In this document: in pieces, positions 1-64,000 of the stretch
Layout: each line of letters starts with the position of its first letter
Numbering within the stretch: position 1 is the stretch's first letter
Origin: Tabrizicola thermarum
GTDB lineage: Bacteria > Pseudomonadota > Alphaproteobacteria > Rhodobacterales > Rhodobacteraceae
Direction: 5' to 3'
Assembly: GCF_003574395.1 (NCBI RefSeq)
Contig: NZ_QMJY01000082.1
Span: 62,001 to 126,000 of the forward strand
Length of the DNA: 64,000 nt
Notes under the pieces: generated by a model
The model's input: the letters and a program-made list of their open reading frames with translations, nothing else
Database searches by the model: none
What the model was told of the DNA's origin: nothing
Translations under genes and position numbers: made by a program

Positions 1-869
1 ATGGTGATGGCCTTGAAGACGATGCGCGACCAGTCCACCGGCGATTTGCCCGGCGGGATGCCCAGCATGGCGATGCGGCCGCCCATCACCATGTGTTCGA
101 CCATCTGGTCGAGGGCGGCCTGGCTGCCCGACATCTCCATCCCCACGTCGAAGCCCTGCGTCATGTGGAGGCCCGCATAGACCGATTTCAGGTCGGTGGT
201 GGCGACGTTGACCGGGACCACGTCGGCAACCCGGGCCGCGAGGTCGAGCCGCGCCTGGTTGATGTCGGTGATGACGACATGCCGCGCGCCGACATGGCGG
301 GCGACGGCGGCGGCCATGATGCCGATGGGGCCCGCACCGGTGACGAGGACGTCTTCTCCGATCAGGTCGAAGCTCAGGGCGGTGTGGACGGCGTTGCCGA
401 GGGGGTCGAGGATCGCGCCGATCTCGTCGTCGATGGCGTCGGGCAGGGGGACGACGTTGAAGGCGGGGAGCCGCAGATACTGGGCGAAGGCGCCGGGCTC
501 GTTCACGCCGATGCCGCGGGTTTCGGGGTCGAGGTGGAAGCGGCCCGACCGGCTTTGGCGCGAGGTCTTGCCGATCAGGTGGCCCTCGCCCGAGCAGCGC
601 TGGCCGATGTCCAGCCCTTCGACGTTGCGGCCCTTGTCCACGATGACGCCCGCGAATTCGTGGCCGGTGACAAGGGGGACGGGGACGGTGCGCTGCGCCC
701 AGTCGTCCCAGTTCCAGATGTGGATGTCGGTGCCGCAGATTCCGGTCTTGTGGATCCTGATGAGCACATCGTCGGGGCCGATCTCGGGGATCGGACGGGT
801 TTCCATCCAGAGGCCGGGCTCGGGTTTTGATTTGGCGAGGACGGTCATTTCGTTCGGAACGCGGGTCAT
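1..869 (-). CDS. tdh: L-threonine 3-dehydrogenase, 3' end beyond window
   Basis: NAD-dependent zinc alcohol-dehydrogenase family enzyme that oxidises L-threonine to 2-amino-3-ketobutyrate, the substrate of the neighbouring Kbl. About 289 of the usual ~342 residues are in the window. Visible are the catalytic-zinc elements [10 protein letters not shown] and GHEFAG near the N-terminus and the Rossmann glycines in [14 protein letters not shown]. The start ATG (867-869) overlaps the kbl stop as ATGA, so the two are translationally coupled. Odd point: the structural-zinc loop keeps GEGH but the four cysteines of the E. coli-type loop are replaced ([15 protein letters not shown]), so this enzyme should hold only the catalytic zinc. 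Function is assigned with high confidence from the sequence and the kbl partner. Confidence 0.95.
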
Positions 870-2056
870 TGCAGGACTCCGGTGGCTTTTCCGGCGGCGG
901 TGAAGGCGTCCAGCGCGAAGTCGAGGTCGGCGCGCGTGAGGGCGGCGTTCATCTGGGTGCGGATGCGGGCCTGGCCTTTGGGGACGACGGGGAAGAAGAA
1001 GGGGGCGACATGGACGCCGCGGGTGGCAAGGTCGGCGGCCATGGCCTGCGCGAGTTTCGCCTCGCCGAGCATGACCGGGATGATCGGGTGGTCGCCGGGC
1101 AGGAGCGTGAAGCCTGCCTTGGTGAGGCCCGCGCGCCAGTATCGGGCGTTCTCGGCGAGGCGGGCGCGGAGGTCGTCGGCCTGTTCCACGATGTCGAGGG
1201 CGGCCAGGGCCGCGCCGACGACGGCCGGGGGCAGGGCGTTGGAGAAGAGGTAGGGCCGGGCGCGTTGGCGCAGGAGGTCGATGACGGGTTGCGGGCCGGC
1301 GATGTAGCCGCCGAGGGCTCCGCCAAGGGCCTTGCCGAGGGTGCCGGTGAGGATATCGACCCGGACGCCGGCGCGGGCCGGAGTGCCTGCGCCTTTGGGG
1401 CCGGTGAAGCCGGTGGCGTGGCAGTCGTCCACCATGACCATCGCGCCGTATCGGTCGGCGAGGGCGCGGATCTCGGGGAGGTTGGCGTAAGTGCCGTCCA
1501 TCGAGAAGACGCCGTCGGTGGCGATGAGGAGGAAGCGGGCGTTGTCGGCCCTGGCGGCCTTCAGCTGGGCCTCGAGGTCGGCCATGTCGTTGTTGGCGTA
1601 GCGGTAGCGTTTCGCCTTGCACAGGCGGATGCCGTCGATGATCGAGGCATGGTTGAGGGCGTCGGAGATCACCGCGTCTTCGGGGCCGAGGAGGGGCTCG
1701 AACAGCCCGCCGTTGGCGTCGAAGCAGGCGGCGAAGAGGATCGTGTCGTCCTGGCCGAGGTAACGGGCGAGGCGGGTTTCAAGCTGCCGGTGCAGGTCCT
1801 GCGTGCCGCAGATGAAGCGGACCGAGGCCATGCCGAAGCCGTGGTCGTCCATCGCCTGTCTGGCGGCGGCGATCAGGCGGGGATCGGAGGCCAGACCGAG
1901 GTAGTTGTTGGCGCAGAGGTTCAGCATGTCGCGCCCGGCCATCCGCACATGCGCGCCTTGGGCGCCCTCGATCAGCCGTTCGCGTTTCATCAGCCCGTCG
2001 GCCTCGATCCGGGCGAGGGTGGCGGTGATGTGGTCGAGGAAGCTCGAATCCGTCAT
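866..2056 (-). CDS. kbl: glycine C-acetyltransferase (2-amino-3-ketobutyrate CoA ligase)
   Basis: PLP enzyme of the alpha-oxoamine synthase family, 396 residues, that cleaves 2-amino-3-ketobutyrate with CoA to glycine and acetyl-CoA. Visible motifs are [11 protein letters not shown] near residue 48, [12 protein letters not shown] in the middle and the PLP-lysine segment [14 protein letters not shown] chose the start at [10 protein letters not shown] (ATG complement of 2054-2056). An in-frame upstream ATG at 2110 would add 18 residues but would run through the promoter and operator-like repeats at 2081-2132. It forms an operon with tdh (ATGA overlap), and the XRE-cupin gene lies 85 bp upstream on the same strand. 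Confidence 0.95.
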
Positions 2057-2080
2057 GGCAGAACCCTTTCCGGTTTGGCG

Positions 2081-2132
2081 GAAAATGACAGAGTTCAGGG
2101 GTCGTGTCAACTTGACGGAGTTCTGTCCGTCA
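2081..2132 (-). promoter_or_regulatory. candidate kbl-tdh promoter with paired operator-like repeats
   Basis: Read on the minus strand, TTGACA (2105-2110) is a perfect -35 hexamer. A weak -10 (CATTTT, 2082-2087) lies 17 bp downstream. Two direct repeats GAACTCYGTCA lie at 2113-2123 and 2086-2096, 27 bp apart, flanking the -35 and covering the -10. The outer copy lies within a 7-bp-arm palindrome (TGACGGA/TCCGTCA, 2113-2119 and 2126-2132). The repeats are observed. Their use as binding sites, probably for the adjacent XRE-cupin protein, is inference. Confidence 0.5.
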
Positions 2133-2141
2133 TAGTGGAGG

Positions 2142-2693
2142 TCAGCTGTCCTGGACGATCAGGATGGCGCGGGCCGGGCCTTGGGCGGCGATCTCGTGCG
2201 GGCGGTCGGCGGGGTAGCGGGCGACGTCCCCGGGGGCGAGCTGGTCGGTGGCATCGCCGGAGGTGACGGTGAGGCGGCCCTCGAGAAGGGTGAGATGCTC
2301 GCGGCAGCCGGGGGAATGGGGGTCGGAGGTGAGACGGGCACCGTCGCGGAAGGCGAGTTCGTAGACCTCGTGGTGGCCGACGGATTCCGGGGCGGAGAGG
2401 ATGCGGATCGTGACCCCGCCGCGCTGGATGACGGGGGCCTGGGACGCGCGGGTGACTTCGATGCCGGGGGCGGGGCGGCCTTCCAGGAGGCCGGCGAAGT
2501 CGAGTTGCAGGGCCTGGGTCAGGGCCCAGAGGGTGGCGACGGTGGGCGAGGATTCGCCGCGCTCGATCTGGCTGACCATGGAGCGGGAGACGCCGGACAG
2601 TTTCGCGGCGGCGTCGAGCGAGAGGCCGCGCGCCTTGCGTGCGGCGCGCAGGGATGCGGCGAGGCGGTCGTGGATGTCGGAGCGGTCGGCCAT
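2142..2693 (-). CDS. XRE-family regulator with C-terminal cupin domain
   Basis: 183-residue regulator. Residues about 9-65 form a HTH_3 domain ([19 protein letters not shown], then [19 protein letters not shown]), and residues about 105-180 form a small cupin barrel ([23 protein letters not shown]). This is the common one-component type that senses a small metabolite through the cupin. The start at MADRSD is preferred because a longer reading adds a basic, low-complexity tail. It lies just upstream of kbl-tdh on the same strand, so control of threonine degradation is the natural guess. The ligand cannot be read from the sequence. Confidence 0.85.
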
Positions 2694-2791
2694 GGCGACA
2701 TGGTGGCGGGGAAGGGGCGGGGCGTCAATCTGCCGGTGCGGCCGGAAGCCGCCCCTGGCGCTCGCGCCGCAGGCGCACCCCGGCGCAGCGG

Positions 2792-4195
2792 TCATGTTCC
2801 GCAGAAGGTGACGTAACGGCCAAAGCCGGAGGGGGCGGGGAGCATGTAGGGCTCGGCCTCGGTGAAGGGGCTCTGGATCGCGGCGAGGAGGGCGTGGAAG
2901 GGGGCCATGTCGCCATCGGTCGCCGCGGCGAGGGCCTCTTCGACCTTGTGATTGCGCGGGATCACGGCGGGGTTCGCCGCGGCAAGGCGCCGGGCCGCGC
3001 CGTCGCCCGCGCGGGCGCGCCAGCGGGGGAGCCAGGCCTCCATCCTGGAGAAGTCGTCGAAAAGCGGGCGCAGCGCGGCCTCATCGGCCAGGCGGCGGAA
3101 GGTGAGCGTCCAGTCGGCCCCCTCCATCGCGGTCAGAAGGTCCTCGGCAAGGGCTGCGTCGCCTGGGTCCTCATCCACAAGGCCAAGTTTGCGGCGCATC
3201 ACCGCCAGCCATTCGGCGCGGTAGCGGGGGGCGATGCCGGACAGGCGGTCGTTGGCGATCTCGACGGCCCTTTCCGGCGAGGCATCGAGGAGCGGCAGCA
3301 GGGCTTCGGCCAGCCGCGCGAGATTCCAGCCCAGGATCAGCGGCTGGTTGGCATAGGCATAGCGGCCCTGATGGTCGATCGAGGAAAAGACCGTGCCGGG
3401 CGCATAGCCTTCCATGAAGGCGCAGGGGCCGTAGTCGATGGTCTCGCCCGAGATCGCCATGTTGTCGGTGTTCATCACGCCATGGATGAAGCCAAGGCCC
3501 ATCCATTCCGCAATCAGCCGCGCCTGCCGGGCGATGACGGCGTCGAGGAGGGCGAGGTAGGGCGTGCCGGACTGGGCAAGGTCCGGGTAGTGGCGGGCGA
3601 TGGCATGGTCGGCGAGCGCCTTGATCTTGTCCTGTTCGCCGCGCGCGGCGAAGAACTGGAAGGTGCCGACGCGCAGGTGGCTGGCCGCGACCCGGGCGAG
3701 GACGGCGCCGGGGAGCCTTGTTTCGCGCCAGATCTCTTCGCCGGTCGCCACCACGGCCAGGGACCGGGTGGTGGGGACGCCCATGGCGGCCATGAATTCC
3801 GAGATCAGATATTCCCGCAGCATCGGGCCCACGGCGGCCTTCCCGTCGCCGCCGCGCGAAAAGGGTGTGCGGCCGGAGCCTTTCAGCTGGATGTCGAAGC
3901 GGCCGTGCGGCGTGACCACCTCTCCCAGCAAATGCGCGCGACCGTCGCCAAGCTGCGGAGAAAAGCCGCCGAACTGGTGGCCGGCATAGGCCTGGGCGAT
4001 GGGATCGGCACCGGGGGGAAGGGCGGCGCCGGAAAACCAGTCGCGGGCCTCATCCTCGGTCAGGTCGAGGCCGAGATCGCGCGCGAGCCGGCGGTTGAGG
4101 ACCAGAAGCCGGGGCGCCGGGGCCGGATCGGGCTGCACGCGCAGGTAGGTGCCCGGCAGGTCGCGGGCGTAGCTGTGGTCGAAGGCGATGGTCAT
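2792..4195 (-). CDS. selO: SelO/YdiU-type protein adenylyltransferase
   Basis: 467-residue member of the SelO pseudokinase family, which transfers AMP rather than phosphate to protein hydroxyls and is linked to redox homeostasis. Diagnostic segments are AYAGHQFGGFSPQLGDGRA (residues ~69-87), QLKGSGRTPFSRGGDGKA and the active-site block HGVMNTDNMAISGETIDYGP. There is no C-terminal selenocysteine or CxxU; the protein ends in FCGT, as bacterial forms often do with a near-terminal cysteine. The start MTIAFDHSYARDLPG matches the family N-terminus. An upstream in-frame extension is proline/arginine-rich and rejected. Confidence 0.92.
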   Translation of the reverse strand: MTIAFDHSYARDLPGTYLRVQPDPAPAPRLLVLNRRLARDLGLDLTEDEARDWFSGAALPPGADPIAQAYAGHQFGGFSPQLGDGRAHLLGEVVTPHGRFDIQLKGSGRTPFSRGGDGKAAVGPMLREYLISEFMAAMGVPTTRSLAVVATGEEIWRETRLPGAVLARVAASHLRVGTFQFFAARGEQDKIKALADHAIARHYPDLAQSGTPYLALLDAVIARQARLIAEWMGLGFIHGVMNTDNMAISGETIDYGPCAFMEGYAPGTVFSSIDHQGRYAYANQPLILGWNLARLAEALLPLLDASPERAVEIANDRLSGIAPRYRAEWLAVMRRKLGLVDEDPGDAALAEDLLTAMEGADWTLTFRRLADEAALRPLFDDFSRMEAWLPRWRARAGDGAARRLAAANPAVIPRNHKVEEALAAATDGDMAPFHALLAAIQSPFTEAEPYMLPAPSGFGRYVTFCGT

Positions 4196-4288
4196 GACGG
4201 GCCCCTTTCGGACGGGATATGCGCCCTGCAGGGCTGTCGGACAAGGCCGCTGTCGCAAGGGCCGGGCCGTGGCGCGGGGGGCCGGCCT

Positions 4289-4320
4289 GCGCCTCCGGCG
4301 GGAGTATTTGGAAAAAGGGC
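4289..4320. repeat. dispersed Rhodobacteraceae intergenic motif
   Basis: The segment GCGCCTCCGGCGGGAGTATT, followed by TGGAAAAAGG, lies in the 265-bp divergent gap between selO and the secreted-protein gene at 4461. I recognise it from memory as a short motif recurring between genes in Rhodobacter-like genomes. It contains a small stem (CCTCCGG/CGGGAG region) followed by TATTTGGAAAAA. Function unknown; terminator-like or protein-binding roles are both possible. Confidence 0.45.
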
Positions 4321-4460
4321 AAATCAGGGGTGGGGTCAGGGGCGCAGGTCGGCGGGAGGGCAGGGCTGCGGGGGGCGGTGAAGGGTAGGCAATTCCCTCT
4401 CTTGCTGCGCGGGGGATGCCGGTCGAAGGTGGCGCCGGACTGGATGCGCAGGAGGCGGAC

Positions 4461-5270
4461 ATGTGGGGCAAGGCAATGGGATTCGGGCTGGTGGCGGTCT
4501 GGGGTGCCGCCGCCATGGCCGAGACGGTCCGCGTGGCGGGCCATGCGATCGAGGTCGTCGAGGACGGGACGGGCGGCGCGGCGCTGTTCGTTGATGGCGA
4601 GGTTCTGCACGAGAACGGGGTGATCTACCTGGACGAGGCCGTGCAAGAGATCGCCGGTGTCCCGGTGGTGACCGGGGTCGCCGGATCGGGCGGCAATGCC
4701 TGTGGGGCGGCGCCCTTCGTGCTGGCGCTTGCGGAAGGGGCGGCTCCGGCGCTTTACGGGCCGCTGGACGGCTGCCGCGAGTTCGCCTTGCAGGTTCAGC
4801 CAGAGGCGCTTGTGTTTTCGACCGAGCCGCTGCCGTCCGAGCCGGGCGAGGTCTGGGTCTGGACCCCGGCAACCGGCCTGACCGAGGCGTCACCGGAGGA
4901 GTTCGCGGCCGGGGCCGGATGGGAGGCCGTGCCGGGCCTTGCGGGGGCGCATCCCGTCGATGCGATGAAGCTGGCGCCGGTCCTGTCCGCGCTGCAAGCG
5001 GGGCTGGGCGAGAGCTATGCGGGTTTTGCCGAGCGGATCTCGGATCTCGGGTCCGGCGATCTGACGGCAGAGGGGTATCTGGGCCGGGCCTGCCTGAAGC
5101 TGACCTGCGAGGCGGACTGGGCCTTCCTGTATCTTCATCCGGCGACCGAAGGCGTCTTTGTCGGCTGGCATGTGATGGGCGAGATCGAACCGCATGTCTG
5201 GCCTGCCGACACCAACATCTGGCCGCCCGAGGCGATGGAGGCGTTGCGCAGTGCGGTGGACGAGGGATGA
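4461..5270 (+). CDS. secreted protein of unknown function (longer paralogue)
   Basis: 269 residues with an N-terminal signal peptide (cleavage likely after AAAMA, ~residue 20), hence periplasmic or secreted. The start ATG follows GGAGG (4451-4455). The middle section has two cysteines (NACGAAPF, LDGCREF) and the pattern GPLDGC..PSEPGEVWVWTP, which recurs in the next gene, so the two are paralogues. An extra C-terminal part of ~120 residues contains LGRACLKLTCEADWAF and GWHVMGEIEPHVWP. I do not recognise a characterised family. It overlaps the next gene by ATGA, indicating co-translation. Confidence 0.7.
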   Translation: MWGKAMGFGLVAVWGAAAMAETVRVAGHAIEVVEDGTGGAALFVDGEVLHENGVIYLDEAVQEIAGVPVVTGVAGSGGNACGAAPFVLALAEGAAPALYGPLDGCREFALQVQPEALVFSTEPLPSEPGEVWVWTPATGLTEASPEEFAAGAGWEAVPGLAGAHPVDAMKLAPVLSALQAGLGESYAGFAERISDLGSGDLTAEGYLGRACLKLTCEADWAFLYLHPATEGVFVGWHVMGEIEPHVWPADTNIWPPEAMEALRSAVDEG

Positions 5271-5740
5271 GCGCGCGCGGCCTGGGTATGGTGCTGATCC
5301 TTGCGGCGGGTGTGGCGGGTGCCGAGGTTCGGGACGAGGCGTTCGTCGCGGGCGATCAGCGGGTCTGGATCGACGTCCTCGACGGCGGGGAGATCCTGTG
5401 GGTCGGTCCGAACCGGGATGAGCGGACGCAGGTCCTGTCGGGCCCCGACATCGAGGTGGTGGCGGCGTTGACCGACGCCGCGGCGGTCGAGACGCTGGGC
5501 GCGCGCGTCCTGGTCGCGGTGCAGCCGGGAAGCCACAGCTGCGAGACTCTGGGCGATCCCCGGGCCTATTCCGTGGTGACGCTGGGCGAACGGCTTGCCA
5601 CGGACGGACCGCTGACCACCTGTGCGGAGCTGATGGTCGCAACCTTGCCCGGGGCCATCGTGTTGGAAGCAGAGCCGAGGGGCGCGGGCGAGGCCTGGTT
5701 CTGGGTGCCGGGGAAAGGGTTCCGGGCCACGGCACCCTGA
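5267..5740 (+). CDS. secreted protein of unknown function (short paralogue)
   Basis: 157 residues starting at the ATG that overlaps the upstream stop (ATGA). A short signal peptide ends near AGVAGA (~residue 18). Residues ~85-150 repeat the layout of the upstream protein: SCETLGDPRAY, GPLTTCAEL, then GAGEAWFWVPGKGF, including the paired cysteines. It lacks the upstream protein's C-terminal domain. The function is unknown. A shared disulfide-stabilised fold in the periplasm is inferred from the spacing of the cysteines. Confidence 0.65.
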   Translation: MSARGLGMVLILAAGVAGAEVRDEAFVAGDQRVWIDVLDGGEILWVGPNRDERTQVLSGPDIEVVAALTDAAAVETLGARVLVAVQPGSHSCETLGDPRAYSVVTLGERLATDGPLTTCAELMVATLPGAIVLEAEPRGAGEAWFWVPGKGFRATAP

Positions 5741-5746
5741 CAGGGA

Positions 5747-6523
5747 TCAGCCGCGCGGTTTCGGGGCCAGCGCGTAGTCGCCGGGATAGGCCAGAGCGCC
5801 GTGATGGGTGATTCGCGCGGTTTCGTGGCACCAGATCTCGCCGCCGCAGCCGTCGATCCAGCGGCGGCAGAAGGAGGTGTCCTCGCCATGCATCACGGTG
5901 CCGCCGCGCCCGCGCAGGTGGCTGAAGAAGTCGTGGAAATCCGCGCCCGGATAGCCCGGGCCGTTGAAGCCGGGCACCGGCAGGGCGACCCCGGCTGCGA
6001 CCATCCGTTCGGGCACCGCGCGGCGGATCAGCATGAAGCCGGTGCCTGCGCCGGGCACCTTGCGGAAGCCGTTGCGGACTTCGTGGGGCCAGGGCTGGCC
6101 GGCCTCGAACGTGTCGGGGATGTTGTAGCGCAGGGATCCGGCGAGAAGGTCGGCGGTCGGGGCGCGCTGGTCCTCGGGCTTGGCGGCCTCGCGTTCGATC
6201 GCGGCGCGGAAGGCCTGCCAGCGCATCTGGCGCTGGGGATAGGGGGCGACGGTGAAATCGGCGTCGAAGGCCAGAAGGTCGAAGAACAGCTGCGGCGGAT
6301 AGCTCATGTCGCTGTCGAGCAGGAGCGCATGGGTGAACTTCCGGTCGGCAAGGAAGCAGGACATCAGGTAGTTGCGCGAGATCACCAGATCGGACCATTC
6401 GTAGGTCTTCAGCGCGAAGGCGATGCCGCGACGGGCCAGGGCCTGGGTGAGGCCGAGAAGGCTGTGCACGGCGGGGGTGTGGATCTGGCCGCCGGTGGGC
6501 ATCAGGATCATCAGGGTGGTCAT
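5747..6523 (-). CDS. GT-A fold glycosyltransferase-like protein
   Basis: 258-residue cytoplasmic protein with no signal or membrane segment. The N-terminal half has a nucleotide-sugar fold: TLMILMPTGGQIHTPAVHSL, then ISRNYLMSCFL, and a DxD motif in HALLLDSDMSYPPQLFFD (about residue 68). The C-terminal half has GTGFMLIRRAVPERM and MHGEDTSFCRRW, acceptor and second acidic motifs typical of this GT family. The substrate cannot be read. The start MTTLMILMP is preferred over a longer Ala/Pro-rich version. It converges with the secreted-protein gene, whose stop is 6 bp away. Confidence 0.75.
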   Translation of the reverse strand: MTTLMILMPTGGQIHTPAVHSLLGLTQALARRGIAFALKTYEWSDLVISRNYLMSCFLADRKFTHALLLDSDMSYPPQLFFDLLAFDADFTVAPYPQRQMRWQAFRAAIEREAAKPEDQRAPTADLLAGSLRYNIPDTFEAGQPWPHEVRNGFRKVPGAGTGFMLIRRAVPERMVAAGVALPVPGFNGPGYPGADFHDFFSHLRGRGGTVMHGEDTSFCRRWIDGCGGEIWCHETARITHHGALAYPGDYALAPKPRG

Positions 6524-6602
6524 GCGGGCCCTCGCTGCGGGATGTGCAAGGGTTCGCGGGGGCTGCGCGCTTGTCAAGCGGGCGGGCGTGGCGCGGTGGC
6601 GC

Positions 6603-6914
6603 CTAGCGCAGCGGCTGCCAGCCGTCGCTGCAGGAGAGGTGGCGGAACCTTTGCGTACAGGAGACGGTGGCGCCGTCGGGCAGGGCGAAGACGAGGCTGA
6701 GGCCGAACATCACGCCACGCCCGCCGATGCCGCGTGCCTCGCCTTGTGCGGGGGCGCGGCCGCTGGGTTGGACGGGGATCGCGCGGCCGTCGCGCATCAG
6801 GGCGGAGATCGGCCTGGCGGTGAGGTCGCTGACGGCCATGCCGGCCCCGACATTGGTCAGGATGAACCACAGGATCGCCAGAGCGATCAGCACGATCGGG
6901 AGCCATCTGCGCAT
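6603..6914 (-). CDS. small membrane-anchored hypothetical protein
   Basis: 103 residues. One N-terminal transmembrane segment (LPIVLIALAILWFILTNV, residues 5-22) is followed by a soluble domain of about 75 residues with two cysteines (VSCTQRF, HLSCSDGW) near the C-terminus, probably periplasmic. It begins 60 bp downstream of ilvC, behind a stem-loop. No family recognised. Confidence 0.6.
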   Translation of the reverse strand: MRRWLPIVLIALAILWFILTNVGAGMAVSDLTARPISALMRDGRAIPVQPSGRAPAQGEARGIGGRGVMFGLSLVFALPDGATVSCTQRFRHLSCSDGWQPLR

Positions 6915-6935
6915 CGCGGTTCCCCCAAGGGGGAG

Positions 6936-6955
6936 GGGCGCCCCGCAGGGCGCCC
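6936..6955 (-). terminator. stem-loop downstream of ilvC
   Basis: Two copies of the self-complementary octamer GGGCGCCC (6936-6943 and 6948-6955) flank a 4-nt loop. On the minus strand the stem is followed by CTCCCCCTT. Its place just after the ilvC stop suggests a terminator or 3' processing hairpin. It lacks a real U-run. Confidence 0.5.
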
Positions 6956-6974
6956 TTCCGGGTCAGTTGCGGGC

Positions 6975-8090
<1,116 letters not shown>

Positions 8091-8092
8091 TC

Positions 8093-8110
8093 ATTCATCG
8101 AATGATGAAT
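8093..8110. promoter_or_regulatory. perfect palindrome upstream of tandem Lrp genes
   Basis: ATTCATCGAATGATGAAT has 7-bp perfect arms and a 4-bp spacer. It ends 13 bp before the first Lrp start codon, in the divergent gap shared with ilvC. Size and symmetry suit a Lrp/AsnC dimer site, so autoregulation is the likely role (inference). Confidence 0.5.
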
Positions 8111-8123
8111 CTTTGAGAAATCC

Positions 8124-8582
8124 ATGCAGCTTGATGACACCGACCGCCGCATCCTGCGCCACTGGCTGGCGGAGCCGGGGCTGGAGCGCCCCGTGCTGGC
8201 CGAGCGCGCCGGGGTGACGCCCGCGACGCTGTGGCGCAGGCTTGACCGGCTGCGCGCGGGCGGTGTGATCCGGTCCGAGGGCGCGCGGATCGACTGGCGC
8301 GCGCTGGGCTATGCGGTGGAGGTGAGCCTCCGCTTCACGCTGGACAAGACCAACCCACGCGCCTTCGACGAGTTCATCGCGGCGGCGCGCGAGGTGCCCG
8401 AGGTGATCGGGATCGAGACCTTCCTGGGCCGGGTCGATGTGCGGCTGAACGTGATCGCGCGGGACATGGGCCACTGGACCGGCATCTACCGCGACCGCAT
8501 CCTGACCCTGCCGCATATCGCCGAGGTGGAGGCGCTGATGCTGGTCTCGACCATCAAGGAGACGGGGGGGTTGCCCCTATGA
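8124..8582 (+). CDS. Lrp/AsnC-family regulator, first of tandem pair
   Basis: 152 residues. The N-terminal winged HTH (LDDTDRRILRHWL, VLAERAGVTPATLWRRLDRL) is followed by an AsnC ligand-binding/RAM domain (VSLRFTLDK, VPEVIGIETFLGRVDVRL, LTLPHIAEVEALMLVSTIK). Such proteins sense amino acids and act as dimers or octamers. Its last codons overlap the next regulator gene (ATGA), so the two are probably made together and could form mixed assemblies. The likely targets are itself, divergent ilvC, or the downstream enolase/aminotransferase pair. Confidence 0.9.
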   Translation: MQLDDTDRRILRHWLAEPGLERPVLAERAGVTPATLWRRLDRLRAGGVIRSEGARIDWRALGYAVEVSLRFTLDKTNPRAFDEFIAAAREVPEVIGIETFLGRVDVRLNVIARDMGHWTGIYRDRILTLPHIAEVEALMLVSTIKETGGLPL

Positions 8583-9073
8583 CTTTCAGCGTGATCGACC
8601 TTGACGACACCGACCGGGCGATCCTGCGGGAGCTGGTGGCGGATGGGACCCTGTCGGCGGGAGAGCTGGGGCGGCGGCTGGGGCTGAGCCAGCCCGCGGC
8701 CTGGCGGCGGGTGCGGCGGCTGGAAGAGGCGGGGGTGCTGAAGGGTCGCGCGGTCGAGGTGGACCGCGAGAAGCTGGGCTTCGGCGTGACGGTGTTCCTG
8801 GGGGTGAAGCTGGCCACCAAGGGGCGGGTGAGCCTGGAGGACTTCGAGCGTGCGGTGCAGGCGATCCCCGAGGTGCAGGTGGTGCAGCATGTGCTGGGCC
8901 TGTTCGACTACCGGCTGCGGGTCGTGGCGCGCGACATCGCGGATTTCGAGCGCGTCTTGCGCCGCCGGATCATGACGCTGCCGGGGGTCGGGAACGTCGA
9001 GGCCAACGTGCTTTTGACCGAGGAACGTCGCCCCGGACCCCTGGGCGTGGCGGAAACAGCTGCGAATCCGTGA
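8579..9073 (+). CDS. Lrp/AsnC-family regulator, second of tandem pair
   Basis: 164 residues with the same architecture as its neighbour: HTH LDDTDRAILRELV and LGRRLGLSQPAAWRRVRRL, then the RAM domain with VQAIPEVQVVQHVLGLFDYRL and MTLPGVGNVEANVLLTEE. The two are clearly paralogous but diverged, particularly in the ligand-pocket half. The start ATG lies within the upstream stop (ATGA). It is followed 39 bp later by the enolase-superfamily gene on the same strand. Confidence 0.9.
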   Translation: MTFSVIDLDDTDRAILRELVADGTLSAGELGRRLGLSQPAAWRRVRRLEEAGVLKGRAVEVDREKLGFGVTVFLGVKLATKGRVSLEDFERAVQAIPEVQVVQHVLGLFDYRLRVVARDIADFERVLRRRIMTLPGVGNVEANVLLTEERRPGPLGVAETAANP

Positions 9074-9112
9074 TCCGGCGCGGCTAGGGTCGGGACAAAC
9101 CGGGAGACCCAG

Positions 9113-10216
9113 ATGAAGATCGCCAGGCTGGAAACCTTCGACACGCCGTTCGTCTGCTTCGTGAAGGTCACGGCGGATACCGGCGATGTGGGCTGGGGGC
9201 AGACCTCGACCTATCAGGCCGACATCACGGCGGAAATCTTCCACCGGCAGGTGGCGCCCCATGCCCTGGGAACCGAGGTCTCCGATCTGGAGGACACCCT
9301 GCGCCGCGTCTATGAGCGCGAGCACAAGTTTCCCGGCAGCTACCTGCGGCGCGCGCAGGCGGGGCTGGACACGGCGGTCTGGGATTTGCGAGGCCGCGTG
9401 GCCGGAAAGCCGGTGGTCAGCCTGCTGGGCGGAACGCCGGGGCCTGTGCGGGCCTATGCCAGTTCGATGAAGCGCGACATCACGCCCGAGGACGAGGCGG
9501 CGCGGTTCCTCAAGCTGCGGGACGCCTTCGGCTTTGACGCATTCAAGTGGCGCGTCGGGGCCGAATGCGGGCGCGACCGGGACGAATGGCCGGGGCGGAC
9601 GGAAGCGGTTATCCCCATTGTTTCCAAGGCTCTCGGCGGTGATGTCGAGAAACTGGTCGATGGCAATTCCTGCTATTCCCCGGCGAAGGCCATCGAGGTT
9701 GGCCGGATGCTGGAGGACCACGGCATCGGGCACTTCGAGGAGCCCTGTCCCTATTGGGAGGTGGACCAGACCGCCGAGGTTCGCGCGGCTTTGAACATCG
9801 ACGTGGCGGGGGGCGAGCAGGATTGCGAGCTGACCGCCTGGCAGCTGGCGATCGAACACAGGGCAGTGGACATCCTGCAACCGGACATCCTGTATCTGGG
9901 CGGCATCTGCCGGACGCTGGAGGTCTGCCGGATGGGCCAGGCGGCGGGTCTGCCGATCACGCCCCATGCGGCGAACCTCGGGCTGGTGACGATGTGCACG
10001 ATGCACCTTCTGCGCGTGATCCCGAACCCGGGGAAATACCTGGAGTTTTCCATCGAGGGCCCGGATTACTACCCGTGGCAGGAGGGCCTGTTCCGGAACG
10101 ACCCCTACCGGATCGAGGACGGCCATGCCACAGTGACGGATGCGCCCGGCTGGGGCGTCGAGATCAACCCCGACTGGCTGGCCCGCGCCCGCCATCGCGT
10201 TTCGGAGAGGAGCTGA
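9113..10216 (+). CDS. enolase-superfamily (mandelate racemase/MLE-type) enzyme
   Basis: 367 residues. The N-terminal capping domain is followed by the TIM barrel. Metal ligands appear in order as VDGNSCYSP (Asp), HFEEPCPYW (Glu) and VAGGEQDCE (Glu). The base pair is of mandelate-racemase type: FKWRVG (Lys-x-Arg instead of Lys-x-Lys) on one face and the QPD...TPHAANLG Asp-His dyad on the other. This suggests an acid-sugar dehydratase or a hydroxy-acid racemase; the substrate is unknown. It is followed 1 bp later by a class V aminotransferase, so the pair probably acts in one catabolic route under the upstream Lrp proteins. Confidence 0.85.
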   Translation: MKIARLETFDTPFVCFVKVTADTGDVGWGQTSTYQADITAEIFHRQVAPHALGTEVSDLEDTLRRVYEREHKFPGSYLRRAQAGLDTAVWDLRGRVAGKPVVSLLGGTPGPVRAYASSMKRDITPEDEAARFLKLRDAFGFDAFKWRVGAECGRDRDEWPGRTEAVIPIVSKALGGDVEKLVDGNSCYSPAKAIEVGRMLEDHGIGHFEEPCPYWEVDQTAEVRAALNIDVAGGEQDCELTAWQLAIEHRAVDILQPDILYLGGICRTLEVCRMGQAAGLPITPHAANLGLVTMCTMHLLRVIPNPGKYLEFSIEGPDYYPWQEGLFRNDPYRIEDGHATVTDAPGWGVEINPDWLARARHRVSERS

Positions 10217-10217
10217 G

Positions 10218-11342
10218 ATGCCCGGACTGCACGCCCATATCGACCCGGAAGGGCTGGAGGAATTCTCGGTCGTCTTCACCGACCGCAGCCTCAACCACAT
10301 GTCGGCGCGGTTCCAGCAGGTGATGCGCGACGTGTCGGGGATGCTGAAGGAGGTCTACAGGGGCTCGGCGGTGGCTCTGGTCCCCGGCGGCGGGTCCTAT
10401 GCGATGGAGGCCGTCGCGCGGCAGTTCGGGAAGGGCCGGGTGCTGATCGTCCGCAATGGCTGGTTCAGCTATCGCTGGACGCAGATCTTCGAGGCGGGCG
10501 GGTTTGCGGCCGAGACGACCGTGGTGATGGCCCGCCAGACCGGGAACAGCGCGACGGCGCCCTACGCCCCGCCGCCGATCGATGAGGTGGTGGCGAAGAT
10601 CCGCGAAGTGCGGCCCGAGGCGGTGTTTGCCCCGCATGTCGAGACGAGCGCGGGGATCATCCTGCCCGATGACTATATCGCGCAGATGGCGGCGGCGGCG
10701 CATGAGGTGGGGGCGCTGATGGTGCTGGACTGTATCGCCAGCGGCTGCATCTGGGTCGATGTGGCCGCGACCGGGGTCGATGTGCTGATCTCGGCGCCGC
10801 AGAAGGGCTGGTCGGCCTCGCCCTCGGCGGGGGTGGTGGTGCTGTCGCCCGCTGGCGAGGCACGGCTGGCGGAGACCGTGTCGAACTCCTTCGCGCTCGA
10901 CCTGAGGAAATGGCGCGCGATCATGGAGGCCTACGAGAAGGGCGGCCACGCCTATCATGCGACGATGCCGACCGATGCGATCGTCGGCTTCCGCGATGCG
11001 ATGGTCGAGACGAAGGAGATGGGCTTCGATACGGCCAAGGCCGCGCAATGGGCGCTGGGGCGCGCGGTGCGGGGGATGCTGGCCGAGAAGGGCGTGCCGT
11101 CGGTTGCGGCAGAAGGCTTCCAGGCTCCGGGGGTGGTGGTCAGCTATACAAGCGACCCGGAGATCCAGAACGGCGCGAAGTTCCGCGCCGAAGGATTGCA
11201 GATCGCGGCGGGGGTGCCCTTGCAGGTGGGCGAGGGGCCGGAGTTCAGGACCTTCCGCCTGGGGCTGTTCGGGCTGGACAAGCTGAAGGATGTCGATGCG
11301 ACAGTGGCGCGGTTGAAGCGCGCGGTCGACGCGGTCCTGTAG
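10218..11342 (+). CDS. class V PLP-dependent aminotransferase
   Basis: 374 residues of fold-type I, class V. It has a glycine-rich cofactor site near LVPGGGSYAMEAVARQF (residues ~53-69), an Asp that holds the pyridine nitrogen in ALMVLDCIASGC and the PLP-lysine segment SAPQKGWSASPSAGVV. It belongs to the alanine/serine-glyoxylate aminotransferase group. The amino-group partners cannot be read from the sequence. The start (10218) is one base after the stop of the enolase-superfamily gene, so they are co-transcribed. A strong hairpin terminator follows. Confidence 0.85.
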   Translation: MPGLHAHIDPEGLEEFSVVFTDRSLNHMSARFQQVMRDVSGMLKEVYRGSAVALVPGGGSYAMEAVARQFGKGRVLIVRNGWFSYRWTQIFEAGGFAAETTVVMARQTGNSATAPYAPPPIDEVVAKIREVRPEAVFAPHVETSAGIILPDDYIAQMAAAAHEVGALMVLDCIASGCIWVDVAATGVDVLISAPQKGWSASPSAGVVVLSPAGEARLAETVSNSFALDLRKWRAIMEAYEKGGHAYHATMPTDAIVGFRDAMVETKEMGFDTAKAAQWALGRAVRGMLAEKGVPSVAAEGFQAPGVVVSYTSDPEIQNGAKFRAEGLQIAAGVPLQVGEGPEFRTFRLGLFGLDKLKDVDATVARLKRAVDAVL

Positions 11343-11346
11343 AATC

Positions 11347-11376
11347 CACAGGCCGGAAGGGAGCTTCCGGCCTGTG
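11347..11376. terminator. bidirectional hairpin terminator
   Basis: A perfect 13-bp stem (CACAGGCCGGAAG / CTTCCGGCCTGTG) with a GGAG loop lies 4 bp after the aminotransferase stop and 24 bp before the end of the convergent small secreted-protein gene. Symmetry and position suit both genes. The flanking T-runs are weak. Confidence 0.7.
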
Positions 11377-11399
11377 CGTTCTGGCAGACACGCTTGCGA

Positions 11400-11687
11400 T
11401 CACTGCGCGTTCGACAGGATCGCCTTCACGCCACCGGATATGTCCGACGGGGTGCGGGTGTTTTCGGAGGCGGCAAAGAAGCTGACGATCTGCGCGTATT
11501 GCGAGTTGGTCAGGTTCGACAGGTCGGCCGAAGGCAGCACCGAGAGAATCTCGGACTGGATCGCCGAGGACAGCTGGACCGGAGCCTGTTGGGCGAATGC
11601 ACCCGTAGCGGCAGCAGCGACAAGCGCAGTGGCAAGAACGATGCGTTTCCTTTTGATTTTCTTCCGATTTGTTTCTTCCGCCGTCAT
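11400..11687 (-). CDS. small secreted hypothetical protein
   Basis: 95 residues. A basic N-terminus (NRKKIKRKR) precedes the hydrophobic signal IVLATALVAAAATGAFA, with cleavage likely before QQAPVQL. The mature part, about 60 residues, is rich in Ser/Ala/Leu without cysteines (SEILSVLPSADLSNLTNSQ). The start MTAEETNRKK is chosen because a longer reading places 17 extra residues ahead of a normal signal peptide. No known family. Upstream 11688-11909 (222 bp) holds no further gene that I can support. Confidence 0.6.
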   Translation of the reverse strand: MTAEETNRKKIKRKRIVLATALVAAAATGAFAQQAPVQLSSAIQSEILSVLPSADLSNLTNSQYAQIVSFFAASENTRTPSDISGGVKAILSNAQ

Positions 11688-11909
11688 CGTCTGGCGGTGA
11701 GAGGAAGATGCAATCGAAGGGCGGAAAAGGAAAATCACGCCTGATTCACCGCGCCTCTCCTGGAAGTGAAAGCGCGTGGGTCTTGCACGGAAAGTTCTGC
11801 GAAATCCTTCGGAAAAACGGCAAGAGGCGCGGCTCGGACATCACATCTTTCAGCGGTTTCACGGCTTTGGGTGGAGCTGCGTCAGGTCTGTGCAAAAATG
11901 CACGAAACT

Positions 11910-13133
11910 TCAGGCCAGCTTTGGTGCAGGCGCTGCTTTCGACAGTCCAAGCCCGGTGCGCATCAGGACCTGCCGCACCGGGCGGACGGAATAGAGCGCC
12001 TCCAGCGCCTTGGCCCGCAGGTCGCGGAGCAACGGCGATTCAGCCATCGAGGCGCGGTTCAGCAGGTCGATGCCGGTGACGCGGGCCTGCACCTCCAGAT
12101 GGCGGGCGCGGTGGAAGGCGTCGGTGACGGAGGGCACGCCGGGGTCTGCCCGGTGCGTCCGGGCCAGGTCGAGAAGGGCTGCAAGGTCGGCCAGCGACAT
12201 GTTCAGCCCCTGCGCGCCGATGGGCGGGACGACATGGGCTGCCTCGGCCATCAGGACGGTCCGTGGGCCGGACAGACGCTCGGCGATCTGGCTGATGATC
12301 GGCCAGACGCTGCGCCGCGTCACCAGGGTCAGCGGACCGAGGATGCCGGAGGAGCGGGCGGTCATCTCGGCCTCGAACGCGGGAACGGGCAGGGCCGCCA
12401 GACGCGCGATCTCGGGGCCGGTTTCCATCCAGACGACCGCCGATGCGGGGCGACCGTCGCGGTCGGGCAGGGGCACGAGGGTGAAGGGGCCGCCCTTGCG
12501 GTGCACCTCGGTCGAGACATTGTTGTGCGGGATGTCGTGGGTAACCCCGAAGGCCAGCGCCTTCTGCCCGTAGCGTGTGGTTCTGACGGCGATGCCGACA
12601 GCCTCGCGCACGGGAGAGGAGCGGCCGTCCGCCGCGATCGCCAGCCTGGCCGACAGCCGGGTGCCGTCGGTCAGGGTGACCAGCGCCTCGCCGTCGCGGA
12701 CCAGCATCCGGGCAAAGCCGGTGCCGGGGCGGAAACTGACCTCGGGCAGGTCCTTCAGCCGGGCAACCATCTCGCGGCGCAGGAGCCAGTTGGGCAGGTT
12801 CCAGCCGAAGGGCGCGTCGGAGATGTCGGCGGCGTCGAAGTCCTTGACGAGGCGCGGGTCCGGCGTCTCGCCGCCCGCGTCGATGATCCGCATCACCTGA
12901 AGGGCGGCGGCATGGGGGGCCAGACGGTCCCAGAGGCCGGCGGCTTGCAGGACCGGGATCGAAGGTTGCAGGAAGGCGGTGGTGCGCAGGTCGGCGCCGT
13001 CGTCGTCGGCCATGGTGACCGGAGGCGCCGGATCGACGCAGATCACGCGGAACCCGGCAGAGCCGAAGGCGCAGGCCGCGGTCAGCCCCGCCACGCCGCC
13101 GCCGGAAATCAGGATGTCAGTCGCTTCGCGCAT
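11910..13133 (-). CDS. UbiH/UbiF-family FAD-dependent ubiquinone hydroxylase
   Basis: 407-residue flavoprotein monooxygenase. The FAD-binding start is ILISGGGVAGLTAACAF (residues 7-23). The DG segment is RLAIAADGRSSPVRE, and the family signature is RTVLMAEAAHVVPPIGAQGLNMSLADL (GD-type motif, here AEAAH with Gly-Asp replaced). It is likely to hydroxylate the ubiquinone ring; whether at C5, C6 or more than one position cannot be told from sequence. It converges with the small secreted gene; the next gene upstream, the small membrane protein, is on the same strand. Confidence 0.9.
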   Translation of the reverse strand: MREATDILISGGGVAGLTAACAFGSAGFRVICVDPAPPVTMADDDGADLRTTAFLQPSIPVLQAAGLWDRLAPHAAALQVMRIIDAGGETPDPRLVKDFDAADISDAPFGWNLPNWLLRREMVARLKDLPEVSFRPGTGFARMLVRDGEALVTLTDGTRLSARLAIAADGRSSPVREAVGIAVRTTRYGQKALAFGVTHDIPHNNVSTEVHRKGGPFTLVPLPDRDGRPASAVVWMETGPEIARLAALPVPAFEAEMTARSSGILGPLTLVTRRSVWPIISQIAERLSGPRTVLMAEAAHVVPPIGAQGLNMSLADLAALLDLARTHRADPGVPSVTDAFHRARHLEVQARVTGIDLLNRASMAESPLLRDLRAKALEALYSVRPVRQVLMRTGLGLSKAAPAPKLA

Positions 13134-13193
13134 CTTGAGCCTCCGATGTCAGCATAGGCCGGGGCGCGGCGGGGGACCAGAGGACAGGGTGCC

Positions 13194-13436
13194 TCAGGGC
13201 CGGGCGAGGATGACGAGAAGGACGAACATCACCGGCACCAGGGCAAGGGCGGTCAGCACGAGAGCAGCGAGGCCCCAGGTCTTGATGGCAAGGACCAGTC
13301 CGGTCACCAGGATGGCAATCAGGTAATAGATCGTGTCGACCTCGCGCTCGACCTCGCGGATCACGCGTCCGATGATCGGAATCGCGCGGACAAGGCGGCC
13401 GAAGGCGTTCGGGGCGGACAGGGTGGTAGCGGTCAT
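13194..13436 (-). CDS. small two-helix membrane protein
   Basis: 80 residues with two adjacent hydrophobic segments (IYYLIAILVTGLVLAIKTW, then LAALVLTALALVPVMFVLLV) and an amphipathic N-terminal stretch (AFGRLVRAIPIIGRVIREVE). No cysteines or catalytic motif. It lies between the UbiH-family gene and the HAD nucleotidase gene on the same strand. Function unknown. Confidence 0.65.
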   Translation of the reverse strand: MTATTLSAPNAFGRLVRAIPIIGRVIREVEREVDTIYYLIAILVTGLVLAIKTWGLAALVLTALALVPVMFVLLVILARP

Positions 13437-13501
13437 GGCATCCTCGTTTGCGGTTGCCGGACATGTAGCGCCGGATCAGGCAAGCGCGATGCGGCGCAGT
13501 G

Positions 13502-14149
13502 TCACCCCGTCAGCCGGGCGAGGAAGGCGGCGAGGTCGTCGGTGTGGTGGTGGATGTGGCCGGCCGGCTCGGGCTGAGGCGCGACGTGGACGGTCCGCAT
13601 CCCCAGCGCATGGGGCACGGCAAGGTTGCGCGCGTCGTCCTCGAACATCGCGGCGCGGGTCGGATCGAGGCCGTCCTTGCCGAACACGGTCGCAAAGGCC
13701 TGCGGTGCGGGCTTGGGGTGGAACTCGGCATGCTCGACCCCGTAGATGCCGTCGAAAAGGCCGCCAAGTCCGCGGGCGGCAAGGACTTTCTCGGCATAGG
13801 GCGCACAGGCGTTGGTATAGACGATCTTGCGGCCGGGCAGGCGCATGATGCTGGCCGCGAGGCCGGGATCGGGCGACAGGACCGAGAAGTCGATGTCGTG
13901 GACCTCGGTCAGGTAGGGGCCGGGATCTACGCCGTGTTCGACCATAAGGCCCGCAAGCGTCGTGCCGTAGGTCGCCCAGTAATGGGCGCGCAGGTGGTCG
14001 GCGCGGGCGCGGTCGACCTGAAGTGCCTGCATGACCCAGTCGGTCATCCTGACCTCGATCTGGTCGAAGAGCCGCATGTGGGGCGGATAGAGCGTGTTGT
14101 CGAGGTCGAAGACCCAGGTGGTGACGTGGGTGAAGTCCTGTTTCGGCAT
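13502..14149 (-). CDS. HAD-family pyrimidine 5'-nucleotidase
   Basis: 215 residues. HAD motif I is VFDLDNTLYPP (nucleophile Asp at ~15), motif II is the threonine in KIVYTNA, motif III the lysine in HPKPAPQAF and motif IV the acidic pair in AAMFEDDARNL. The DNTLYPP and helical cap are typical of the SDT1/PHM8-like pyrimidine nucleotidases common in alphaproteobacteria. The start MPKQDFTHV is used. The gene diverges from the GntR regulator with ~96 bp between starts. Confidence 0.9.
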   Translation of the reverse strand: MPKQDFTHVTTWVFDLDNTLYPPHMRLFDQIEVRMTDWVMQALQVDRARADHLRAHYWATYGTTLAGLMVEHGVDPGPYLTEVHDIDFSVLSPDPGLAASIMRLPGRKIVYTNACAPYAEKVLAARGLGGLFDGIYGVEHAEFHPKPAPQAFATVFGKDGLDPTRAAMFEDDARNLAVPHALGMRTVHVAPQPEPAGHIHHHTDDLAAFLARLTG

Positions 14150-14245
14150 GGGCAAGGGTGTAGTGCGGGGGCGCGGCCTTGGGAAGGCTTGATCGCAGGG
14201 GGATGGGCGGCTTATGGTCCGGGCGGCGCAGGGGGGACGGAACCG

Positions 14246-14881
14246 GTGCAGAAAGACGCCTACACGCTGTTGCTGGAAGCGATCGAGGCCGGGGTCTACA
14301 AGCCCGGCGACCGGCTGGTGGAAAGCGAGCTGGCCGAGCGGCTGGGCGTCAGCCGCACGCCCGTGCGCGAGGCCTTGCAGCGTCTGGAGACGCAGGCGAT
14401 GCTGACGCGCGACGGGCGCAGCCTGATCGTGGCCAGCCTCGACCACAACCAGCTGGCCGAGCTTTACACCGTGCGGACCGAGCTGGAGGGGCTGGCGGCG
14501 CGGCTTGCGGCCCGGCACGCGACGCCCGAGGAAGTGCGGGTGCTGAAAAGCATGGTGGCCGAGGATCGGGCGCTGCTGGGCGGCGATCCCAAGGCGCTGA
14601 GCCGGGCGAACAAGCGGTTTCACAAGCAGATCCACCTGGCCAGCCACAACCGGTTCCTGGTGCAGCAGCTGGACCTTGTGCATCGCAGCATGGCCCTGAT
14701 GGCCAACACCTCCTTTGCGGCCGAGGGGCGGGACGAGGCGGCGCTGGTCGAACATGCGCAGATCGTCGCGGCTATCGAGGCCGGGGATGGCGAGGCGGCC
14801 TATCAGGCGCTGAAGTCGCATATCAGCCAGGCCTTCGAAACGCGCCTTCGGGTGGAGGCTGGCGAGCTTCGGACGCGGTAG
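14246..14881 (+). CDS. GntR-family (FadR/FCD-type) transcriptional regulator
   Basis: 211 residues. The winged HTH is GVYKPGDRLVESELAERLGV with TPVREALQRLETQAML. The all-helical C-terminal FCD domain has the metal/ligand pocket residues ELYTVRTELEGLAARLA, NKRFHKQIHLASHNRFL and LVEHAQIVAAIEAGDGEAA. It starts with GTG at 14246 after a GGGGGG purine tract; no closer ATG fits. The regulated genes are not evident: the divergent neighbour is the HAD nucleotidase. Confidence 0.88.
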   Translation: MQKDAYTLLLEAIEAGVYKPGDRLVESELAERLGVSRTPVREALQRLETQAMLTRDGRSLIVASLDHNQLAELYTVRTELEGLAARLAARHATPEEVRVLKSMVAEDRALLGGDPKALSRANKRFHKQIHLASHNRFLVQQLDLVHRSMALMANTSFAAEGRDEAALVEHAQIVAAIEAGDGEAAYQALKSHISQAFETRLRVEAGELRTR

Positions 14882-14902
14882 GGGCGTCGTCCCGTCGCGC
14901 CT

Positions 14903-16771
14903 TCAGTCCTTCGCCTCGACGGCGGGGTCGAAGAGGCCGTGGGTTGTCTTGTCCCAGTAGAAGGGTCGTGTCGCCAGCTCCAGCAGGCCCTTGTAGGCCG
15001 CCAGCGAGGCGAGCGGGTAATAGACCTTGAGCGTGAGGACCCAGAGCAGGCTGAGCCCATGCGCCGTTCGGCCAAGGCCTAGTGCGCCGATCAGGATGTT
15101 GGTCGCCTCGGACACGAAGAAGGCCCCGAACATGACCCAGACCGCAGCGACCGGCAGGGCCGCGTAGAGCGGGTGGTCAAGGCCGAAGGGCAACAGGAGG
15201 AAGGACCACAGGAGAGGCGCAAGCAGGAACTGGGCGATGGTGCCCAGGAACAGGACCTGAAAGCCGAGAAAGCCCTTCGGCCCGAGTTGCCGCCAGAGCT
15301 GCACCGGCTGACGCATGTGCACGACCCAGGTCATCATGTAGCCCTTGATCCAGCGTGACCGCTGCTTGACCCAGGGCATCGGGCGGCAGTTGGCCTCTTC
15401 CAGAGTGACGGTGTCGATCAGTTCCGTCCGGTAGCCGTGGCGGGCCAGACGGATGCCCAGGTCGGCATCCTCGGTCACGTTGTGCGCGTCCCAGGCGCCG
15501 AGACGGTCCAGCACCTCGCGCCGGAAGAACAGCGTGGTGCCGCCCAGGGGCACGACCAGACCCAGACGGGCAAGGCCGGGCAGGATCAGCCGGAACCAGC
15601 CGGCATATTCGATGGTGAAGCAGCGCGACAGCCAGTTGGTGCGCGGGTTGTAGTAATCCAGCACGCCTTGCAGGCAGGCGACTTCGGGGCCGGAGCGTTG
15701 AAAGCGTTCCACGACGCGGTTCAGCTGGTCGGGGTCGGGCGCATCCTCGGCATCATAGACCCCCACGATCGCGCCGCGGGCATGGTCAAAGGCGTGGTTC
15801 AGCGCGCGGGGCTTGGTCTTGACCTTGCCCTCGGGCACGACGACGACGCGCATCCAGGGCGGCAGTTCGGCCCTGGCAAGGGCGTCGAGGGTGACGTGAT
15901 CCTCGGCCTCGACCGCGAGGATGACATCCAGCAACTCGGCCGGGTAGTCGAGCCGGGCAAGGCGGCGGACAAGCCGGGGGGCGATGTCGGCCTCGTTGTA
16001 AAGCGCCACGATGATCGAGACGACCGGGGGGATCGCGTCGCTGGCCGGGGTGGGGCCGGGCGGGGGCGCGCGCAGGGCGGCAACCGTGGCGGCGATCTTC
16101 AGAGCAGTCAGGCAGACAAGCGAAAGGATGGCGAAGGCCAGCGTCGCAAGGCCGGTGGCGAGAGGCGCAAGCGCAAGCGCCGCCAGCGCAAGGCCGAGGA
16201 CCGCCATGGCGCGGGGCGACTGGTGCAGGCGCGGCCAGTTGCGGCAGCTTTCGGCCTGGGCCACCCGGTTTTCCGCAGCACGGGCCAGCTGGTCGCCCCG
16301 GCAGGCATGGATCGCGGCCAGGATCGCCCGCGGCGAGGCGATGCCGACGGCCACGGGACCCAGACGCTGTTCCAGCATCGGGCGGATGTGGTGAAATTCC
16401 GCCGGGCGCGAGGTGGCCACGACAGTCACCGCGCCGACGGTCTGCCAGGGGACGATGCCGTGACGCAGGCAGTCCTGGCTGCCCACCGCGTCGATCAGGC
16501 GGGGATCGGGATGGGCGCGGTCGAGGTCCAAGACGCGGATGCCGTAGTTCCGGGCATCGACGCCCAGCAGATCGCGTTCGACGACAAGGCCGCGGCTGCG
16601 CAGGACATCGGGGAGGCGGCCCGCCTCACGCCCCTGATGCGACAGGGCGGTCAGCATTTCCTCGGGTGCGACGACGCCTGCGCGCAGGAGCGATGCGCCC
16701 ACCGCAAAGCGGCGCGGCACCTTGGGCGGCGGGACAGTCAGCTGGTCTGCGATCTTTGCGGCGGCACCCAT
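14903..16771 (-). CDS. membrane glycosyltransferase fused to a GspE/MshE N-terminal-type domain
   Basis: 622 residues. Residues ~20-150 resemble the GspE/MshE N-terminal domain, a known cyclic-di-GMP-binding fold (ASLLRAGVVAPEEMLTALSH, then GRLPDVLRSRGLVVERDLL, then RVLDLD). Residues ~190-235 hold two transmembrane helices. Then comes a GT2 catalytic domain with VSIIVALYNEADIAPRLV, GVYDAEDAPD (DxD equivalent), GGTTLFFRREVL, NVTEDADLG and the QRSRWIKG motif of processive synthases. Four or more C-terminal membrane segments follow. It probably extends or exports a polysaccharide. A TTAA-N7-TTAA box lies 42 bp upstream. Confidence 0.85.
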   Translation of the reverse strand: MGAAAKIADQLTVPPPKVPRRFAVGASLLRAGVVAPEEMLTALSHQGREAGRLPDVLRSRGLVVERDLLGVDARNYGIRVLDLDRAHPDPRLIDAVGSQDCLRHGIVPWQTVGAVTVVATSRPAEFHHIRPMLEQRLGPVAVGIASPRAILAAIHACRGDQLARAAENRVAQAESCRNWPRLHQSPRAMAVLGLALAALALAPLATGLATLAFAILSLVCLTALKIAATVAALRAPPPGPTPASDAIPPVVSIIVALYNEADIAPRLVRRLARLDYPAELLDVILAVEAEDHVTLDALARAELPPWMRVVVVPEGKVKTKPRALNHAFDHARGAIVGVYDAEDAPDPDQLNRVVERFQRSGPEVACLQGVLDYYNPRTNWLSRCFTIEYAGWFRLILPGLARLGLVVPLGGTTLFFRREVLDRLGAWDAHNVTEDADLGIRLARHGYRTELIDTVTLEEANCRPMPWVKQRSRWIKGYMMTWVVHMRQPVQLWRQLGPKGFLGFQVLFLGTIAQFLLAPLLWSFLLLPFGLDHPLYAALPVAAVWVMFGAFFVSEATNILIGALGLGRTAHGLSLLWVLTLKVYYPLASLAAYKGLLELATRPFYWDKTTHGLFDPAVEAKD

Positions 16772-16812
16772 ACCGGCCCCCTGATTGTGCAGGCACCAGA
16801 GTGGCGGAGCAG

Positions 16813-16831
16813 GGTTAACAGGCGGTTAACC
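16813..16831. promoter_or_regulatory. CtrA-type box upstream of the glycosyltransferase
   Basis: GGTTAACAGGCGGTTAACC is a perfect 7-bp-arm palindrome and contains TTAA-N7-TTAAC, the consensus of the alphaproteobacterial cell-cycle/motility regulator CtrA. It lies between the carA 3' end and the start of the GspE-N/glycosyltransferase gene. The match is observed; binding is inferred. Confidence 0.6.
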
Positions 16832-16845
16832 GATTAGGGATTCGT

Positions 16846-18000
16846 TCAGGATTGGCGGCGCGCCTGCATCGCTTCGGCAAAGCGTTCGAAGAGGTAGAAG
16901 CTGTCCTGCGGTCCGGGAGAGGCTTCGGGGTGATACTGGACCGAGTAGATCGGCTTGCCGTCCACCGCGATGCCGCAGTTGGTGCCGTCGAAGAGGGAGA
17001 CGTGAGTCTCTTTCACCCCTTTCGGCAGGGTGTCGGCGTCGACGGTGAAGCCGTGGTTCATCGAGGTGATCTCGACCTTGCCGGTGGTCAGGTCCTTGAC
17101 CGGGTGGTTGGCGCCGTGGTGGCCATGGTTCATCTTGCGGGTCCTGGCGCCAAGGGCGAGGGCCAGCATCTGATGGCCAAGGCAGATGCCGAACAGCGGC
17201 AGGTCCTTTTGCAGCACGCCCTGGATCATCGGCACGGCATATTCGCCCGTCGCCGCCGGGTCGCCGGGACCGTTCGACAGGAAAACGCCTTCGGGGTTGT
17301 GGGCCAGAACCTCTTCTGCGGTGGCGGTGGCGGGCAGCACGGTGACCTCGCAGCCCACGGACGCCAGGCAGCGCAGGATGTTGCGCTTGGCGCCGTAGTC
17401 GATGGCGACGACGCGCAGGCCGGGGCCTATGCGGCGGGTGTAGCCCTGGGGCCAGGCCCACCGCTTTTCGTCCCAGCGGTAGCTTTGCGCGCAGGTCACC
17501 TCCTTTGCGAGGTCGAGGCCGACAAGGCCCTTCCAGGCGCGGGCTTTGGCGACCAGTCGCTCGATGTCGAACCTGCCTTCGGGGTCATGCGCCAGTGTGA
17601 CATGCGGCGCGCCCTGCTGGCGGATCGCCCGGGTGAGCCGCCGGGTGTCGATCCCGCCGATGCCGATGCGGCCGACCTTGGTGAGCCAGTCGGTCAGATC
17701 GCCCGTGGCACGCCAGTTCGAGGGTTCGGTCGGGTCCCATTTCACCACCATTCCGGCGGCGGCGGGGGTGGCGGTCTCGTCGTCCTCGGGTGTGACGCCG
17801 GTGTTGCCGATGTGCGGGAAGGTGAAGGTCACGACCTGGCCGGCGTAGGAGGGGTCGGTCATGATCTCCTGATAGCCGGTCATCGCGGTGTTGAACACGA
17901 GTTCCGCGACGGTTTCGCCCACCGCGCCGAAGCCGTGGCCGTAGAACAGGGTGCCGTCGGCAAGGGCGAGGCAGGCGGTAGGCTTCTGCGGCGCAGGCAT
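16846..18000 (-). CDS. carA: carbamoyl-phosphate synthase small (glutaminase) subunit
   Basis: 384 residues. The N-terminal CPSase domain (TACLALADGTLFYGHGFGA, FNTAMTGYQEIMTDPSYAGQ) is followed by a class I glutamine amidotransferase domain with the nucleophile Cys in LFGICLGHQMLALALG and the His/Glu pair in YSVQYHPEASPGPQDS. It supplies ammonia for carbamoyl phosphate (pyrimidine and arginine synthesis). The start MPAPQKPTACLAL is preferred over a 20-residue longer form. The large subunit gene is not in this window. It diverges from yqeY. Confidence 0.96.
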   Translation of the reverse strand: MPAPQKPTACLALADGTLFYGHGFGAVGETVAELVFNTAMTGYQEIMTDPSYAGQVVTFTFPHIGNTGVTPEDDETATPAAAGMVVKWDPTEPSNWRATGDLTDWLTKVGRIGIGGIDTRRLTRAIRQQGAPHVTLAHDPEGRFDIERLVAKARAWKGLVGLDLAKEVTCAQSYRWDEKRWAWPQGYTRRIGPGLRVVAIDYGAKRNILRCLASVGCEVTVLPATATAEEVLAHNPEGVFLSNGPGDPAATGEYAVPMIQGVLQKDLPLFGICLGHQMLALALGARTRKMNHGHHGANHPVKDLTTGKVEITSMNHGFTVDADTLPKGVKETHVSLFDGTNCGIAVDGKPIYSVQYHPEASPGPQDSFYLFERFAEAMQARRQS

Positions 18001-18180
18001 GGCGACTCTTCCCTTTTGGCAAATTGCGCGGAAACTAAGGGGCGGGGGCGGCAGGGTCAAGGGCGGATGCGAAAAGGTTTTTCCATTCGGATCAATGGCT
18101 TGCGGAAATCAGGCGCGGTTGCGGTCGGGATCGGTTCGGGGTAGACTCGGCCTTTGGGGAAACTATCGGAAAGTCTGACC

Positions 18181-18639
18181 ATGCTTTTGCGCGACCGTCT
18201 GCAGACGGCCCTCAAGGAGGCCATGAAGGCCAAGGAGGCCGACCGGCTTTCGACGCTGCGTCTGATAAACGCCGCGATCAAGGACCGCGAGATCGCCATT
18301 CGCGGCGAAGCGGATGCGGGCGAGGTCGGCGAGGCCGAGATCCTGCAGATCATGGGCAAGATGGTGAAGCAGCGCCAGGAATCGGCACGGGCCTATGAAG
18401 AGGGCGGGCGGCTGGAGCTGGCCGAAAAGGAACTGGCCGAAATCGCCGTGATCCAGGAGTTCCTGCCGCGTCAGATGGATGAGGGCGAAATCGCGGCGGC
18501 GGTCGAGGCGGCGGTGGCCGAGACGGGGGCGGCCTCGATCCGCGACGTGGGCAAGGTGATGGCGGCGCTGAAGGCGAAATACACCGGCCAGATGGATTTC
18601 GGCGCGGTCGGTGCGCTGGTCAAGGCGCGGCTGGGGTAG
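18181..18639 (+). CDS. GatB/YqeY-domain protein
   Basis: 152 residues, full length for the YqeY family: MLLRDRLQTALKEAMKAKEA at the start, then LSTLRLINAAIKDREIA, KQRQESARAYEEGGRLELAE, EFLPRQM and the C-terminal GKVMAALKAKYTGQMDFG. The fold is related to the tRNA-binding tail of GatB; a role in tRNA-dependent amidation is suspected but unproven for the family. It lies divergent to carA with 180 bp between starts. Confidence 0.92.
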   Translation: MLLRDRLQTALKEAMKAKEADRLSTLRLINAAIKDREIAIRGEADAGEVGEAEILQIMGKMVKQRQESARAYEEGGRLELAEKELAEIAVIQEFLPRQMDEGEIAAAVEAAVAETGAASIRDVGKVMAALKAKYTGQMDFGAVGALVKARLG

Positions 18640-18669
18640 GGTTCCTCCCCAGCCGGGGGATGATCCGGC

Positions 18670-19062
18670 TTACTCCGGGTATTTGCGGGCGGCCTTGGCA
18701 ACGCCAAGCTTGCCGCCCGACTTCTTGCTTTGCGCGCTTGCGGTCCATTCGTAGGTGTGCGCGCCGCTGGGGGGGCAGGGGCTCTTGTATTTGAATGCGC
18801 CCGGCTCGATGACAGTCTGGCCGCTGTAGGCCACGACACCGCCGCCGTGATTGAAATCTGGCACATTCTTGTCGACCAGCTTGAACCGGATGAACTTCGT
18901 GCCCTCCGGCACATCCTTCAGCATGAACCGGGGATTGGCGACGGTGTTCGGGTTACCGGAGGTGCAGGATTTCAGTCCGTCCCAGGTGAAAGATATCTCG
19001 AATGCAAAGGTGGGCGTGGCCAGTGCAAGCGCGACGACAGCTGCAAGCGAGAATTTCGGCAT
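18670..19062 (-). CDS. secreted PEBP/YbhB-like protein
   Basis: 130 residues with a signal peptide (FSLAAVVALALATPTFA). The mature domain resembles small phosphatidylethanolamine-binding (YbhB/Raf-kinase-inhibitor-like) proteins: TSGNPNTVANPRFMLKDVPEGT, FIRFKLVDKNVPDFNHGGG and PCPPSGAHTYEWTASA. Two cysteines (KSCTSG, SPCPPSG) could pair in the periplasm. The ligand is unknown. The start MPKFSLAAV is chosen because the longer reading places 26 non-signal residues in front. Confidence 0.72.
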   Translation of the reverse strand: MPKFSLAAVVALALATPTFAFEISFTWDGLKSCTSGNPNTVANPRFMLKDVPEGTKFIRFKLVDKNVPDFNHGGGVVAYSGQTVIEPGAFKYKSPCPPSGAHTYEWTASAQSKKSGGKLGVAKAARKYPE

Positions 19063-19156
19063 GATCGTCTTCTCCTCGGTGATGCAATACCGATCCGGTT
19101 GCGCTGTGGCGTAGATATGTCCGGTTTGGGACGGTTCCAAGGCTTGTCGCGAAGGA

Positions 19157-19642
19157 TCAGGTCAGTTGGGCGATCCGGTCCTGCAGCTCGTGGTGCAGCG
19201 CGATCCGTTCCTCTTCCGACAGGAAGGCGCCCAGTTCCACCTCGCGCCCCTCGCCCTTCAGCGTCAGGTAGTACGGCACCGGGCCGCCGGTCTTGTGCAG
19301 CGTGATGCGCAGCCAGTAGGGATTGGCCTCCCAGTCCTGACGGCGGCCCTTCGGCCCGTGGCGGACCAGCGAGATGCGGTCGCGGGACAGGCGCAGGTCC
19401 TCGACGATGTCGCGGTCGCGTCCGTTCTTGCGCAGGGCGAACCAGATCCCCCAGATCGTGCCAAGAAGGAAGGGCAAAAGCGCCCAGAGCACCGGGCTGC
19501 CGAAGACGCCAAGCAGCGGAAAGGAGATCAGCGCGGCGGTTGCGCCGATGAACCAGACAAAGCCGCGCTGGGTCAGCGACCGATGCGGCCAGAGGTGCAG
19601 GCGCTGGTCCGCGCCGTCAGGAGGAAGCCATTCGTAGGGCAT
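19157..19642 (-). CDS. DUF2244 membrane protein
   Basis: 161 residues. Two hydrophobic segments (FVWFIGATAALISFPLLGVF and WALLPFLLGTIWGIWFAL) are followed by a soluble domain with RDIVEDLRLSRDRISLVRHG, WEANPYWLRITLHK and FLSEEERIALHHEL. This is the DUF2244 layout common in alphaproteobacteria, often found near respiratory oxidase genes, as here (ctaD begins ~1 kb downstream on the same strand). The function is unknown. Confidence 0.85.
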   Translation of the reverse strand: MPYEWLPPDGADQRLHLWPHRSLTQRGFVWFIGATAALISFPLLGVFGSPVLWALLPFLLGTIWGIWFALRKNGRDRDIVEDLRLSRDRISLVRHGPKGRRQDWEANPYWLRITLHKTGGPVPYYLTLKGEGREVELGAFLSEEERIALHHELQDRIAQLT

Positions 19643-19673
19643 TGCGGAGGATCACCATACGGACGAAGGACGC

Positions 19674-20624
19674 CTAGTTCGCGGCGCTGGCAAGGAACTG
19701 GTCGAAGGCGGTCTTGTAGGCGGCGGGGTCCTCGGCAAACGAGCCGAGGTGGTCGGCCCTGGTCCAGAGCGTGACAGTCGGAGCGCTGCGGGCGGCGGCC
19801 AGGGTTTGCGAGGGGCCGATCGGCACGATGCGGTCGGCGGCACCATGCGCGATGAACAGGGGGCCGGGGAAGGCGGCATAGGCATCGACGACTTCGGCGC
19901 GGTCAAGATCAAGGCCGGTCTGAAACGGCAGGATCCGTGCCGCAGCCCAGGCCAGGGCCGCGGACAGGGGCTTGCCCGACTGCCGGCCAAGGTGATCGAC
20001 CACCGCCTTGAAGCTGATCGCGGGACTGTCGAGCGCCACGGCCTTGACCCGCCCGGCCAGCGGGCTTTGCGCCAGGAACTGCCCCAGGATCGCGCCGCCC
20101 ATCGATTCCGAGACCACGAGGACGCCGGGGCTGCTGTCCTCGGGCACCATGTAGGCGACAGCGGCCTCGAGGTCGGGCCATTCCGACAGGCCGAAACCGT
20201 AGCGCCCGCTGGGATCGGCCGGGCCGCCGGGATCGTTGCGGTAGGTGATGAGCAGGACGCTCCACCCCGCCTGGTGCAGCAGGGACAGGTGGCGATAGCC
20301 GTCCTCGCGCGCGCCGGCGATGCCGTGGACATAGATCGCGCGCCCGACTTCGGCCCCGACGGCGGGGACGAGCCAGGCCTCGCTGGCCCCAAGCGGGGTT
20401 TCGATCCTGACGGTTTCGAAGGGCAGGGACAGGGCCGCCATCGGATCGCCCCGATAGCCGAGCGCCAAGGGGTCGCTGGGTGGCTCGGCGGTGGCGAGGA
20501 CGGCGGCGATCGGTCCCGTGCGCAGGATGCCGGCGAGCGTGTAGGACAGGAAGTAGCCGCCGATGCCGACATATCCGACCAGCGCAAGCGCGAGGATCAG
20601 GACGATGAAGACGACGATGCGCAT
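19674..20624 (-). CDS. membrane-anchored alpha/beta hydrolase
   Basis: 316 residues. An N-terminal hydrophobic anchor (VVFIVLILALALVGYVGIGG) is followed by an alpha/beta-hydrolase fold. Oxyanion/strand segment AIYVHGIAGAREDGYRHL, nucleophile elbow VVSESMGGAILG, acid in HGAADRIVPIG and catalytic His in TRADHLGSF. It probably acts on esters or lipids at the membrane; the substrate is unknown. It starts 32 bp downstream of the DUF2244 gene's 5' side in the same orientation; ctaD is the next gene upstream. Confidence 0.82.
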   Translation of the reverse strand: MRIVVFIVLILALALVGYVGIGGYFLSYTLAGILRTGPIAAVLATAEPPSDPLALGYRGDPMAALSLPFETVRIETPLGASEAWLVPAVGAEVGRAIYVHGIAGAREDGYRHLSLLHQAGWSVLLITYRNDPGGPADPSGRYGFGLSEWPDLEAAVAYMVPEDSSPGVLVVSESMGGAILGQFLAQSPLAGRVKAVALDSPAISFKAVVDHLGRQSGKPLSAALAWAAARILPFQTGLDLDRAEVVDAYAAFPGPLFIAHGAADRIVPIGPSQTLAAARSAPTVTLWTRADHLGSFAEDPAAYKTAFDQFLASAAN

Positions 20625-20649
20625 CGGGGATATTCCTTGTGGAAATGAC

Positions 20650-20683
20650 GAAGGCCCCGGGGGAGGTTCCGCCCGGGGCCTTC
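20650..20683 (-). terminator. terminator of ctaD
   Basis: A perfect 12-bp stem GAAGGCCCCGGG / CCCGGGGCCTTC with a 10-nt loop starts 17 bp after the ctaD stop on the minus strand. The downstream T content is low, as often in high-GC genomes. Confidence 0.65.
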
Positions 20684-20699
20684 AGTTCAGCTCAGGCGC

Positions 20700-22379
20700 C
20701 TAGTGCGCGTGGCTCTTGTCCCAGTCGGACGGCTTGGGCAGCTGCTCGAACGTATGCTCGGGCGGCGGCGAGGGCAGGGTCCATTCCAGGGTGTCGGCGT
20801 ATTCGTTCCAGTAGTTGTTCTCGGTCACGCGACGGCCCCAGAGGAGCGTGTAGAACACGATGCCGATGAAGAACACGAAGGAGGCGAACGAGATGAAGGC
20901 ACCGACCGAGGAGAACCAGTTCCAGTAGGCGAAAGCCTCCGGATAGTCGATGTAGCGGCGCGGCATGCCCTGGCGGCCCAGGAAGTGCTGCGGGAAGAAG
21001 GTCAGGTTCGAGCCGATGAACATCATGAAGAAGTGCAGCTTGCCCGCCCATTCCGGATACTGGCGGCCCGACATCTTGCCGATCCAGTAGTAGATTCCGG
21101 CGAAGATCCCGAAAACGGCACCCAGGCTCATCACATAGTGGAAGTGGGCGACCACGTAGTAGGTGTCGTGGTAGGCGCGGTCCACCGGGGCCTGGGACAG
21201 GACGATGCCCGTGACGCCGCCGACGGTAAAGAGGAACAGGAAGCCGAAGGCCCAGAGCATCGGGGTCTTGAACTCGACCGAGCCGCCCCAGATCGTCGCG
21301 ATCCACGAGAAGATCTTCACCCCCGTCGGCACCGCGATGACCATCGTCGCCAGCATGAAGTAGCTTTGCTGCGTCAGGCTCATCCCGGCGGTGTACATGT
21401 GGTGCGCCCAGACGACGAAGCCCAGGACGCCGATCGCCACCATCGCATAGACCATCGGCAGGTAGCCGAAGATCGGTTTGCGCGCAAAGGTCGAGATCAC
21501 ATGGCTGATGATGCCGAAGGCGGGGATGATGATGATGTAGACCTCGGGGTGGCCGAAGAACCACAGGATGTGCTGGTAGAGGACCGGGTCACCGCCGCCC
21601 GAGGGCGCGAAGAAGGTGGTGCCGAAGTTCCGGTCGGTCAGCAGCATGGTGATGGCACCGGCCAGCACCGGCAGGGCCAGCAGGATCAGCCAGGCGGTCA
21701 CGAAGATCGACCAGGCGAAGAGCGGCACCTTGTGCAGGGTCATGCCCGGCGCGCGCATGTTCAGGAAGGTGGTGATGATGTTGATCGCGCCCAGGATCGA
21801 CGAGGCACCCGAGAGGTGGACGGCGAAGATCGCCAGGTCCATCGCATAGCCGCCTTCGGCGGTGGTGGTCAGCGGCGGGTACATGACCCAGCCCACGCCC
21901 GAACCCGTCCCGAGATCACCCCCTCCGCCCGGCGCCAGCATCGAGGCCACGCCCAGCGAGGTGCCTGCGACATAGAGCCAGTAGGACAGGTTGTTCATCC
22001 GCGGGAAGGCCATGTCCGGCGCGCCGATCATCAGCGGCATGAAATAGTTGCCGAAGCCGCCGAACAGTGCCGGAATGACGACGAAGAACATCATCAGGAC
22101 GCCGTGATAGGTGATCATCACGTTCCACAGATGCCCGTTCGGGGTGCAGGTCGCCGAGGCATCGGCGATGAAGCGCGCGCCCTCCTGGCACATGTACTGC
22201 ACGCCCGGCTGCATCAGCTCCATCCGCATGTAGACGGTGAAGATGACCGAGATCAGGCCGACGAGACCGCCTGTGAACAGATACAGGATCCCGATGTCCT
22301 TGTGGTTGGTCGACATGAACCAGCGGGTGAAGAACCCGGGTCTGTGGTGTTCGTGGCCATGGATGGCTGCGTCTGCCAT
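20700..22379 (-). CDS. ctaD: cytochrome c oxidase subunit I (aa3-type)
   Basis: 559 residues with about 12 membrane helices. Haem and CuB ligands are visible: [13 protein letters not shown] (haem a His), [18 protein letters not shown] (CuB His and cross-linked Tyr), [10 protein letters not shown] (two CuB His) and [10 protein letters not shown] (haem a3 and haem a His). The K-channel Thr/Lys region and the D-channel NxxxxxN segment ([10 protein letters not shown]) are intact, so it is a proton-pumping A-type oxidase. It stands alone, apart from ctaC/ctaE, as in Paracoccus and Rhodobacter. The cytochrome c2/c550 gene is directly upstream. Confidence 0.97.
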
Positions 22380-22534
22380 TGGCGTCCTCCGCTTTGGTCG
22401 TTCCGTGATTCCGTTTGCTGCCCGTTAATCGGACCGCCCGGTTTCCCTTGTCTTCATGTCTTTAGCGGTGCCGACGGTAGGTCGCAATGCACGACTTTGC
22501 CGCAGTCGCAAGATTCTGGGCCCGAATGGGAAAA

Positions 22535-22561
22535 GGCGCGGCTCCGATCCGGAACCGCGCC
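22535..22561 (-). terminator. intrinsic terminator of cycA
   Basis: Stem GGCGCGG...CCGCGCC with inner TCCG/CGGA pairing and an ATC loop. On the minus strand it is followed by TTTTCCC. It lies 24 bp after the cycA stop and separates cycA from ctaD, which would then need its own promoter in the remaining ~155 bp. Confidence 0.8.
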
Positions 22562-22585
22562 CCAGGGTGACGTCGTCAGGCGAGA

Positions 22586-22996
22586 TTACTGCGCGACCGA
22601 TGCGAGGTAGGCGGCCACGTCCTCGCCACCGGAAGCCAGTTTGAAGGACATCTTCGACTTCGCGGCATTGTCGCCAAGCGCCTCTTTCAGATAGGCGGCC
22701 GGATCGGCCACATAGGCCGCAAGGCTGGCTTCGTCCCAGACGGCGCCCTTGGCCCCCAGGGCGGCGATGGATTCGCCGTATTTGAAGTCCGGGTCCGAGG
22801 CGACGGCGCGGCCGATGACGCCATAGAGGTTGGGACCGGTGCGGCCGCCCTTCTGGATCTCGGTCCCGTCGGGGGCGATCACGGAATGGCAGGCCTTGCA
22901 CTTCTTGAACGTTTCCTCGCCGGCAGCCGGGTCGCCCGCGAAGGCCGGCACGGCCAGAGCGGAGGCGGCAACGGCAAGAAGGATGAACGTCTTCAT
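22586..22996 (-). CDS. cycA: cytochrome c2 / c550
   Basis: 136 residues with a signal peptide (LLAVAASALAVPAFA, cleavage before GDPAAGE). One haem site KKCKACHSV (residues ~33-39) and the distal methionine in KSKMSFKLASG. The segments GRTGPNLYGVIGR and AWDEASLAAYVADPAAYLKE-type layout match the medium-length bacterial cytochrome c2/c550 family. It carries electrons from the bc1 complex to the aa3 oxidase encoded next door (and to reaction centres in phototrophs). It has its own terminator. Confidence 0.92.
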   Translation of the reverse strand: MKTFILLAVAASALAVPAFAGDPAAGEETFKKCKACHSVIAPDGTEIQKGGRTGPNLYGVIGRAVASDPDFKYGESIAALGAKGAVWDEASLAAYVADPAAYLKEALGDNAAKSKMSFKLASGGEDVAAYLASVAQ

Positions 22997-23086
22997 GATG
23001 TCCTCGTGTTTGTCCGGGCGCGAAGCTGCACCCCCGAGACGGGAACATGAGGGCGTGCGGCCTTGATATGCAATAGCATCTTGGTG

Positions 23087-23758
23087 CTATGTGACAACTT
23101 GGCAGGCGCGGGCGCGGTTGAAACTCCGCTCGAAGCTTGCCATTAGCGCTGCGTCCAGATCGGCCATCGTCACCGGCAGGCCAAGGTCCACCAGGCTGGT
23201 GACCCCGTGGTCGCGGATGCCGCAGGGGATGATTCCGGCGAAATGCGACAGGTCGGGTTCCACGTTGATCGAGATGCCGTGAAAGCTGACCCAGCGGCGC
23301 AGCTTGATCCCGATGGCGGCGATCTTGTCCTCGGTCGGGCGGCCATCTGGGCCGGGGCGGTCGGGACGCTGGACCCAGACGCCGACGCGGCCCTCGCGGA
23401 TCTCGCCCGTGACGTTGAACTCGGCCAGGGTGTCGATCACCCAGCGTTCGAGGTCGCGGACAAAGCAGCGCACGTCGCCGCCCCGCGCCTTGACGTCGAG
23501 CATCGTGTAGATCACCCGCTGTCCCGGCCCGTGATAGGTGTATTGCCCGCCGCGCCCGACCGGGTAGACCGGAAAGCGGTCGGGATCGACCAGATCGGCG
23601 GGCTTCGCCGAGGTGCCCGCGGTGTAAAGAGGCGGATGCTCCAGCAGCCAGATCGCCTCGCCCGCGCGCCCTTCGGTCATCGCGGCGACATGGGCCTCCA
23701 TCGCCGCGAGGGTCTCGGGGTAGGGGGCCAGGCCCGGGATATGCGTCCAGTCAACCAT
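23087..23758 (-). CDS. lipB: octanoyltransferase (lipoate biosynthesis)
   Basis: 223 residues. It moves octanoyl from ACP to lipoyl domains through a Cys/Lys pair. Visible are [58 protein letters not shown] with the catalytic Lys, and [16 protein letters not shown] with the catalytic Cys. The start [10 protein letters not shown] is preferred; an upstream in-frame ATG would add 35 basic residues. A small AATAGCA/TGCTATT-type stem overlaps its stop codon. Confidence 0.95.
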
Positions 23759-23910
23759 CCCATGCGTGATAATCCTGTCTGCCCCGATGATCCATAGCCG
23801 CCGACGCGATCCGGCGACCGATCGGATTGCGGACAGGTCCCGAAAGAAAAAGCCCCTTTTCATCCCGCGCGACTGCCGCTAGATAGCGGGCGTCCATACC
23901 GGGCCCACAT

Positions 23911-23997
23911 GCGGATGTGGCGGAATTGGTAGACGCGCAGCGTTGAGGTCGCTGTTCCTTAACCGGAGTGAAAGTTCGAGTCTTTTCATCCGCACCA
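23911..23997 (+). tRNA. tRNA-Leu (GAG anticodon)
   Basis: An 87-nt type II cloverleaf. Acceptor strand GCGGATG pairs with CATCCGC, followed by discriminator A and encoded CCA (23995-23997). The D-loop is AATTGGTAGACGC and the anticodon stem CAGCG/CGCTG carries loop TTGAGGT, anticodon GAG. A long variable arm and T-arm TTCGAGT are present. It reads CUC/CUU leucine codons. Confidence 0.95.
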
Positions 23998-24016
23998 GGG
24001 TTCGTTGGACAATACC

Positions 24017-24044
24017 AAGGGCGTGGGGGAAACCCCGCGCCCTT
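24017..24044 (+). terminator. hairpin after tRNA-Leu
   Basis: Stem AAGGGCG/CGCCCTT with inner GGGG/CCCC and a GAAA loop lies 19 bp after the tRNA, followed by TTGCCTTTGCC. A likely terminator or tRNA 3'-processing boundary. Confidence 0.65.
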
Positions 24045-24282
24045 TGCCTTTGCCGCGCGACCCTGCCGCAGGATTGCCTCCTTTTCTTGCGCCGATTGCA
24101 GGCAGATCGGCTGCGGAACCGTGCAATACTGTGCGTTCTTCCCGTAACGGCGCAAACTGGCCCGGACAGGTCGCCAAAGTGCCTTCTGGCGTCGAAAAAG
24201 TGCGTTGCATTGGGGGGCCGGTTTCGGTTTAGTCGAATCAAGCCAGAGGGCGGTAAGCCCCGGAACCATCAGGGAGACACGG

Positions 24283-25383
24283 GTGACGCAAGAGCCCCGC
24301 ACCGACGCCTTCGTCGCGTTCGAGCATGTTCAGAAAAGCTATGACGGGGTCACGCTTGTCGTGAAGGACCTGAACCTGTCGATCGGCAAGGGCGAGTTCC
24401 TGACGATGCTTGGCCCGTCGGGCTCGGGCAAGACGACCTGCCTGATGATGCTGGCGGGGTTCGAGACCGCCACGCATGGCGAGATCAAGCTGGACGGGGT
24501 GAACATCAACCAGGTGCCGCCGCACAAGCGCGGGATCGGCATGGTGTTCCAGAATTACGCGCTTTTCCCGCACATGACCGTGGGGGAGAACCTGGCCTTT
24601 CCGCTGGAAGTGCGCGGCATGGGCAAGGACGAGCGTGAGGCGAAGATCAAGCGCGCCCTGGACATGGTTCAGATGGGGGCCTATGCGAACCGCCGTCCGG
24701 CGCAGCTTTCGGGTGGCCAGCAGCAGCGGATCGCTCTGGCCCGCGCGCTGGTGTTCGATCCCAAGCTCGTCCTGATGGACGAACCCCTTGGCGCACTGGA
24801 CAAGCAGCTGCGCGAACACATGCAGTTCGAGATCAAGCATCTGCATGAATCGCTTGGGATCACCGTGGTCTATGTGACCCACGACCAGGGCGAGGCGCTG
24901 ACCATGTCGGATCGCGTGGCCGTGTTCAACGATGGCAGGATCCAGCAGCTTGCGCCCCCTGCGGACCTGTACGAACGCCCCGAAAACAGCTTCGTCGCCC
25001 AGTTCATCGGCGAGAACAACAAGCTTCTGGGCACGATCGAGGAATTGACCGGCGACCGGGCGCTGGTCCGGCTTGCGACCGGCGAGCTGATCGACGCCAC
25101 CGCCGTCAACGCAAGGGAAAAGGGCGGCAAGACGCTGGTCTCGATCCGGCCCGAGCGGGTGGAGTTCAAGCCCGAGATGATGCCGCCCGGCGCCCACACG
25201 ATCGACGCCGAAGTGGTCGAGATCATCTACATGGGCGACATCCTGCGCGCGGTTCTGAAAGTCGCGGGCTCGGACGGGTTCGTGATGAAGATGCGCAACA
25301 CGCTGGGCCAGACGAAGCTGACGCCCGGCCAGAAGATCAAGGTGGGCTGGCATCCCCAGGATGCCCGCGCGCTGGATCCTTGA
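24283..25383 (+). CDS. potA: polyamine-type ABC transporter ATP-binding protein
   Basis: 366 residues. Walker A GPSGSGKTTC (~residue 45), Q-loop VFQNYALFPHMTVGEN, signature LSGGQQQRIALARAL, Walker B LVLMDEPLGALD and H-loop VTHDQGEAL. A C-terminal TOBE domain (~residues 270-366, VSIRPERVEF) follows. It starts at GTG (24283) after AGGGAGA; the longer upstream reading is not family-like. It energises the transporter made by the next three genes. Family is PotA/CUT-like; polyamine or a related cation is the likely cargo, not proven by sequence. Confidence 0.9.
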   Translation: MTQEPRTDAFVAFEHVQKSYDGVTLVVKDLNLSIGKGEFLTMLGPSGSGKTTCLMMLAGFETATHGEIKLDGVNINQVPPHKRGIGMVFQNYALFPHMTVGENLAFPLEVRGMGKDEREAKIKRALDMVQMGAYANRRPAQLSGGQQQRIALARALVFDPKLVLMDEPLGALDKQLREHMQFEIKHLHESLGITVVYVTHDQGEALTMSDRVAVFNDGRIQQLAPPADLYERPENSFVAQFIGENNKLLGTIEELTGDRALVRLATGELIDATAVNAREKGGKTLVSIRPERVEFKPEMMPPGAHTIDAEVVEIIYMGDILRAVLKVAGSDGFVMKMRNTLGQTKLTPGQKIKVGWHPQDARALDP

Positions 25384-25440
25384 TACCGAAGCGGCCGCGA
25401 TGACCGGCCAGTGCAACCAACCAAGACAGGGAGACTGCCA

Positions 25441-26514
25441 ATGAAGAAGACCCTTATCCTTACCACCGCTCTGGTCAGCTTTGGCTTTGCCGCCAATGCC
25501 GACGTGACGGTCATGTCCTGGGGCGGTGCCTATGGCGCGGCCCAGACCGAAGCCCATGTGAAGCCCTGGTCGGCCAAGACCGGCAATCCCGCGATCATGG
25601 TCGACAGCGACAACCCGGCCCCGGCGATCAAGGCGATGGTCGAAGCCGGCAACGTGACCGTCGATGTCGCCTCGGTCGAATATGCCGACGCGATCCGTCT
25701 GTGCGACGAAGGCATCCTGGAGCCGATCGACGCCGCCAGCCTGCCGCCCGCCCCGGATGGCACCCCGGCGACCGAGGATTTCCTGCCCGGTGCGATCACC
25801 GAATGCGGCGTCTCGACCGACATCTGGTCGAACGTCTTTGCCTATGACGCGAGCAAGTTCACCGGCGACAACGTGCCGAAGACGGCAGCCGACTTCTTCG
25901 ACCTGGAGAAATTCCCCGGCAAGCGCGGCCTGAAGAAGGGCGCCAAGGCCGTTCTGGAATTCGCGCTTCTGGGCGATGGTGTTCCGGCCGCCGAGGTCTA
26001 TGACGTGCTGAACACCCCCGAAGGCGTGGATCGTGCCTTTGCCAAGCTGGACACGATCAAGGATCAGGTCGTCTGGTGGGAAGCCGGGGCCCAGCCGCCG
26101 CAGCTTCTGGCCGATGGCGAGGTCGTGATGACCACCGCCTACAACGGCCGGATCTTCAACGCCGCGATGACCGAGGGCAAGCCCTTCGTCATCGTCTGGG
26201 ACGGCCAGATCTACGAAAACGAGATGTACGTCGTGCCGAAGGGCGCGCCGAACAAGGATCTGGCGATGGACTTCATCCGCTATGCCACCTCGACCGAAGG
26301 CCTGCGCGCCCAGGCGCAGCAGATCTCCTACGGGCCGGCCCGCAAGTCGTCCTTCGCGGAACCCATCGTCTTCAAGGACGGCAAGACGGTGATGGCGCCC
26401 CACCTGCCGACCGCGCCGGAGAACCTGGGCAACGCGCTGGAAACCTCGTCCGACTTCTGGGTCGATCATGACGCGGAGCTGAACGAGCGCTTCCAGTCCT
26501 GGCTGGCGCAGTAA
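25441..26514 (+). CDS. periplasmic substrate-binding protein of the PotD/PotF-like ABC transporter
   Basis: 357 residues with a signal peptide (LILTTALVSFGFAANA). The mature protein starts DVTVMSWGGAYGAAQTEAH, typical of cluster-D type binding proteins for polyamines, thiamine or opines. Later conserved segments are WSNVFAYDASKF, FFDLEKFPGKRGLKKG and TTAYNGRIFNA. It lies between the ATPase and the permeases, the usual order for this family. A GC-rich stem-loop follows directly, which may raise its expression over that of the permeases. Confidence 0.88.
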   Translation: MKKTLILTTALVSFGFAANADVTVMSWGGAYGAAQTEAHVKPWSAKTGNPAIMVDSDNPAPAIKAMVEAGNVTVDVASVEYADAIRLCDEGILEPIDAASLPPAPDGTPATEDFLPGAITECGVSTDIWSNVFAYDASKFTGDNVPKTAADFFDLEKFPGKRGLKKGAKAVLEFALLGDGVPAAEVYDVLNTPEGVDRAFAKLDTIKDQVVWWEAGAQPPQLLADGEVVMTTAYNGRIFNAAMTEGKPFVIVWDGQIYENEMYVVPKGAPNKDLAMDFIRYATSTEGLRAQAQQISYGPARKSSFAEPIVFKDGKTVMAPHLPTAPENLGNALETSSDFWVDHDAELNERFQSWLAQ

Positions 26515-26522
26515 ACCGATCT

Positions 26523-26554
26523 CCGGGCGCGGGGGCCCCCCCCCTCGCGCCCGG
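26523..26554 (+). other. intercistronic stem-loop after the binding-protein gene
   Basis: Arms CCGGGCGCG/CGCGCCCGG plus an inner G4/C4 run make a very stable hairpin starting 8 bp after the binding-protein stop and ending 22 bp before the first permease start. It may protect the upstream mRNA from 3' decay or terminate part of the transcripts. Confidence 0.6.
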
Positions 26555-26576
26555 TCCTTCCGAAGACGAGGCAGGC

Positions 26577-27830
26577 ATGGCCGAGGCACCGACCGCACTT
26601 CTGACCACCGCCGATGGCCGCCCGCTGAAGGCCGCGCTGGCGACCGCGCAGGCCCGGGCCAGACGCCGGGCGTTCCTTCTGGTGCTGCCGCTTCTGGCCT
26701 TTGTCCTGCTGACCTTCCTCATCCCCATCGTCTACATGCTGAAGCGGTCCTTCGAACATGACGGTTTCGCATCGTCCGCCCCGGCATTGGTGGCCTGGTT
26801 CAAGTCCAATCCCGATTTCGACCCGATGAACCCGCCGGAAGAGGCTTACGCCGCCCTGGTCCAGGACCTGGCGCGGATGCAGGTGGAAAAGACCACCGGC
26901 ATCGCGGGGACCCGGATCAACTATTCCGTGCCCGGCTCGATCAGCCTGTTCAAGAAAGGCGCGCGCGAGGCTGCAAGCCTGACCCCGCCCTTCAAGGAAA
27001 GCCTTCCGGCCCTTGACAAGGAATGGGCAAGGCCCGCGCTCTGGCGGGGCATGGCCTCGGCAAGCCACGTCTATACCGCCGAGTTCTACAAGGTCGCTCT
27101 GGACCTCAAGCTGACCGACAAGGGCTGGGAGCGGGGGCAGGACAACGAACGGATCTACCTTTACCTCTTTGCCAAGACCTTCCTGATCTCGGCCATCATC
27201 ACGCTGCTGTGCCTGCTGCTGGCCTTCCCGGTCGCGCATCTTCTTGCGACGCTGCCGATGGCGAAATCGTCGCTTCTGATGATCCTGGTGCTCTTGCCGT
27301 TCTGGACCTCGCTTCTGGTGCGGACGACCTCGTGGATCGCGCTTCTGCAGGAGCAGGGCGTGGTCAACAACATGCTTGTTGCCCTGGGACTTCTGGACGA
27401 CAGCGGCCGTCTTGCGATGATGTACAACATGACCGGCACCATCGTGGCGATGACCCATGTTCTGCTGCCCTTCATGATCCTGCCGCTTTATTCGGTCATG
27501 CGGGTGATCCCGCCCAGCTATGCCCGGGCCGCGCGATCCCTGGGGGCCACCAGCTGGACCACGTTCCGCCGGGTCTATCTGCCGCAGACCCTGCCGGGGA
27601 TCGCGGCGGGCTCGCTTCTGGTCTTCATCCTGGCCGTGGGTTACTACATCACCCCCGCGCTGGTCGGGGGCGCGGACGGGCAGCTGATCTCGAACCTGAT
27701 CGCCTTCCACATGTCCAAGTCGAACTGGTCGCTGGCCGCAGCCATTGCCGGGATGCTTCTGGCGTCGATCCTGCTGCTTTACTGGCTTTACGACCGGCTG
27801 ATCGGCATCGACCGGCTGAAATTCGGCTGA
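26577..27830 (+). CDS. ABC transporter permease with large periplasmic loop
   Basis: 417 residues, longer than the usual ~290-310. After the first helix (FLLVLPLLAFVLLTFLIPIVYML, residues 34-56) comes a soluble insertion of ~145 residues (residues ~57-200) before helix 2 (FLISAIITLLCLLLAFPVAHLL). The core membrane domain is normal, ending with the EAA-type cytoplasmic loop (YARAARSLGATSWTTFRRVYLP). The insertion faces the periplasm and could dock the binding protein. It is co-transcribed with the second permease 10 bp on. Confidence 0.88.
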   Translation: MAEAPTALLTTADGRPLKAALATAQARARRRAFLLVLPLLAFVLLTFLIPIVYMLKRSFEHDGFASSAPALVAWFKSNPDFDPMNPPEEAYAALVQDLARMQVEKTTGIAGTRINYSVPGSISLFKKGAREAASLTPPFKESLPALDKEWARPALWRGMASASHVYTAEFYKVALDLKLTDKGWERGQDNERIYLYLFAKTFLISAIITLLCLLLAFPVAHLLATLPMAKSSLLMILVLLPFWTSLLVRTTSWIALLQEQGVVNNMLVALGLLDDSGRLAMMYNMTGTIVAMTHVLLPFMILPLYSVMRVIPPSYARAARSLGATSWTTFRRVYLPQTLPGIAAGSLLVFILAVGYYITPALVGGADGQLISNLIAFHMSKSNWSLAAAIAGMLLASILLLYWLYDRLIGIDRLKFG

Positions 27831-27840
27831 GGAGACCATC

Positions 27841-28812
27841 ATGGCGCTACCCACCTATGCCTCGCCGCTGGAGCGGATCTGGTACTACACCTATCTGGTG
27901 ATCTGCTGCCTGGTATTCCTGTTCCTGATCGCGCCGATCCTGATCGTCATCCCGTTGTCCTTCAACGCCGAGCCCTATTTCACCTTCACCCAGAAGATGC
28001 TGTCCTTCGATCCCGAAGGATACAGCCTGCGCTGGTACGACACGCTGCTGACGCTCGGCCACCCTGCGCCGGAGACGCCGCGCGACGGCACCTGGTGGGC
28101 CGCCGTCTGGGAACGCGCGACCTGGGTGCAGGCGGCGAAGAATTCCTTCTGGGTCGGGCTCTGGGCGACGATCCTGGCGACGACGTTGGGCACGGTCGCG
28201 GCTTTGGGTCTGTCGCGGCCGGAAATGCCCTATCGGCGGCTTGTCATGGCGCTGCTGATCTCGCCCATGATCGTGCCGATCATCATCATCGCGGTGGGGA
28301 TGAGCTTCTTCTTCGCCAAGGCCTGCGTGGCGCCCGACTCTGCGATGGGGTTTCTGTTCGGCTGGGCGCTGTCGGAAAAGGGGTGCCTTGCCAACTCGCA
28401 TCTGGGGGTCATCATGGCCCATGCCGTGCTGGGCATCCCCTTCGTCATCATCACCGTAACTGCGACGCTGACCGGCTTTGACCAGTCGCTGATCCGCGCG
28501 GCGCAATCGCTGGGGGCGAACCCGCGCACGACCTTCTTCAAGGTCATCATGCCGCTGATCCTGCCGGGCGTGATCTCTGGTGCGCTGTTTGCCTTTGTCA
28601 CCTCGTTCGACGAGGTGGTGGCGGTCCTGTTCATCGCGGGTCCTGACCAGCAGACGATCCCGCGGCAGATGTTCAACGGCATCCGCGAGGCGATCTCTCC
28701 CGCCATCCTTGCCGTGGCGACGATCCTGGTGGTGATCTCGGTGCTGCTGCTGACCACGGTCGAACTGTTGCGGCGCCGGTCGGACAGGCTGCGGGGCGTG
28801 ACGGGGCGCTGA
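27841..28812 (+). CDS. ABC transporter permease, second subunit
   Basis: 323 residues with six membrane helices. The EAA-type loop is IRAAQSLGANPRTTFFKVIMP (shortened here to its core) near residue 220. Between helices 1 and 2 there is again a longer than usual outer loop (PEGYSLRWYDTLLTLGHPAP). It pairs with the upstream permease to form the channel for the PotA-type ATPase. The last gene of the operon; a complex inverted repeat follows its stop. Confidence 0.88.
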   Translation: MALPTYASPLERIWYYTYLVICCLVFLFLIAPILIVIPLSFNAEPYFTFTQKMLSFDPEGYSLRWYDTLLTLGHPAPETPRDGTWWAAVWERATWVQAAKNSFWVGLWATILATTLGTVAALGLSRPEMPYRRLVMALLISPMIVPIIIIAVGMSFFFAKACVAPDSAMGFLFGWALSEKGCLANSHLGVIMAHAVLGIPFVIITVTATLTGFDQSLIRAAQSLGANPRTTFFKVIMPLILPGVISGALFAFVTSFDEVVAVLFIAGPDQQTIPRQMFNGIREAISPAILAVATILVVISVLLLTTVELLRRRSDRLRGVTGR

Positions 28813-28818
28813 GGGACG

Positions 28819-28885
28819 GCTCCTCGTTCGCCTTCGGCTTCTCGTCGCTGGCGCTCAACGAGGAGGGGCGAAGCCAACGAGGAGC
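28819..28885. terminator. compound inverted repeat between convergent genes
   Basis: The left arm GCTCCTCGTT (28819-28828) is complementary to AACGAGGAGC (28876-28885) and, for nine bases, also to AACGAGGAG at 28857-28865. Only one of the two hairpins can form at a time. It fills the gap between the permease stop (28812) and the AEC transporter stop (28888), so it probably terminates both. Confidence 0.55.
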
Positions 28886-28887
28886 GG

Positions 28888-29826
28888 TCAGGGCAGAAGG
28901 TGCAGCCAGCCCCAGGTCGTCAGGATCGACAGGGCCGTCGCCACCAGCACGGCCGAGGCGTTGACCCGTTTCCCGACCCCATACATATGGGCGAACATGT
29001 AGGCGTTGACCCCCGGCGCCATCGCGGCCGTGACAACCGCCGACCGCAGCGCTGCCGTCCCCAGGTCGAAGACCCGCGTCCCGAGGACCCAGGTGATCGC
29101 CGGATGCAGGACCAGCGAGGCGGCTGTGACCATCAGCACCGGGCCGATGTCGCCCTCGATCCGGTAGCGGACAAGGACTCCGCCCAGCCCGAAAAGCGCC
29201 ACCGGGATCGCCGCCCGCGCCACCATGTCGACGCCGGACCAGAAGAAGCCCGGCAGGGGGTTCCCGGCGAGGTTGACGGCAAAGCCGAGAAGGATGCCGA
29301 TCACCAGCGACTGCGACAGGATCGCCCGGCCGATCTGGCGCACTAGCCTCGGGCCAGACAATCCGCGCCCTCGGGAACGGGCCCATTCCATCAGCGCGAT
29401 GCCGAAGCCGTAAAGCATCGGCGCGTGCAGCGAGATGATCGCGTAGTTTCCTTCGAGCGCCGCCGCCCCGTAGGCGCGCTCGGTGATGGCGAGGCCGAGA
29501 AGGAGCGAGTTCGAGAAGAGCCCGGCAAAACCGATGGCCACGGCATCGGGCATCGGGCGGCGGAAGATCAGCATGGTGCCGAAGAAACAGGCGAAAAAGC
29601 CGGCGAAGGCTCCGGCGTAGAAGCTGGTCATCAGGCCGAGGTCGTAGGCGACCGACAGGTCGAGATGCGCGATCGACCGGAACAGAAGGCAGGGCACGGC
29701 AAAGTTCTGCGCGAACCGCATCAGGCCATCGACGGCGGGTTCGGCGAGTAGCTGCGCCCTGACGGCGGCATAGCCGAAGCCGATGACCAGAAAGACAGGC
29801 AGGATGACGTCGAGAAGCGCGCTCAC
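28888..29826 (-). CDS. AEC-family transporter
   Basis: 312 residues and about ten hydrophobic helices in the two-bundle layout of the auxin-efflux-carrier family (LLDVILPVFLVIGFGYAAVRA at the start, FAVPCLLFRSIAHL, GFAGLFSNSLLLGLAI and MAPGVNAYMFAHMYGVGK near the end). Bacterial members move small organic acids such as malonate or malate; the substrate here is unknown. Its start overlaps the stop of the MBL-fold gene upstream (ATGA), linking it to the holB-tatD operon. Confidence 0.85.
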   Translation of the reverse strand: MSALLDVILPVFLVIGFGYAAVRAQLLAEPAVDGLMRFAQNFAVPCLLFRSIAHLDLSVAYDLGLMTSFYAGAFAGFFACFFGTMLIFRRPMPDAVAIGFAGLFSNSLLLGLAITERAYGAAALEGNYAIISLHAPMLYGFGIALMEWARSRGRGLSGPRLVRQIGRAILSQSLVIGILLGFAVNLAGNPLPGFFWSGVDMVARAAIPVALFGLGGVLVRYRIEGDIGPVLMVTAASLVLHPAITWVLGTRVFDLGTAALRSAVVTAAMAPGVNAYMFAHMYGVGKRVNASAVLVATALSILTTWGWLHLLP

Positions 29827-30629
29827 GGCTGGTTGTCGTAGACGACCGTCATCCCGTCGAATGCAGGCGTGATATGGGGCGGAAGCTCGGCCTTCAGGGT
29901 CTCGTAGTCGAGGTCGATGTGCATGTTGGTGATGACGGCGCGGGCGGGCCTGGCGCGGGCGATCCAGCCGAGTGTCATATCCAGATGCGCATGGGTCGGG
30001 TGCGGCTTTCGCCGCAGCGCGTCCACGATCCAGCAGTCGAGGCCGTCCAGCACCGGCCAGCTTTCCGCCGGGATGTCCACGGCGTCGGGCAGATAGGCAA
30101 GCGGGCCGATGCGGAAGCCGAGCGCGTCCATGCTGCCATGATCGGCGCGGAAGGGGGTCAGCGTGACCGGGCCGCCCGCACCCGGCACAGTGACGGGACC
30201 GTCGATGGTATGCAGGTCGAGGATCGGCGGATAGGGCGAGCCTTCGGGCTGGACGAAGGCATAGCCGAAGCGCGAGAGGAGCGCCTCTTGCGTGGGGGCG
30301 TCGGCCCAGACCGGCAGGCGCTGGCGCTGGTTGAAGACGACCTGCCGCAGGTCGTCGATCCCGTGCATGTGGTCGGCGTGGCTGTGGGTGTAGACCACAC
30401 CGTCCAGCGCGCCGACGCCCGCGTCCAGAAGTTGCTCGCGCATGTCGGGAGAGGTGTCGATCAGCACGCGGGTCACCCCTTCGGCCGTTTCGCGGGTGAC
30501 AAGCATCGAACAGCGGCGGCGGCGGTTCTTCGGATTTGTCGGGTCGCAGTCCCCCCAGATGCCGCCAAGGCGGGGCACGCCACCCGAGGAGCCGCAGCCG
30601 AGGATGGTGAAGGTCAGCTTCGCCATCAT
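29823..30629 (-). CDS. MBL-fold metallohydrolase (PhnP-like)
   Basis: 268 residues. N-terminal LGCGSSGGVPRLGGIWG and TRVLIDTSPDMREQLL, metal motif THSHADHMHGIDDLRQV, later His/Asp ligands in PFRADHGSMDALG and PTHAHLDMTL. The pattern matches the PhnP/phosphoribosyl cyclic phosphodiesterase branch of the family, but in alphaproteobacteria the gene is a conserved partner of tatD rather than of phosphonate genes, so the true substrate is unclear. The start overlaps the tatD stop (ATGATG). Confidence 0.88.
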   Translation of the reverse strand: MMAKLTFTILGCGSSGGVPRLGGIWGDCDPTNPKNRRRRCSMLVTRETAEGVTRVLIDTSPDMREQLLDAGVGALDGVVYTHSHADHMHGIDDLRQVVFNQRQRLPVWADAPTQEALLSRFGYAFVQPEGSPYPPILDLHTIDGPVTVPGAGGPVTLTPFRADHGSMDALGFRIGPLAYLPDAVDIPAESWPVLDGLDCWIVDALRRKPHPTHAHLDMTLGWIARARPARAVITNMHIDLDYETLKAELPPHITPAFDGMTVVYDNQP

Positions 30630-31435
30630 GCGGCCTGTGCGCTGCGGGCGGCGCGGGGGAAGAGGCGGTCGAAGTTCGCGGTGGTGATCGCGGCGAAGTC
30701 TTCCAGGCTCAACCCGAAGACCGGGGCCATTGCCCGCGCGGTATGGGCGACATAGGCGGGTTCGTTCCGCTTGCCGCGATGGGGCGGGGGGGCAAGGTAA
30801 GGACTGTCGGTCTCCAGGATCAGCCGGTCAAGCGGGGTCCTTGCAAAGATGTCGCGCAGGTCCTGCGATTTCGGGAAGGCGGCGATGCCGGAGATCGAAA
30901 GGGTGAAGCCCATCTCAAGCGCGGCTTCGGCGAGGCGGGGGCCGGAGGAAAAGCAGTGCATCACGCAAGCATACGGTTTTCGGGCCATGCCTTCGGCCAG
31001 GATCGCCTCCATGTCCTCATCCGCGTCGCGGGCATGGATGATGAGGGGCAGGCCGGTTTCCTGCGCGGCCTCGATATGGATGCGCAGGCTGATCTGCTGG
31101 ATCGCCTTGGACTCGGCGGTGTAGTGGTAGTCGAGCCCGGTTTCGCCGATGCCGACAAATTTCGGGTGACGGGCGAGGGCGACGAGGTCCTCGACCGAGG
31201 CCAGGGGGTCTTCGGCCGCGCTCATCGGGTGGGTGCCGGCGGCATAGAAGACCTCGGCATGGGCTTCGGCCAGGGCGCGGACCCTGGGTTCGTGGTGCAG
31301 CCGGGTGCAGATGGTGACCATCCGGTTCACCCCGGCGGCGCGGGCGCGGGCAATGATCGCGTCGGTTTCAAGGATCAGGTCGGGGAAGTCCAGATGACAG
31401 TGGCTGTCGACCAGATCAAGGGCAGTGGGGGGCAT
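30626..31435 (-). CDS. tatD: TatD-family metal-dependent hydrolase/deoxyribonuclease
   Basis: 269 residues. Metal ligands are HCHLDF at the start (LVDSHCHLDFPDL), Glu in GIGETGLDYHY, His in LIIHARDADEDM, His in VMHCFSSGP and Asp in ILETDSPYLAP. A 3'-5' exonuclease/DNA-quality role is known for the family. It sits 4 bp after holB and overlaps the MBL gene, in the usual alphaproteobacterial order holB-tatD-MBL; metG, often between them, is absent. Confidence 0.94.
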   Translation of the reverse strand: MPPTALDLVDSHCHLDFPDLILETDAIIARARAAGVNRMVTICTRLHHEPRVRALAEAHAEVFYAAGTHPMSAAEDPLASVEDLVALARHPKFVGIGETGLDYHYTAESKAIQQISLRIHIEAAQETGLPLIIHARDADEDMEAILAEGMARKPYACVMHCFSSGPRLAEAALEMGFTLSISGIAAFPKSQDLRDIFARTPLDRLILETDSPYLAPPPHRGKRNEPAYVAHTARAMAPVFGLSLEDFAAITTANFDRLFPRAARSAQAA

Positions 31436-31439
31436 CGGC

Positions 31440-32573
31440 TTACCTCAAGGCGAGGCTCCCCGCCGTCTCGTCGACCTTCAGGAGCATATCCATCAGAAGC
31501 GCGGCGGGGTCAAGGTTGACGGCCTTGCCGCGCCGGGCGCGGGCGGCAAGCGATTGCGCAAGGTCGGCCCAGCCGCGCGCGGCGCGCGGGTCGGGGGACA
31601 GGCGTTGCAGAAGCCGGGCCTCGCCCGGCGCGGCCTCGGGCGGAAGCTGGCCGGTCACGCCATGCCGGGCAAGCCGGGCCAGCGCAAGGTCGATGAGGGT
31701 GACGAGAAGGTCGAAGGTTTCCGCCGCGCCCCGGGCACCGGCGAGGTCCGACAGGGCCAGGGCCTGCGGGCGGTCGAGCCGGGGCAGGGTGGAGAAAAGC
31801 CGCACGAGAGCGGCATAAAGCTTCAATCCGTCGAGATTGGTCAGCCGGAATGCCTCGCCCACCGAGCCGCCGGACAGTTCGGCCAGGGCGCTGCGATCCT
31901 CGGGCGCGATCTCGCCCCCGGCCTGGGTGAGCGCATCGGCCAGATCCTGCGGCGCAAGCGGTGTCAACCGCAGTTCGCGGCAGCGCGACCGGATGGTGGG
32001 CAGAAGCCGCGCGGGCTGGTGCGCGATCAGGAAGAAGGTCACGTTCGGCGGCGGTTCTTCCAGCAGTTTCAGCAGCGCATTGGCCGAGGCGGTGTTCATC
32101 TCGTCCAGGCAGTCGACGATGGCCGTGCGATGGCCGCCGTCTGCTGCGGACAAGCTGAAAAAACTTTTCATCCTTCGCACGTCTTCGACCGAAATGACCT
32201 GCGACAGTGCGGTTTCCTTTTCGTTCGGGCCGCGGCGCAAGAGGTAATGGCGCGGCTCGGACCCTTGCAGAAGGCGGCGGGCAACCGGGTGGCTGTCGGG
32301 GATGTCCAGCGTTTCGGCGGGAGGAGCTGCGAACATGCCGCCGTCATCGGGTGGGGTGGCCAGGAGGAATCGCGCCATGCGCCAGGCAAGCGTCGCCTTG
32401 CCCACACCCTTTGGCCCGGTCAGCATCCAGGCGTGGTGCAGGCGACCGGATTGGTGAGCGCGCAGAAGCTCGGCCTCGGCGGCGGCATGGCCGAAGAGAA
32501 TCCGCGTTTCGCGCGGATGCGGGGCGCCTTCAAGGCGGTCGGGTTCGGGAAGCTGGTCTTTCGGCTCGGCCAT
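31440..32573 (-). CDS. holB: DNA polymerase III subunit delta'
   Basis: 377 residues, part of the clamp loader. Walker A is TGPKGVGKATLAWRMARFLL (residue ~50-69). Later come KSFFSLSAADGGHRTAIVD, LLKLLEEPPPNVTFFLIAH and the sensor/SRC motif TIRSRCREL. The start MAEPKDQLPEPDRL is used; a longer in-frame reading begins inside the non-coding gap. In most alphaproteobacteria tmk is immediately upstream; here 186 bp without a gene and then DUF2478 on the same strand take its place, while tmk is at 51279. Confidence 0.93.
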   Translation of the reverse strand: MAEPKDQLPEPDRLEGAPHPRETRILFGHAAAEAELLRAHQSGRLHHAWMLTGPKGVGKATLAWRMARFLLATPPDDGGMFAAPPAETLDIPDSHPVARRLLQGSEPRHYLLRRGPNEKETALSQVISVEDVRRMKSFFSLSAADGGHRTAIVDCLDEMNTASANALLKLLEEPPPNVTFFLIAHQPARLLPTIRSRCRELRLTPLAPQDLADALTQAGGEIAPEDRSALAELSGGSVGEAFRLTNLDGLKLYAALVRLFSTLPRLDRPQALALSDLAGARGAAETFDLLVTLIDLALARLARHGVTGQLPPEAAPGEARLLQRLSPDPRAARGWADLAQSLAARARRGKAVNLDPAALLMDMLLKVDETAGSLALR

Positions 32574-32759
32574 GGTGGGCAATTTGCACGGGCCGGGGGC
32601 CGGGGGAAAGGGGGGAACGTCGGCGGCCCGTCGGCAAATCATGGTCGCTGCGTGGCACGCGCAAGACCTGCGAGGTCGACGAACAGACCCGATCACAGGC
32701 GAAAGGCTTGCGCCCGGGAAAGGGAAGGGGAGCCTGCGGCGGTTCGCGGTTGTTCGGGA

Positions 32760-33272
32760 TCAGGCGCTTATAACGGTCACAGACGCCCTGCACCATGCCG
32801 CGACGATCTCGGCGTCGGCCGGCAGGGGGGATACTTCTGCCCCGGCAAAGGCAAGGAAGGCGGCAAGGTTCAACCCGTTCACCCCGATCAGGACGGGCAG
32901 GCCACGGTCAAGCGCCTCGGCGATGACGGGGACAAGTCCGCGACCTTCGGCTTCGCGTTTGCCGAACTTGTTCACGATCAGGACCTCGGCCCCGTCGAGG
33001 CGTTGCTGGACGGCATGGACGGTCTGCTCCAGCGCGCCGCTGTCCAGCGTGCAGCCGCGCGCAAGGTCGCCCCGGTCTTCGCTTATGCGGACCACGGGGC
33101 CATCGGGCAGGATGCGCAGGTCCATGTCGCATTTGCGCCGACCCTCGCGTTCGTGGTTCGACTGCACGGTTCCGGCAAGACGAACCCCTTCGGCTTCCAG
33201 AAGGGCGGCGACCTCGGCGATCAGGGCATCGGTGCGACCGCGCCCCTGCAAGGTGACATAGGCAAGTTTCAT
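32760..33272 (-). CDS. DUF2478 protein, probable molybdenum-linked NTPase-like factor
   Basis: 170 residues. Starts MKLAYVTLQGRGRTDALIAE, has the family block EVLIVNKFGKREAEGRG near residue 100 and GLPVLIGVNGLNLAAFLAFA. A central CDMDLRILPDG segment resembles nucleotide-fold proteins but I see no clean P-loop. DUF2478 proteins often lie next to molybdate transport or molybdoenzyme genes; here it follows the molybdenum enzyme AioA (60 bp, with a hairpin between). A role in molybdenum cofactor supply is inferred. Confidence 0.75.
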   Translation of the reverse strand: MKLAYVTLQGRGRTDALIAEVAALLEAEGVRLAGTVQSNHEREGRRKCDMDLRILPDGPVVRISEDRGDLARGCTLDSGALEQTVHAVQQRLDGAEVLIVNKFGKREAEGRGLVPVIAEALDRGLPVLIGVNGLNLAAFLAFAGAEVSPLPADAEIVAAWCRASVTVISA

Positions 33273-33294
33273 GGGCGCATCCTGGCAGAAGGAC

Positions 33295-33320
33295 GCCGCC
33301 CGAGGCTTCCCCCGGGCGGC
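33295..33320 (-). terminator. hairpin after aioA
   Basis: Stem GCCGCCCG/CGGGCGGC with a 10-nt loop lies 13 bp past the aioA stop and 22 bp before the DUF2478 start on the minus strand. It may reduce read-through into DUF2478. Confidence 0.55.
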
Positions 33321-33332
33321 TTCAGGGTCAGA

Positions 33333-35792
33333 TCAGAGCTCGACTTCCCACGACTTGTAGGACACCGCCGCCGAGGCCGGGGTCGCATCCGAGATCTTGC
33401 GGATGTTCGCCCAGGTGGCCTTGTAGTTCGGCAGGATCAGCTCGTTCACGCCGGCGTTCACGATATTGCCCTGCGCGCCGTTCGGGGCACCGAAGACCAT
33501 GAAGGTCTCGTTGCGACGGGCGGTCGGCTCGGGGTAGGCAAGCGCCTGGGTCGCGCCCACATCGTTGTAGACCTCGACCATGTCGCCCGCCTTGATGCCA
33601 AGCTCGGCCATGTCGTCGGGGTTGATCTGGATGAAGGGCACCGGGAAGCGATCCATCACGAAGTCGTTGCCCTGATCCAGGAACCAGTTCTGCCAGTTCA
33701 TGTTGGCGCGGCCGTTGTTGATGAAGAAGCGGTGGTTGGCCTGCTGCTGGGCCTTGCCCGGAGCCTGCCAGCCGCGCCATTCGCCCAGGCAGAACAGCGC
33801 CTTCTTGTCCTCGCGCCCGTGCCGGGTGAAGTTGCCGTCCTCATACAGGCGGTTGGTGCCGATCAGCTTGCCGTCGGCAAAGCCCACCACCGGCTCCAGC
33901 ACCCCATCGTTGCCCATGGCGCGCAGGCGGTCATAGGTGACTTCGGGGTTGCCCTGATGGTAGCCGTCCATGAAGGCGTCTTCCTCGGTCTTCCAGTCAT
34001 AGCCCTTGAACTGGTCGGCATACTCGTTGCGCCCGTCCTCGCGCAGCACACGTTCCAGGTTCTGGGCGATGCCGGCGGCGATCAGGCAGTCGGGGCGCGC
34101 CGAGCCCGGCGGGTCCATGTATTTCTCGGTCAGCCGCAGGCGCCGTTCGCCGTTCATCGAGGTCAGGTTCATCTCGCCCGATTCGACCGCCGGCAGGATC
34201 ACATGCGCGGCCTGGCCGATCTGGCTGTGGATGATGTCCACATCCACCACGAAGAGACCGCCCGCATTGATCGCGCCGACGATGGCATCGACCAGCTCTT
34301 CGCGCGGGCGCCCGGCGGCGGCGTCCATGGCATCCTTCACCATCTGGCTGCGCCGGTTGTAGACGCGCTTGAACTGGCTGGCGTTCAGCGTGGTCTTGTA
34401 GTGGTCGTTGGCCCAGATGTGGTGCACCTTGCCGCGACCGGCGATCAGCAGGTCGTCGATATAGGGCGCGGGGCGGCCGACATGGGCGTCGGAGGGGCGG
34501 TAGTAGCCTTCCTGGTGGCCGCCCAGACGGCAACAGCCGCCGCCCTCGCGCCCGACGTTGCCGGTGGCCAGCGCGATGTTCAGCAAGCTGCCGATGGCAC
34601 GATAGTTGTCGTTGCCCCAGATGATGCCCTTTTCATAGCCGGTGACGCATTTCCGGCGGCTGCCGTCCTCCTTGGGCTTGGCGATCCACTCGGCGGCCTG
34701 GATGATCTGCGCCTCGGTCAGGCCGGTGGCGGCGGCGCCGTCGGCCAGGCTCATCCTGCAGGCCACACGCGCGGCCTCGAACGAACCGAGCGACGCGGGA
34801 TGCGCGCTGTCGGCAGGAACCGCCACGTCGCCCTGGAAGGTCGATTTGGCGATGAAGTCGGCATCGACCCAGCCCTGATCGGCGATGTAGGTGAACAGGG
34901 TGTTGTGCAGCGCCACGTCCGACCCGGGCGTGATCGCCAGATGCAGGACGTTCTCGGCGCCCGCCACCTGCTCACAGGCATCCACCGTCACCGTGCGGCG
35001 CGGGTCCGAGATGACGACCTTGGCCCCGGCCTGCATCCCCTTGACCATGTGGTTGAGGAACAGGTTGGTCTGGCACTCCATCGGGTTGGTGCCGACCAGG
35101 AAGATCGTGTCGGTGACTTCATAGTCGGCGTAATTGTAGTTCAGCTCGTCCACGCCCATGTCGCGGCTGGAGTGGACCTCCGAGTTGTAGGCCGGGCGGT
35201 TGTGGATGCGGCAGTGCCTGACCTTCATCGAGCCGAAGTAGAGCTTGCCGGTGCCCCAGGTGTTCTCATACCCGCCTGCGCTGCCGCCGTGGTCGAACAT
35301 CGACACGAAGAGATCGTCCTCGTTGTCCTTGTCGATCACGCGCGCGGTGACGCGGGCCACCAGGTCCAAGGCATCATCCCAGGATGTCGGCTGCCAGGTG
35401 CCATAGCGCCAGACCATCGGATCGGTCAGGCGCTGCTGCTGGGTGCCGTTCACGTCGGACCGCCGGTTCTCGGCCATCCGCGCGCCGCGGATCGAGCCGA
35501 GCCCTGAGTTCACCACGCAGTTCACATCGGGCTTGATGACCAGATGCACATCCTTGCCGTTCTGCTTGACGACGTTGTACATCGAGGGCGCATACCAGGC
35601 CTCGGTCTCGGCCCCCTGCTGTTGCGACAGGTCCGCGCCGATCCAGTTGCTGTCGGTCGAGCCTTGCGTCTTCAGCGGCCAGGTATAGGCCTTGTAGCCG
35701 CAGCCGACGATGCAGTAGTGGCAGGTGACGTTGTGTTCCTTGGCGCCTGCGGGAATGATCGGCAGGCGGTCGATGTTGCGTTTGTAAGCCAT
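33333..35792 (-). CDS. aioA: arsenite oxidase large (molybdopterin) subunit
   Basis: 819 residues, typical for the family, in the DMSO-reductase superfamily. Oxidises As(III) to As(V) in the periplasm. The 3Fe-4S ligands are C24, C27 and C31 (CHYCIVGC), with no fourth cysteine, as in known AioA. Other family blocks are PDVNCVVNSGLGSIRGARMA, MFDHGGSAGGYENTWGTGK, FLVGTNPMECQTN and VGREGGGCCRLGGHQEGY. No signal peptide: it is carried through Tat by AioB. Electrons would pass through the Rieske subunit to a c-type cytochrome such as CycA. It starts 13 bp after aioB. Confidence 0.97.
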   Translation of the reverse strand: MAYKRNIDRLPIIPAGAKEHNVTCHYCIVGCGYKAYTWPLKTQGSTDSNWIGADLSQQQGAETEAWYAPSMYNVVKQNGKDVHLVIKPDVNCVVNSGLGSIRGARMAENRRSDVNGTQQQRLTDPMVWRYGTWQPTSWDDALDLVARVTARVIDKDNEDDLFVSMFDHGGSAGGYENTWGTGKLYFGSMKVRHCRIHNRPAYNSEVHSSRDMGVDELNYNYADYEVTDTIFLVGTNPMECQTNLFLNHMVKGMQAGAKVVISDPRRTVTVDACEQVAGAENVLHLAITPGSDVALHNTLFTYIADQGWVDADFIAKSTFQGDVAVPADSAHPASLGSFEAARVACRMSLADGAAATGLTEAQIIQAAEWIAKPKEDGSRRKCVTGYEKGIIWGNDNYRAIGSLLNIALATGNVGREGGGCCRLGGHQEGYYRPSDAHVGRPAPYIDDLLIAGRGKVHHIWANDHYKTTLNASQFKRVYNRRSQMVKDAMDAAAGRPREELVDAIVGAINAGGLFVVDVDIIHSQIGQAAHVILPAVESGEMNLTSMNGERRLRLTEKYMDPPGSARPDCLIAAGIAQNLERVLREDGRNEYADQFKGYDWKTEEDAFMDGYHQGNPEVTYDRLRAMGNDGVLEPVVGFADGKLIGTNRLYEDGNFTRHGREDKKALFCLGEWRGWQAPGKAQQQANHRFFINNGRANMNWQNWFLDQGNDFVMDRFPVPFIQINPDDMAELGIKAGDMVEVYNDVGATQALAYPEPTARRNETFMVFGAPNGAQGNIVNAGVNELILPNYKATWANIRKISDATPASAAVSYKSWEVEL

Positions 35793-35805
35793 GTGATCGC
35801 CCCCC

Positions 35806-36327
35806 TTACGCCAGCACGTTGGACAGACGGCCGTAGATCAGCTCGTCCGCGCCTTCGGCATAGATGTCGCCCTTGTCGTCCACCCGCAGGGCGAACTGCG
35901 GCAGGTTCTGCGTGGCATGGCCCCAGACCTGCTGGCCACCCTTTTCACAGTCGAACCGGCTGAAGTGCCCGGGGCAGTTCAGCGTCTTGTCCGAGGCCGC
36001 ATAGCTCATGATGTAGCCCTTGTGCGGGCAGAGCACCGAATAGGCGACGATGTCGCCGTCCGGGCCGACGCCGCCCTCGACCGGGGTGCCCAGCTTCAGC
36101 AGGATGCCGGGGCTGTCAGCATCGGGGTAGCCGATGTCCATCGGCTCGTTCACCTTGAGGTCTGCCAGATTGGCAAGGCGGTTCGACGGATAGTCCACCA
36201 TCGCCCGCGCCTTCGCCTGTGCCTGCCCCGCAGGCATCACCGTTGCTGCCGCAGCCCCCGCCGCGCCAAGGATACCCCCGCGCAGGAACTGACGGCGGCC
36301 GACATCGACCAACCGGTTGCATTTCAT
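35806..36327 (-). CDS. aioB: arsenite oxidase small (Rieske) subunit
   Basis: 173 residues. A twin-arginine signal RRQFLRGG (residues 11-18) precedes a hydrophobic Ala-rich segment. The [2Fe-2S] ligands are C100 and H102 (LCPHKG) and C118 and H121 (NCPGHFSRFD). The usual disulfide cysteines of bc1-type Rieske proteins are missing, as in other AioB proteins lacking the bridge. It exports and accepts electrons from AioA. About 150 bp separate it from aioR upstream, with two palindromes, so aioBA probably has its own promoter. Confidence 0.96.
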   Translation of the reverse strand: MKCNRLVDVGRRQFLRGGILGAAGAAAATVMPAGQAQAKARAMVDYPSNRLANLADLKVNEPMDIGYPDADSPGILLKLGTPVEGGVGPDGDIVAYSVLCPHKGYIMSYAASDKTLNCPGHFSRFDCEKGGQQVWGHATQNLPQFALRVDDKGDIYAEGADELIYGRLSNVLA

Positions 36328-36430
36328 GTGAGCTTCCCTCCCTGGTTGCCTCTGCCCAAGAATAGCGGAGCGGAAGGGGGCGGCGCGACGGCCCAGAGAC
36401 TTGCGCCGCGCTGCGGCAAGTTGTTCAAAA

Positions 36431-36464
36431 TGTGCACAAATTTCGGGCGTTCGGATTTCCGAAC
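36431..36464. promoter_or_regulatory. two palindromes upstream of aioB
   Basis: TGTGCACA (36431-36438) and GTTCGGATTTCCGAAC (36449-36464, 7-bp perfect arms) lie about 104-137 bp upstream of the aioB start. The spacing is right for enhancer-like sites of a Fis-HTH response regulator. I found no convincing sigma-54 -24/-12 element (GG-N10-GC with the usual flanks) between them and aioB. Confidence 0.5.
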
Positions 36465-36477
36465 ATCGCCGCGCGGC

Positions 36478-37680
36478 CTAAAGCCCCAGCTTCTGCATCT
36501 TCTCCCACAAGGTGGTGCGCGACACGCGCAGCAGTCTTGCCGCCTCGCCCACCTGCCCGCCGGTCCGGTCCAGCGCCGCCACGATCTGCGCCCGTTCGGC
36601 CGCGTCGCGCACCTCGGCCAATGAGCGCATAGCGGCGTTCGCCGCGCGTTCGGGAAAGAGGTCGGAGGTCAGGACAAGCTCTCCCTCCGCCGCCTCGACC
36701 GCGCGCATCAGGCGGGCGCGCAGCTCGCGTCCGTTGCCCGGCCAGTCATGCGCGCGGATCGCCGCTTCCGCCGTCGCCGCGAGGCCGGTCAGCGGCGCCG
36801 CGCGACGGGCGTTGAAGCCGGGAAACAGCCGCGCCGCCAGCCAGACGGCATCGTCGGGGCGATCGGCAAGCGGGGGCACGACGATTTCGTGCGAGAGCAG
36901 AAGCGCCATGAGATCGGCCCGCAGCGCGGAGTCCTCGGCAGTCGGGACGCCCATGGTGGCGACCAGCCGGAAGCGCGGCGCGGAAAGCGCGGCCATGAGG
37001 GCGTCCTGCGCGGCAGACTCCAGCTGTCCGATGGCGATGACGACCAGCGTGCCCTCGCCGACCTGGCGCAGGGCGGATTGCAGGTCTTCGAACCCGACCC
37101 TGTCGCGCAGGGCGTTGCAGACGACCAGCGGCGCGGCCTTGCGGTCCGACAGGTCATGCAGCCGTCGCGCCAGCCGCAGCTTGCCCAGCCCGGAGGCCCC
37201 GCGGATCAGCAGCGCGTCATCGCGGGCCGCCGCTTCGGCCACCTGACGATCCACGGCGCGCGCGGCGGCGGTGATCCCGGTTTCGGGCGGCATCTCCTCG
37301 TCGGCGCGGGGCCGCATCACCGTGGCGAGCCGTTTCAGGAAGGCCCCGATCTCGAAGGGCTTGGTGATGTAATCGGCCGCCCCCGACCGGATCAGCCGCA
37401 CCGCCTGCTCGATCCCGCCCTGTCCGGTGATGAACAGGAAAGGCGGCGGATGGCCGGTGCGGGTGAGGGTGTCGTAAAGCTCTTCGCCCGTCCCGTCGGG
37501 CAGGCGGATGTCGCAGATCACCGCGTCGATCGGCTTGCGCGTGGTGCGGATGGCTGGCAGCGCGCGGGCGATGCCCTTGTGCCACTGGACATCGGCCCCT
37601 TCCAGCGTCAGGCGCTGGAGCAGCGAAGCCCCCATGATCTCGTCATCCTCGACCAGAACGATGCGGCGCCCTTCAAGCAT
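36478..37680 (-). CDS. aioR: response regulator AioR with degenerate AAA+ domain
   Basis: 400 residues. The receiver domain has the acidic pocket EDD (11-13), phospho-acceptor D57 (ICDIRLPDG) and Lys in YITKPFE. The central domain has a Walker A-like GASGLGKLRL (161-170), but the stretch that should hold GAFTGA is deleted and the Walker B position reads TLVVIAIG instead of a DE-containing strand. The C-terminal Fis-type HTH is intact (VGEAARLLRVSRTTLWEKM). It is the partner of AioS; the start ATG overlaps the aioS stop by 8 nt. Likely acts without sigma-54 (inference). Confidence 0.9.
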   Translation of the reverse strand: MLEGRRIVLVEDDEIMGASLLQRLTLEGADVQWHKGIARALPAIRTTRKPIDAVICDIRLPDGTGEELYDTLTRTGHPPPFLFITGQGGIEQAVRLIRSGAADYITKPFEIGAFLKRLATVMRPRADEEMPPETGITAAARAVDRQVAEAAARDDALLIRGASGLGKLRLARRLHDLSDRKAAPLVVCNALRDRVGFEDLQSALRQVGEGTLVVIAIGQLESAAQDALMAALSAPRFRLVATMGVPTAEDSALRADLMALLLSHEIVVPPLADRPDDAVWLAARLFPGFNARRAAPLTGLAATAEAAIRAHDWPGNGRELRARLMRAVEAAEGELVLTSDLFPERAANAAMRSLAEVRDAAERAQIVAALDRTGGQVGEAARLLRVSRTTLWEKMQKLGL

Positions 37681-39100
37681 CCTTGCCCCCATGCACCGGC
37701 AGATCGACCCGGATCACGGTCTGGCCATCGATCCGGTCATGCTGCACCCTTCCACCTAGGCCCGCGACGATGTCATGCACCAGCCGAAGGCCCACGCCGC
37801 CGCCCGGGGGCAGGGGGCCGGAGGCCATGAGCCGCGCCAGATCGGCCTCGGTCATCGCCGCGCCGGTGTTGCTGACCGTGATGGACAGCCCGTCCCCACC
37901 GTTGGTCACGCGCAGACCCACGCGGCCATTGACGCCCGCCGCGGCGCCCGCGTTGAGAAGCAGGTTGAGCGCGACCTGGCGCACCGGGGCTGCGGGTTGC
38001 CCCGCCAGCGAGGCCGCGCCTGCGTGGACCTGCCAGTCCAGCACCTGCGACCGGCTGTGCGCCTCGGGCTCGAACAGAAGGCGCAGGTCCTCGAAATCCT
38101 CGGGGCGCAAGGGCTGGCCGGCGCGGTCAAGCCGGTTCTGGTCCAGGATCGCGCGGGTCACGTCGCGCAGGTGGCCCAGGCCGCGCCGCATCAGTTCGGC
38201 CGACTGGCGCACCACTTCGGGCCGGTCGGCATAGGTGTGGATGGTGTCGGCCGCGTTCAGCAGGCCACCCAGCGGGTTGTTCACCTCATGCGCAAGCGAC
38301 GAGGACAGCCGCCCGAGGCTGACAAAGCGTTCGCGGTCGGCCAGGCGGCGTTCGGCCTCGGCGCGTTCCTCGACGGCAGTCGTCATCTGGTTGTAGGTCT
38401 GGATCAGCCGTGCCAGCCCCGGATCGCCCTGCGGGATTTCGGCGGCAGGGATCGGTCGGGGTGCGCCTCCCGAGGCATCCATCGCCTGCACCAGCGCCCC
38501 CACAGGCCGCAGGATGCGCGCCACGGCAAGCCAGCCGCCGAAGGCCAGCAGCGCCGTCGCCAGGGCATTGCCGACCAGAAGCCACAGCGTGACATTGCGC
38601 CGTTCGGCCAGAAGGTCGGTGACGTCCAGTTCGGTGACGATGCTGCCGATCGTACGACCCTGGTACTGGAGCGGGGCCGTCACCCGCAGGGTGGGATCGC
38701 CGGTCATCCGCACTGCCTGAGGGGCGACAGCACCCTGTTCGAACTCTGTTGCATCCTTGCCGACGGGCGCGCGGCGCGGATCGGTCGCCGCCAGCACCAG
38801 ACCCCTCTCGTCCGCGACAACCGTCAGAAGCAGTCGCTGCCCCGCGTTGCCTGCCCGGGCCCGGTCAAGGATGTCGTAGACCTCCCAGACGTCCTGTCGC
38901 AGGACCGAGGGTCCCAGCGCGACCGACAGACCTTCGACATGCAGGCGTGCCGCTTCGGACAATCGGGCATCCTGCACGCGGCCAAGGGCGGACAGAACGC
39001 CCTGGCTGGCCACAAGGCCCAGAAGGATCATCAGCGCCGCCGAGATCAGCGGCACGCGCAACGTGACGGGCAGGACGCGAAAGCGACGCAGGAGCTTCAT
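37673..39100 (-). CDS. aioS: sensor histidine kinase AioS
   Basis: 475 residues. Two membrane helices (~17-38 and ~170-195) flank a periplasmic domain of ~130 residues. A HAMP-like linker follows, then H-box LSSSLAHEVNNPLGGLL with H271. The ATPase part has LNLLLNAGAAAG (N-box variant), a glycine motif GGGVGLRLVHDI and ends VDLPVHGGKDA. It receives the arsenite signal from AioX and phosphorylates AioR. It overlaps aioX by ATGA and aioR by 8 nt, so all three are made together. Confidence 0.92.
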   Translation of the reverse strand: MKLLRRFRVLPVTLRVPLISAALMILLGLVASQGVLSALGRVQDARLSEAARLHVEGLSVALGPSVLRQDVWEVYDILDRARAGNAGQRLLLTVVADERGLVLAATDPRRAPVGKDATEFEQGAVAPQAVRMTGDPTLRVTAPLQYQGRTIGSIVTELDVTDLLAERRNVTLWLLVGNALATALLAFGGWLAVARILRPVGALVQAMDASGGAPRPIPAAEIPQGDPGLARLIQTYNQMTTAVEERAEAERRLADRERFVSLGRLSSSLAHEVNNPLGGLLNAADTIHTYADRPEVVRQSAELMRRGLGHLRDVTRAILDQNRLDRAGQPLRPEDFEDLRLLFEPEAHSRSQVLDWQVHAGAASLAGQPAAPVRQVALNLLLNAGAAAGVNGRVGLRVTNGGDGLSITVSNTGAAMTEADLARLMASGPLPPGGGVGLRLVHDIVAGLGGRVQHDRIDGQTVIRVDLPVHGGKDA

Positions 39101-39945
39101 CCACCCCCCAGGTCCGCCATGCGCGCGGCGATCCCGTCGAAGAGCAAAGGCTCGCCCGCGGTGATACCGTCGAGATAAAGCAGTCGCAGAACCGCCTGAC
39201 CCTGATCGGTCCGGTCAAAGCCTTGAAGGGCTGCGGCACAGGCCTGGATGCCGGCCTCGTTCCTTCGGGTGCGGCGCGCGACGAAGGGCGGAAAGCCCAG
39301 CTTTTCGGATCGGGTGATGATCCTGGTGCGCGCGGTCAGGCCGGGTTCGACGCTGTTCAGGACCTCCCACACATAGCCGTCGACGCTACCCGACCGGGTC
39401 AGCCCGCCCGCCACGGCGCGGACGACGTTGCGGTGGCCATAGGTGAAGATCGCCCGGGAAAAGAAGCGGTCCGGCGCCTCGCCCATGCGGGCAAGGTCCG
39501 AGGCGGTGACGAGGTAGCCCGAGTTGCTGTCGGGGTCGGAAAAGGCATGTGCTCCGCCGCGCAGATCGGCAAGACTGGTGGCGGGATCATCGGCAGCAGC
39601 GATCAGGTAGGACTGGTAAAGCGGCGCGCCGCGCCAGACCGGCACACCCAGCAGCGACAGCTCTGCCCGATGCTGCACGAAAGGATAGCCACAGGTCCAG
39701 GCGGCATCGACCGACCCGTCGAGCAGCGCGCCGGTGATCTCCTGATAGGTGCGCCGCTGGACAAGCTCGATCTCCCGACCCATCGCCGACGCCAGCGCGG
39801 CGCGCAGCGCCGAGATCACGGCGGCATCGTTGTCCAGAAACACCGGGGTCAGCGCAAAGCGGAACGGTTCGGCCGCTTGCGCCCGCACCGTCGGCGCCGC
39901 ACAGGTAGCCGCCGCCATCAGGATCGCGCCCCGCCGTGTCAGCAT
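39097..39945 (-). CDS. aioX: periplasmic arsenite-binding protein AioX
   Basis: 282 residues, a PhnD-like periplasmic binding protein with an N-terminal signal (ILMAAATCAAPTVRAQA). Family segments are FALTPVFLDNDAAVISAL, QRRTYQEITGALLDGSVDAA and SDPDSNSGYLVTASDL. C85 (AAWTCGYPF) corresponds to the conserved cysteine shown to be needed for As(III) binding in Agrobacterium AioX. First gene of the aioXSR-BA series; the 140-bp gap to arsR upstream holds both promoters. Confidence 0.93.
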   Translation of the reverse strand: MLTRRGAILMAAATCAAPTVRAQAAEPFRFALTPVFLDNDAAVISALRAALASAMGREIELVQRRTYQEITGALLDGSVDAAWTCGYPFVQHRAELSLLGVPVWRGAPLYQSYLIAAADDPATSLADLRGGAHAFSDPDSNSGYLVTASDLARMGEAPDRFFSRAIFTYGHRNVVRAVAGGLTRSGSVDGYVWEVLNSVEPGLTARTRIITRSEKLGFPPFVARRTRRNEAGIQACAAALQGFDRTDQGQAVLRLLYLDGITAGEPLLFDGIAARMADLGGG

Positions 39946-40033
39946 CCCTTCCTCCCTCGGGCCGCAAGGCAGTGCCCCAGAACGGCACCCCGGCCCCGCG
40001 GTGAAGACTGGCTCTTGCCGCGCAGTCCGTCAA

Positions 40034-40049
40034 ATCGTAATTCAACGAT
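40034..40049. promoter_or_regulatory. operator-like palindrome upstream of arsR
   Basis: ATCGTAATTCAACGAT has 5-bp perfect arms around an AT-rich 6-bp spacer, ending 36 bp before the arsR start and 88 bp from the aioX start. Position and form suit an ArsR dimer site that could repress arsR-acr3 and possibly aioX. Confidence 0.5.
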
Positions 40050-40085
40050 GATCGACCGGAACCCGACCCCCGCCATGAGGCCAGC

Positions 40086-40406
40086 ATGTCCGAAGACGAG
40101 ACGGTAGTCACCCTGGCCAAGGCCCTGGCCCACCCCGCGCGCATCCGCATCCTGCGCCTGTTGCAGGCCACGCCGGGCTGCATCGGCGGGACCATTGTCG
40201 ATGCAGTGGGTCTCGCGCAGTCCACGGTGTCCGAACATCTGCGCATCCTGAAGGCGGCCGGGGTGATTTCCGGCGAGATCGACGGCCCGCGCGTGTGCTA
40301 CGCATTGAACCCCAGGGCACTGTCCGTGCTGGCCGATTTTGTGGCGTCCCTGAAGGCCGCTGACCGTGATGCCTGCTGCATCCCCGAACCGAAAGCCGCG
40401 ACATGA
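40086..40406 (+). CDS. arsR: ArsR-family arsenite-responsive repressor
   Basis: 106 residues. Winged HTH with [16 protein letters not shown] and [19 protein letters not shown]. It does not have the ELCVCDL As-site of the plasmid type; instead cysteines are C32, C71 and a C-terminal pair C97-C98 (DACCIP), close to the C-terminal As(III)-site design known from the Acidithiobacillus ArsR. Released from DNA by As(III) by analogy. It overlaps acr3 by ATGA and diverges from aioX. Confidence 0.92.
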
Positions 40407-41422
40407 GCCTTTTCGAACGTTATCTGACCCTGTGGGTCGCGCTGTGCATTCTGGCGGGACTGTCGCTTGGCGCGGTGTTGCCCGGCGTCTTTGCCGCCTT
40501 GGCAAGCCTGGAGTATGCCTCGGTCAACCTGATCGTCGCGGTGCTGATCTGGGCCATGGTCTATCCGATGATGGTGGCGGTCGATCTGGGCTCGCTGAAG
40601 GCGGTCGGGCAGCGGCCAAAGGGGCTGGTCATCACGCTGGTGGTCAACTGGCTGGTCAAGCCCTTCACCATGGCGGCGCTGGGGGTGCTGTTCTTCCAGC
40701 ATCTCTTCGCGGGGCTGATCGACGGTGCCAAGGCCCCGGAATACATCGCCGGGCTGATCCTTCTGGGCGCGGCCCCCTGCACGGCCATGGTCTTCGTCTG
40801 GTCGCAGATGACGAGGGGCGATCCGAACTATACGCTGGTGCAGGTCAGCCTGAACGACCTGGTCATGGTGGTGGCTTTCGCGCCCATCGTGGCCTTCCTT
40901 CTGGGCGTCACCGATATCGCCGTGCCCTGGGAGACGCTGATCCTGTCCACGGTCCTGTATGTCGTGATCCCGCTGGCGACGGGGGCGCTGACCCGCTCGG
41001 CGCTGATCCGGCAAGGCGGGGAGGGCGCGGTTGCCGCCTTCACCGCCCGGATCAAGCCTGCCTCGATCCTGGGGCTTCTGCTGACCGTGGTGCTTCTGTT
41101 CGGCTTCCAGGGGCCGGTCATCCTGGCGCAGCCCGTCCTGATCGCGCTGCTTGCGGTGCCGATCATCATCCAGTCCTACGGCATCTTCGCCCTGGGCTAT
41201 GGCTGGGCCTATCTCTGGCGCCTGCCGCACCGGATTGCCGCCCCCTGCGCGCTGATCGGCACGTCGAACTTCTTCGAGCTCGCGGTCGCCGTGGCCATCG
41301 GGCTGTTCGGTCTCAACTCCGGCGCGGCCCTGGTGACGGTGGTGGGGGTCCTGGTCGAAGTCCCGGTGATGCTGTCGCTGGTGGCCTTTGCCAACCGCAC
41401 GCGGGGCAGCTTTCCGCAATGA
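40403..41422 (+). CDS. acr3: ACR3-family arsenite efflux permease
   Basis: 339 residues with ten predicted helices. The conserved cysteine of ACR3 lies in [16 protein letters not shown] (C126) and the essential acidic residue in [26 protein letters not shown] and [10 protein letters not shown] are other family blocks. It exports As(III) driven by the proton gradient. Co-translated with arsR (ATGA). Together with Aio it gives two ways to lower internal arsenite: export here and periplasmic oxidation by AioBA. Confidence 0.95.
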
Positions 41423-41449
41423 CCTTCCGTCGGCCCGGCCCTGACGGCG

Positions 41450-41471
41450 GCCCGCCCGGGCGCTTGCGGGC
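41450..41471. terminator. weak hairpin between acr3 and the HisD-like gene
   Basis: GCCCGC/GCGGGC with a 10-nt loop in the 55-bp gap between two convergent stops. A shared terminator is plausible but the stem is short. Confidence 0.35.
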
Positions 41472-41477
41472 GAAAGG

Positions 41478-42791
41478 TCAGGCGGAGAGGTCGGGCACGC
41501 CAAGCTCGAAGTGCTCGCCGGGGTAGAACTTCGCCAGCCGGATGTCGGCGGATCGGGCGTGGCCCTCCATGCCTTCCAGCCGGGAAATCCGGGCCGTGGC
41601 CTCGGCCAGGGGGCGGACAGCGGGACGTGTGGCGCGCTGCCAGGTGACGGTCTTCATGAACTTGTGCACCGAAAGGCCCCCGGTATAGCGGGCAGCCCCC
41701 GAGGTCGGCAGGACGTGGTTCGGACCCGAGGTCTTGTCGCCGAAGGCCACGGTGGTCTCTTCGCCCAGAAACAGCGAGCCATAGGCGCGCAGGCGGTCCA
41801 GCCACCAGTCAAGGTCGCGGGCCTGCACATGCAGGTGTTCGGGGGCCTGAGCGTCGGCGACCCGTGCCATGTCCTCGCGGCTGTCGCAGAGGATGATCTC
41901 GGCCATGTTGTCCCAGGCGGCGCGGGCGCTTTCGCGGTTGACCTCGGGCAGCGAGGCGATGAGGTCCGGGACGATCTGCATCACGCGTCGGGCGAGAGGT
42001 TCGTCGTCGGTGACCAGCCAGACGGGCGAGTTGTAGCCGTGTTCGGCCTGCCCGACGAGGTCATAGGCCACGATCTCGGCATCGGCGGAGGCATCGGCGA
42101 CGACCATGCTGTCGGTCGGGCCCGCGAACATGTCGATTCCGACCTGGCCGAACAGCATCCGCTTGGCTTCGGCCACATACTGATTGCCTGGGCCGACGAG
42201 GATGTCGGCCTTGGGCAGCCCGAAGTGCCCATGCGCCATGGCGGCCACGCCCTGCACGCCGCCCAGGTTCAGGATCACGTCGGCGCCGCACAGGTCCATC
42301 GCGTAAAGGATCGCAGGCGGAATGCCGATGCCGGGGCGGGGTGGAGAGCAGGCGGCGATATGGGGGACGCCGGCGACCTTGGCGGTGGTGATGGTCATGA
42401 TCGCGCTGGCGGCATGGCTGTAGCGCCCGCCGGGAACGTAGCAGCCGGCGGCCGAGATCGGGATCTGCTTCTGCCCCGCCATCAGGCCGGGAATGATCTC
42501 GACCGCACAATCGGACAGCGTTGCGCGCTGCGCCTCGGCAAAGCGGCGGATGTTGGCGTGGGCGAAACGGATGTCGTCCTTCAGTCTCTCGGGCACTTGC
42601 GCGGCAGCTGCGTCCAGAGCTTCGCGGCTGACGATGATGTCTCCCTCCCATTTGTCGAAGGTGCGGGAATAGTCGCGCACCGCGGTCTCGCCCTCGACGG
42701 TGATGCGGGCCAGCATGACCTGCACGAGGTCGCGGACGTCGTGGCTGTCGGTCTCGGGCGTGGTCGAGGCTTGTTTCAGGTAGATCATCAT
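41478..42791 (-). CDS. HisD-like dehydrogenase in aminosulfonate operon
   Basis: 437 residues of the histidinol dehydrogenase fold. All E. coli HisD zinc and catalytic residues have equivalents: Q248 and H251 (VGQAEHGYN), E318-H319 (QAPEHLHV), D352 (FGDKTSGPNHVLPTSG) and H411 (LEGMEGHARSADIR). NAD-linked four-electron oxidation of an alcohol to a carboxylate is therefore expected. The gene is the last of a sulfonate import/lyase operon, not a his operon, so the substrate is probably a sulfonated alcohol: 2,3-dihydroxypropane-1-sulfonate (HpsN role) or cysteinolate. The two ATGs at 42791 and 42788 are both usable. Confidence 0.88.
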   Translation of the reverse strand: MMIYLKQASTTPETDSHDVRDLVQVMLARITVEGETAVRDYSRTFDKWEGDIIVSREALDAAAAQVPERLKDDIRFAHANIRRFAEAQRATLSDCAVEIIPGLMAGQKQIPISAAGCYVPGGRYSHAASAIMTITTAKVAGVPHIAACSPPRPGIGIPPAILYAMDLCGADVILNLGGVQGVAAMAHGHFGLPKADILVGPGNQYVAEAKRMLFGQVGIDMFAGPTDSMVVADASADAEIVAYDLVGQAEHGYNSPVWLVTDDEPLARRVMQIVPDLIASLPEVNRESARAAWDNMAEIILCDSREDMARVADAQAPEHLHVQARDLDWWLDRLRAYGSLFLGEETTVAFGDKTSGPNHVLPTSGAARYTGGLSVHKFMKTVTWQRATRPAVRPLAEATARISRLEGMEGHARSADIRLAKFYPGEHFELGVPDLSA

Positions 42792-42804
42792 GGGGTCTTT
42801 CGGG

Positions 42805-43689
42805 TCACATCCGGCCCTTCCAGGGCACGAGGCGGCGTTCAAGGAAGCGCATCAGAAGGTCGAAGGCGAAGGCGATGATCGCGATCACGAAGATCCCCAT
42901 GATGACGACCGAGGTTTGCAGGAACTGGCTGGCCGACAGGACCATGTAGCCAAGCCCCTTGGTGGCGGCGACCATTTCCGCCGCAACAAGGGTTGTCCAG
43001 CCAAAGCCGATGCCGACCCGCATCGCGGTCAGGATTTCCGGCATGGCCGAAGGCAGGATCACATGGCGCATCACCTGCCAGCGCGTCGCGCCGAAGGAAT
43101 AGGCGGCGTGGATCTGCTCGATGGCGGCGGACTTCACGCCGGACCGGGCGCCCAGGACGATGGGGGCGAACATCGACAGGAAGATCAGAAGGACCTTCGA
43201 GGTCTCGTCGATGCCGAACCAGATGATCATCAGCGGCAGATAGGCGAGGGGGGGGATCGGGCGGTAGAATTCGATCGGCGGGTCGAAGATGCCGCGCATC
43301 ACCGGGCTCATCCCCATCGCAAGGCCAAGGGGCAGGCCGATCAGGCAGGCGAGAATGAAGGCACTGAACACCCGGAAGGTGGAGATCGATACATGCTCCA
43401 GAAAGGGGGTGTTGGTGAAGCCCTGGTTCCAGATCTGCACGAACTTGGCCAGCACCGACTGGGGCGAGGGCACGAAAAGCGGTTTCACCAGCCCCAGCGC
43501 TGTGACGAGCCACCAGACGAAAAGCATGACGAGGACGGAGGCGACCGAGAGCCAGAAGGTGTTGCCCTGGCCGGGGACGCCGTAAATCTCGCCCGGTTTG
43601 GTGGCGCGCGCGCGGGAGAGGCGGGCCCGGATCCCTGCGCCATTCGCGGCGGCTTTCGCCGGGGCTTTCGGGGGCGGCGACAGGGTCAT
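42805..43689 (-). CDS. tauC: sulfonate-type ABC transporter permease
   Basis: 294 residues with six helices. Typical TauC/SsuC blocks are FVPSPQSVLAKF, STFRVFSAFILACLIGLPLG, IIWFGIDETSKVLLIF and the EAA loop SFGATRWQVMRHVILPSAMPE (core near residue 200), then GFGWTTLVAAEMVAA. A 45-residue charged N-terminal extension (KAPAKAAANGAG) precedes helix 1. It overlaps tauB by ATGA and is followed 13 bp later by the HisD-like gene. Confidence 0.9.
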   Translation of the reverse strand: MTLSPPPKAPAKAAANGAGIRARLSRARATKPGEIYGVPGQGNTFWLSVASVLVMLFVWWLVTALGLVKPLFVPSPQSVLAKFVQIWNQGFTNTPFLEHVSISTFRVFSAFILACLIGLPLGLAMGMSPVMRGIFDPPIEFYRPIPPLAYLPLMIIWFGIDETSKVLLIFLSMFAPIVLGARSGVKSAAIEQIHAAYSFGATRWQVMRHVILPSAMPEILTAMRVGIGFGWTTLVAAEMVAATKGLGYMVLSASQFLQTSVVIMGIFVIAIIAFAFDLLMRFLERRLVPWKGRM

Positions 43690-44474
43690 TCCAGGGCCTC
43701 CTCATCGGCGAAGATGATGTTCAGGACGGTCTCGCGCAGCGCGATGAACTCGGGCGAGGCCTTGACCTTCCGCGCGGGGGTGCCGGACTGGAACTGGCGC
43801 GAGAAGGGCAGGTCGAAGCGATGGGTGATCCGGCCCGGTCGCGGCGACATCACGATCAGCTTGGTGCCCATGAACAGCGCCTCTTCGACGCTGTGGGTGA
43901 TGAAGAAGACGGATTTGCCCGTCTCGCCCCAGATCTTCAGGATCAGCTCCTGCGCCTTTTCCCGGGTCAGCGCGTCCAGCGCACCGAGCGGTTCGTCCAT
44001 CAGCAGCACTTTCGGGTCGCAGGTCAGCGCGCGGGCGATGCCGACGCGCTGCTGCATCCCGCCCGACAGTTTGTAGACCGGAGAGTTCTGGAAGCCGTCG
44101 AGGCCAAGAAGGCCGATGTAATCGTTGGCGGTGCGGGTGCGGGCCTCCTTGCCAACCCCTTGCAGCATAAGCCCGAAGGCGACGTTGTCGAGGACGTTCA
44201 ACCAGGGCAGCAGCGCGTGTTTCTGGAAGACCACGGCGCGGTCGGCCCCGGGGCCGGAGACGGCGCGGCCCTCCAGCGTCAGGCTTCCGGTCGTGGGTGA
44301 CAGGAACCCCGCGATCAGGTTCAGAAGCGTGGATTTGCCGCAGCCCGACGCGCCAAGCGCCACGACGAACTCACCTTCGGCGATGGTCAGGTCGATCTCG
44401 CTGAGCGCGGCCACCGGGGGGCGCCCGTCGGCGGCCGGGTAAATCACCGAGACATGGTCGATGTTCAGGCTCAC
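43686..44474 (-). CDS. tauB: sulfonate-type ABC transporter ATP-binding protein
   Basis: 262 residues. Walker A ALGASGCGKSTLLNLI, Q-loop VFQKHALLPWLNVLDN, signature LSGGMQQRVGIARAL, Walker B VLLMDEPLGALDAL and H-loop ITHSVEEALFMG. The pattern LLPWLNVLDNVAFGL is typical of the TauB/SsuB/NrtD group. It overlaps tauC by ATGA. A stem-loop separates it from tauA. Confidence 0.92.
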   Translation of the reverse strand: MSLNIDHVSVIYPAADGRPPVAALSEIDLTIAEGEFVVALGASGCGKSTLLNLIAGFLSPTTGSLTLEGRAVSGPGADRAVVFQKHALLPWLNVLDNVAFGLMLQGVGKEARTRTANDYIGLLGLDGFQNSPVYKLSGGMQQRVGIARALTCDPKVLLMDEPLGALDALTREKAQELILKIWGETGKSVFFITHSVEEALFMGTKLIVMSPRPGRITHRFDLPFSRQFQSGTPARKVKASPEFIALRETVLNIIFADEEALE

Positions 44475-44498
44475 AAGGCGCGGTCCTTCAACGATGGG

Positions 44499-44528
44499 CT
44501 CCGCCCGGACCCTGGGGCCCGGGCGGAG
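44499..44528 (-). other. intercistronic stem-loop between tauA and tauB
   Basis: CTCCGCCCGG/CCGGGCGGAG with a 10-nt loop lies 10 bp past the tauA stop and 24 bp before the tauB start. As with the other binding-protein gene in this window (26523-26554), it could stabilise the upstream mRNA and lift binding-protein output. Confidence 0.6.
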
Positions 44529-44538
44529 AGGATCGGGT

Positions 44539-45528
44539 CTACTGCGCCGCGGCGGCGGCGTAGGTCGGGTTCACGAAGGCCGAATAGTCGTCAAGCGCGG
44601 CCTCGATCCGGCCCGCCTTGACCAGGAAGTCCGCCGTGGTCTTGATCTTGGGCGCGGCTCCTCCGAGCCAGGCCTCGCCGATCTGCTCGGCCATCGGCAG
44701 GAAAGTGAAGCCTTCGAGGATGCCGGGAACCTGGGCCGGGTCGGCACCCGTCGCGGCGGCAAGCGCCTTCACCTCGGCGCTGTCGGCGGTCCAGGCGGCG
44801 GGGTTTGCCAGATACATGCCGTTGACCTTGTCCACGGCCTTCAGGAAGGCCACGATCTTGTCGGGGTTCGCCTCGGCGAAGGATTTGCTGACCACCCAGC
44901 CGTCATAGGTCGGAAAGCCCCATTCGGCGGTCTGGTCCGCACCCACGACCAGCGTGCCGGTCTTCAGGATCTCGGACTGTACCGGCTGCCAGATCCAGGC
45001 CGCGTCGATGGTGCCCTGACCCCAGGCCGCCGCGATATCGTCGGGCTTCATCCCGACGATATTGACGTCCGTCTCGGCCAGTCCCTCGTGCTGAAGCGCA
45101 CCCATCAGCGAGTAGTGCGCAGTCGATCCGATCGGGACGCCCACGGTCTTGCCCTTGAGGTCGGCGACCGAGGCGATGCCCGAGCCTTCGCGGGCGATCA
45201 GCGATTCCGCCTTTCCGATCACATCCGAATAGGCGATCAGCTCGATCTCCAGGCCGGCGCTCGTGCCGATTGCGATCGGAGAGGAGCCGAGTTCCGACAG
45301 CACCACGTCGCCCGAGGCCATGGCCGCGATCACGTCGGTCCCGGCGTCGAACTTGCGCCACTCGATCTCCCAGCCAGTGGCCTGGGCCAGCTCGTCCGAG
45401 GTGGACAAAAGCTGCATCGGCGTCGGGTTGCCGAAATGGCCGATGATGACCTTTTCGGCCAGCGCCTGGCCGGCAAGAAGGGCCGTGGCAGCGGCGCCAA
45501 GAAGGAAATGCTTCAGTTTCAGGCTCAT
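44539..45528 (-). CDS. tauA: sulfonate-type periplasmic binding protein
   Basis: 329 residues with a signal peptide (FLLGAAATALLAGQALA). The mature protein begins EKVIIGHFGNPTPMQLL and has WRKFDAGTDVIAAMASGDVV, LGSSPIAIGTSAGLEIEL and KGKTVGVPIGSTAHYSLMGAL, diagnostic of TauA-like proteins (taurine and related 2-aminosulfonates). In this operon, with cysteate lyase and racemase, the ligand may be cysteinolate, cysteate or DHPS rather than taurine. The start MSLKLKHFLL is used; the longer form lacks a proper signal. Confidence 0.9.
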   Translation of the reverse strand: MSLKLKHFLLGAAATALLAGQALAEKVIIGHFGNPTPMQLLSTSDELAQATGWEIEWRKFDAGTDVIAAMASGDVVLSELGSSPIAIGTSAGLEIELIAYSDVIGKAESLIAREGSGIASVADLKGKTVGVPIGSTAHYSLMGALQHEGLAETDVNIVGMKPDDIAAAWGQGTIDAAWIWQPVQSEILKTGTLVVGADQTAEWGFPTYDGWVVSKSFAEANPDKIVAFLKAVDKVNGMYLANPAAWTADSAEVKALAAATGADPAQVPGILEGFTFLPMAEQIGEAWLGGAAPKIKTTADFLVKAGRIEAALDDYSAFVNPTYAAAAAQ

Positions 45529-45559
45529 GGTCGTCTCCTCTGTTGGTCGTTGTCGGTTC

Positions 45560-46264
45560 TTATCTGTCCCCGTGCGTCCCGTCGGCGGCGAAGTCCCGGA
45601 TCGCCGCAACCAGCACGTCCAGCGTGTCGAACGCCGTCACCCCGTCCGCCATGGCATCCGCCAGAAGCGAGAACTCGGTACAGGCGATCATCTGCACCTT
45701 GGCACCCCGCTGCAAGAGCGCATCCGAGGCCGAGCGCAGCGCAGAGGCGGCTTCGGGCCCCGGACCTGCTGCCTTGATCCGGCGAATGGCCAAAAGAAGG
45801 GCATCTTCGCAGGCAGGGTAGAGCGGCTGCACGCCAGACCGCGCGAGCGGCGCGTCGAACAGGCCGATCCTCCGCACGGCGGGCGAGGCGAGGATGCCGA
45901 CGCGACCGCCAGGCCCCGCAAGCCGGGCCGCATGACGGGTCGAGAGGTCGACCATGTCGATGAACGGCACCGTCACGGCAGCGCGGATGTCGGCTGCGTA
46001 GTGGTGGGCGGTGTTGCAGGGCATGGCCAGCGCCTCGGCCCCCGCCGCGACCAGGCGGCGCGCCATGTCGGTCAGGACCGGGGCAGGGTCCTCGCCCGTC
46101 CCTTCGATCAGGCGGCGGATGCGCGAGGGGACCTGGGGGTTCTGGTCGACGATCAGAGGAAGATGGTCGGCATCGTCACTGGCGGGTGTGGCGTCCAGCA
46201 CCTTCTGCATCAGCAGGATGGTTGCCTGTGGTCCCATGCCGCCCAGGATGCCGACACGCCGCAT
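45560..46264 (-). CDS. Asp/Glu-family racemase, proposed cysteate racemase
   Basis: 234 residues, PLP-independent two-cysteine racemase. The N-terminal glycine motif is RRVGILGGMGPQATILLMQK. The catalytic cysteines are C83 (AMPCNTAHHY) and C194 (MIACTEFSLL). It sits between the cysteate sulfo-lyase gene (1-nt overlap) and tauA (31 bp), which makes D-cysteate/L-cysteate interconversion the most likely role; I recall such an activity being described for a Ruegeria homologue. Aspartate racemase is the alternative. Confidence 0.85.
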   Translation of the reverse strand: MRRVGILGGMGPQATILLMQKVLDATPASDDADHLPLIVDQNPQVPSRIRRLIEGTGEDPAPVLTDMARRLVAAGAEALAMPCNTAHHYAADIRAAVTVPFIDMVDLSTRHAARLAGPGGRVGILASPAVRRIGLFDAPLARSGVQPLYPACEDALLLAIRRIKAAGPGPEAASALRSASDALLQRGAKVQMIACTEFSLLADAMADGVTAFDTLDVLVAAIRDFAADGTHGDR

Positions 46265-47283
46265 CAGACCTCCAGCGCCTTCCGGTCCTCGGCAAAGACC
46301 GCGTCATAGCCGAACAGGCCCGCCGCACCGCCGGTATGCAGGAAGACCACGCGCTGGCCCTTGCTGAATTGGCCCTTGCGGATCAGGTCGATCAGCCCCG
46401 CCGCGCCCTTGCCGGAATAGACGGGATCAAGCAGGATGCCTTCCAGCTGCGCGAACATGGCGATGGCTTCCAGCGTGTCGGCGCGCGGGATGCCGTATCC
46501 CTGGCCCACATAATCGCAGTTCGCCACCACATCCGCGCGGGCGACGACGCCGGGGCAGCCGAGCTTTTCGGAGGTCTTCTGGGCAAGGGCGAAGACGTTC
46601 GCCTCCTGTTTTTCCTTCGGCGCGCGGACGCCGATGCCGAGCAGCGGAATCCCGGCGTTCAGCGCCTTGAGCCCGGTGACAAGTCCGGCTTGCGTCCCCG
46701 CGCTGCCGGTGGCGGTGACGATCTGGTCGATCACGAGGCCCCGGTCGTTGGCCTGGCCCACGAGTTCGAAGGCGCAGTTGACGTAGCCAAGCGCGCCCGT
46801 GGGGTTCGACCCGCCGCCCGGGATGATGTAGGGCCTCCGCCCCTCGGCCCGCAGACGGTCGGCCAGCAGCTCCATCTCGGCGGCCATGTCCACGCCCCCG
46901 GCGCGGCGCGAGGTGGTGGCACCGTGAAGATGGTCGAGCAGCACGTTGCCGTTGCCGTTGTAGTTGGGATCGTTCGACCCGGTCCGGTCCTCCAGCAGGA
47001 TATGGCAGGCCAGCCCCAGCCTGGCCGCAAAGGCCGCGGTCTGGCGGGCGTGGTTCGACTGGGTCGCCCCTTGGGTGATGACGGTATCCGCGCCCTGGAT
47101 TTCGGCCTCGGCCATGAGGAATTCCAGCTTGCGGGTCTTGTTTCCGCCGGTCGACAGCCCGGTGCAGTCATCGCGCTTGATCCAGATTTCAGGCCCGCCA
47201 AGTTCTTTCGTCAGCCGGTCCAGCCGTTCCAGCGGGGTCGGCAGGTGCGCCAGGAAAATGCGGGGAAACCGGGCGAGATGCAT
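46264..47283 (-). CDS. cuyA: L-cysteate sulfo-lyase (CuyA-type, D-cysteine desulfhydrase family)
   Basis: 339 residues. PLP fold type II related to ACC deaminase and D-cysteine desulfhydrase. It begins [19 protein letters not shown], very close to characterised CuyA, with the PLP lysine in [13 protein letters not shown] (K49), [32 protein letters not shown] and [14 protein letters not shown]. It splits L-cysteate to pyruvate, ammonium and sulfite. First gene of the operon; the 109-bp gap to the divergent LysR gene contains repeated CTTGCAGAT sites. Confidence 0.92.
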
Positions 47284-47301
47284 GGGGCGCGTCCTTCATA
47301 A

Positions 47302-47380
47302 CTTGCAGATGCCATGATTCAGTCAGGACCTGCGCAATTGCAAATGCGAAATTGACGCGATATCTTGCAGATATTGCAAG
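47302..47380. promoter_or_regulatory. LysR-type binding region between cuyA and lysR
   Basis: CTTGCAGATATTGCAAG (47364-47380) is a perfect palindrome with the T-N11-A form of a LysR box. CTTGCAGAT occurs again at 47302-47310, 62 bp away (about six helical turns), and GCAATTGC lies between (47334-47341). Two half-sites on one DNA face is the usual LysR tetramer layout with activation of the divergent cuyA operon (inference). Confidence 0.6.
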
Positions 47381-47392
47381 TTGGAGGCGCCG

Positions 47393-48307
47393 ATGCGGCT
47401 TGAGTGGCTGGAAGACATTCAGGCCATTGCACAGACCGGGTCGTTCAGCGGGGCGGCAGAACGGCGGAATCTGACCCAATCGGCCTTCTCGCGCAGGATC
47501 CGGCAGATCGAGGACTATGTGGGCGTCGAACTGTTCGACCGAAGCCGCAAGCCGGTGCAGCTGCGCCCGATGACCGAGGCTCAATCTGCCCAGATCGAAC
47601 AGATCGTGGCAGCCCTGCGCCAGCTGGTGGTCGACCTGCGCCGGGGTGATCGGGTGGCCTCGAACCGCATCGTCATTGCCAGTCAGCACTCGCTGACGAC
47701 CTCGCTTGCGCCCCGGATCATCCAGGGGATCCGGTCCGGCGGGCAGGAGGTCTTTGTCCGGCTGCGCTCGGCCAACCTCGACGACTGCTTCGGCCTTCTC
47801 CTGTCGCGGTCGGCGGATCTGGCCGTCGTCTACGGCCTTCCGGGAGAGGCGGCGTTTCCGGGCGAGTATCTGGAGACGATCGACCTCTGGTCCGACCGGC
47901 TGATCCCGGTGCTGCGGCCGGACCGGGCCCAGGCTATTCAGGCCGGCCTAGGCGAGTTGGCCTATGTCGCCTATCCGCCCGAGGTCTTCTTCGGCGGGAT
48001 CATGACCCAGCGCATCCTGCCTGCGCTTGATCCCGGCTGGATTGCCGTGCCTCGGGCCGAGACCGCGCTGACGCTGGCCGCGCTCGAGATGGCGGCAGAG
48101 GGTGTTGCCCTGGCCTGGGTTCCGGCGACCCTGGCCCGGCTCGGCATCGCGCAAGGGCGGATCGCCGATCTGTCCGATGTCCTGCCAGGCTCGCCCTTGT
48201 CCGTGCGGGCCGTCCGTTTGAAGGGCGCCCGCGCTCCGGCCGAGGAGGTGACGTGGCACCACATCCTGTCGCTGCGCGAGAGCGGCCCGCCGAACCTTGC
48301 CGGATGA
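47393..48307 (+). CDS. LysR-family regulator of the aminosulfonate operon
   Basis: 304 residues. The HTH is IAQTGSFSGAAERRNLTQSA with FSRRIRQIEDYVGVELFDRS. The effector domain starts near residue 90 (RIVIASQHSLTTSLAPRII) and contains LLSRSADLAVVYGLPGE and AYPPEVFFGGIMTQ. Starts at ATG 47393 after GGAGG; an upstream in-frame TTG/ATG would overlap the LysR box. It is divergent from cuyA, so the effector is probably cysteate or a precursor. Confidence 0.9.
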   Translation: MRLEWLEDIQAIAQTGSFSGAAERRNLTQSAFSRRIRQIEDYVGVELFDRSRKPVQLRPMTEAQSAQIEQIVAALRQLVVDLRRGDRVASNRIVIASQHSLTTSLAPRIIQGIRSGGQEVFVRLRSANLDDCFGLLLSRSADLAVVYGLPGEAAFPGEYLETIDLWSDRLIPVLRPDRAQAIQAGLGELAYVAYPPEVFFGGIMTQRILPALDPGWIAVPRAETALTLAALEMAAEGVALAWVPATLARLGIAQGRIADLSDVLPGSPLSVRAVRLKGARAPAEEVTWHHILSLRESGPPNLAG

Positions 48308-48862
48308 CAGCAGGCGACGGGCAACCTGCCTCTGCGACAAGCGAGGCCACAGCCGCCGTGGCCGGATCGGGATCATTCATGATCGACCGAACGATTTGCT
48401 GCATGGCGCCACCCGCTGCGACAGAAGCGCAGGGACCTTTATCTCTGCCGTCGCCCTGACCGCGACGGTGATGTTTTCCTGGGGCAGGTGGCGGAAGCGG
48501 TGGGATTCGAACCCACGGTGGGGTTCCCCCCACGCTGGTTTTCAAGACCAGAGCCTTAAACCACTCGGCCACACTTCCATGCACCCCGCGCGGGACCGCC
48601 GGATGCCGGGGTGGGCATAACCGGCGCGGCTCGATTCTGAAAGGCCGTCGGTCTCGCCGAAAGATGGCGAATTCCGCTGATCGTGAGGGGGGCCTTGTGC
48701 CTGTGCCCTTCCCACCGCTTGCGCAAGGCAGTATGCTGACCACAAAAGACAGGCGTGACCTGTGGGACAAGGGGCGAAAAGGCCCCGGCGGGATGGCCGG
48801 CACCACGGGAAGGAAATGGGTGAAGCGCGGCGCTACAGACCGCGCGGTTCTGAGGGCGGAAC
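48308..48862. other. gene-poor stretch around tRNA-Ser
   Basis: Between the LysR stop and the SPOR gene start the only gene I can support is tRNA-Ser. The flanks (48308-48488 and 48579-48862) contain small open frames without family resemblance or good ribosome sites, and no repeat, integrase or direct copy of the tRNA end. Confidence 0.6.
48489..48578 (-). tRNA. tRNA-Ser (UGA anticodon)
   Basis: 90 nt, type II. On the minus strand GGAAGTG starts the acceptor stem and pairs with CGCTTCC; discriminator G and encoded CCA follow. The anticodon arm CTGGT-CTTGAAA-ACCAG gives TGA. The long variable arm GTGGGG/CCCCAC and T-arm GGTTCGAATCC are clear. It reads UCA serine codons. Confidence 0.95.
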
Positions 48863-50107
48863 ATGGCAAGAGCGGGACTTCGGGTCACGATTTTCGGTCT
48901 GGCGGCGGCAGGTCTGCTGATGGGCTGCGTCGACGGTGGCGGCAATGCGACGGCCAGCGATGGGCCCGGCTTGGCAGCGGCCCCGTCCAGGAAGACGGGC
49001 GGCAGCCGCGATGTCGAGGCGCCCGAGGTCTTCCAGGCCACCGACAGTGCGCTGTGGGACGGGCGCCCCTCGCTGGGCGGCATCTGGGTCGCGGCGCCCG
49101 ACGCCCGGAACCCCGAGCGGGTGCTGATCTTCAACCCGGCGACCGGCAAGTCCGTCACCGGCGCGCTGTTCAGGCGTGAACGCGAAAACCCCGGCCCGCG
49201 GTTGCAGCTGTCTTCGGATGCGGCCGAAGCGCTGGGAATCCTCGCCGGTCAGCCGACCGAGATCCGCGTCACCGCCCTGCGCAAGGTCGAGGAGAAGGCA
49301 GAGCCCGAAGTCACCCCCCCCGAAGTCATAGCGGCCGGGGCGGCCGGGGCGGTTGCGGCGGGTGCCGAGGGCAAGCCCGCGGCCGATCCGGCGAAGTCGG
49401 GGACGGGTGAAGCTGCGGCGATCGCCTCTGCGGCGCTTGCGGCCGTTGACGGCAAGAAGCCCGCAGCGGGTTCGACCGCCGCTCCCGGTGCTGCGGCCGA
49501 TCCGGCTGCGGGGGCCGCTGCGGTCGCCGCCGATGGTGCCGCAACCGCGGAAGGCGAAAAGCCCATGCGCAAGACTTGGAAGGAACGCCGGGCCGAAGCC
49601 AGGGCCGCGCGCGAGGCGAAGAAGCGGGCAGCAGCCGAGGCCAAGGCCGCAGCCGCAGCCGCTGCGGCTGGGGCCGATGCTTCGCTGACGGCTGGCGCTG
49701 AGGCCGCCACACCGGCTGCGCCCACTGCCACAAGCGGCGCCGTGGCGCCGATCGCTTCCGCCCCGCTGGATGCGCGCGACCCGAATGCCGTGGCGGCCAA
49801 GCCGAGCCCTGCCTCCAAGCGCAACACGGTTGGCGACGCTGCTGCGTCAGCCCCCGCACCGGCGCCCGCAAAGGACGCCCCGGTTGTCGCCGCCGGCCCC
49901 GTGCGCCCGATCCAGGTGGCGTCCTTCTCGAAAGAGGACAACGCCCGGCGCGCCACCGAGGCCCTGGCAAAAATCGGCATCACCGCGACAGCGCAGAAGT
50001 CCGAGAAGGACGGCAAGGCGGTCTGGGGCGTCGTTGTGCAGGGTGACGAGGCCATGCTGAAAAAGATCAAGGACGCCGGCTTTGCCGACGCCTATTTCCT
50101 GAAGTGA
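48863..50107 (+). CDS. SPOR-domain lipoprotein
   Basis: 414 residues. A lipoprotein signal ends LLMGC (C22). Residues ~55-140 form a conserved N-terminal part (TDSALWDGRPSLGGIWVAAP, ATGKSVTGALFRRERENPGP). Residues ~150-320 are low-complexity Ala/Pro/Lys with a charged helix (KTWKERRAEARAAREAKKRA). The last 70 residues are a SPOR domain (RPIQVASFSKEDNARRATEA), which binds denuded glycan strands at the septum. It occupies the place of rlpA next to the D,D-carboxypeptidase gene, so a part in cell-wall remodelling is likely. Confidence 0.82.
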   Translation: MARAGLRVTIFGLAAAGLLMGCVDGGGNATASDGPGLAAAPSRKTGGSRDVEAPEVFQATDSALWDGRPSLGGIWVAAPDARNPERVLIFNPATGKSVTGALFRRERENPGPRLQLSSDAAEALGILAGQPTEIRVTALRKVEEKAEPEVTPPEVIAAGAAGAVAAGAEGKPAADPAKSGTGEAAAIASAALAAVDGKKPAAGSTAAPGAAADPAAGAAAVAADGAATAEGEKPMRKTWKERRAEARAAREAKKRAAAEAKAAAAAAAAGADASLTAGAEAATPAAPTATSGAVAPIASAPLDARDPNAVAAKPSPASKRNTVGDAAASAPAPAPAKDAPVVAAGPVRPIQVASFSKEDNARRATEALAKIGITATAQKSEKDGKAVWGVVVQGDEAMLKKIKDAGFADAYFLK

Positions 50108-50123
50108 TCCTGGGAAAGACCCG

Positions 50124-51278
50124 ATGCTGAACCGACTGCGCCCTGTCCTGATGAGCCTTGTCCTGGTGCTGGCCGCGCTTCCGGTCCGCGCCTTCGAGAC
50201 GGCCGCGACCGCCGCCTGGGTCTATGACATGACGACGGGCACGGTCCTGATGGACAAGAACGCCGACCAGCCCGTGCCACCGGCCTCGATGTCGAAGCTC
50301 ATGACCATCAACATGCTGTTCGAGGCGCTGAAGGACGGGCGGGTGACGATGGACACGCGGTTTGCCGTATCTTCCCGCGCCAAGGCGATGGGCGGCTCGA
50401 CGATGTTCCTGCAGGAAACCGACCGTCCGACCGTGAACGAACTGATCCATGGCATGATCATCAACTCGGGCAACGATGCCTGCGTCGTTGTCGCCGAAGG
50501 TCTGGCGGGGACCGAAGAGGCCTTTGCCGCCCAGATGACCGAACGGGCGAAGGCGCTGGGGATGACGGCATCGACCTTCACCAATGCCAGCGGCTGGCCC
50601 GACCCGGGGCACCGGATGTCGATGCGCGACCTTGGCATCCTTGGCAAGCGGCTGATCGAGGACTTCCCGGAATATTATCCGATCTTCTCCGAGACCGAGT
50701 TCAACTACAAGGACCGCGCCCCGGCCAATGCGCGCAACCGCAACCCGCTTCTGGAGCTTGGGGTAGGGGCCGACGGGCTGAAGACCGGCCACACCTCCGA
50801 GGCGGGCTATGGCCTTGTCGGCTCGGCCAAGCAGGGCAACCGCCGGATCATCTTTGCCATCACCGGCCTGCCCAGCGACAAGGCCCGCGCCGAAGAGGCC
50901 GAGCGGATCGTCGGCTGGGCCTTCCGGCAGTTCTCGGAAAAGACCGTGGTCAAGGGGGGCGTCCGCGTGGCCGAGGCCGAGGTCCACCTGGGGGCTGCCA
51001 GGACCGTAGGCCTTGTTCCGGCCGAGGACGTGCGTCTTCTGGTGCCCGCCCTGGTGCAGGACAGCGTGACGGCGGAAGTGATCTACAACGGCCCCCTGAT
51101 CGCCCCCGTCGCGAAAGGCGCGCCAGTGGCCGAACTGATCGTGCATTCCCCCGATCTGCCCGATCGCCGGGTGCAGCTGGTGGCCGAAACCGACGTCGGC
51201 AAGGCTGGCTTTCTCGATCGCCTGACCACCGCGGCAGGATGGCTGTACGACCGCTACCTGGGGGCGGCGGCCAGCTGA
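50124..51278 (+). CDS. D-alanyl-D-alanine carboxypeptidase (class C PBP)
   Basis: 384 residues with a signal peptide (LMSLVLVLAALPVRA). Catalytic motifs are S55-M-S-K58 (PPASMSKLMT), SGN in MIINSGNDACVV and KTG in DGLKTGHTSEAGYG. The C-terminal beta domain is of the PBP5 type, with an amphipathic end (RLTTAAGWLYDRYLG) that may bind the membrane. It trims pentapeptides in peptidoglycan. It sits 16 bp after the SPOR gene and abuts tmk directly. Confidence 0.94.
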   Translation: MLNRLRPVLMSLVLVLAALPVRAFETAATAAWVYDMTTGTVLMDKNADQPVPPASMSKLMTINMLFEALKDGRVTMDTRFAVSSRAKAMGGSTMFLQETDRPTVNELIHGMIINSGNDACVVVAEGLAGTEEAFAAQMTERAKALGMTASTFTNASGWPDPGHRMSMRDLGILGKRLIEDFPEYYPIFSETEFNYKDRAPANARNRNPLLELGVGADGLKTGHTSEAGYGLVGSAKQGNRRIIFAITGLPSDKARAEEAERIVGWAFRQFSEKTVVKGGVRVAEAEVHLGAARTVGLVPAEDVRLLVPALVQDSVTAEVIYNGPLIAPVAKGAPVAELIVHSPDLPDRRVQLVAETDVGKAGFLDRLTTAAGWLYDRYLGAAAS

Positions 51279-51902
51279 ATGCCGGGCCTGTTCGTCTCTC
51301 TGGAAGGCATCGACGGCTCGGGCAAGTCGACGCAGGGCCGTCGGCTGGCCGAAACCCTGCGCGCGCGCGGCCATGCCGTGACGCTGACCCGCGAACCCGG
51401 CGGCAGTCCGGGCGCCGAGGAGATCCGCCGTCTGGTGCTGGAAGGGGATGTCGACCGCTGGTCGGCCGAGACCGAGATCCTGCTCTTCACCGCCGCCCGC
51501 CGCGATCATCTGGAAAAGACCATCCGTCCTGCGCTAGACCGGGGCGAGATCGTCATCACCGACCGTTTCGCCGACTCGACCCGCATCTTCCAGGGCATCA
51601 CCCGGGGCGATCTGGCCGACACGGTCGACCGGCTGCACAGTCTGATGATCGGGGTCGAGCCGGACGTGACGCTGCTTTTCGACATCGACCCCGCCGTCGG
51701 CCTGTCGCGCGCCAACGCCCGCGCCGGAACCGAACTGCGGTTCGAGGACATGGGTCTGGCCTTCCAGCAGAAAGCCCGCGCCGGGTTTCTGGCGCTTGCC
51801 TCCCGCCACCCGAGGTTTCGGGTAATCGACGCCGACGGGACCGCCGACATTGTCGCCGCCCGTGTGCTGGCCGCGCTTGACCCGCATTTGCCCTCTGCCT
51901 GA
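51279..51902 (+). CDS. tmk: thymidylate kinase
   Basis: 207 residues. P-loop LEGIDGSGKSTQGRRL (residues 8-23), dTMP-binding TLTREPGGSPGAEEIR and the DRF motif in VITDRFADSTRIFQG, LID with ANARAGTELRFEDM. Phosphorylates dTMP to dTDP. The start ATG follows the carboxypeptidase stop with no gap. In most alphaproteobacteria holB comes next; here 157 bp without a gene follows and then the ATP-grasp gene. Confidence 0.96.
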   Translation: MPGLFVSLEGIDGSGKSTQGRRLAETLRARGHAVTLTREPGGSPGAEEIRRLVLEGDVDRWSAETEILLFTAARRDHLEKTIRPALDRGEIVITDRFADSTRIFQGITRGDLADTVDRLHSLMIGVEPDVTLLFDIDPAVGLSRANARAGTELRFEDMGLAFQQKARAGFLALASRHPRFRVIDADGTADIVAARVLAALDPHLPSA

Positions 51903-52059
51903 CCGATCCGGCCACCTTCCGGCATTGCCGCAACCCTGCCGGATGGTGCTGCCCATTTCTTGTGCAACTGGTCACCCGACGGGCGCATTCGGATCGGGAA
52001 AGGCTTTTCCTGCGCCGCAGGCTTTGCTCTAGTCGGGTCAGAACCAGCAGGGGGAATGG

Positions 52060-53469
52060 GTGAGCCAGTTCAACGAGATGTACGAGGGCACTTCCGTCCG
52101 CCCGCCCTATGCGCGGCTCAAGGACTGGGTTGCCACCATGCCCGAGGAGCTCCGCAGCCTGAAACAGGCCGAGGCCGAGGCCCTGTTCCGCCGCATCGGC
52201 ATCACCTTCGCGGTCTATGGCGAAGGCGGCGACCCCGACCGGCTGATCCCCTTCGACATGTTCCCCCGCGTGTTCTCGGCGTCGGAATGGTCGCGGCTGG
52301 AACGCGGCATCAAGCAGCGCGCCCGCGCCCTGAACGCCTTTCTCGTCGATGTCTATGGTCGGGGCGAGATCATCCGCGCCGGTCGCATCCCCGGTCGCCT
52401 CGTCTACCAGAACGAGGCCTACGAAAAGGCCGTCGCCGGTTTCGTGCCCCCGAAGGGCGTCTATTCCCATATCGTCGGCGTCGACATCGTGCGCACAGGG
52501 CCTGACGACTTCTATGTGCTGGAGGATAACTGCCGCACGCCTTCGGGTGTCAGCTACATGCTGGAAAGCCGCGAGATCATGATGCGGATGTTTCCCGACC
52601 TCTTCCGCGAGAACCGCATCGAACCCGTCGACACCTATTCCGAAAAGCTGCGCCGCACGCTCTCCAGCGTCGCCCCCGCCAAGTGCAAGGGCGAGCCGAC
52701 GGTGGTGATCCTGACCCCGGGCCATTTCAACAGCGCCTATTACGAACATTCGCTGCTGGCCGACCTGATGGGGGTGGAACTGGTCGAAGGCCAGGACCTC
52801 TTTGTCGAGGGCGAATATGTCTACATGCGCACGACCGAAGGCCCGCAGCGGGTGGACGTGATCTACCGCCGCATCGACGATGCCTACCTTGACCCTTTGT
52901 GCTTCCGCCCCGACTCCATGCTTGGCGTCCCCGGTCTGATGGACGTCTACCGCTCCGGCGGCGTGTCGATCTGTTCCGCGCCCGGGGCAGGGGTGGCCGA
53001 CGACAAGGCGGTCTACACCTATGTCCCCGACATGGTCCGCTTCTACCTGGGCGAGGAACCCATTCTCCAGAACGTGCCCACCTGGCAATGCGGCAAGACC
53101 GAGGACCTGAAACACGTCCTGGCAAACCTGCCCGATCTGGTCGTCAAGGAAGTCCACGGCTCGGGCGGCTACGGGATGCTCGTCGGCCCGAAATGCACCA
53201 GGGCCGAGATCGAGGCTTTCCGCGCCAAGATCGTCGAAGACCCCGGCAACTACATCGCCCAGCCGACGCTGGCCTTGTCCACCGTGCCCACCTTCGTCGA
53301 GGAAGGCATCGCCCCCCGCCACGTCGACCTGCGCCCCTACTGTCTGGTCGGCGAACGGATCGAACTTGTTCCCGGCGGCCTGACCCGCGTCGCGCTGAAG
53401 GAGGGATCGCTGGTCGTGAACTCGTCGCAGGGCGGCGGGGTCAAGGACACCTGGGTTCTGGCGGAGTGA
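52060..53469 (+). CDS. circularly permuted ATP-grasp type 2 protein
   Basis: 469 residues. Starts at GTG (52060) to give the family N-terminus SQFNEMYEGTSVRPPYARL. Family blocks are ARALNAFLVDVYG, YVLEDNCRTPSGVSYMLESR, GHFNSAYYEHSLLADLMGV and VVKEVHGSGGYGMLVGP (nucleotide-binding loop). The predicted activity is carboxylate-amine/thiol ligation on an unknown peptide or small molecule. First of a conserved four-gene set with alpha-E, transglutaminase and Anbu proteins. Confidence 0.9.
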   Translation: MSQFNEMYEGTSVRPPYARLKDWVATMPEELRSLKQAEAEALFRRIGITFAVYGEGGDPDRLIPFDMFPRVFSASEWSRLERGIKQRARALNAFLVDVYGRGEIIRAGRIPGRLVYQNEAYEKAVAGFVPPKGVYSHIVGVDIVRTGPDDFYVLEDNCRTPSGVSYMLESREIMMRMFPDLFRENRIEPVDTYSEKLRRTLSSVAPAKCKGEPTVVILTPGHFNSAYYEHSLLADLMGVELVEGQDLFVEGEYVYMRTTEGPQRVDVIYRRIDDAYLDPLCFRPDSMLGVPGLMDVYRSGGVSICSAPGAGVADDKAVYTYVPDMVRFYLGEEPILQNVPTWQCGKTEDLKHVLANLPDLVVKEVHGSGGYGMLVGPKCTRAEIEAFRAKIVEDPGNYIAQPTLALSTVPTFVEEGIAPRHVDLRPYCLVGERIELVPGGLTRVALKEGSLVVNSSQGGGVKDTWVLAE

Positions 53470-53473
53470 CAGG

Positions 53474-54424
53474 ATGCTGAGCCGCACCGCCGACAACCTG
53501 TACTGGATCGCACGCTACATGGAACGCGCCGATACCGTCGCGCGCCTACTGGAAGTGGGATCGCGCATCAGCCTGCTGCCCTCGGCCCAGGGCTACCGCA
53601 GCGAATGGGACAGCCTGTTGCAGGCGACCGGCATGGCCCAGTCCTTCGCGCAGAAATACGGCCAGACCGTGCAGCGCAACATCGAGAGCTTCCTCTTCTT
53701 CGACCGCGACAACCCGTCCTCCATCGCCTCCTGCATCACCGCCGCGCGCGAGAACGGCCGCATCGTCCGCACAGCACTCACCACGCAGGTCTGGGATGCG
53801 CTCAACACCGCGTTTCAGGAACTCAAGCAGCTTGAACGCGCCGAGCGGTCCACGCTGGAGCTGTCCCGGCTCACCGAATGGACCATGCGGCACGCCGCCA
53901 TGCTGCGCGGGGCCATCGACGCCACGCTTTTGCGCGATGACGGGTTCAACTTCCTGAACATCGGCTACTACCTCGAACGCGGCGACAACACCGCGCGCCT
54001 GATGGACGTGAAGTATTACGTCCTTCTGCCGCGGGTCGATTTCGTCGGCTCGGGCCTCGACAACTACCAGTGGACCACGCTTCTGCGCGCGATGGGGGCG
54101 CAGCGCGCCTTTCACTGGGCCTATGGCGGCGAGGTGACCGCGATGAAGATCGCCGATTTCCTGATCCGCAACCCGCAGTCGCCCCGGTCGCTTGCCACCT
54201 GCACGGCAGGTCTGATGAACCACCTGGGCCGCCTGGCCAAGGCCTATGGCCGCGAGACCGCAGCGCAGGGCGTCGCCCGCAGCCTGGCCGCCGGGATCGA
54301 ATCCGCCACCGTCGAGGCGATCTTCGACGAGGGTCTGCACGAGTTCCTCACCCGCTATATCGCCGAGGCCGCCCATCTGGCCAACGCGATCCATGCCTCC
54401 TACCTCAGCGGAGAGATGCGCTGA
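53474..54424 (+). CDS. alpha-E domain protein
   Basis: 316 residues, nearly all helical, with the family start LSRTADNLYWIARYMERADT and later FFDRDNPSSIASCITAAREN, GYYLERGDNTARLMDVKYYVL. Alpha-E proteins are a conserved-context family without a proven biochemical role, nearly always beside the permuted ATP-grasp. It starts 4 bp after the ATP-grasp gene and overlaps the transglutaminase by TGATG. Confidence 0.9.
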   Translation: MLSRTADNLYWIARYMERADTVARLLEVGSRISLLPSAQGYRSEWDSLLQATGMAQSFAQKYGQTVQRNIESFLFFDRDNPSSIASCITAARENGRIVRTALTTQVWDALNTAFQELKQLERAERSTLELSRLTEWTMRHAAMLRGAIDATLLRDDGFNFLNIGYYLERGDNTARLMDVKYYVLLPRVDFVGSGLDNYQWTTLLRAMGAQRAFHWAYGGEVTAMKIADFLIRNPQSPRSLATCTAGLMNHLGRLAKAYGRETAAQGVARSLAAGIESATVEAIFDEGLHEFLTRYIAEAAHLANAIHASYLSGEMR

Positions 54425-55230
54425 TGCGCCTGACCGTCGATCATGTCACCCGCTACCGTTATGACGCGCCCGCGCGCTCGGTCGTGCAAAGCCACCGCCT
54501 GATGCCCTCGACCTTTGCCGGCCAGAAGGTCATCGACTGGGAGGTGAGCGTAGAGGGCGGCACCAGGGGCGCGCGGCACCGCGACGGGGCAGGGGACCTG
54601 ATCCAGGGCTGGACCGTCGCGGGGCCGGTCAGCGACGTCACCGTCCGGGTGCGCGGCTCGGTGGACACCGAAGACCTTGCCGGCGTGTTGCGCGGACACC
54701 GCGAAACCGTGGCGCCGGACTGTTACCTGCGGGAAACCTTCCCCACCCGCATCGACGTTGCTCTGGCAGAACTGGCCGCGACCGCCACGGGCGCCGACAT
54801 CCTGTCGCTTTCCCATGCGCTTTCGGCCGCCGTCTCGGACGCCATCGCCTATCGCCCCGGCGTCACCCACGCCCATACCACCGCCGCCGAGGCGCTGGCT
54901 CTGGGCGAGGGCGTCTGTCAGGATCACGCCCATGCGCTTGTCGCCTGTGCCCGCAGCCGAGGCATCCCGGCGCGCTATGTCTCGGGCTACCTCTTCGCCG
55001 ATGCCGAGGGCCAGGCGCATGAGGCCGCCCATGCCTGGGCCGAACTGTTCGTTCCCGGTCTCGGCTGGGTCGGCTTCGACCCCGCGAACCGCTGCTGCCC
55101 GGATGCGCGCTACATCCGGCTCGGCTCGGGCTTCGACGCCCAGGACGCCGCGCCCATCCGCGGCATCGCGCGGGGCGGGGCAGGAGAGGCGATGGATGTG
55201 ACGGTTGCGATCCAGCAGGCCGCCCAATAG
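54424..55230 (+). CDS. transglutaminase-like protease/ligase family protein
   Basis: 268 residues. N-terminal beta domain (DHVTRYRYDAPARSVVQSHR) then the papain-like core with Cys in LALGEGVCQDHAHALVACAR, His in HEAAHAWAELFVPGLGW and Asp in FDPANRCCPD: a full catalytic triad. It is probably a peptidase or cross-linking enzyme working on the product of the ATP-grasp partner. The start ATG overlaps the alpha-E stop (TGATG). Confidence 0.9.
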   Translation: MRLTVDHVTRYRYDAPARSVVQSHRLMPSTFAGQKVIDWEVSVEGGTRGARHRDGAGDLIQGWTVAGPVSDVTVRVRGSVDTEDLAGVLRGHRETVAPDCYLRETFPTRIDVALAELAATATGADILSLSHALSAAVSDAIAYRPGVTHAHTTAAEALALGEGVCQDHAHALVACARSRGIPARYVSGYLFADAEGQAHEAAHAWAELFVPGLGWVGFDPANRCCPDARYIRLGSGFDAQDAAPIRGIARGGAGEAMDVTVAIQQAAQ

Positions 55231-55258
55231 GCTCTGGCCCGATTCCGGGGGATAATGA

Positions 55259-55981
55259 ATGACCTATTGCGTGGGCCTTTTGCTGAACGAAGGCATGGTG
55301 ATGCTGTCGGACACGCGCACCAATGCCGGGCTCGACAACATCTCGACCTACCGCAAGATGTTCACCTTCGAGGACCCGGGCGAGCGGGTGATCGTCATCA
55401 TGACGGCAGGCAGCCTGTCGGTGACGCAGACCACGCTCGCCCAGCTGCGCGAGGCGATCGAGGACCCCGAGGCCACGCCCGAGACCTCGATCATGCTGGC
55501 GCCGACCATGCTGAAGGTGGCCGAGATCGTCGGCGACAAGCTGGCCGAGGTCCGGGCCGGGATTGACCACAAGCTTTCGGCCGCGCAAGGTGCCAGCGCC
55601 AGCATGATCGTCGGCGGCCAGCGCAAGGGCGGGGCGATGCGCCTGTTCCTGATCTACCCCGAGGGCAATTTCATCGAAGCCACGGAAGACGCGCCCTTCC
55701 TGCAGATCGGCGAACACAAATACGGCAAGCCGATCCTCGACCGCGTGGTGAAGCCATCGACAAGCCTCGCCGATGCGCAGAAGGCGGTGCTTCTGTCGAT
55801 GGATTCGACGCTGCGGTCGAACCTGTCCGTCGGGATGCCGCTGGACCTCGCCGTGATCGAACGCGACGCCTGCAAGGTCACGCTGCGCCGCCGGATCGAG
55901 GCCGGGGACCCCCAGTTCCGCGCCATGTCCGAAGCCTGGTCCAACGCGCTGCGCGACGGCTTTGCCAGGATCGAGATCTGA
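55259..55981 (+). CDS. Anbu-type proteasome-like protein
   Basis: 240 residues of the Ntn-hydrolase proteasome beta fold. It begins MTYCVGLLLNEGMVMLSDTR, so Thr2 becomes the N-terminal nucleophile after Met removal; no propeptide. SDTRTNAG and the Lys in STYRKMFTF follow, with MLSMDST-like region near 190 (LLSMDSTLRSNLSVGMPLD). Anbu assembles into open helical rings rather than closed proteasomes; substrates are unknown. Last gene of the four-gene set, 28 bp after the transglutaminase gene. Confidence 0.92.
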   Translation: MTYCVGLLLNEGMVMLSDTRTNAGLDNISTYRKMFTFEDPGERVIVIMTAGSLSVTQTTLAQLREAIEDPEATPETSIMLAPTMLKVAEIVGDKLAEVRAGIDHKLSAAQGASASMIVGGQRKGGAMRLFLIYPEGNFIEATEDAPFLQIGEHKYGKPILDRVVKPSTSLADAQKAVLLSMDSTLRSNLSVGMPLDLAVIERDACKVTLRRRIEAGDPQFRAMSEAWSNALRDGFARIEI

Positions 55982-55983
55982 CG

Positions 55984-57159
55984 TTACAGCGCCTGCCCGG
56001 CGGCCCAGCCGCTGGACCAGGCCCACTGGAAATTGTAGCCGCCCAGCCAGCCGGTGACGTCCACCACCTCGCCGATGAAATAGAGGCCCGGCACGCCCTT
56101 CGCCTCCATCGTGCGGCCGTCCAGCGCGCGGGTATCCACCCCGCCCAGCGTCACCTCGGCGGTGCGATAGCCCTCGGACCCCACCGGCAGCAGCCGCCAG
56201 CCGTTGATGCCGGCCGCGATCCGGTCCAGGGCTGCGCCGGACAGTTCCGCCATCGGGCCACTGACCCCCGCCGCCTCCTCCAGATGCCGCGCCAGCCGCT
56301 CCGGCACCCAGCGCGCCAGCACCGTGCGCAGCGCCGATCTGCCCTGCGCCGCCTTCGCCGCCCGCAACTCTGCCCCCAGGTCCAGCCCCGGCACAAGGTT
56401 GACATGAATCGGCTCGCCCTCGCGCCAGTAGGACGAAACCTGAAGAATCGCCGGACCCGACAGCCCGCGATGGGTGAACAGCACTGCCTCGTCGAACCCC
56501 GTCCGCCCCGCCGTCACCCGCGCATCGACCGCAACCCCGGCCAGGGGCCGCATCCAGGCAAGTTCCTGCTCGGCAAAGGTCAAGGGCACGAGGGCAGGGC
56601 GCGTCTCGACCACCGGCAGACCGAAGCGTTCCGCCAGCTGATAGCCGAACCCCGTCGCCCCCATCTTCGGGATCGACTTGCCCCCGGTCGCCACCACCAC
56701 GGCCCGCGCCACCTGCGGCCCCCGCGCCGTCTGAACCACGAACCCCGCGCCGTCGCGGCGCACCTCGCCCACTGCGCAGTCCAGCCACAGGGTCACGCCG
56801 GCCCGCTGCATGTCGCCGACCAGCATCGCCACCACCTGCGTCGCCGAGCCGTCGCAGAACAGCTGCCCCAGCGTCTTCTCGTGCCAGGCGATCCCAGCCG
56901 CATCCATCCTCGCGATGAAATCCCACTGGGTGAACCGCTTCAGCGCCGACAGCGCAAAGCGCGGGTTCTGCGACAGGAACCGCTCGGGCGCGATGTTCAG
57001 GTTGGTGAAATTGCACCGCCCCCCGCCCGAGATGCGGATCTTTTCGCCCGCGGCCTTCGCATGGTCGATCACCAGCACCCTGCGCCCGCGCCGCCCGGCC
57101 TCGACCGCCGCCATCATGCCGGCAGCCCCGGCGCCCAGGATGATCGCGTCCCATGCCAT
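55984..57159 (-). CDS. HI0933/BaiN-family flavoprotein
   Basis: 391 residues. FAD-binding start AIILGAGAAGMMAAVEAGRR and family signature KIRISGGGRCNFTNLN (residues ~40-55), later VVATGGKSIPKMGATGFGYQ and the C-terminal GEVVDVTGWLGGYNFQWAWSSG. NAD(P)H-dependent reductases of this family are known, but the physiological substrate in proteobacteria is unclear. The start MAWDAIILGAG is used; a longer in-frame reading would run into the tRNA-Gln gene. It converges with the Anbu gene (2-bp gap). Confidence 0.9.
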   Translation of the reverse strand: MAWDAIILGAGAAGMMAAVEAGRRGRRVLVIDHAKAAGEKIRISGGGRCNFTNLNIAPERFLSQNPRFALSALKRFTQWDFIARMDAAGIAWHEKTLGQLFCDGSATQVVAMLVGDMQRAGVTLWLDCAVGEVRRDGAGFVVQTARGPQVARAVVVATGGKSIPKMGATGFGYQLAERFGLPVVETRPALVPLTFAEQELAWMRPLAGVAVDARVTAGRTGFDEAVLFTHRGLSGPAILQVSSYWREGEPIHVNLVPGLDLGAELRAAKAAQGRSALRTVLARWVPERLARHLEEAAGVSGPMAELSGAALDRIAAGINGWRLLPVGSEGYRTAEVTLGGVDTRALDGRTMEAKGVPGLYFIGEVVDVTGWLGGYNFQWAWSSGWAAGQAL

Positions 57160-57272
57160 GCCCCGTCCTAGCCTTGCCCGCCGCGTCCGACAAGCCGCGA
57201 AACGAGACCGCATTTTTCGGCAAGAGGGGCCTTGCACGCCCCAATCGCCTTCGCTAAACACCGCCGCACGGT

Positions 57273-57347
<75 letters not shown>

Positions 57348-57490
57348 ATCCTTCCCTATGATGACGATGACATCATCGCGCGGATCAGGCGCTTAAGCGG
57401 TCGTCATGTCGTCATGCCGCACAGCTTCGCCTGTCTCCACTTGCCTTCGTGACCGGCCGGGAAGGGTCCACGAAGACGCCTCTTGCAATC

Positions 57491-57525
57491 TTCATATAGA
57501 AACCTTTATAGCTGTGAATAGATAA
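57491..57525. promoter_or_regulatory. AT-rich repeat region upstream of the RND-SQR operon
   Basis: A short AT-rich patch in GC-rich DNA: TATAG occurs at 57495-57499 and 57507-57511, and TTCATATAGAA (57491-57501) is a small palindrome. CTTTATAGCTGTGAAT (57504-57519) approximates the ATTC-N8-GAAT form I recall for SqrR. It lies 16-50 bp before the adaptor start. A repressor site for the SqrR-like protein encoded at the operon's end is inferred. Confidence 0.45.
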
Positions 57526-57541
57526 CTGGAGCCCGAGTCGC

Positions 57542-58537
57542 ATGTCCCGCCTTTCTCCCGCGCTTCTGGTCTGCACCCTGATCGCAACCAGCCCCCTGCC
57601 GCTTCTGGCCGAGCCCTTCACCGTCGCCCCGACGCCGATCACCGACTGGAAGGCCGTCTACGGCACTGTCGAGGCGCGTGACCGCATCCCGGCCCGGGCG
57701 CGGATCGGCGGGACCCTTGTCGAGCTGACGGTGGCCGAGGGCGACGAGGTGACGGCCGGGCAGGAACTGGCGCGCATCGTCGATGACAAACTCGATTTCC
57801 AGCTGGCAGCCCTGGCCGCTCAGCGTGAGGCGATCGCCGCCCAACTGGCGAATGCCGAGCTTGATTTGCGGCGCGGCGAGGATCTCCTGAAGAACGGCGT
57901 CACCACGACCCAGCGCGTCGATGCCCTGCGCACGCAGGTCGATGTGCTGAAAGGCCAGATCGCCTCGCTCGACGCCCAGTCGAACGTGATCGCGCAGCAG
58001 GCGAAGGAAGGCATCGTCCTGGCCCCGGTCGCAGGCCGTGTGCTGGACGTGCCCCTGACGAAGGGGGCGGTCCTGATGCCGGGCGAGGTCGTGGCCGTGG
58101 TGGGCGGCGGCGGCACCTTCCTTCGGATCGCCGTGCCGGAACGTCACGCGACGGCACTGGCAGCCGGGGACAGGATCATGATCTCCGAAGGCGAGGCCGA
58201 CCGCGAGGGCACGCTGGCCCGGGTCTACCCTCTCATCGAAGGCGGCCGGGTCGTTGCCGACGTGGAAATCACCGGTCTGCCCGACACCTATGTCGGCGCC
58301 CGGATGCTGGTGCGGCTTCCGGTGGGGGAAAGGGATGCGCTCCTTGTCCCCAAGGCCGACGTGGTGACGCGGGCCGGTCTGGATTTCGTCGGTGTGCAGG
58401 GGGCAGAGGGTCCCGTGCTGCGCTCCATCGTTCCGGGTGAGGTGCGGGTCCTCGACGGGGTCGAGATGGTCGAGGTGGTCAGCGGCCTGAAGGCGGGCGA
58501 CGTGGTCGTGCCAGCCGCCGAGGTGGGTCATGACTGA
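57542..58537 (+). CDS. RND efflux periplasmic adaptor (MFP)
   Basis: 331 residues. A signal peptide (LLVCTLIATSPLPLLA) is followed by a biotinyl-like domain (GGTLVELTVAEGDEVTAGQ), an alpha hairpin ~ residues 80-150 (LDFQLAALAAQREAIAAQLA), the second half-motif GIVLAPVAGRVLDVPL and beta-barrel/MPD domains. No lipoprotein cysteine at the cleavage site. It partners the RND pump whose start overlaps its end by 8 nt. No outer-membrane factor gene is present. Confidence 0.9.
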   Translation: MSRLSPALLVCTLIATSPLPLLAEPFTVAPTPITDWKAVYGTVEARDRIPARARIGGTLVELTVAEGDEVTAGQELARIVDDKLDFQLAALAAQREAIAAQLANAELDLRRGEDLLKNGVTTTQRVDALRTQVDVLKGQIASLDAQSNVIAQQAKEGIVLAPVAGRVLDVPLTKGAVLMPGEVVAVVGGGGTFLRIAVPERHATALAAGDRIMISEGEADREGTLARVYPLIEGGRVVADVEITGLPDTYVGARMLVRLPVGERDALLVPKADVVTRAGLDFVGVQGAEGPVLRSIVPGEVRVLDGVEMVEVVSGLKAGDVVVPAAEVGHD

Positions 58538-61500
58538 GCGCGCCAAGCATCCTCTGGGGATCGCCGGGGGCCTGACCAGGGCCTTCATCAACTCGGCCCT
58601 CACGCCCCTGTTCATCCTTGCCGCGCTGGCCGCCGGTCTGGTCGCGCTGGTCAGCCTCCCGCGCGAGGAAGAGCCGCAGATCTCGGTCCCCCTGGTCGAC
58701 ATCCATGTGATGGCGCAGGGGCTGAAGGCCGAGGATGCGGTCAAGCTGGTGACCGAACCGCTCGAGGTCATCGTCAAGGGCATCAACGACGTCGAACATG
58801 TCTATTCCTCCACCCGCGACGACGCCGCGATGGTGACGGCGCGCTTCAAGGTCGGCACGCGGTCGGAAGACGCGATCCTCCGGGTGCATGACAAGGTCCG
58901 CGCGAATATCGGCGCGATCCCGGTGGGTATCCCCGAGCCTTTGATCGTGGGGCGCGGCATCGACGACGTGGCGATCCTGACCCTGACCCTGTCGGCCGAG
59001 GACCTGACCGCCAACGACCTGACCCGCATCGCCCGCACGCTTCAGACCGAGGTGGCAAAGACCGAGGATGTCGGGCTGACCTACCTTGTCGGCGACGCCC
59101 AGGACGCGATCCGCATCGAACCCGACCCTGACCGGCTGGCGCTGTATGGCGTGACGCTGCAGCAACTGGCCGGGAAGGTCGCGCAGGCGAACCGCACGCT
59201 GAACACCGGCAAACTGCGCGATCAGGGCCAGATGGTGGACCTCGTGGCCGGAGAGACGCTGACCGCGCCTGCCGAGGTCGAACATCTTCTGCTCACCACC
59301 CGCGACGGCCGGCCGGTCTATGTCTCGGACGTCGCAACGGTGCGGTATGTGGAAAACACCAGGGATGTGATCGTCTCGCATCTGGCCAAGGACGGGGCAT
59401 CGGGCCCGGCGGTGACGCTGGCGATTGCGAAAAGGGCAGGGGCGAATGCCGTGGTGGTGGCCGAAAACGTGCTCCACCGCGTGGAATCGCTGCAAGAGAA
59501 GCTGATCCCCGATGGCGTGACCGTCACCATCACCCGCGACTATGGCGAGACGGCGAACGAAAAGGCGAACGAGCTTCTGTTCCACCTCGGCCTTGCGACC
59601 GTGTCGATCATCGCGCTCGTATGGCTGGCCATCGGCTGGCGCGAGGCCGGTGTGGTCGCCATCGTGATCCCGGTCACGATCCTTCTGACCCTCTTCGCCG
59701 CCTGGGTGATGGGCTTCACGCTGAACCGCGTGTCGCTGTTCGCGCTGATCTTCTCCATCGGCATCCTCGTCGATGACGCCATCGTGGTGATCGAGAACAT
59801 CGACCGCCACTGGGGCATGGACCGCCGCAAACCCCGCCTGCAAGCCGCGATCGAGGCGGTGGCCGAGGTCGGCAACCCGACCATTGTGGCGACCCTGACC
59901 GTGGTGGTGGCGCTTCTGCCCATGCTGTTCGTCAGTGGCCTCATGGGCCCCTACATGTCGCCCATTCCGGCGAATGCCTCGGCGGCGATGATCTTCTCCT
60001 TCTTCGTCGCGGTCATCATCACGCCCTGGCTGATGGTCAAGATCGCCGGCCGCTCCGACATGCACGACCATGCGCAGGACGACGAATACGGCGGCCATCA
60101 CGGCGGCTGGCTCGCGAAGGCCTATACTGCGGTGGCAAGGCCGGTGCTGAAGACCAGGACCCGCAGCCTGACCTTCCTGCTGGTCATCGCCGCCCTGTCC
60201 TTCGGCTCGCTCGCAGCACTCTACACCCGGGACGTGACGGTCAAGCTCTTGCCCTTCGACAACAAGTCCGAACTGTCGGTGGTCATCGACCTGCCCGAGG
60301 GCTCCTCCGTCGAGGCCACGGACCGGGTGGCCCGCGACGTGGCCGATGTGGTGATGGGCCTGCCCGAGGTCACATCCGCCCAGACCTATGCCGGGACGCC
60401 CGCGCCCTTCAACTTCAACGGGTTGGTGCGGCACTATTACCTTCGGTCCGAACCGCAGCTTGGCGAAGTGGCGATCAACCTGACGCCCAAGACCGACCGC
60501 GACCGGACGAGCCATGACATCGCACTCGATCTGCGCGAGAGGCTGAAGTCGCTGCCGGTGCCCGAGGGGACGAGCCTCAAGGTCGTCGAACCCCCGCCGG
60601 GGCCGCCGGTGATCTCGACCCTGCTGGCCGAGGTCTACGGCCCCGACGCCGATACCCGTCGCCAGGCCGCAACCCTGATCCGCCGGGCGTTCGAAGCCGT
60701 GCCCTTCATCGTGGACGTGGACGACAGCTTCGGCACTCAGGCGCGGCGGCTGCGGGCGACGATCTCTTCGGACGACCTCGACTTCTACGCCGTGCAGGAA
60801 CAGGACGTGTTCGACACGCTTGCGCTGCTGAACGGCGGGCAGACCGTGGGCTATTCGCATCGGGGCGAGGGGCGGTTGCCGATCCCGCTGGTGGTGGGCC
60901 GCGACAAGGCCGACCGGGTGCTGGACGAACGCTTCCTGACCACGCCGATCCCCGCCAATGCCCTGCCCGGCGCGCGTGGAGTGGTCGAACTGGGCGATGT
61001 GATCCGCGTCAAGGAGGAGGCCGCAAGCTTCCCGATCTTCCGCCACAACGGCCGCAACGCCGAGATGGTGACGGCGGAACTGGCGGGCGACTTCGAGGCC
61101 CCGCTCTACGGGATGCTGGCCGTCGCCGACCAGATCGAGAAAATGGACTGGCCGGAAGGCACCAGGCCCACGGTCTCGCTGCATGGCCAGCCCGAGGACG
61201 AGGGCAAGGTGACCCTGCTCTGGGACGGCGAATGGGAAGTGACTTTCGTCACCTTCCGCGACATGGGGGCGGCCTTCGCGGTGGCACTCCTCGGCATCTA
61301 CATCCTGGTTGTGGCGCAATTCGGCTCGTTCAAGCTGCCGCTCGTGATCCTGACGCCGATCCCGCTGACCTTCCTTGGCATCATGCTGGGCCACTGGCTG
61401 TTCGCGGCACCCTTCAGTGCCACCTCGATGATCGGCTTCATCGCCTTGGCGGGGATCATCGTGCGCAACTCGATCCTTCTGGTGGACTTCATCCGCCACG

Positions 61501-61733
61501 GCGGCGGCGTCACCGTGGACCTTCTCATCGAGGCCGGCGCGATCCGCTTCAAGCCGATCCTCCTGACCGCCATCGCCGCCATGATCGGCGCGGTGGTCAT
61601 CCTGGCCGACCCGATCTTCCAGGGTCTCGCGATTTCCCTGCTGTTCGGTCTGCTGAGTTCGACCCTGCTGACCGTCCTTGTCATCCCGGCCATCTACCGC
61701 GTCTTCCGCACCGGGGCGGAACCCACAGCCTGA
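58530..61733 (+). CDS. RND-family efflux pump inner-membrane protein
   Basis: 1067 residues with the twelve-helix, two-large-loop RND layout. Helix 4 carries the paired aspartates SIGILVDDAIVVIENID. The protein resembles the AcrB/MexF-like branch with PREEEPQISVPLVDI after helix 1. A loop near residue 510 is rich in His/Asp (SDMHDHAQDDEYGGHHGG), unusual for drug pumps and possibly metal-binding. Being co-transcribed with a sulfide-oxidising enzyme, it may export a sulfur species or toxic conjugate; the cargo is unknown. Confidence 0.92.
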   Translation: MTERAKHPLGIAGGLTRAFINSALTPLFILAALAAGLVALVSLPREEEPQISVPLVDIHVMAQGLKAEDAVKLVTEPLEVIVKGINDVEHVYSSTRDDAAMVTARFKVGTRSEDAILRVHDKVRANIGAIPVGIPEPLIVGRGIDDVAILTLTLSAEDLTANDLTRIARTLQTEVAKTEDVGLTYLVGDAQDAIRIEPDPDRLALYGVTLQQLAGKVAQANRTLNTGKLRDQGQMVDLVAGETLTAPAEVEHLLLTTRDGRPVYVSDVATVRYVENTRDVIVSHLAKDGASGPAVTLAIAKRAGANAVVVAENVLHRVESLQEKLIPDGVTVTITRDYGETANEKANELLFHLGLATVSIIALVWLAIGWREAGVVAIVIPVTILLTLFAAWVMGFTLNRVSLFALIFSIGILVDDAIVVIENIDRHWGMDRRKPRLQAAIEAVAEVGNPTIVATLTVVVALLPMLFVSGLMGPYMSPIPANASAAMIFSFFVAVIITPWLMVKIAGRSDMHDHAQDDEYGGHHGGWLAKAYTAVARPVLKTRTRSLTFLLVIAALSFGSLAALYTRDVTVKLLPFDNKSELSVVIDLPEGSSVEATDRVARDVADVVMGLPEVTSAQTYAGTPAPFNFNGLVRHYYLRSEPQLGEVAINLTPKTDRDRTSHDIALDLRERLKSLPVPEGTSLKVVEPPPGPPVISTLLAEVYGPDADTRRQAATLIRRAFEAVPFIVDVDDSFGTQARRLRATISSDDLDFYAVQEQDVFDTLALLNGGQTVGYSHRGEGRLPIPLVVGRDKADRVLDERFLTTPIPANALPGARGVVELGDVIRVKEEAASFPIFRHNGRNAEMVTAELAGDFEAPLYGMLAVADQIEKMDWPEGTRPTVSLHGQPEDEGKVTLLWDGEWEVTFVTFRDMGAAFAVALLGIYILVVAQFGSFKLPLVILTPIPLTFLGIMLGHWLFAAPFSATSMIGFIALAGIIVRNSILLVDFIRHGGGVTVDLLIEAGAIRFKPILLTAIAAMIGAVVILADPIFQGLAISLLFGLLSSTLLTVLVIPAIYRVFRTGAEPTA

Positions 61734-61751
61734 TCAGAAGAGGAGACTGAA

Positions 61752-63038
61752 ATGGCACATGTCGTTGTACTCGGGGCCGGACTTGGCGGCGCCATCATGG
61801 CTTACGAATTGAAGGACCAGTTGCGTCCCGAAGACCGCGTGACCGTGGTCACCAAGGACCCGAAGTATCACTTCGTGCCCTCGAACCCCTGGGTCGCCGT
61901 GGGCTGGCGCGACCGCGAGGACATCACGGTGGACCTCGCGCCGGTGATGAAGAAGAAGGGGATCGACTTCATCCCCGTCGCCGCCGAAAAGCTGCACCCC
62001 GAGGAAAACCGCATCGAACTCGTCGACGGGCAGTCGATTTCCTACGACTACATCGTCATCGCCACCGGGCCGGAGCTGGCCTTCGACGAGATCGAGGGGT
62101 TTGGCCCGCATGGCGGCTTCACGCAGTCGGTCTGCCACATCGACCATGCGCTGGCGGCCAAGGAGGTCTTCGAAAAGCTCTTGGCCAATCCCGGCCCGGT
62201 CATCATCGGTGCGGCGCAGGGGGCCAGCTGTTTCGGCCCGGCCTATGAATTCCTGTTCATCCTGGAAACCGCCCTGCGCCGCGCCAAGATCCGCGACAAG
62301 GTGCCGATGACCTTCGTCACGCCCGAGCCCTACATCGGCCACCTGGGCCTGGATGGGGTCGGCGACACCAAGGGGCTTCTGGAATCCCAGATGCGCGAAA
62401 AGCACATCAAATGGATGACCAACACCCGGATCAAGCGGGTGGAGGACGGCCACATGTTCGTCGAGGAAGTGAACGAGGACGGCAGCGTGAAGGCCGAACG
62501 TGACCTGCCCTTCGCCTTCTCGATGATGCTGCCCGCCTTCCGGGGGATCAAGCCGGTCTCGGGAATCGAGGGCCTGTCGAACCCGCGCGGCTTCACCATC
62601 GTGGACAAGCACCAGCAGAACCCCAAGTACAAGAACGTCTTCGCCGTGGGCGTCTGCGTGGCGATCCCGCCGATGGGGCCGACGCCTGTTCCCTGCGGCG
62701 TCCCGAAGACCGGGTTCATGATCGAATCCATGGTCACCGCGACGGCGCACAACATCGGCAATCTGGTGCGCGGCAAGGAACCCGACAGCGTCGGCACCTG
62801 GAACGCGGTCTGCCTGGCAGACTTCGGCGACGGGGGCATCGCCTTTGTCGCGCAACCCCAGATCCCGCCCCGGAACGTCAACTGGTCGTCATCGGGCAAA
62901 TGGGTCCATGTCGCCAAGGCGGGCTTCGAGAAATACTTCATCCGCAAGCTGCGGAAGGGCACCTCGGAACCGTTCTACGAAAGCCTCGCGCTGAAGGTGC
63001 TGGGGATCGACAAACTGAAAGAAACCACGAAAGGGTAA
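61752..63038 (+). CDS. sqr: sulfide:quinone oxidoreductase
   Basis: 428 residues. FAD-binding VVVLGAGLGGAIMAYEL, KYHFVPSNPWVAVG and the second dinucleotide-fold region with GPVIIGAAQGASCFGP. Cysteines C128, C160 and C354 fall at almost the same positions as the three redox cysteines I recall for Rhodobacter capsulatus SQR (127, 159, 353). The C-terminal amphipathic region (VAKAGFEKYFIRKL) would sit on the membrane. It oxidises sulfide to polysulfide/persulfide and reduces quinone. 18 bp after the RND gene. Confidence 0.9.
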   Translation: MAHVVVLGAGLGGAIMAYELKDQLRPEDRVTVVTKDPKYHFVPSNPWVAVGWRDREDITVDLAPVMKKKGIDFIPVAAEKLHPEENRIELVDGQSISYDYIVIATGPELAFDEIEGFGPHGGFTQSVCHIDHALAAKEVFEKLLANPGPVIIGAAQGASCFGPAYEFLFILETALRRAKIRDKVPMTFVTPEPYIGHLGLDGVGDTKGLLESQMREKHIKWMTNTRIKRVEDGHMFVEEVNEDGSVKAERDLPFAFSMMLPAFRGIKPVSGIEGLSNPRGFTIVDKHQQNPKYKNVFAVGVCVAIPPMGPTPVPCGVPKTGFMIESMVTATAHNIGNLVRGKEPDSVGTWNAVCLADFGDGGIAFVAQPQIPPRNVNWSSSGKWVHVAKAGFEKYFIRKLRKGTSEPFYESLALKVLGIDKLKETTKG

Positions 63039-63042
63039 CGAA

Positions 63043-63246
63043 ATGACACTTGATGCTGCGGTCCTGCGTTTCGCCGGGGTCATGGTCCTTCTCAGCGTCG
63101 TGCTGACGGTCTATGTCTCGCCGCTGTTCGTCTGGTTCACCGTCTTCATCGGCCTCAACCTTCTGCAATCGTCGTTCACCGGTTTCTGCCCGGCGGCGAT
63201 GGTGTTCCGGGCGATGGGGATCAAGAAGGGCTGTGCCTTCGAATAG
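63043..63246 (+). CDS. DUF2892 small membrane protein
   Basis: 67 residues with two helices (VLRFAGVMVLLSVVLTVYV and VWFTVFIGLNLLQSSF) followed by GFCPAAMVFRAMGIKKGCAF. This matches the membrane half of E. coli YgaP (DUF2892), which is joined there to a rhodanese domain; here the rhodanese is absent. The two cysteines (FCP, GCAF) suggest a role with sulfur. It sits 4 bp after sqr. Confidence 0.85.
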   Translation: MTLDAAVLRFAGVMVLLSVVLTVYVSPLFVWFTVFIGLNLLQSSFTGFCPAAMVFRAMGIKKGCAFE

Positions 63247-63255
63247 GAGCATGTG

Positions 63256-63570
63256 ATGGCCGAGATTCTGGAAGGCTTCGGCGGGACGGCCGAGCAGGCC
63301 GCAAAGGCGGTGGCGCTCCTGAAGTCGCTCTCGCACGAGGGGCGGCTGCAAATGCTCTGCTGCCTTGTCGATGGCGATCTGAACGTCACCCAGCTTGCCG
63401 AGGCCCTGGGCACCAGCCCCGTCAGCGTCTCGCAACAGCTGATGCGGCTGCGCGCGGAAGGGATCGTGACCACGCGGCGCGAGGGCAAGAGCGTCTACTA
63501 CCACCTGGCCAACGCAGAGGTTGCCGCGATCGTCTCCGTCCTGCGCGACACCTTCTGCCGGATCCACTAG
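63256..63570 (+). CDS. SqrR/BigR-type persulfide-responsive ArsR-family repressor
   Basis: 104 residues. Winged HTH SLSHEGRLQMLCCLVDGDLN, VTQLAEALGTSPVSVSQQLM and REGKSVYYHL. Cysteines C35/C36 and C101 match the two sensor cysteines of SqrR/BigR that form a tetrasulfide bridge with sulfane sulfur. I chose ATG 63256, 5 bp after AGGAGC; a GTG 3 bp earlier is too close to it. Last gene of the RND-SQR operon; self-repression through the site near 57500 is expected. Confidence 0.88.
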   Translation: MAEILEGFGGTAEQAAKAVALLKSLSHEGRLQMLCCLVDGDLNVTQLAEALGTSPVSVSQQLMRLRAEGIVTTRREGKSVYYHLANAEVAAIVSVLRDTFCRIH

Positions 63571-63639
63571 GCCAATCCCGGCGGGGACACAGGCGATGGC
63601 GGCCTGGCCGGCCATGACGCAACCCGCCCCAGTGCTGTT

Positions 63640-63667
63640 CCCCGGCGCCGTTTCGGCGGCACCGGGG
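63640..63667. terminator. hairpin between the SqrR-type gene and kdsA
   Basis: CCCCGG/CCGGGG outer arms with inner CGCCG/CGGCG, a TTT loop and a 3-nt bulge. It lies between two convergent stops (63570 and 63674). Confidence 0.55.
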
Positions 63668-63673
63668 TGCCGC

Positions 63674-64000
63674 TCAGACGCGCAGCGGATCGGCCTTGGC
63701 CAGCCGGTCGAAGGCCATCAGGCTGTCGACCACAGCGGGCATGTCGCCCAACGGGATCATGTTCGGCCCGTCCGACGGGGCCCGGTCCGGGTCCTCGTGC
63801 GTCTCGATGAAGACGCCGGCAATCCCCAGTGACACCGCGGCCCGCGCCATCACCGGCGCGAACTCGCGCTGCCCGCCCGAGCTTGTGCCCTGCCCACCCG
63901 GCTGCTGCACCGAATGGGTCGCATCCATGATGACCGGCCAACCGGTCCGCGCCATGATCGGCAAGGACCGCATGTCGGCCACCAGCGTGTTGTAGCCGAA
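63674..64000 (-). CDS. kdsA: 3-deoxy-8-phosphooctulonate synthase, 5' part beyond window
   Basis: C-terminal 108 residues, in frame to the window edge. Diagnostic blocks are [40 protein letters not shown] and [19 protein letters not shown], with the conserved metal/substrate His and Asp. KdsA condenses PEP with arabinose 5-phosphate to KDO 8-phosphate for lipopolysaccharide synthesis. Confidence 0.94.

Follow-up and report, generated by a model that had tools for sequence, protein, structure and literature searches.

The window, a stretch of 64,000 nucleotides of Tabrizicola thermarum, carries a minus-strand operon with a divergent LysR gene, as the initial annotation described. All seven genes (7/7) lie at the coordinates and on the strands given there, and each matches its expected family. 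The features are as follows.

41478–42842, minus strand: zinc alcohol dehydrogenase of the HpsN type (HisD-like), proposed to act on cysteinolate (PF00815, 446 bits)
42805–43689, minus strand: TauC-like ABC permease (NF007545, 328 bits, cut-off 342)
43686–44474, minus strand: TauB-like ABC ATPase (NF008421, 337.9 bits, cut-off 357)
44539–45609, minus strand: TauA-like binding protein (TIGR01729, 299.7 bits, cut-off 304.25)
45560–46264, minus strand: CuyB, cysteate racemase (NF052483, 288 bits, cut-off 190)
46264–47283, minus strand: CuyA, PLP-dependent D-cysteate sulfo-lyase (NF052482, 551.7 bits, cut-off 450)
47364–47380, no strand: inverted repeat CTTGCA-GATAT-TGCAAG in the cuyA–LysR intergenic region, seen in the sequence
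47381–48307, plus strand: divergent LysR-type regulator, CuyR-like by position (PF00126 and PF03466)

CuyA and CuyB both score above their curated cut-offs, and the two cysteine motifs of CuyB, PCNTAH and CTEFS, align with those of the aspartate racemase 1JFL; we take the two cysteines to be catalytic. All three transporter subunits match models of the TauABC taurine importer best, but each falls just below its equivalog cut-off. The TauA-like reading frame runs from a TTG, and its start is likely the ATG of codon 28. A LysR homologue stands beside cuyA in the same place in several relatives. The inverted repeat between the two genes is a possible regulator site. Of 18 such intergenic stretches, three, with that of the window among them, contain its pattern, which was written after the window repeat had been seen; single-base shuffles give a mean of 0.035. 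Promoter and terminator scans gave scores near those of their shuffles.

The gene order cuyA, with or without a DegT-family gene, then cuyB, tauABC and the HisD-like gene, is found again in other genera and also on named Mesorhizobium and Ancylobacter plasmids, and this recurrence argues against chance. The compact operon had been regarded as the special point of this genome; in fact several Rhodobacterales and Hyphomicrobiales genera have it too, with Shinella kummerowiae, Paracoccus sediminis and Leisingera methylohalidivorans among the culturable carriers. The presence of cuyA, cuyB, tauABC and an HpsN-like gene in one operon supports the earlier view of a self-contained aminosulfonate pathway. 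The operon shares with known CuyA/CuyB cysteate dissimilation the cut-off-passing lyase and racemase and the LysR regulator, and several of its relatives also share a CuyZ-type exporter. It differs by adding a sulfonated-alcohol dehydrogenase and by its Tau-type transporter, where R. pomeroyi takes up cysteate via cuyTUVW, according to passages of PMC10130141.

By its sequence, the window dehydrogenase is an HpsN-type enzyme and not a HisD of histidine synthesis. It is 67% identical to the HpsN of R. pomeroyi (RpHpsN, SPO0594, 8WWE) and 56% to that of C. pinatubonensis (CpHpsN, 8V35), whereas it shares no more than about 40% with the HisD rows. The six zinc and catalytic residues that had been claimed are all present, as Q265, H268, E335, H336, D369 and H428 of the TTG-started reading frame. 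The numbers given earlier (Q248, H251, E318, H319, D352 and H411) are these minus 17, which is CpHpsN numbering; the true start is likely the ATG of codon 18 at 42791, giving a protein of 437 amino acids, and the 17-residue offset fits this start. The sulfonate-binding His126 and Lys353 of CpHpsN are kept as H143 and K370, and all 36 cuy-linked rows of the alignment retain this pair together with the catalytic and zinc residues. The name 'HisD-like' should give way to HpsN-like, given the identity values and the sulfonate-binding His and Lys. In HisD an amino alcohol gives up two hydrides in turn at a zinc site; the window enzyme would resemble it in this chemistry and shares its catalytic residues. 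The window pocket, however, has the sulfonate-binding residues where all three HisD rows (3/3) have Tyr at both positions.

It is very improbable that a genuine histidinol dehydrogenase gene has come to lie here by chance. The protein does score 435 bits on TIGR00069, the equivalog model for HisD with a cut-off of 244, but a probable HpsN of Paracoccus versutus also passes it (443 bits), so the model does not discriminate. A separate, normal HisD with a stronger match lies elsewhere in the genome. The low identity to HisD compared with RpHpsN, the Tyr-to-His and Tyr-to-Lys changes in the pocket and the conserved link to sulfonate genes all stand against such a role.

The initial annotation had proposed placing the dehydrogenase on a tree with HisD and HpsN. 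There it lies outside the RpHpsN clade (support 100/99); forcing it into that clade costs 35 log units but is not rejected, at an AU p of 0.09. The RpHpsN clade of the careful tree holds 46 rows (37 hps, 9 unlinked and no cuy), and all 36 cuy-linked rows fall outside it, so that cuyA/cuyB-linked and hpsO/hpsP-linked enzymes separate. The cuy side comprises 57 rows (support 87/86), which places the window enzyme, with moderate support, in a separate clade; the careful tree as a whole shows one label change. Nine of the 15 two-copy genomes carry one copy of each type. On the tree rooted on HisD, CpHpsN falls outside both groups. Their shared ancestor may therefore have acted on DHPS, an activity that the cuy clade may still have. 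The careful tree was used because a quick tree proved suboptimal, with constrained trees scoring higher: 7 units above it with the window trio held on the RpHpsN side (p 0.575), and 39 and 41 units above it when all rows of the hps group or of the cuy side, respectively, were forced to stay in one clade. We know of no assay for any enzyme of the cuy-side clade.

No known active-site contact residue differs between the cuy and hps groups in our residue comparison. The columns that best separate the groups (Cp 381, 165, 48 and others) were considered as specificity switches, yet none is among the known contacts. At Cp 381 and 48, CpHpsN, a DHPS enzyme, matches the cuy group, and these columns were dropped as evidence of a new substrate.

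The gene neighbourhoods separate the two groups further. We compared 35 cuy loci, 39 hps loci, 13 orphan loci and 7 tau loci. Within the fetched stretches, SuyB, ComC, SlcD, ComD and TRAP genes occur in 0 of 35 cuy loci, and CuyA or CuyB in 0 of 39 hps loci. A taurine-type permease is present in 15/35 cuy loci versus 0/39 hps loci, a glycine-betaine-type system in 3/35 versus 1/39, and a CuyZ-type exporter in 9/35 versus 5/39; RidA is found in two cuy loci. Taurine- and glycine-betaine-type transporters are both for zwitterions. The window enzyme matches HpsN in its fold family, in the residues for catalysis and zinc and in the His and Lys that bind the sulfonate, but it is without hpsO/hpsP or TRAP partners and has cuyA/cuyB and zwitterion-type transporters instead.

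These features bear on the reading in which the window gene encodes a conventional R-DHPS 3-dehydrogenase, DHPS being oxidised to R-sulfolactate, then by an unrecognised dehydrogenase to sulfopyruvate, which a transaminase would convert to L-cysteate for CuyB and CuyA. In favour of this, the protein is 67% identical to an enzyme with proven R-DHPS dehydrogenase activity and has the same known contact residues, and a published CuyA-type DHPS pathway joins HpsN and CuyA. The absence of an aminotransferase noted earlier is true of the window operon but does not extend to its relatives, as a DegT-family aminotransferase lies in 11 of 35 cuy-linked loci, in keeping with the transaminase step. A DegT homologue (58%) elsewhere in the window genome is uninformative, since 29 of 30 genomes have a match.

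The DHPS route would need companion genes, and we compared 20 cuy-only genomes, the window genome included, with 10 hps-only genomes. HpsP is found in 0/20 versus 10/10, SuyB in 0/20 versus 8/10, and any close sulfolactate-consuming enzyme in 2/20, both with a sulfolactate dehydrogenase, versus 10/10 (Fisher p 2e-6, kinship ignored), with cut-offs for close homologues that were chosen after the scores had been seen. Between the lowest hps and the highest cuy score, the gap for ComC is small (263 versus 243 bits), so ComC alone is weak evidence; those for SlcD (467 versus 274) and SlcC (280 versus 201) are clearer. The SlcD and SlcC queries were named by position and from parts of PMC11382572 and PMC12421959, with no model match behind the names; the ComD query passes TIGR03845, and the ComC query scores 204 against a cut-off of 500 on its sulfolactate dehydrogenase model. 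The DHPS route is possible in two genomes, one with SlcD and ComD (G105) and one with an SlcC-like gene and ComD (G007), and several cuy-only genomes have lower-scoring homologues of ComC (243 bits at most) and SlcD (274 bits at most).

In the window genome, neither hpsO nor hpsP lies in the operon, and a genome-wide search for six proteins found no HpsP (E 1e-60), SuyB, ComC, SlcD or ComD within its limits and no close SlcC. Sulfolactate dehydrogenase is thus missing, as stated earlier, from the operon and, as far as close homologues of the three types that were searched are concerned, from the rest of the genome. The alternative of DHPS oxidation with the remaining genes elsewhere is weakened accordingly. 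Together with the separate clade, the hps-clade copy already present in 9 of 15 two-copy genomes and transporters of taurine or betaine type rather than TRAP, this makes the DHPS reading unlikely, although it is the strongest competitor. Since the genome-wide search for these DHPS-route genes came up empty, an amino-alcohol substrate, cysteinolate oxidised to cysteate, fits best, and the earlier choice of cysteinolate as the likeliest substrate gains support.

It is less likely still that the enzyme works on a different sulfonated amino alcohol, for example N-methylated cysteinolate once it has been demethylated, or on several C3 sulfonate alcohols; cuyA/cuyB would then be for cysteate alone. 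A dimethylglycine-dehydrogenase-like flavoprotein (73–87% identity) accompanies 4 of 35 cuy loci, two of which also have an MttB-family gene, and 1 of 13 orphan loci. In Leisingera the operon has both genes on its flanks, and a Ruegeria plasmid carries genes with these annotations some 7–10 kb away from it. However, such neighbours are missing from the window operon and most relatives, and the flavoprotein also has a 64% homologue in one hps locus and distant forms (32–36%) in two tau loci. Copies in the 7 taurine-type clusters and copies without CuyA also favour this reading. We fetched 13 cuy-clade copies with neither cuyA nor cuyB in the stretch, some stretches stopping at contig ends; no CuyA was found at E 1e-120 in 11 of these 13 genomes, and 7 of the 11 had no ComD or close SlcD either, so the route we propose cannot run there as drawn.

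For the window, we consider it probable, judging from gene content and homology, that the operon serves aminosulfonate import and mineralisation, with an HpsN-type cysteinolate dehydrogenase feeding CuyB and CuyA. Aminosulfonates would be taken up through the Tau-type ABC transporter. At its zinc site the dehydrogenase would use NAD+ twice to convert cysteinolate (2-amino-3-hydroxypropanesulfonate) to cysteate by oxidation of the terminal alcohol, and the substrate may bind by its sulfonate and its 2-amino group on zinc, as the sulfonate and 2-hydroxyl do in CpHpsN. By homology to the curated families, CuyB would interconvert L- and D-cysteate, and CuyA would split D-cysteate to pyruvate, ammonium and sulfite. 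Cysteate from outside would enter at CuyB/CuyA.

The stereochemistry originally drawn, from D-cysteinolate via D-cysteate to L-cysteate for CuyA, has to be reversed at its end: CuyA matches a D-cysteate sulfo-lyase model and CuyB a cysteate racemase model, and D-cysteate is the preferred CuyA substrate in an excerpt of PMC11382572. With D-cysteinolate as substrate the racemase would not be needed. The characterised relatives of the dehydrogenase act on R-DHPS and L-histidinol, and the CpHpsN product site binds L-cysteate, as it does R-sulfolactate, which favours the L (R) form of cysteinolate. This form would, less surely, be oxidised to L-cysteate, and CuyB would then be needed before CuyA. 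The natural compound is called the D form, opposite to the enantiomer favoured by the family, in a title cited by PMC8703288.

The cysteate half of this pathway is known, and the HpsN-type step is the new part. Our literature search found no published cysteinolate-degrading enzyme; Liu et al. (J Biol Chem 2024, 300, 107371; probably the CuyA/CuyB paper), Denger et al. 2009 and Burchill and Williams 2022 (a review of cysteinolic acid) may already propose the step. Cysteinolate is described as a widespread osmolyte of marine microalgae in PMC8703288, and PMC11631085 gives it as the head group of a lipid from a roseobacter; the operon makes the question of its breakdown testable. More tentatively, the HpsN family may consist of two enzymes divided by substrate: a DHPS dehydrogenase linked to hpsOP and sulfolactate genes, and a cysteinolate dehydrogenase linked to cuyA/cuyB, which would belong to a full import-to-sulfite pathway, plasmid-borne in marine Rhodobacterales and in Hyphomicrobiales and in some strains supplied by N-demethylating enzymes that would give it access to methylated cysteinolate. 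In the four cuy-type plasmid copies examined, the dehydrogenase is annotated as histidinol dehydrogenase, the lyase as D-cysteine desulfhydrase and the racemase as amino acid racemase. If the proposed route is true, the annotations of the dehydrogenase, lyase and racemase of cuy-type copies would change, and ocean counts of 'hpsN' may mix two functions.

The operon consists, as the initial annotation had it, of six minus-strand genes with a divergent LysR gene. The lyase passes the NCBIfam 'D-cysteate sulfo-lyase' model (CuyA; cut-off 450) at 551.7 bits, and the racemase passes the 'cysteate racemase' model (CuyB; cut-off 190) at 288 bits; the best NCBIfam matches of the three transporter genes are taurine models, each slightly under its cut-off. 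For the cysteate half of the operon, the biology is already known. The dehydrogenase and the side features of the window are as follows.

35806–41422: arsenic genes adjoining the operon, namely an AioB-type arsenite oxidase small subunit (TIGR02694), a sigma-54-type response regulator, a histidine kinase, a PhnD-like binding protein (possibly AioX), an ArsR regulator and an ACR3 efflux pump
41478–42842, minus strand: the dehydrogenase
47284–47392: CTTGCAGAT, present twice, one copy inside a perfect 6-5-6 inverted repeat; of 18 intergenic stretches only 3, one of them that of the window, have a TTGCA-N5-TGCAA site

The label 'HisD-like' captures the family relation of the dehydrogenase but not its closer identity, which is of the HpsN type, as its structure matches and its His/Lys pocket indicate. 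Its top structure matches are the HpsN enzymes of R. pomeroyi (RpHpsN; 8WWE, 67% identity) and C. pinatubonensis (CpHpsN; 8V35, 56%), with HisD structures far lower, and a second, proper HisD is present elsewhere in the genome. According to PMC11382572, CpHpsN binds the sulfonate of R-sulfolactate through zinc, His126 and Lys353, is highly selective for R-DHPS, does not oxidise L-histidinol, and binds L-cysteate essentially like its product; PMC11131964 gives RpHpsN activity on R-DHPS plus weak activity on L-histidinol. In our alignment the window enzyme and 36/36 cuy-linked rows carry His and Lys at the sulfonate-binding positions, which are both Tyr in the three HisD rows. Judged from its sequence, the window dehydrogenase is a sulfonate-recognising enzyme of HpsN type. 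None of the contact residues known from HpsN distinguishes cuy-linked from hps-linked enzymes in the alignment, so the substrate cannot be read from the sequence.

We give the genomic context by locus. Among 295 genomes of the family sample, 153 have an HpsN-type match and 76 have CuyA, both at E 1e-120. A contig scan kept 80 loci, of which 26 (L003–L028; 66–87% identity) were used; from the other 54, at about 40% identity or less, only a few were taken, as outgroup. A further 80 stretches were retrieved around HpsN-type genes, and 104 loci remained for the large tree once L027 and L028 (dehydrogenase truncated or split) were left out; the sample includes an identical pair (L021, L115) and a nearly identical one (L004, L143). 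In L028, from a Tabrizicola MAG, the match at 7625–8931 falls into two overlapping pieces in different frames, which reads as a frameshift or assembly error. A locus received the label hps when its stretch held HpsO or HpsP, failing that cuy when it held CuyA or CuyB, and failing that tau when it held TauC.

The phylogenetic comparison with HisD and HpsN proposed initially places the window enzyme on the cuy side, outside the RpHpsN clade. In the careful tree (110 rows), a single change suffices for the hps and cuy labels: the RpHpsN clade holds 46 rows (37 hps, 9 unlinked, 0 cuy; support 100/99), and the opposite side 36 cuy, 7 tau and 14 unlinked (87/86). When rooted on HisD, by a very long branch, CpHpsN and three other rows fall outside both sides; constraining all hps rows to one side in the quick tree was not rejected (p 0.885). 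Moving the window enzyme, together with its two closest relatives, onto the RpHpsN side costs 35 likelihood units, a placement that is unlikely but that the AU test does not reject (p 0.09). Both copies were retrieved for 15 of the 20 two-copy genomes; in nine the copies are split between the clades, and in six both belong to the hps clade.

The neighbourhoods differ as well. Cuy loci (n=35) carry CuyA (32), CuyB (34), a DegT-family aminotransferase (11), a CuyZ-type exporter (9), TauC (15) and ProX/ProW (3), with the dehydrogenase immediately adjoining CuyA or CuyB in 20; TRAP, SuyB, ComC, SlcD and ComD occur in 0/35 of the retrieved stretches. Hps loci (n=39) carry HpsP (38), HpsO (34), TRAP (25), SuyB (14), ComD (15), SlcD (12), ComC (9) and, more rarely, a CuyZ-type exporter (5), DegT (1) and ProX/ProW (1). 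CuyA or CuyB is found in 0/39 of their retrieved stretches, an absence not imposed by the labels; cuy loci, by contrast, lack HpsO and HpsP by definition. The seven tau loci, one of which (L015) ends at a contig end, have TauC without CuyA or CuyB, and five have a class III aminotransferase. DegT genes lie between or beside cuyA and cuyB in L004, L005, L007, L008, L017, L028, L113 and others, and in genome G083 cuyA adjoins one and the cuy-clade dehydrogenase is absent. DegT-family aminotransferases usually aminate ketones, and those of cuy loci may act on sulfopyruvate or on cysteinolate in its ketone form. N-demethylation of methylated aminosulfonates is suggested by MttB-family genes and dimethylglycine-dehydrogenase-like genes that adjoin the operon or lie close to it (L195, 931–5081; L176, L186, L020, L173; L198).

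The initial annotation offered DHPS oxidation, with the remaining genes elsewhere, as an alternative; neither HpsP nor a close sulfolactate-consuming enzyme was found in the window genome, so that DHPS oxidation there would stop at sulfolactate unless an unrecognised enzyme continues. We compared 20 cuy-only genomes (the window genome and every retrieved single-copy cuy-linked genome; only G096 below 90% complete) with 10 of 17 retrieved single-copy hps-only genomes (three below 90%). HpsP is present in 0/20 versus 10/10, SuyB in 0/20 versus 8/10, and ComC (>250 bits, by a small score gap) in 0/20 versus 8/10. SlcD (>400 bits) is found in 1/20 (G105) versus 2/10, precisely the two without SuyB, SlcC-like proteins (>250 bits) in 1/20 (G007) versus 1/10, and ComD (>250 bits) in 3/20 (G105, G110, G007) versus 1/10. 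At least one close sulfolactate-consuming enzyme occurs in 2/20 versus 10/10 (p 2e-6, with kinship ignored and cut-offs set post hoc).

For thirteen retrieved cuy-clade copies, neither CuyA nor CuyB lies within the stretch, and two of their genomes show CuyA elsewhere (E 1e-120). In seven of the 13 genomes, each single-copy, neither CuyA at E 1e-120 nor ComD nor SlcD above 250 bits was found, so in these either the product fate or the substrate must differ. The loci L126, L130, L134, L136, L180, L183, L184 and L190 hold a cuy-clade dehydrogenase, without cuyA or cuyB, among partly common neighbours; in the relatives L179 and L185, cuyA and cuyB occupy seemingly the same site, adjoining a gene that we take from its sequence to be LepA.

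From the initially proposed D-cysteinolate route, cysteinolate is kept as the likeliest substrate; its conversion of D-cysteate to L-cysteate for CuyA is not supported, as CuyA matches the D-cysteate sulfo-lyase model. By our own stereochemical derivation, the counterpart of R-DHPS with an amino group in place of the C2 hydroxyl is L(R)-cysteinolate, and that of R-sulfolactate is L(R)-cysteate. A route from L-cysteinolate is simplest because HisD, RpHpsN and CpHpsN all use that spatial form: the dehydrogenase would oxidise L-cysteinolate to L-cysteate, CuyB would convert this to D-cysteate, and CuyA would release pyruvate, ammonium and sulfite, which would explain the presence of the racemase. 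The algal naming is a difficulty for this route. Of the titles cited by PMC8703288, one names the compound D-cysteinolic acid and another has '2-L-amino'; by our derivation both denote the S form, from which D-cysteate would be made directly, CuyB being left for external L-cysteate.

The genes for CuyA, CuyB and the dehydrogenase are plasmid-borne in Mesorhizobium sp. 131-2-1, Ancylobacter pratisalsi, Leisingera methylohalidivorans and Ruegeria sp. SCSIO 43209, where they bear the labels D-cysteine desulfhydrase, amino acid racemase and histidinol dehydrogenase; Paracoccus versutus has in their stead what looks like an hps cluster, with genes of the UxaA and Ldh families. No report of a cysteinolate-degrading enzyme was found in the literature searched, whose scope excluded the likely CuyA/CuyB paper and a cysteinolic acid review, so the novelty of the cysteinolate step is uncertain. 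The HpsN-type dehydrogenase of the operon is a distinct and recurring variant that looks undescribed, and its most likely job is to oxidise cysteinolate.
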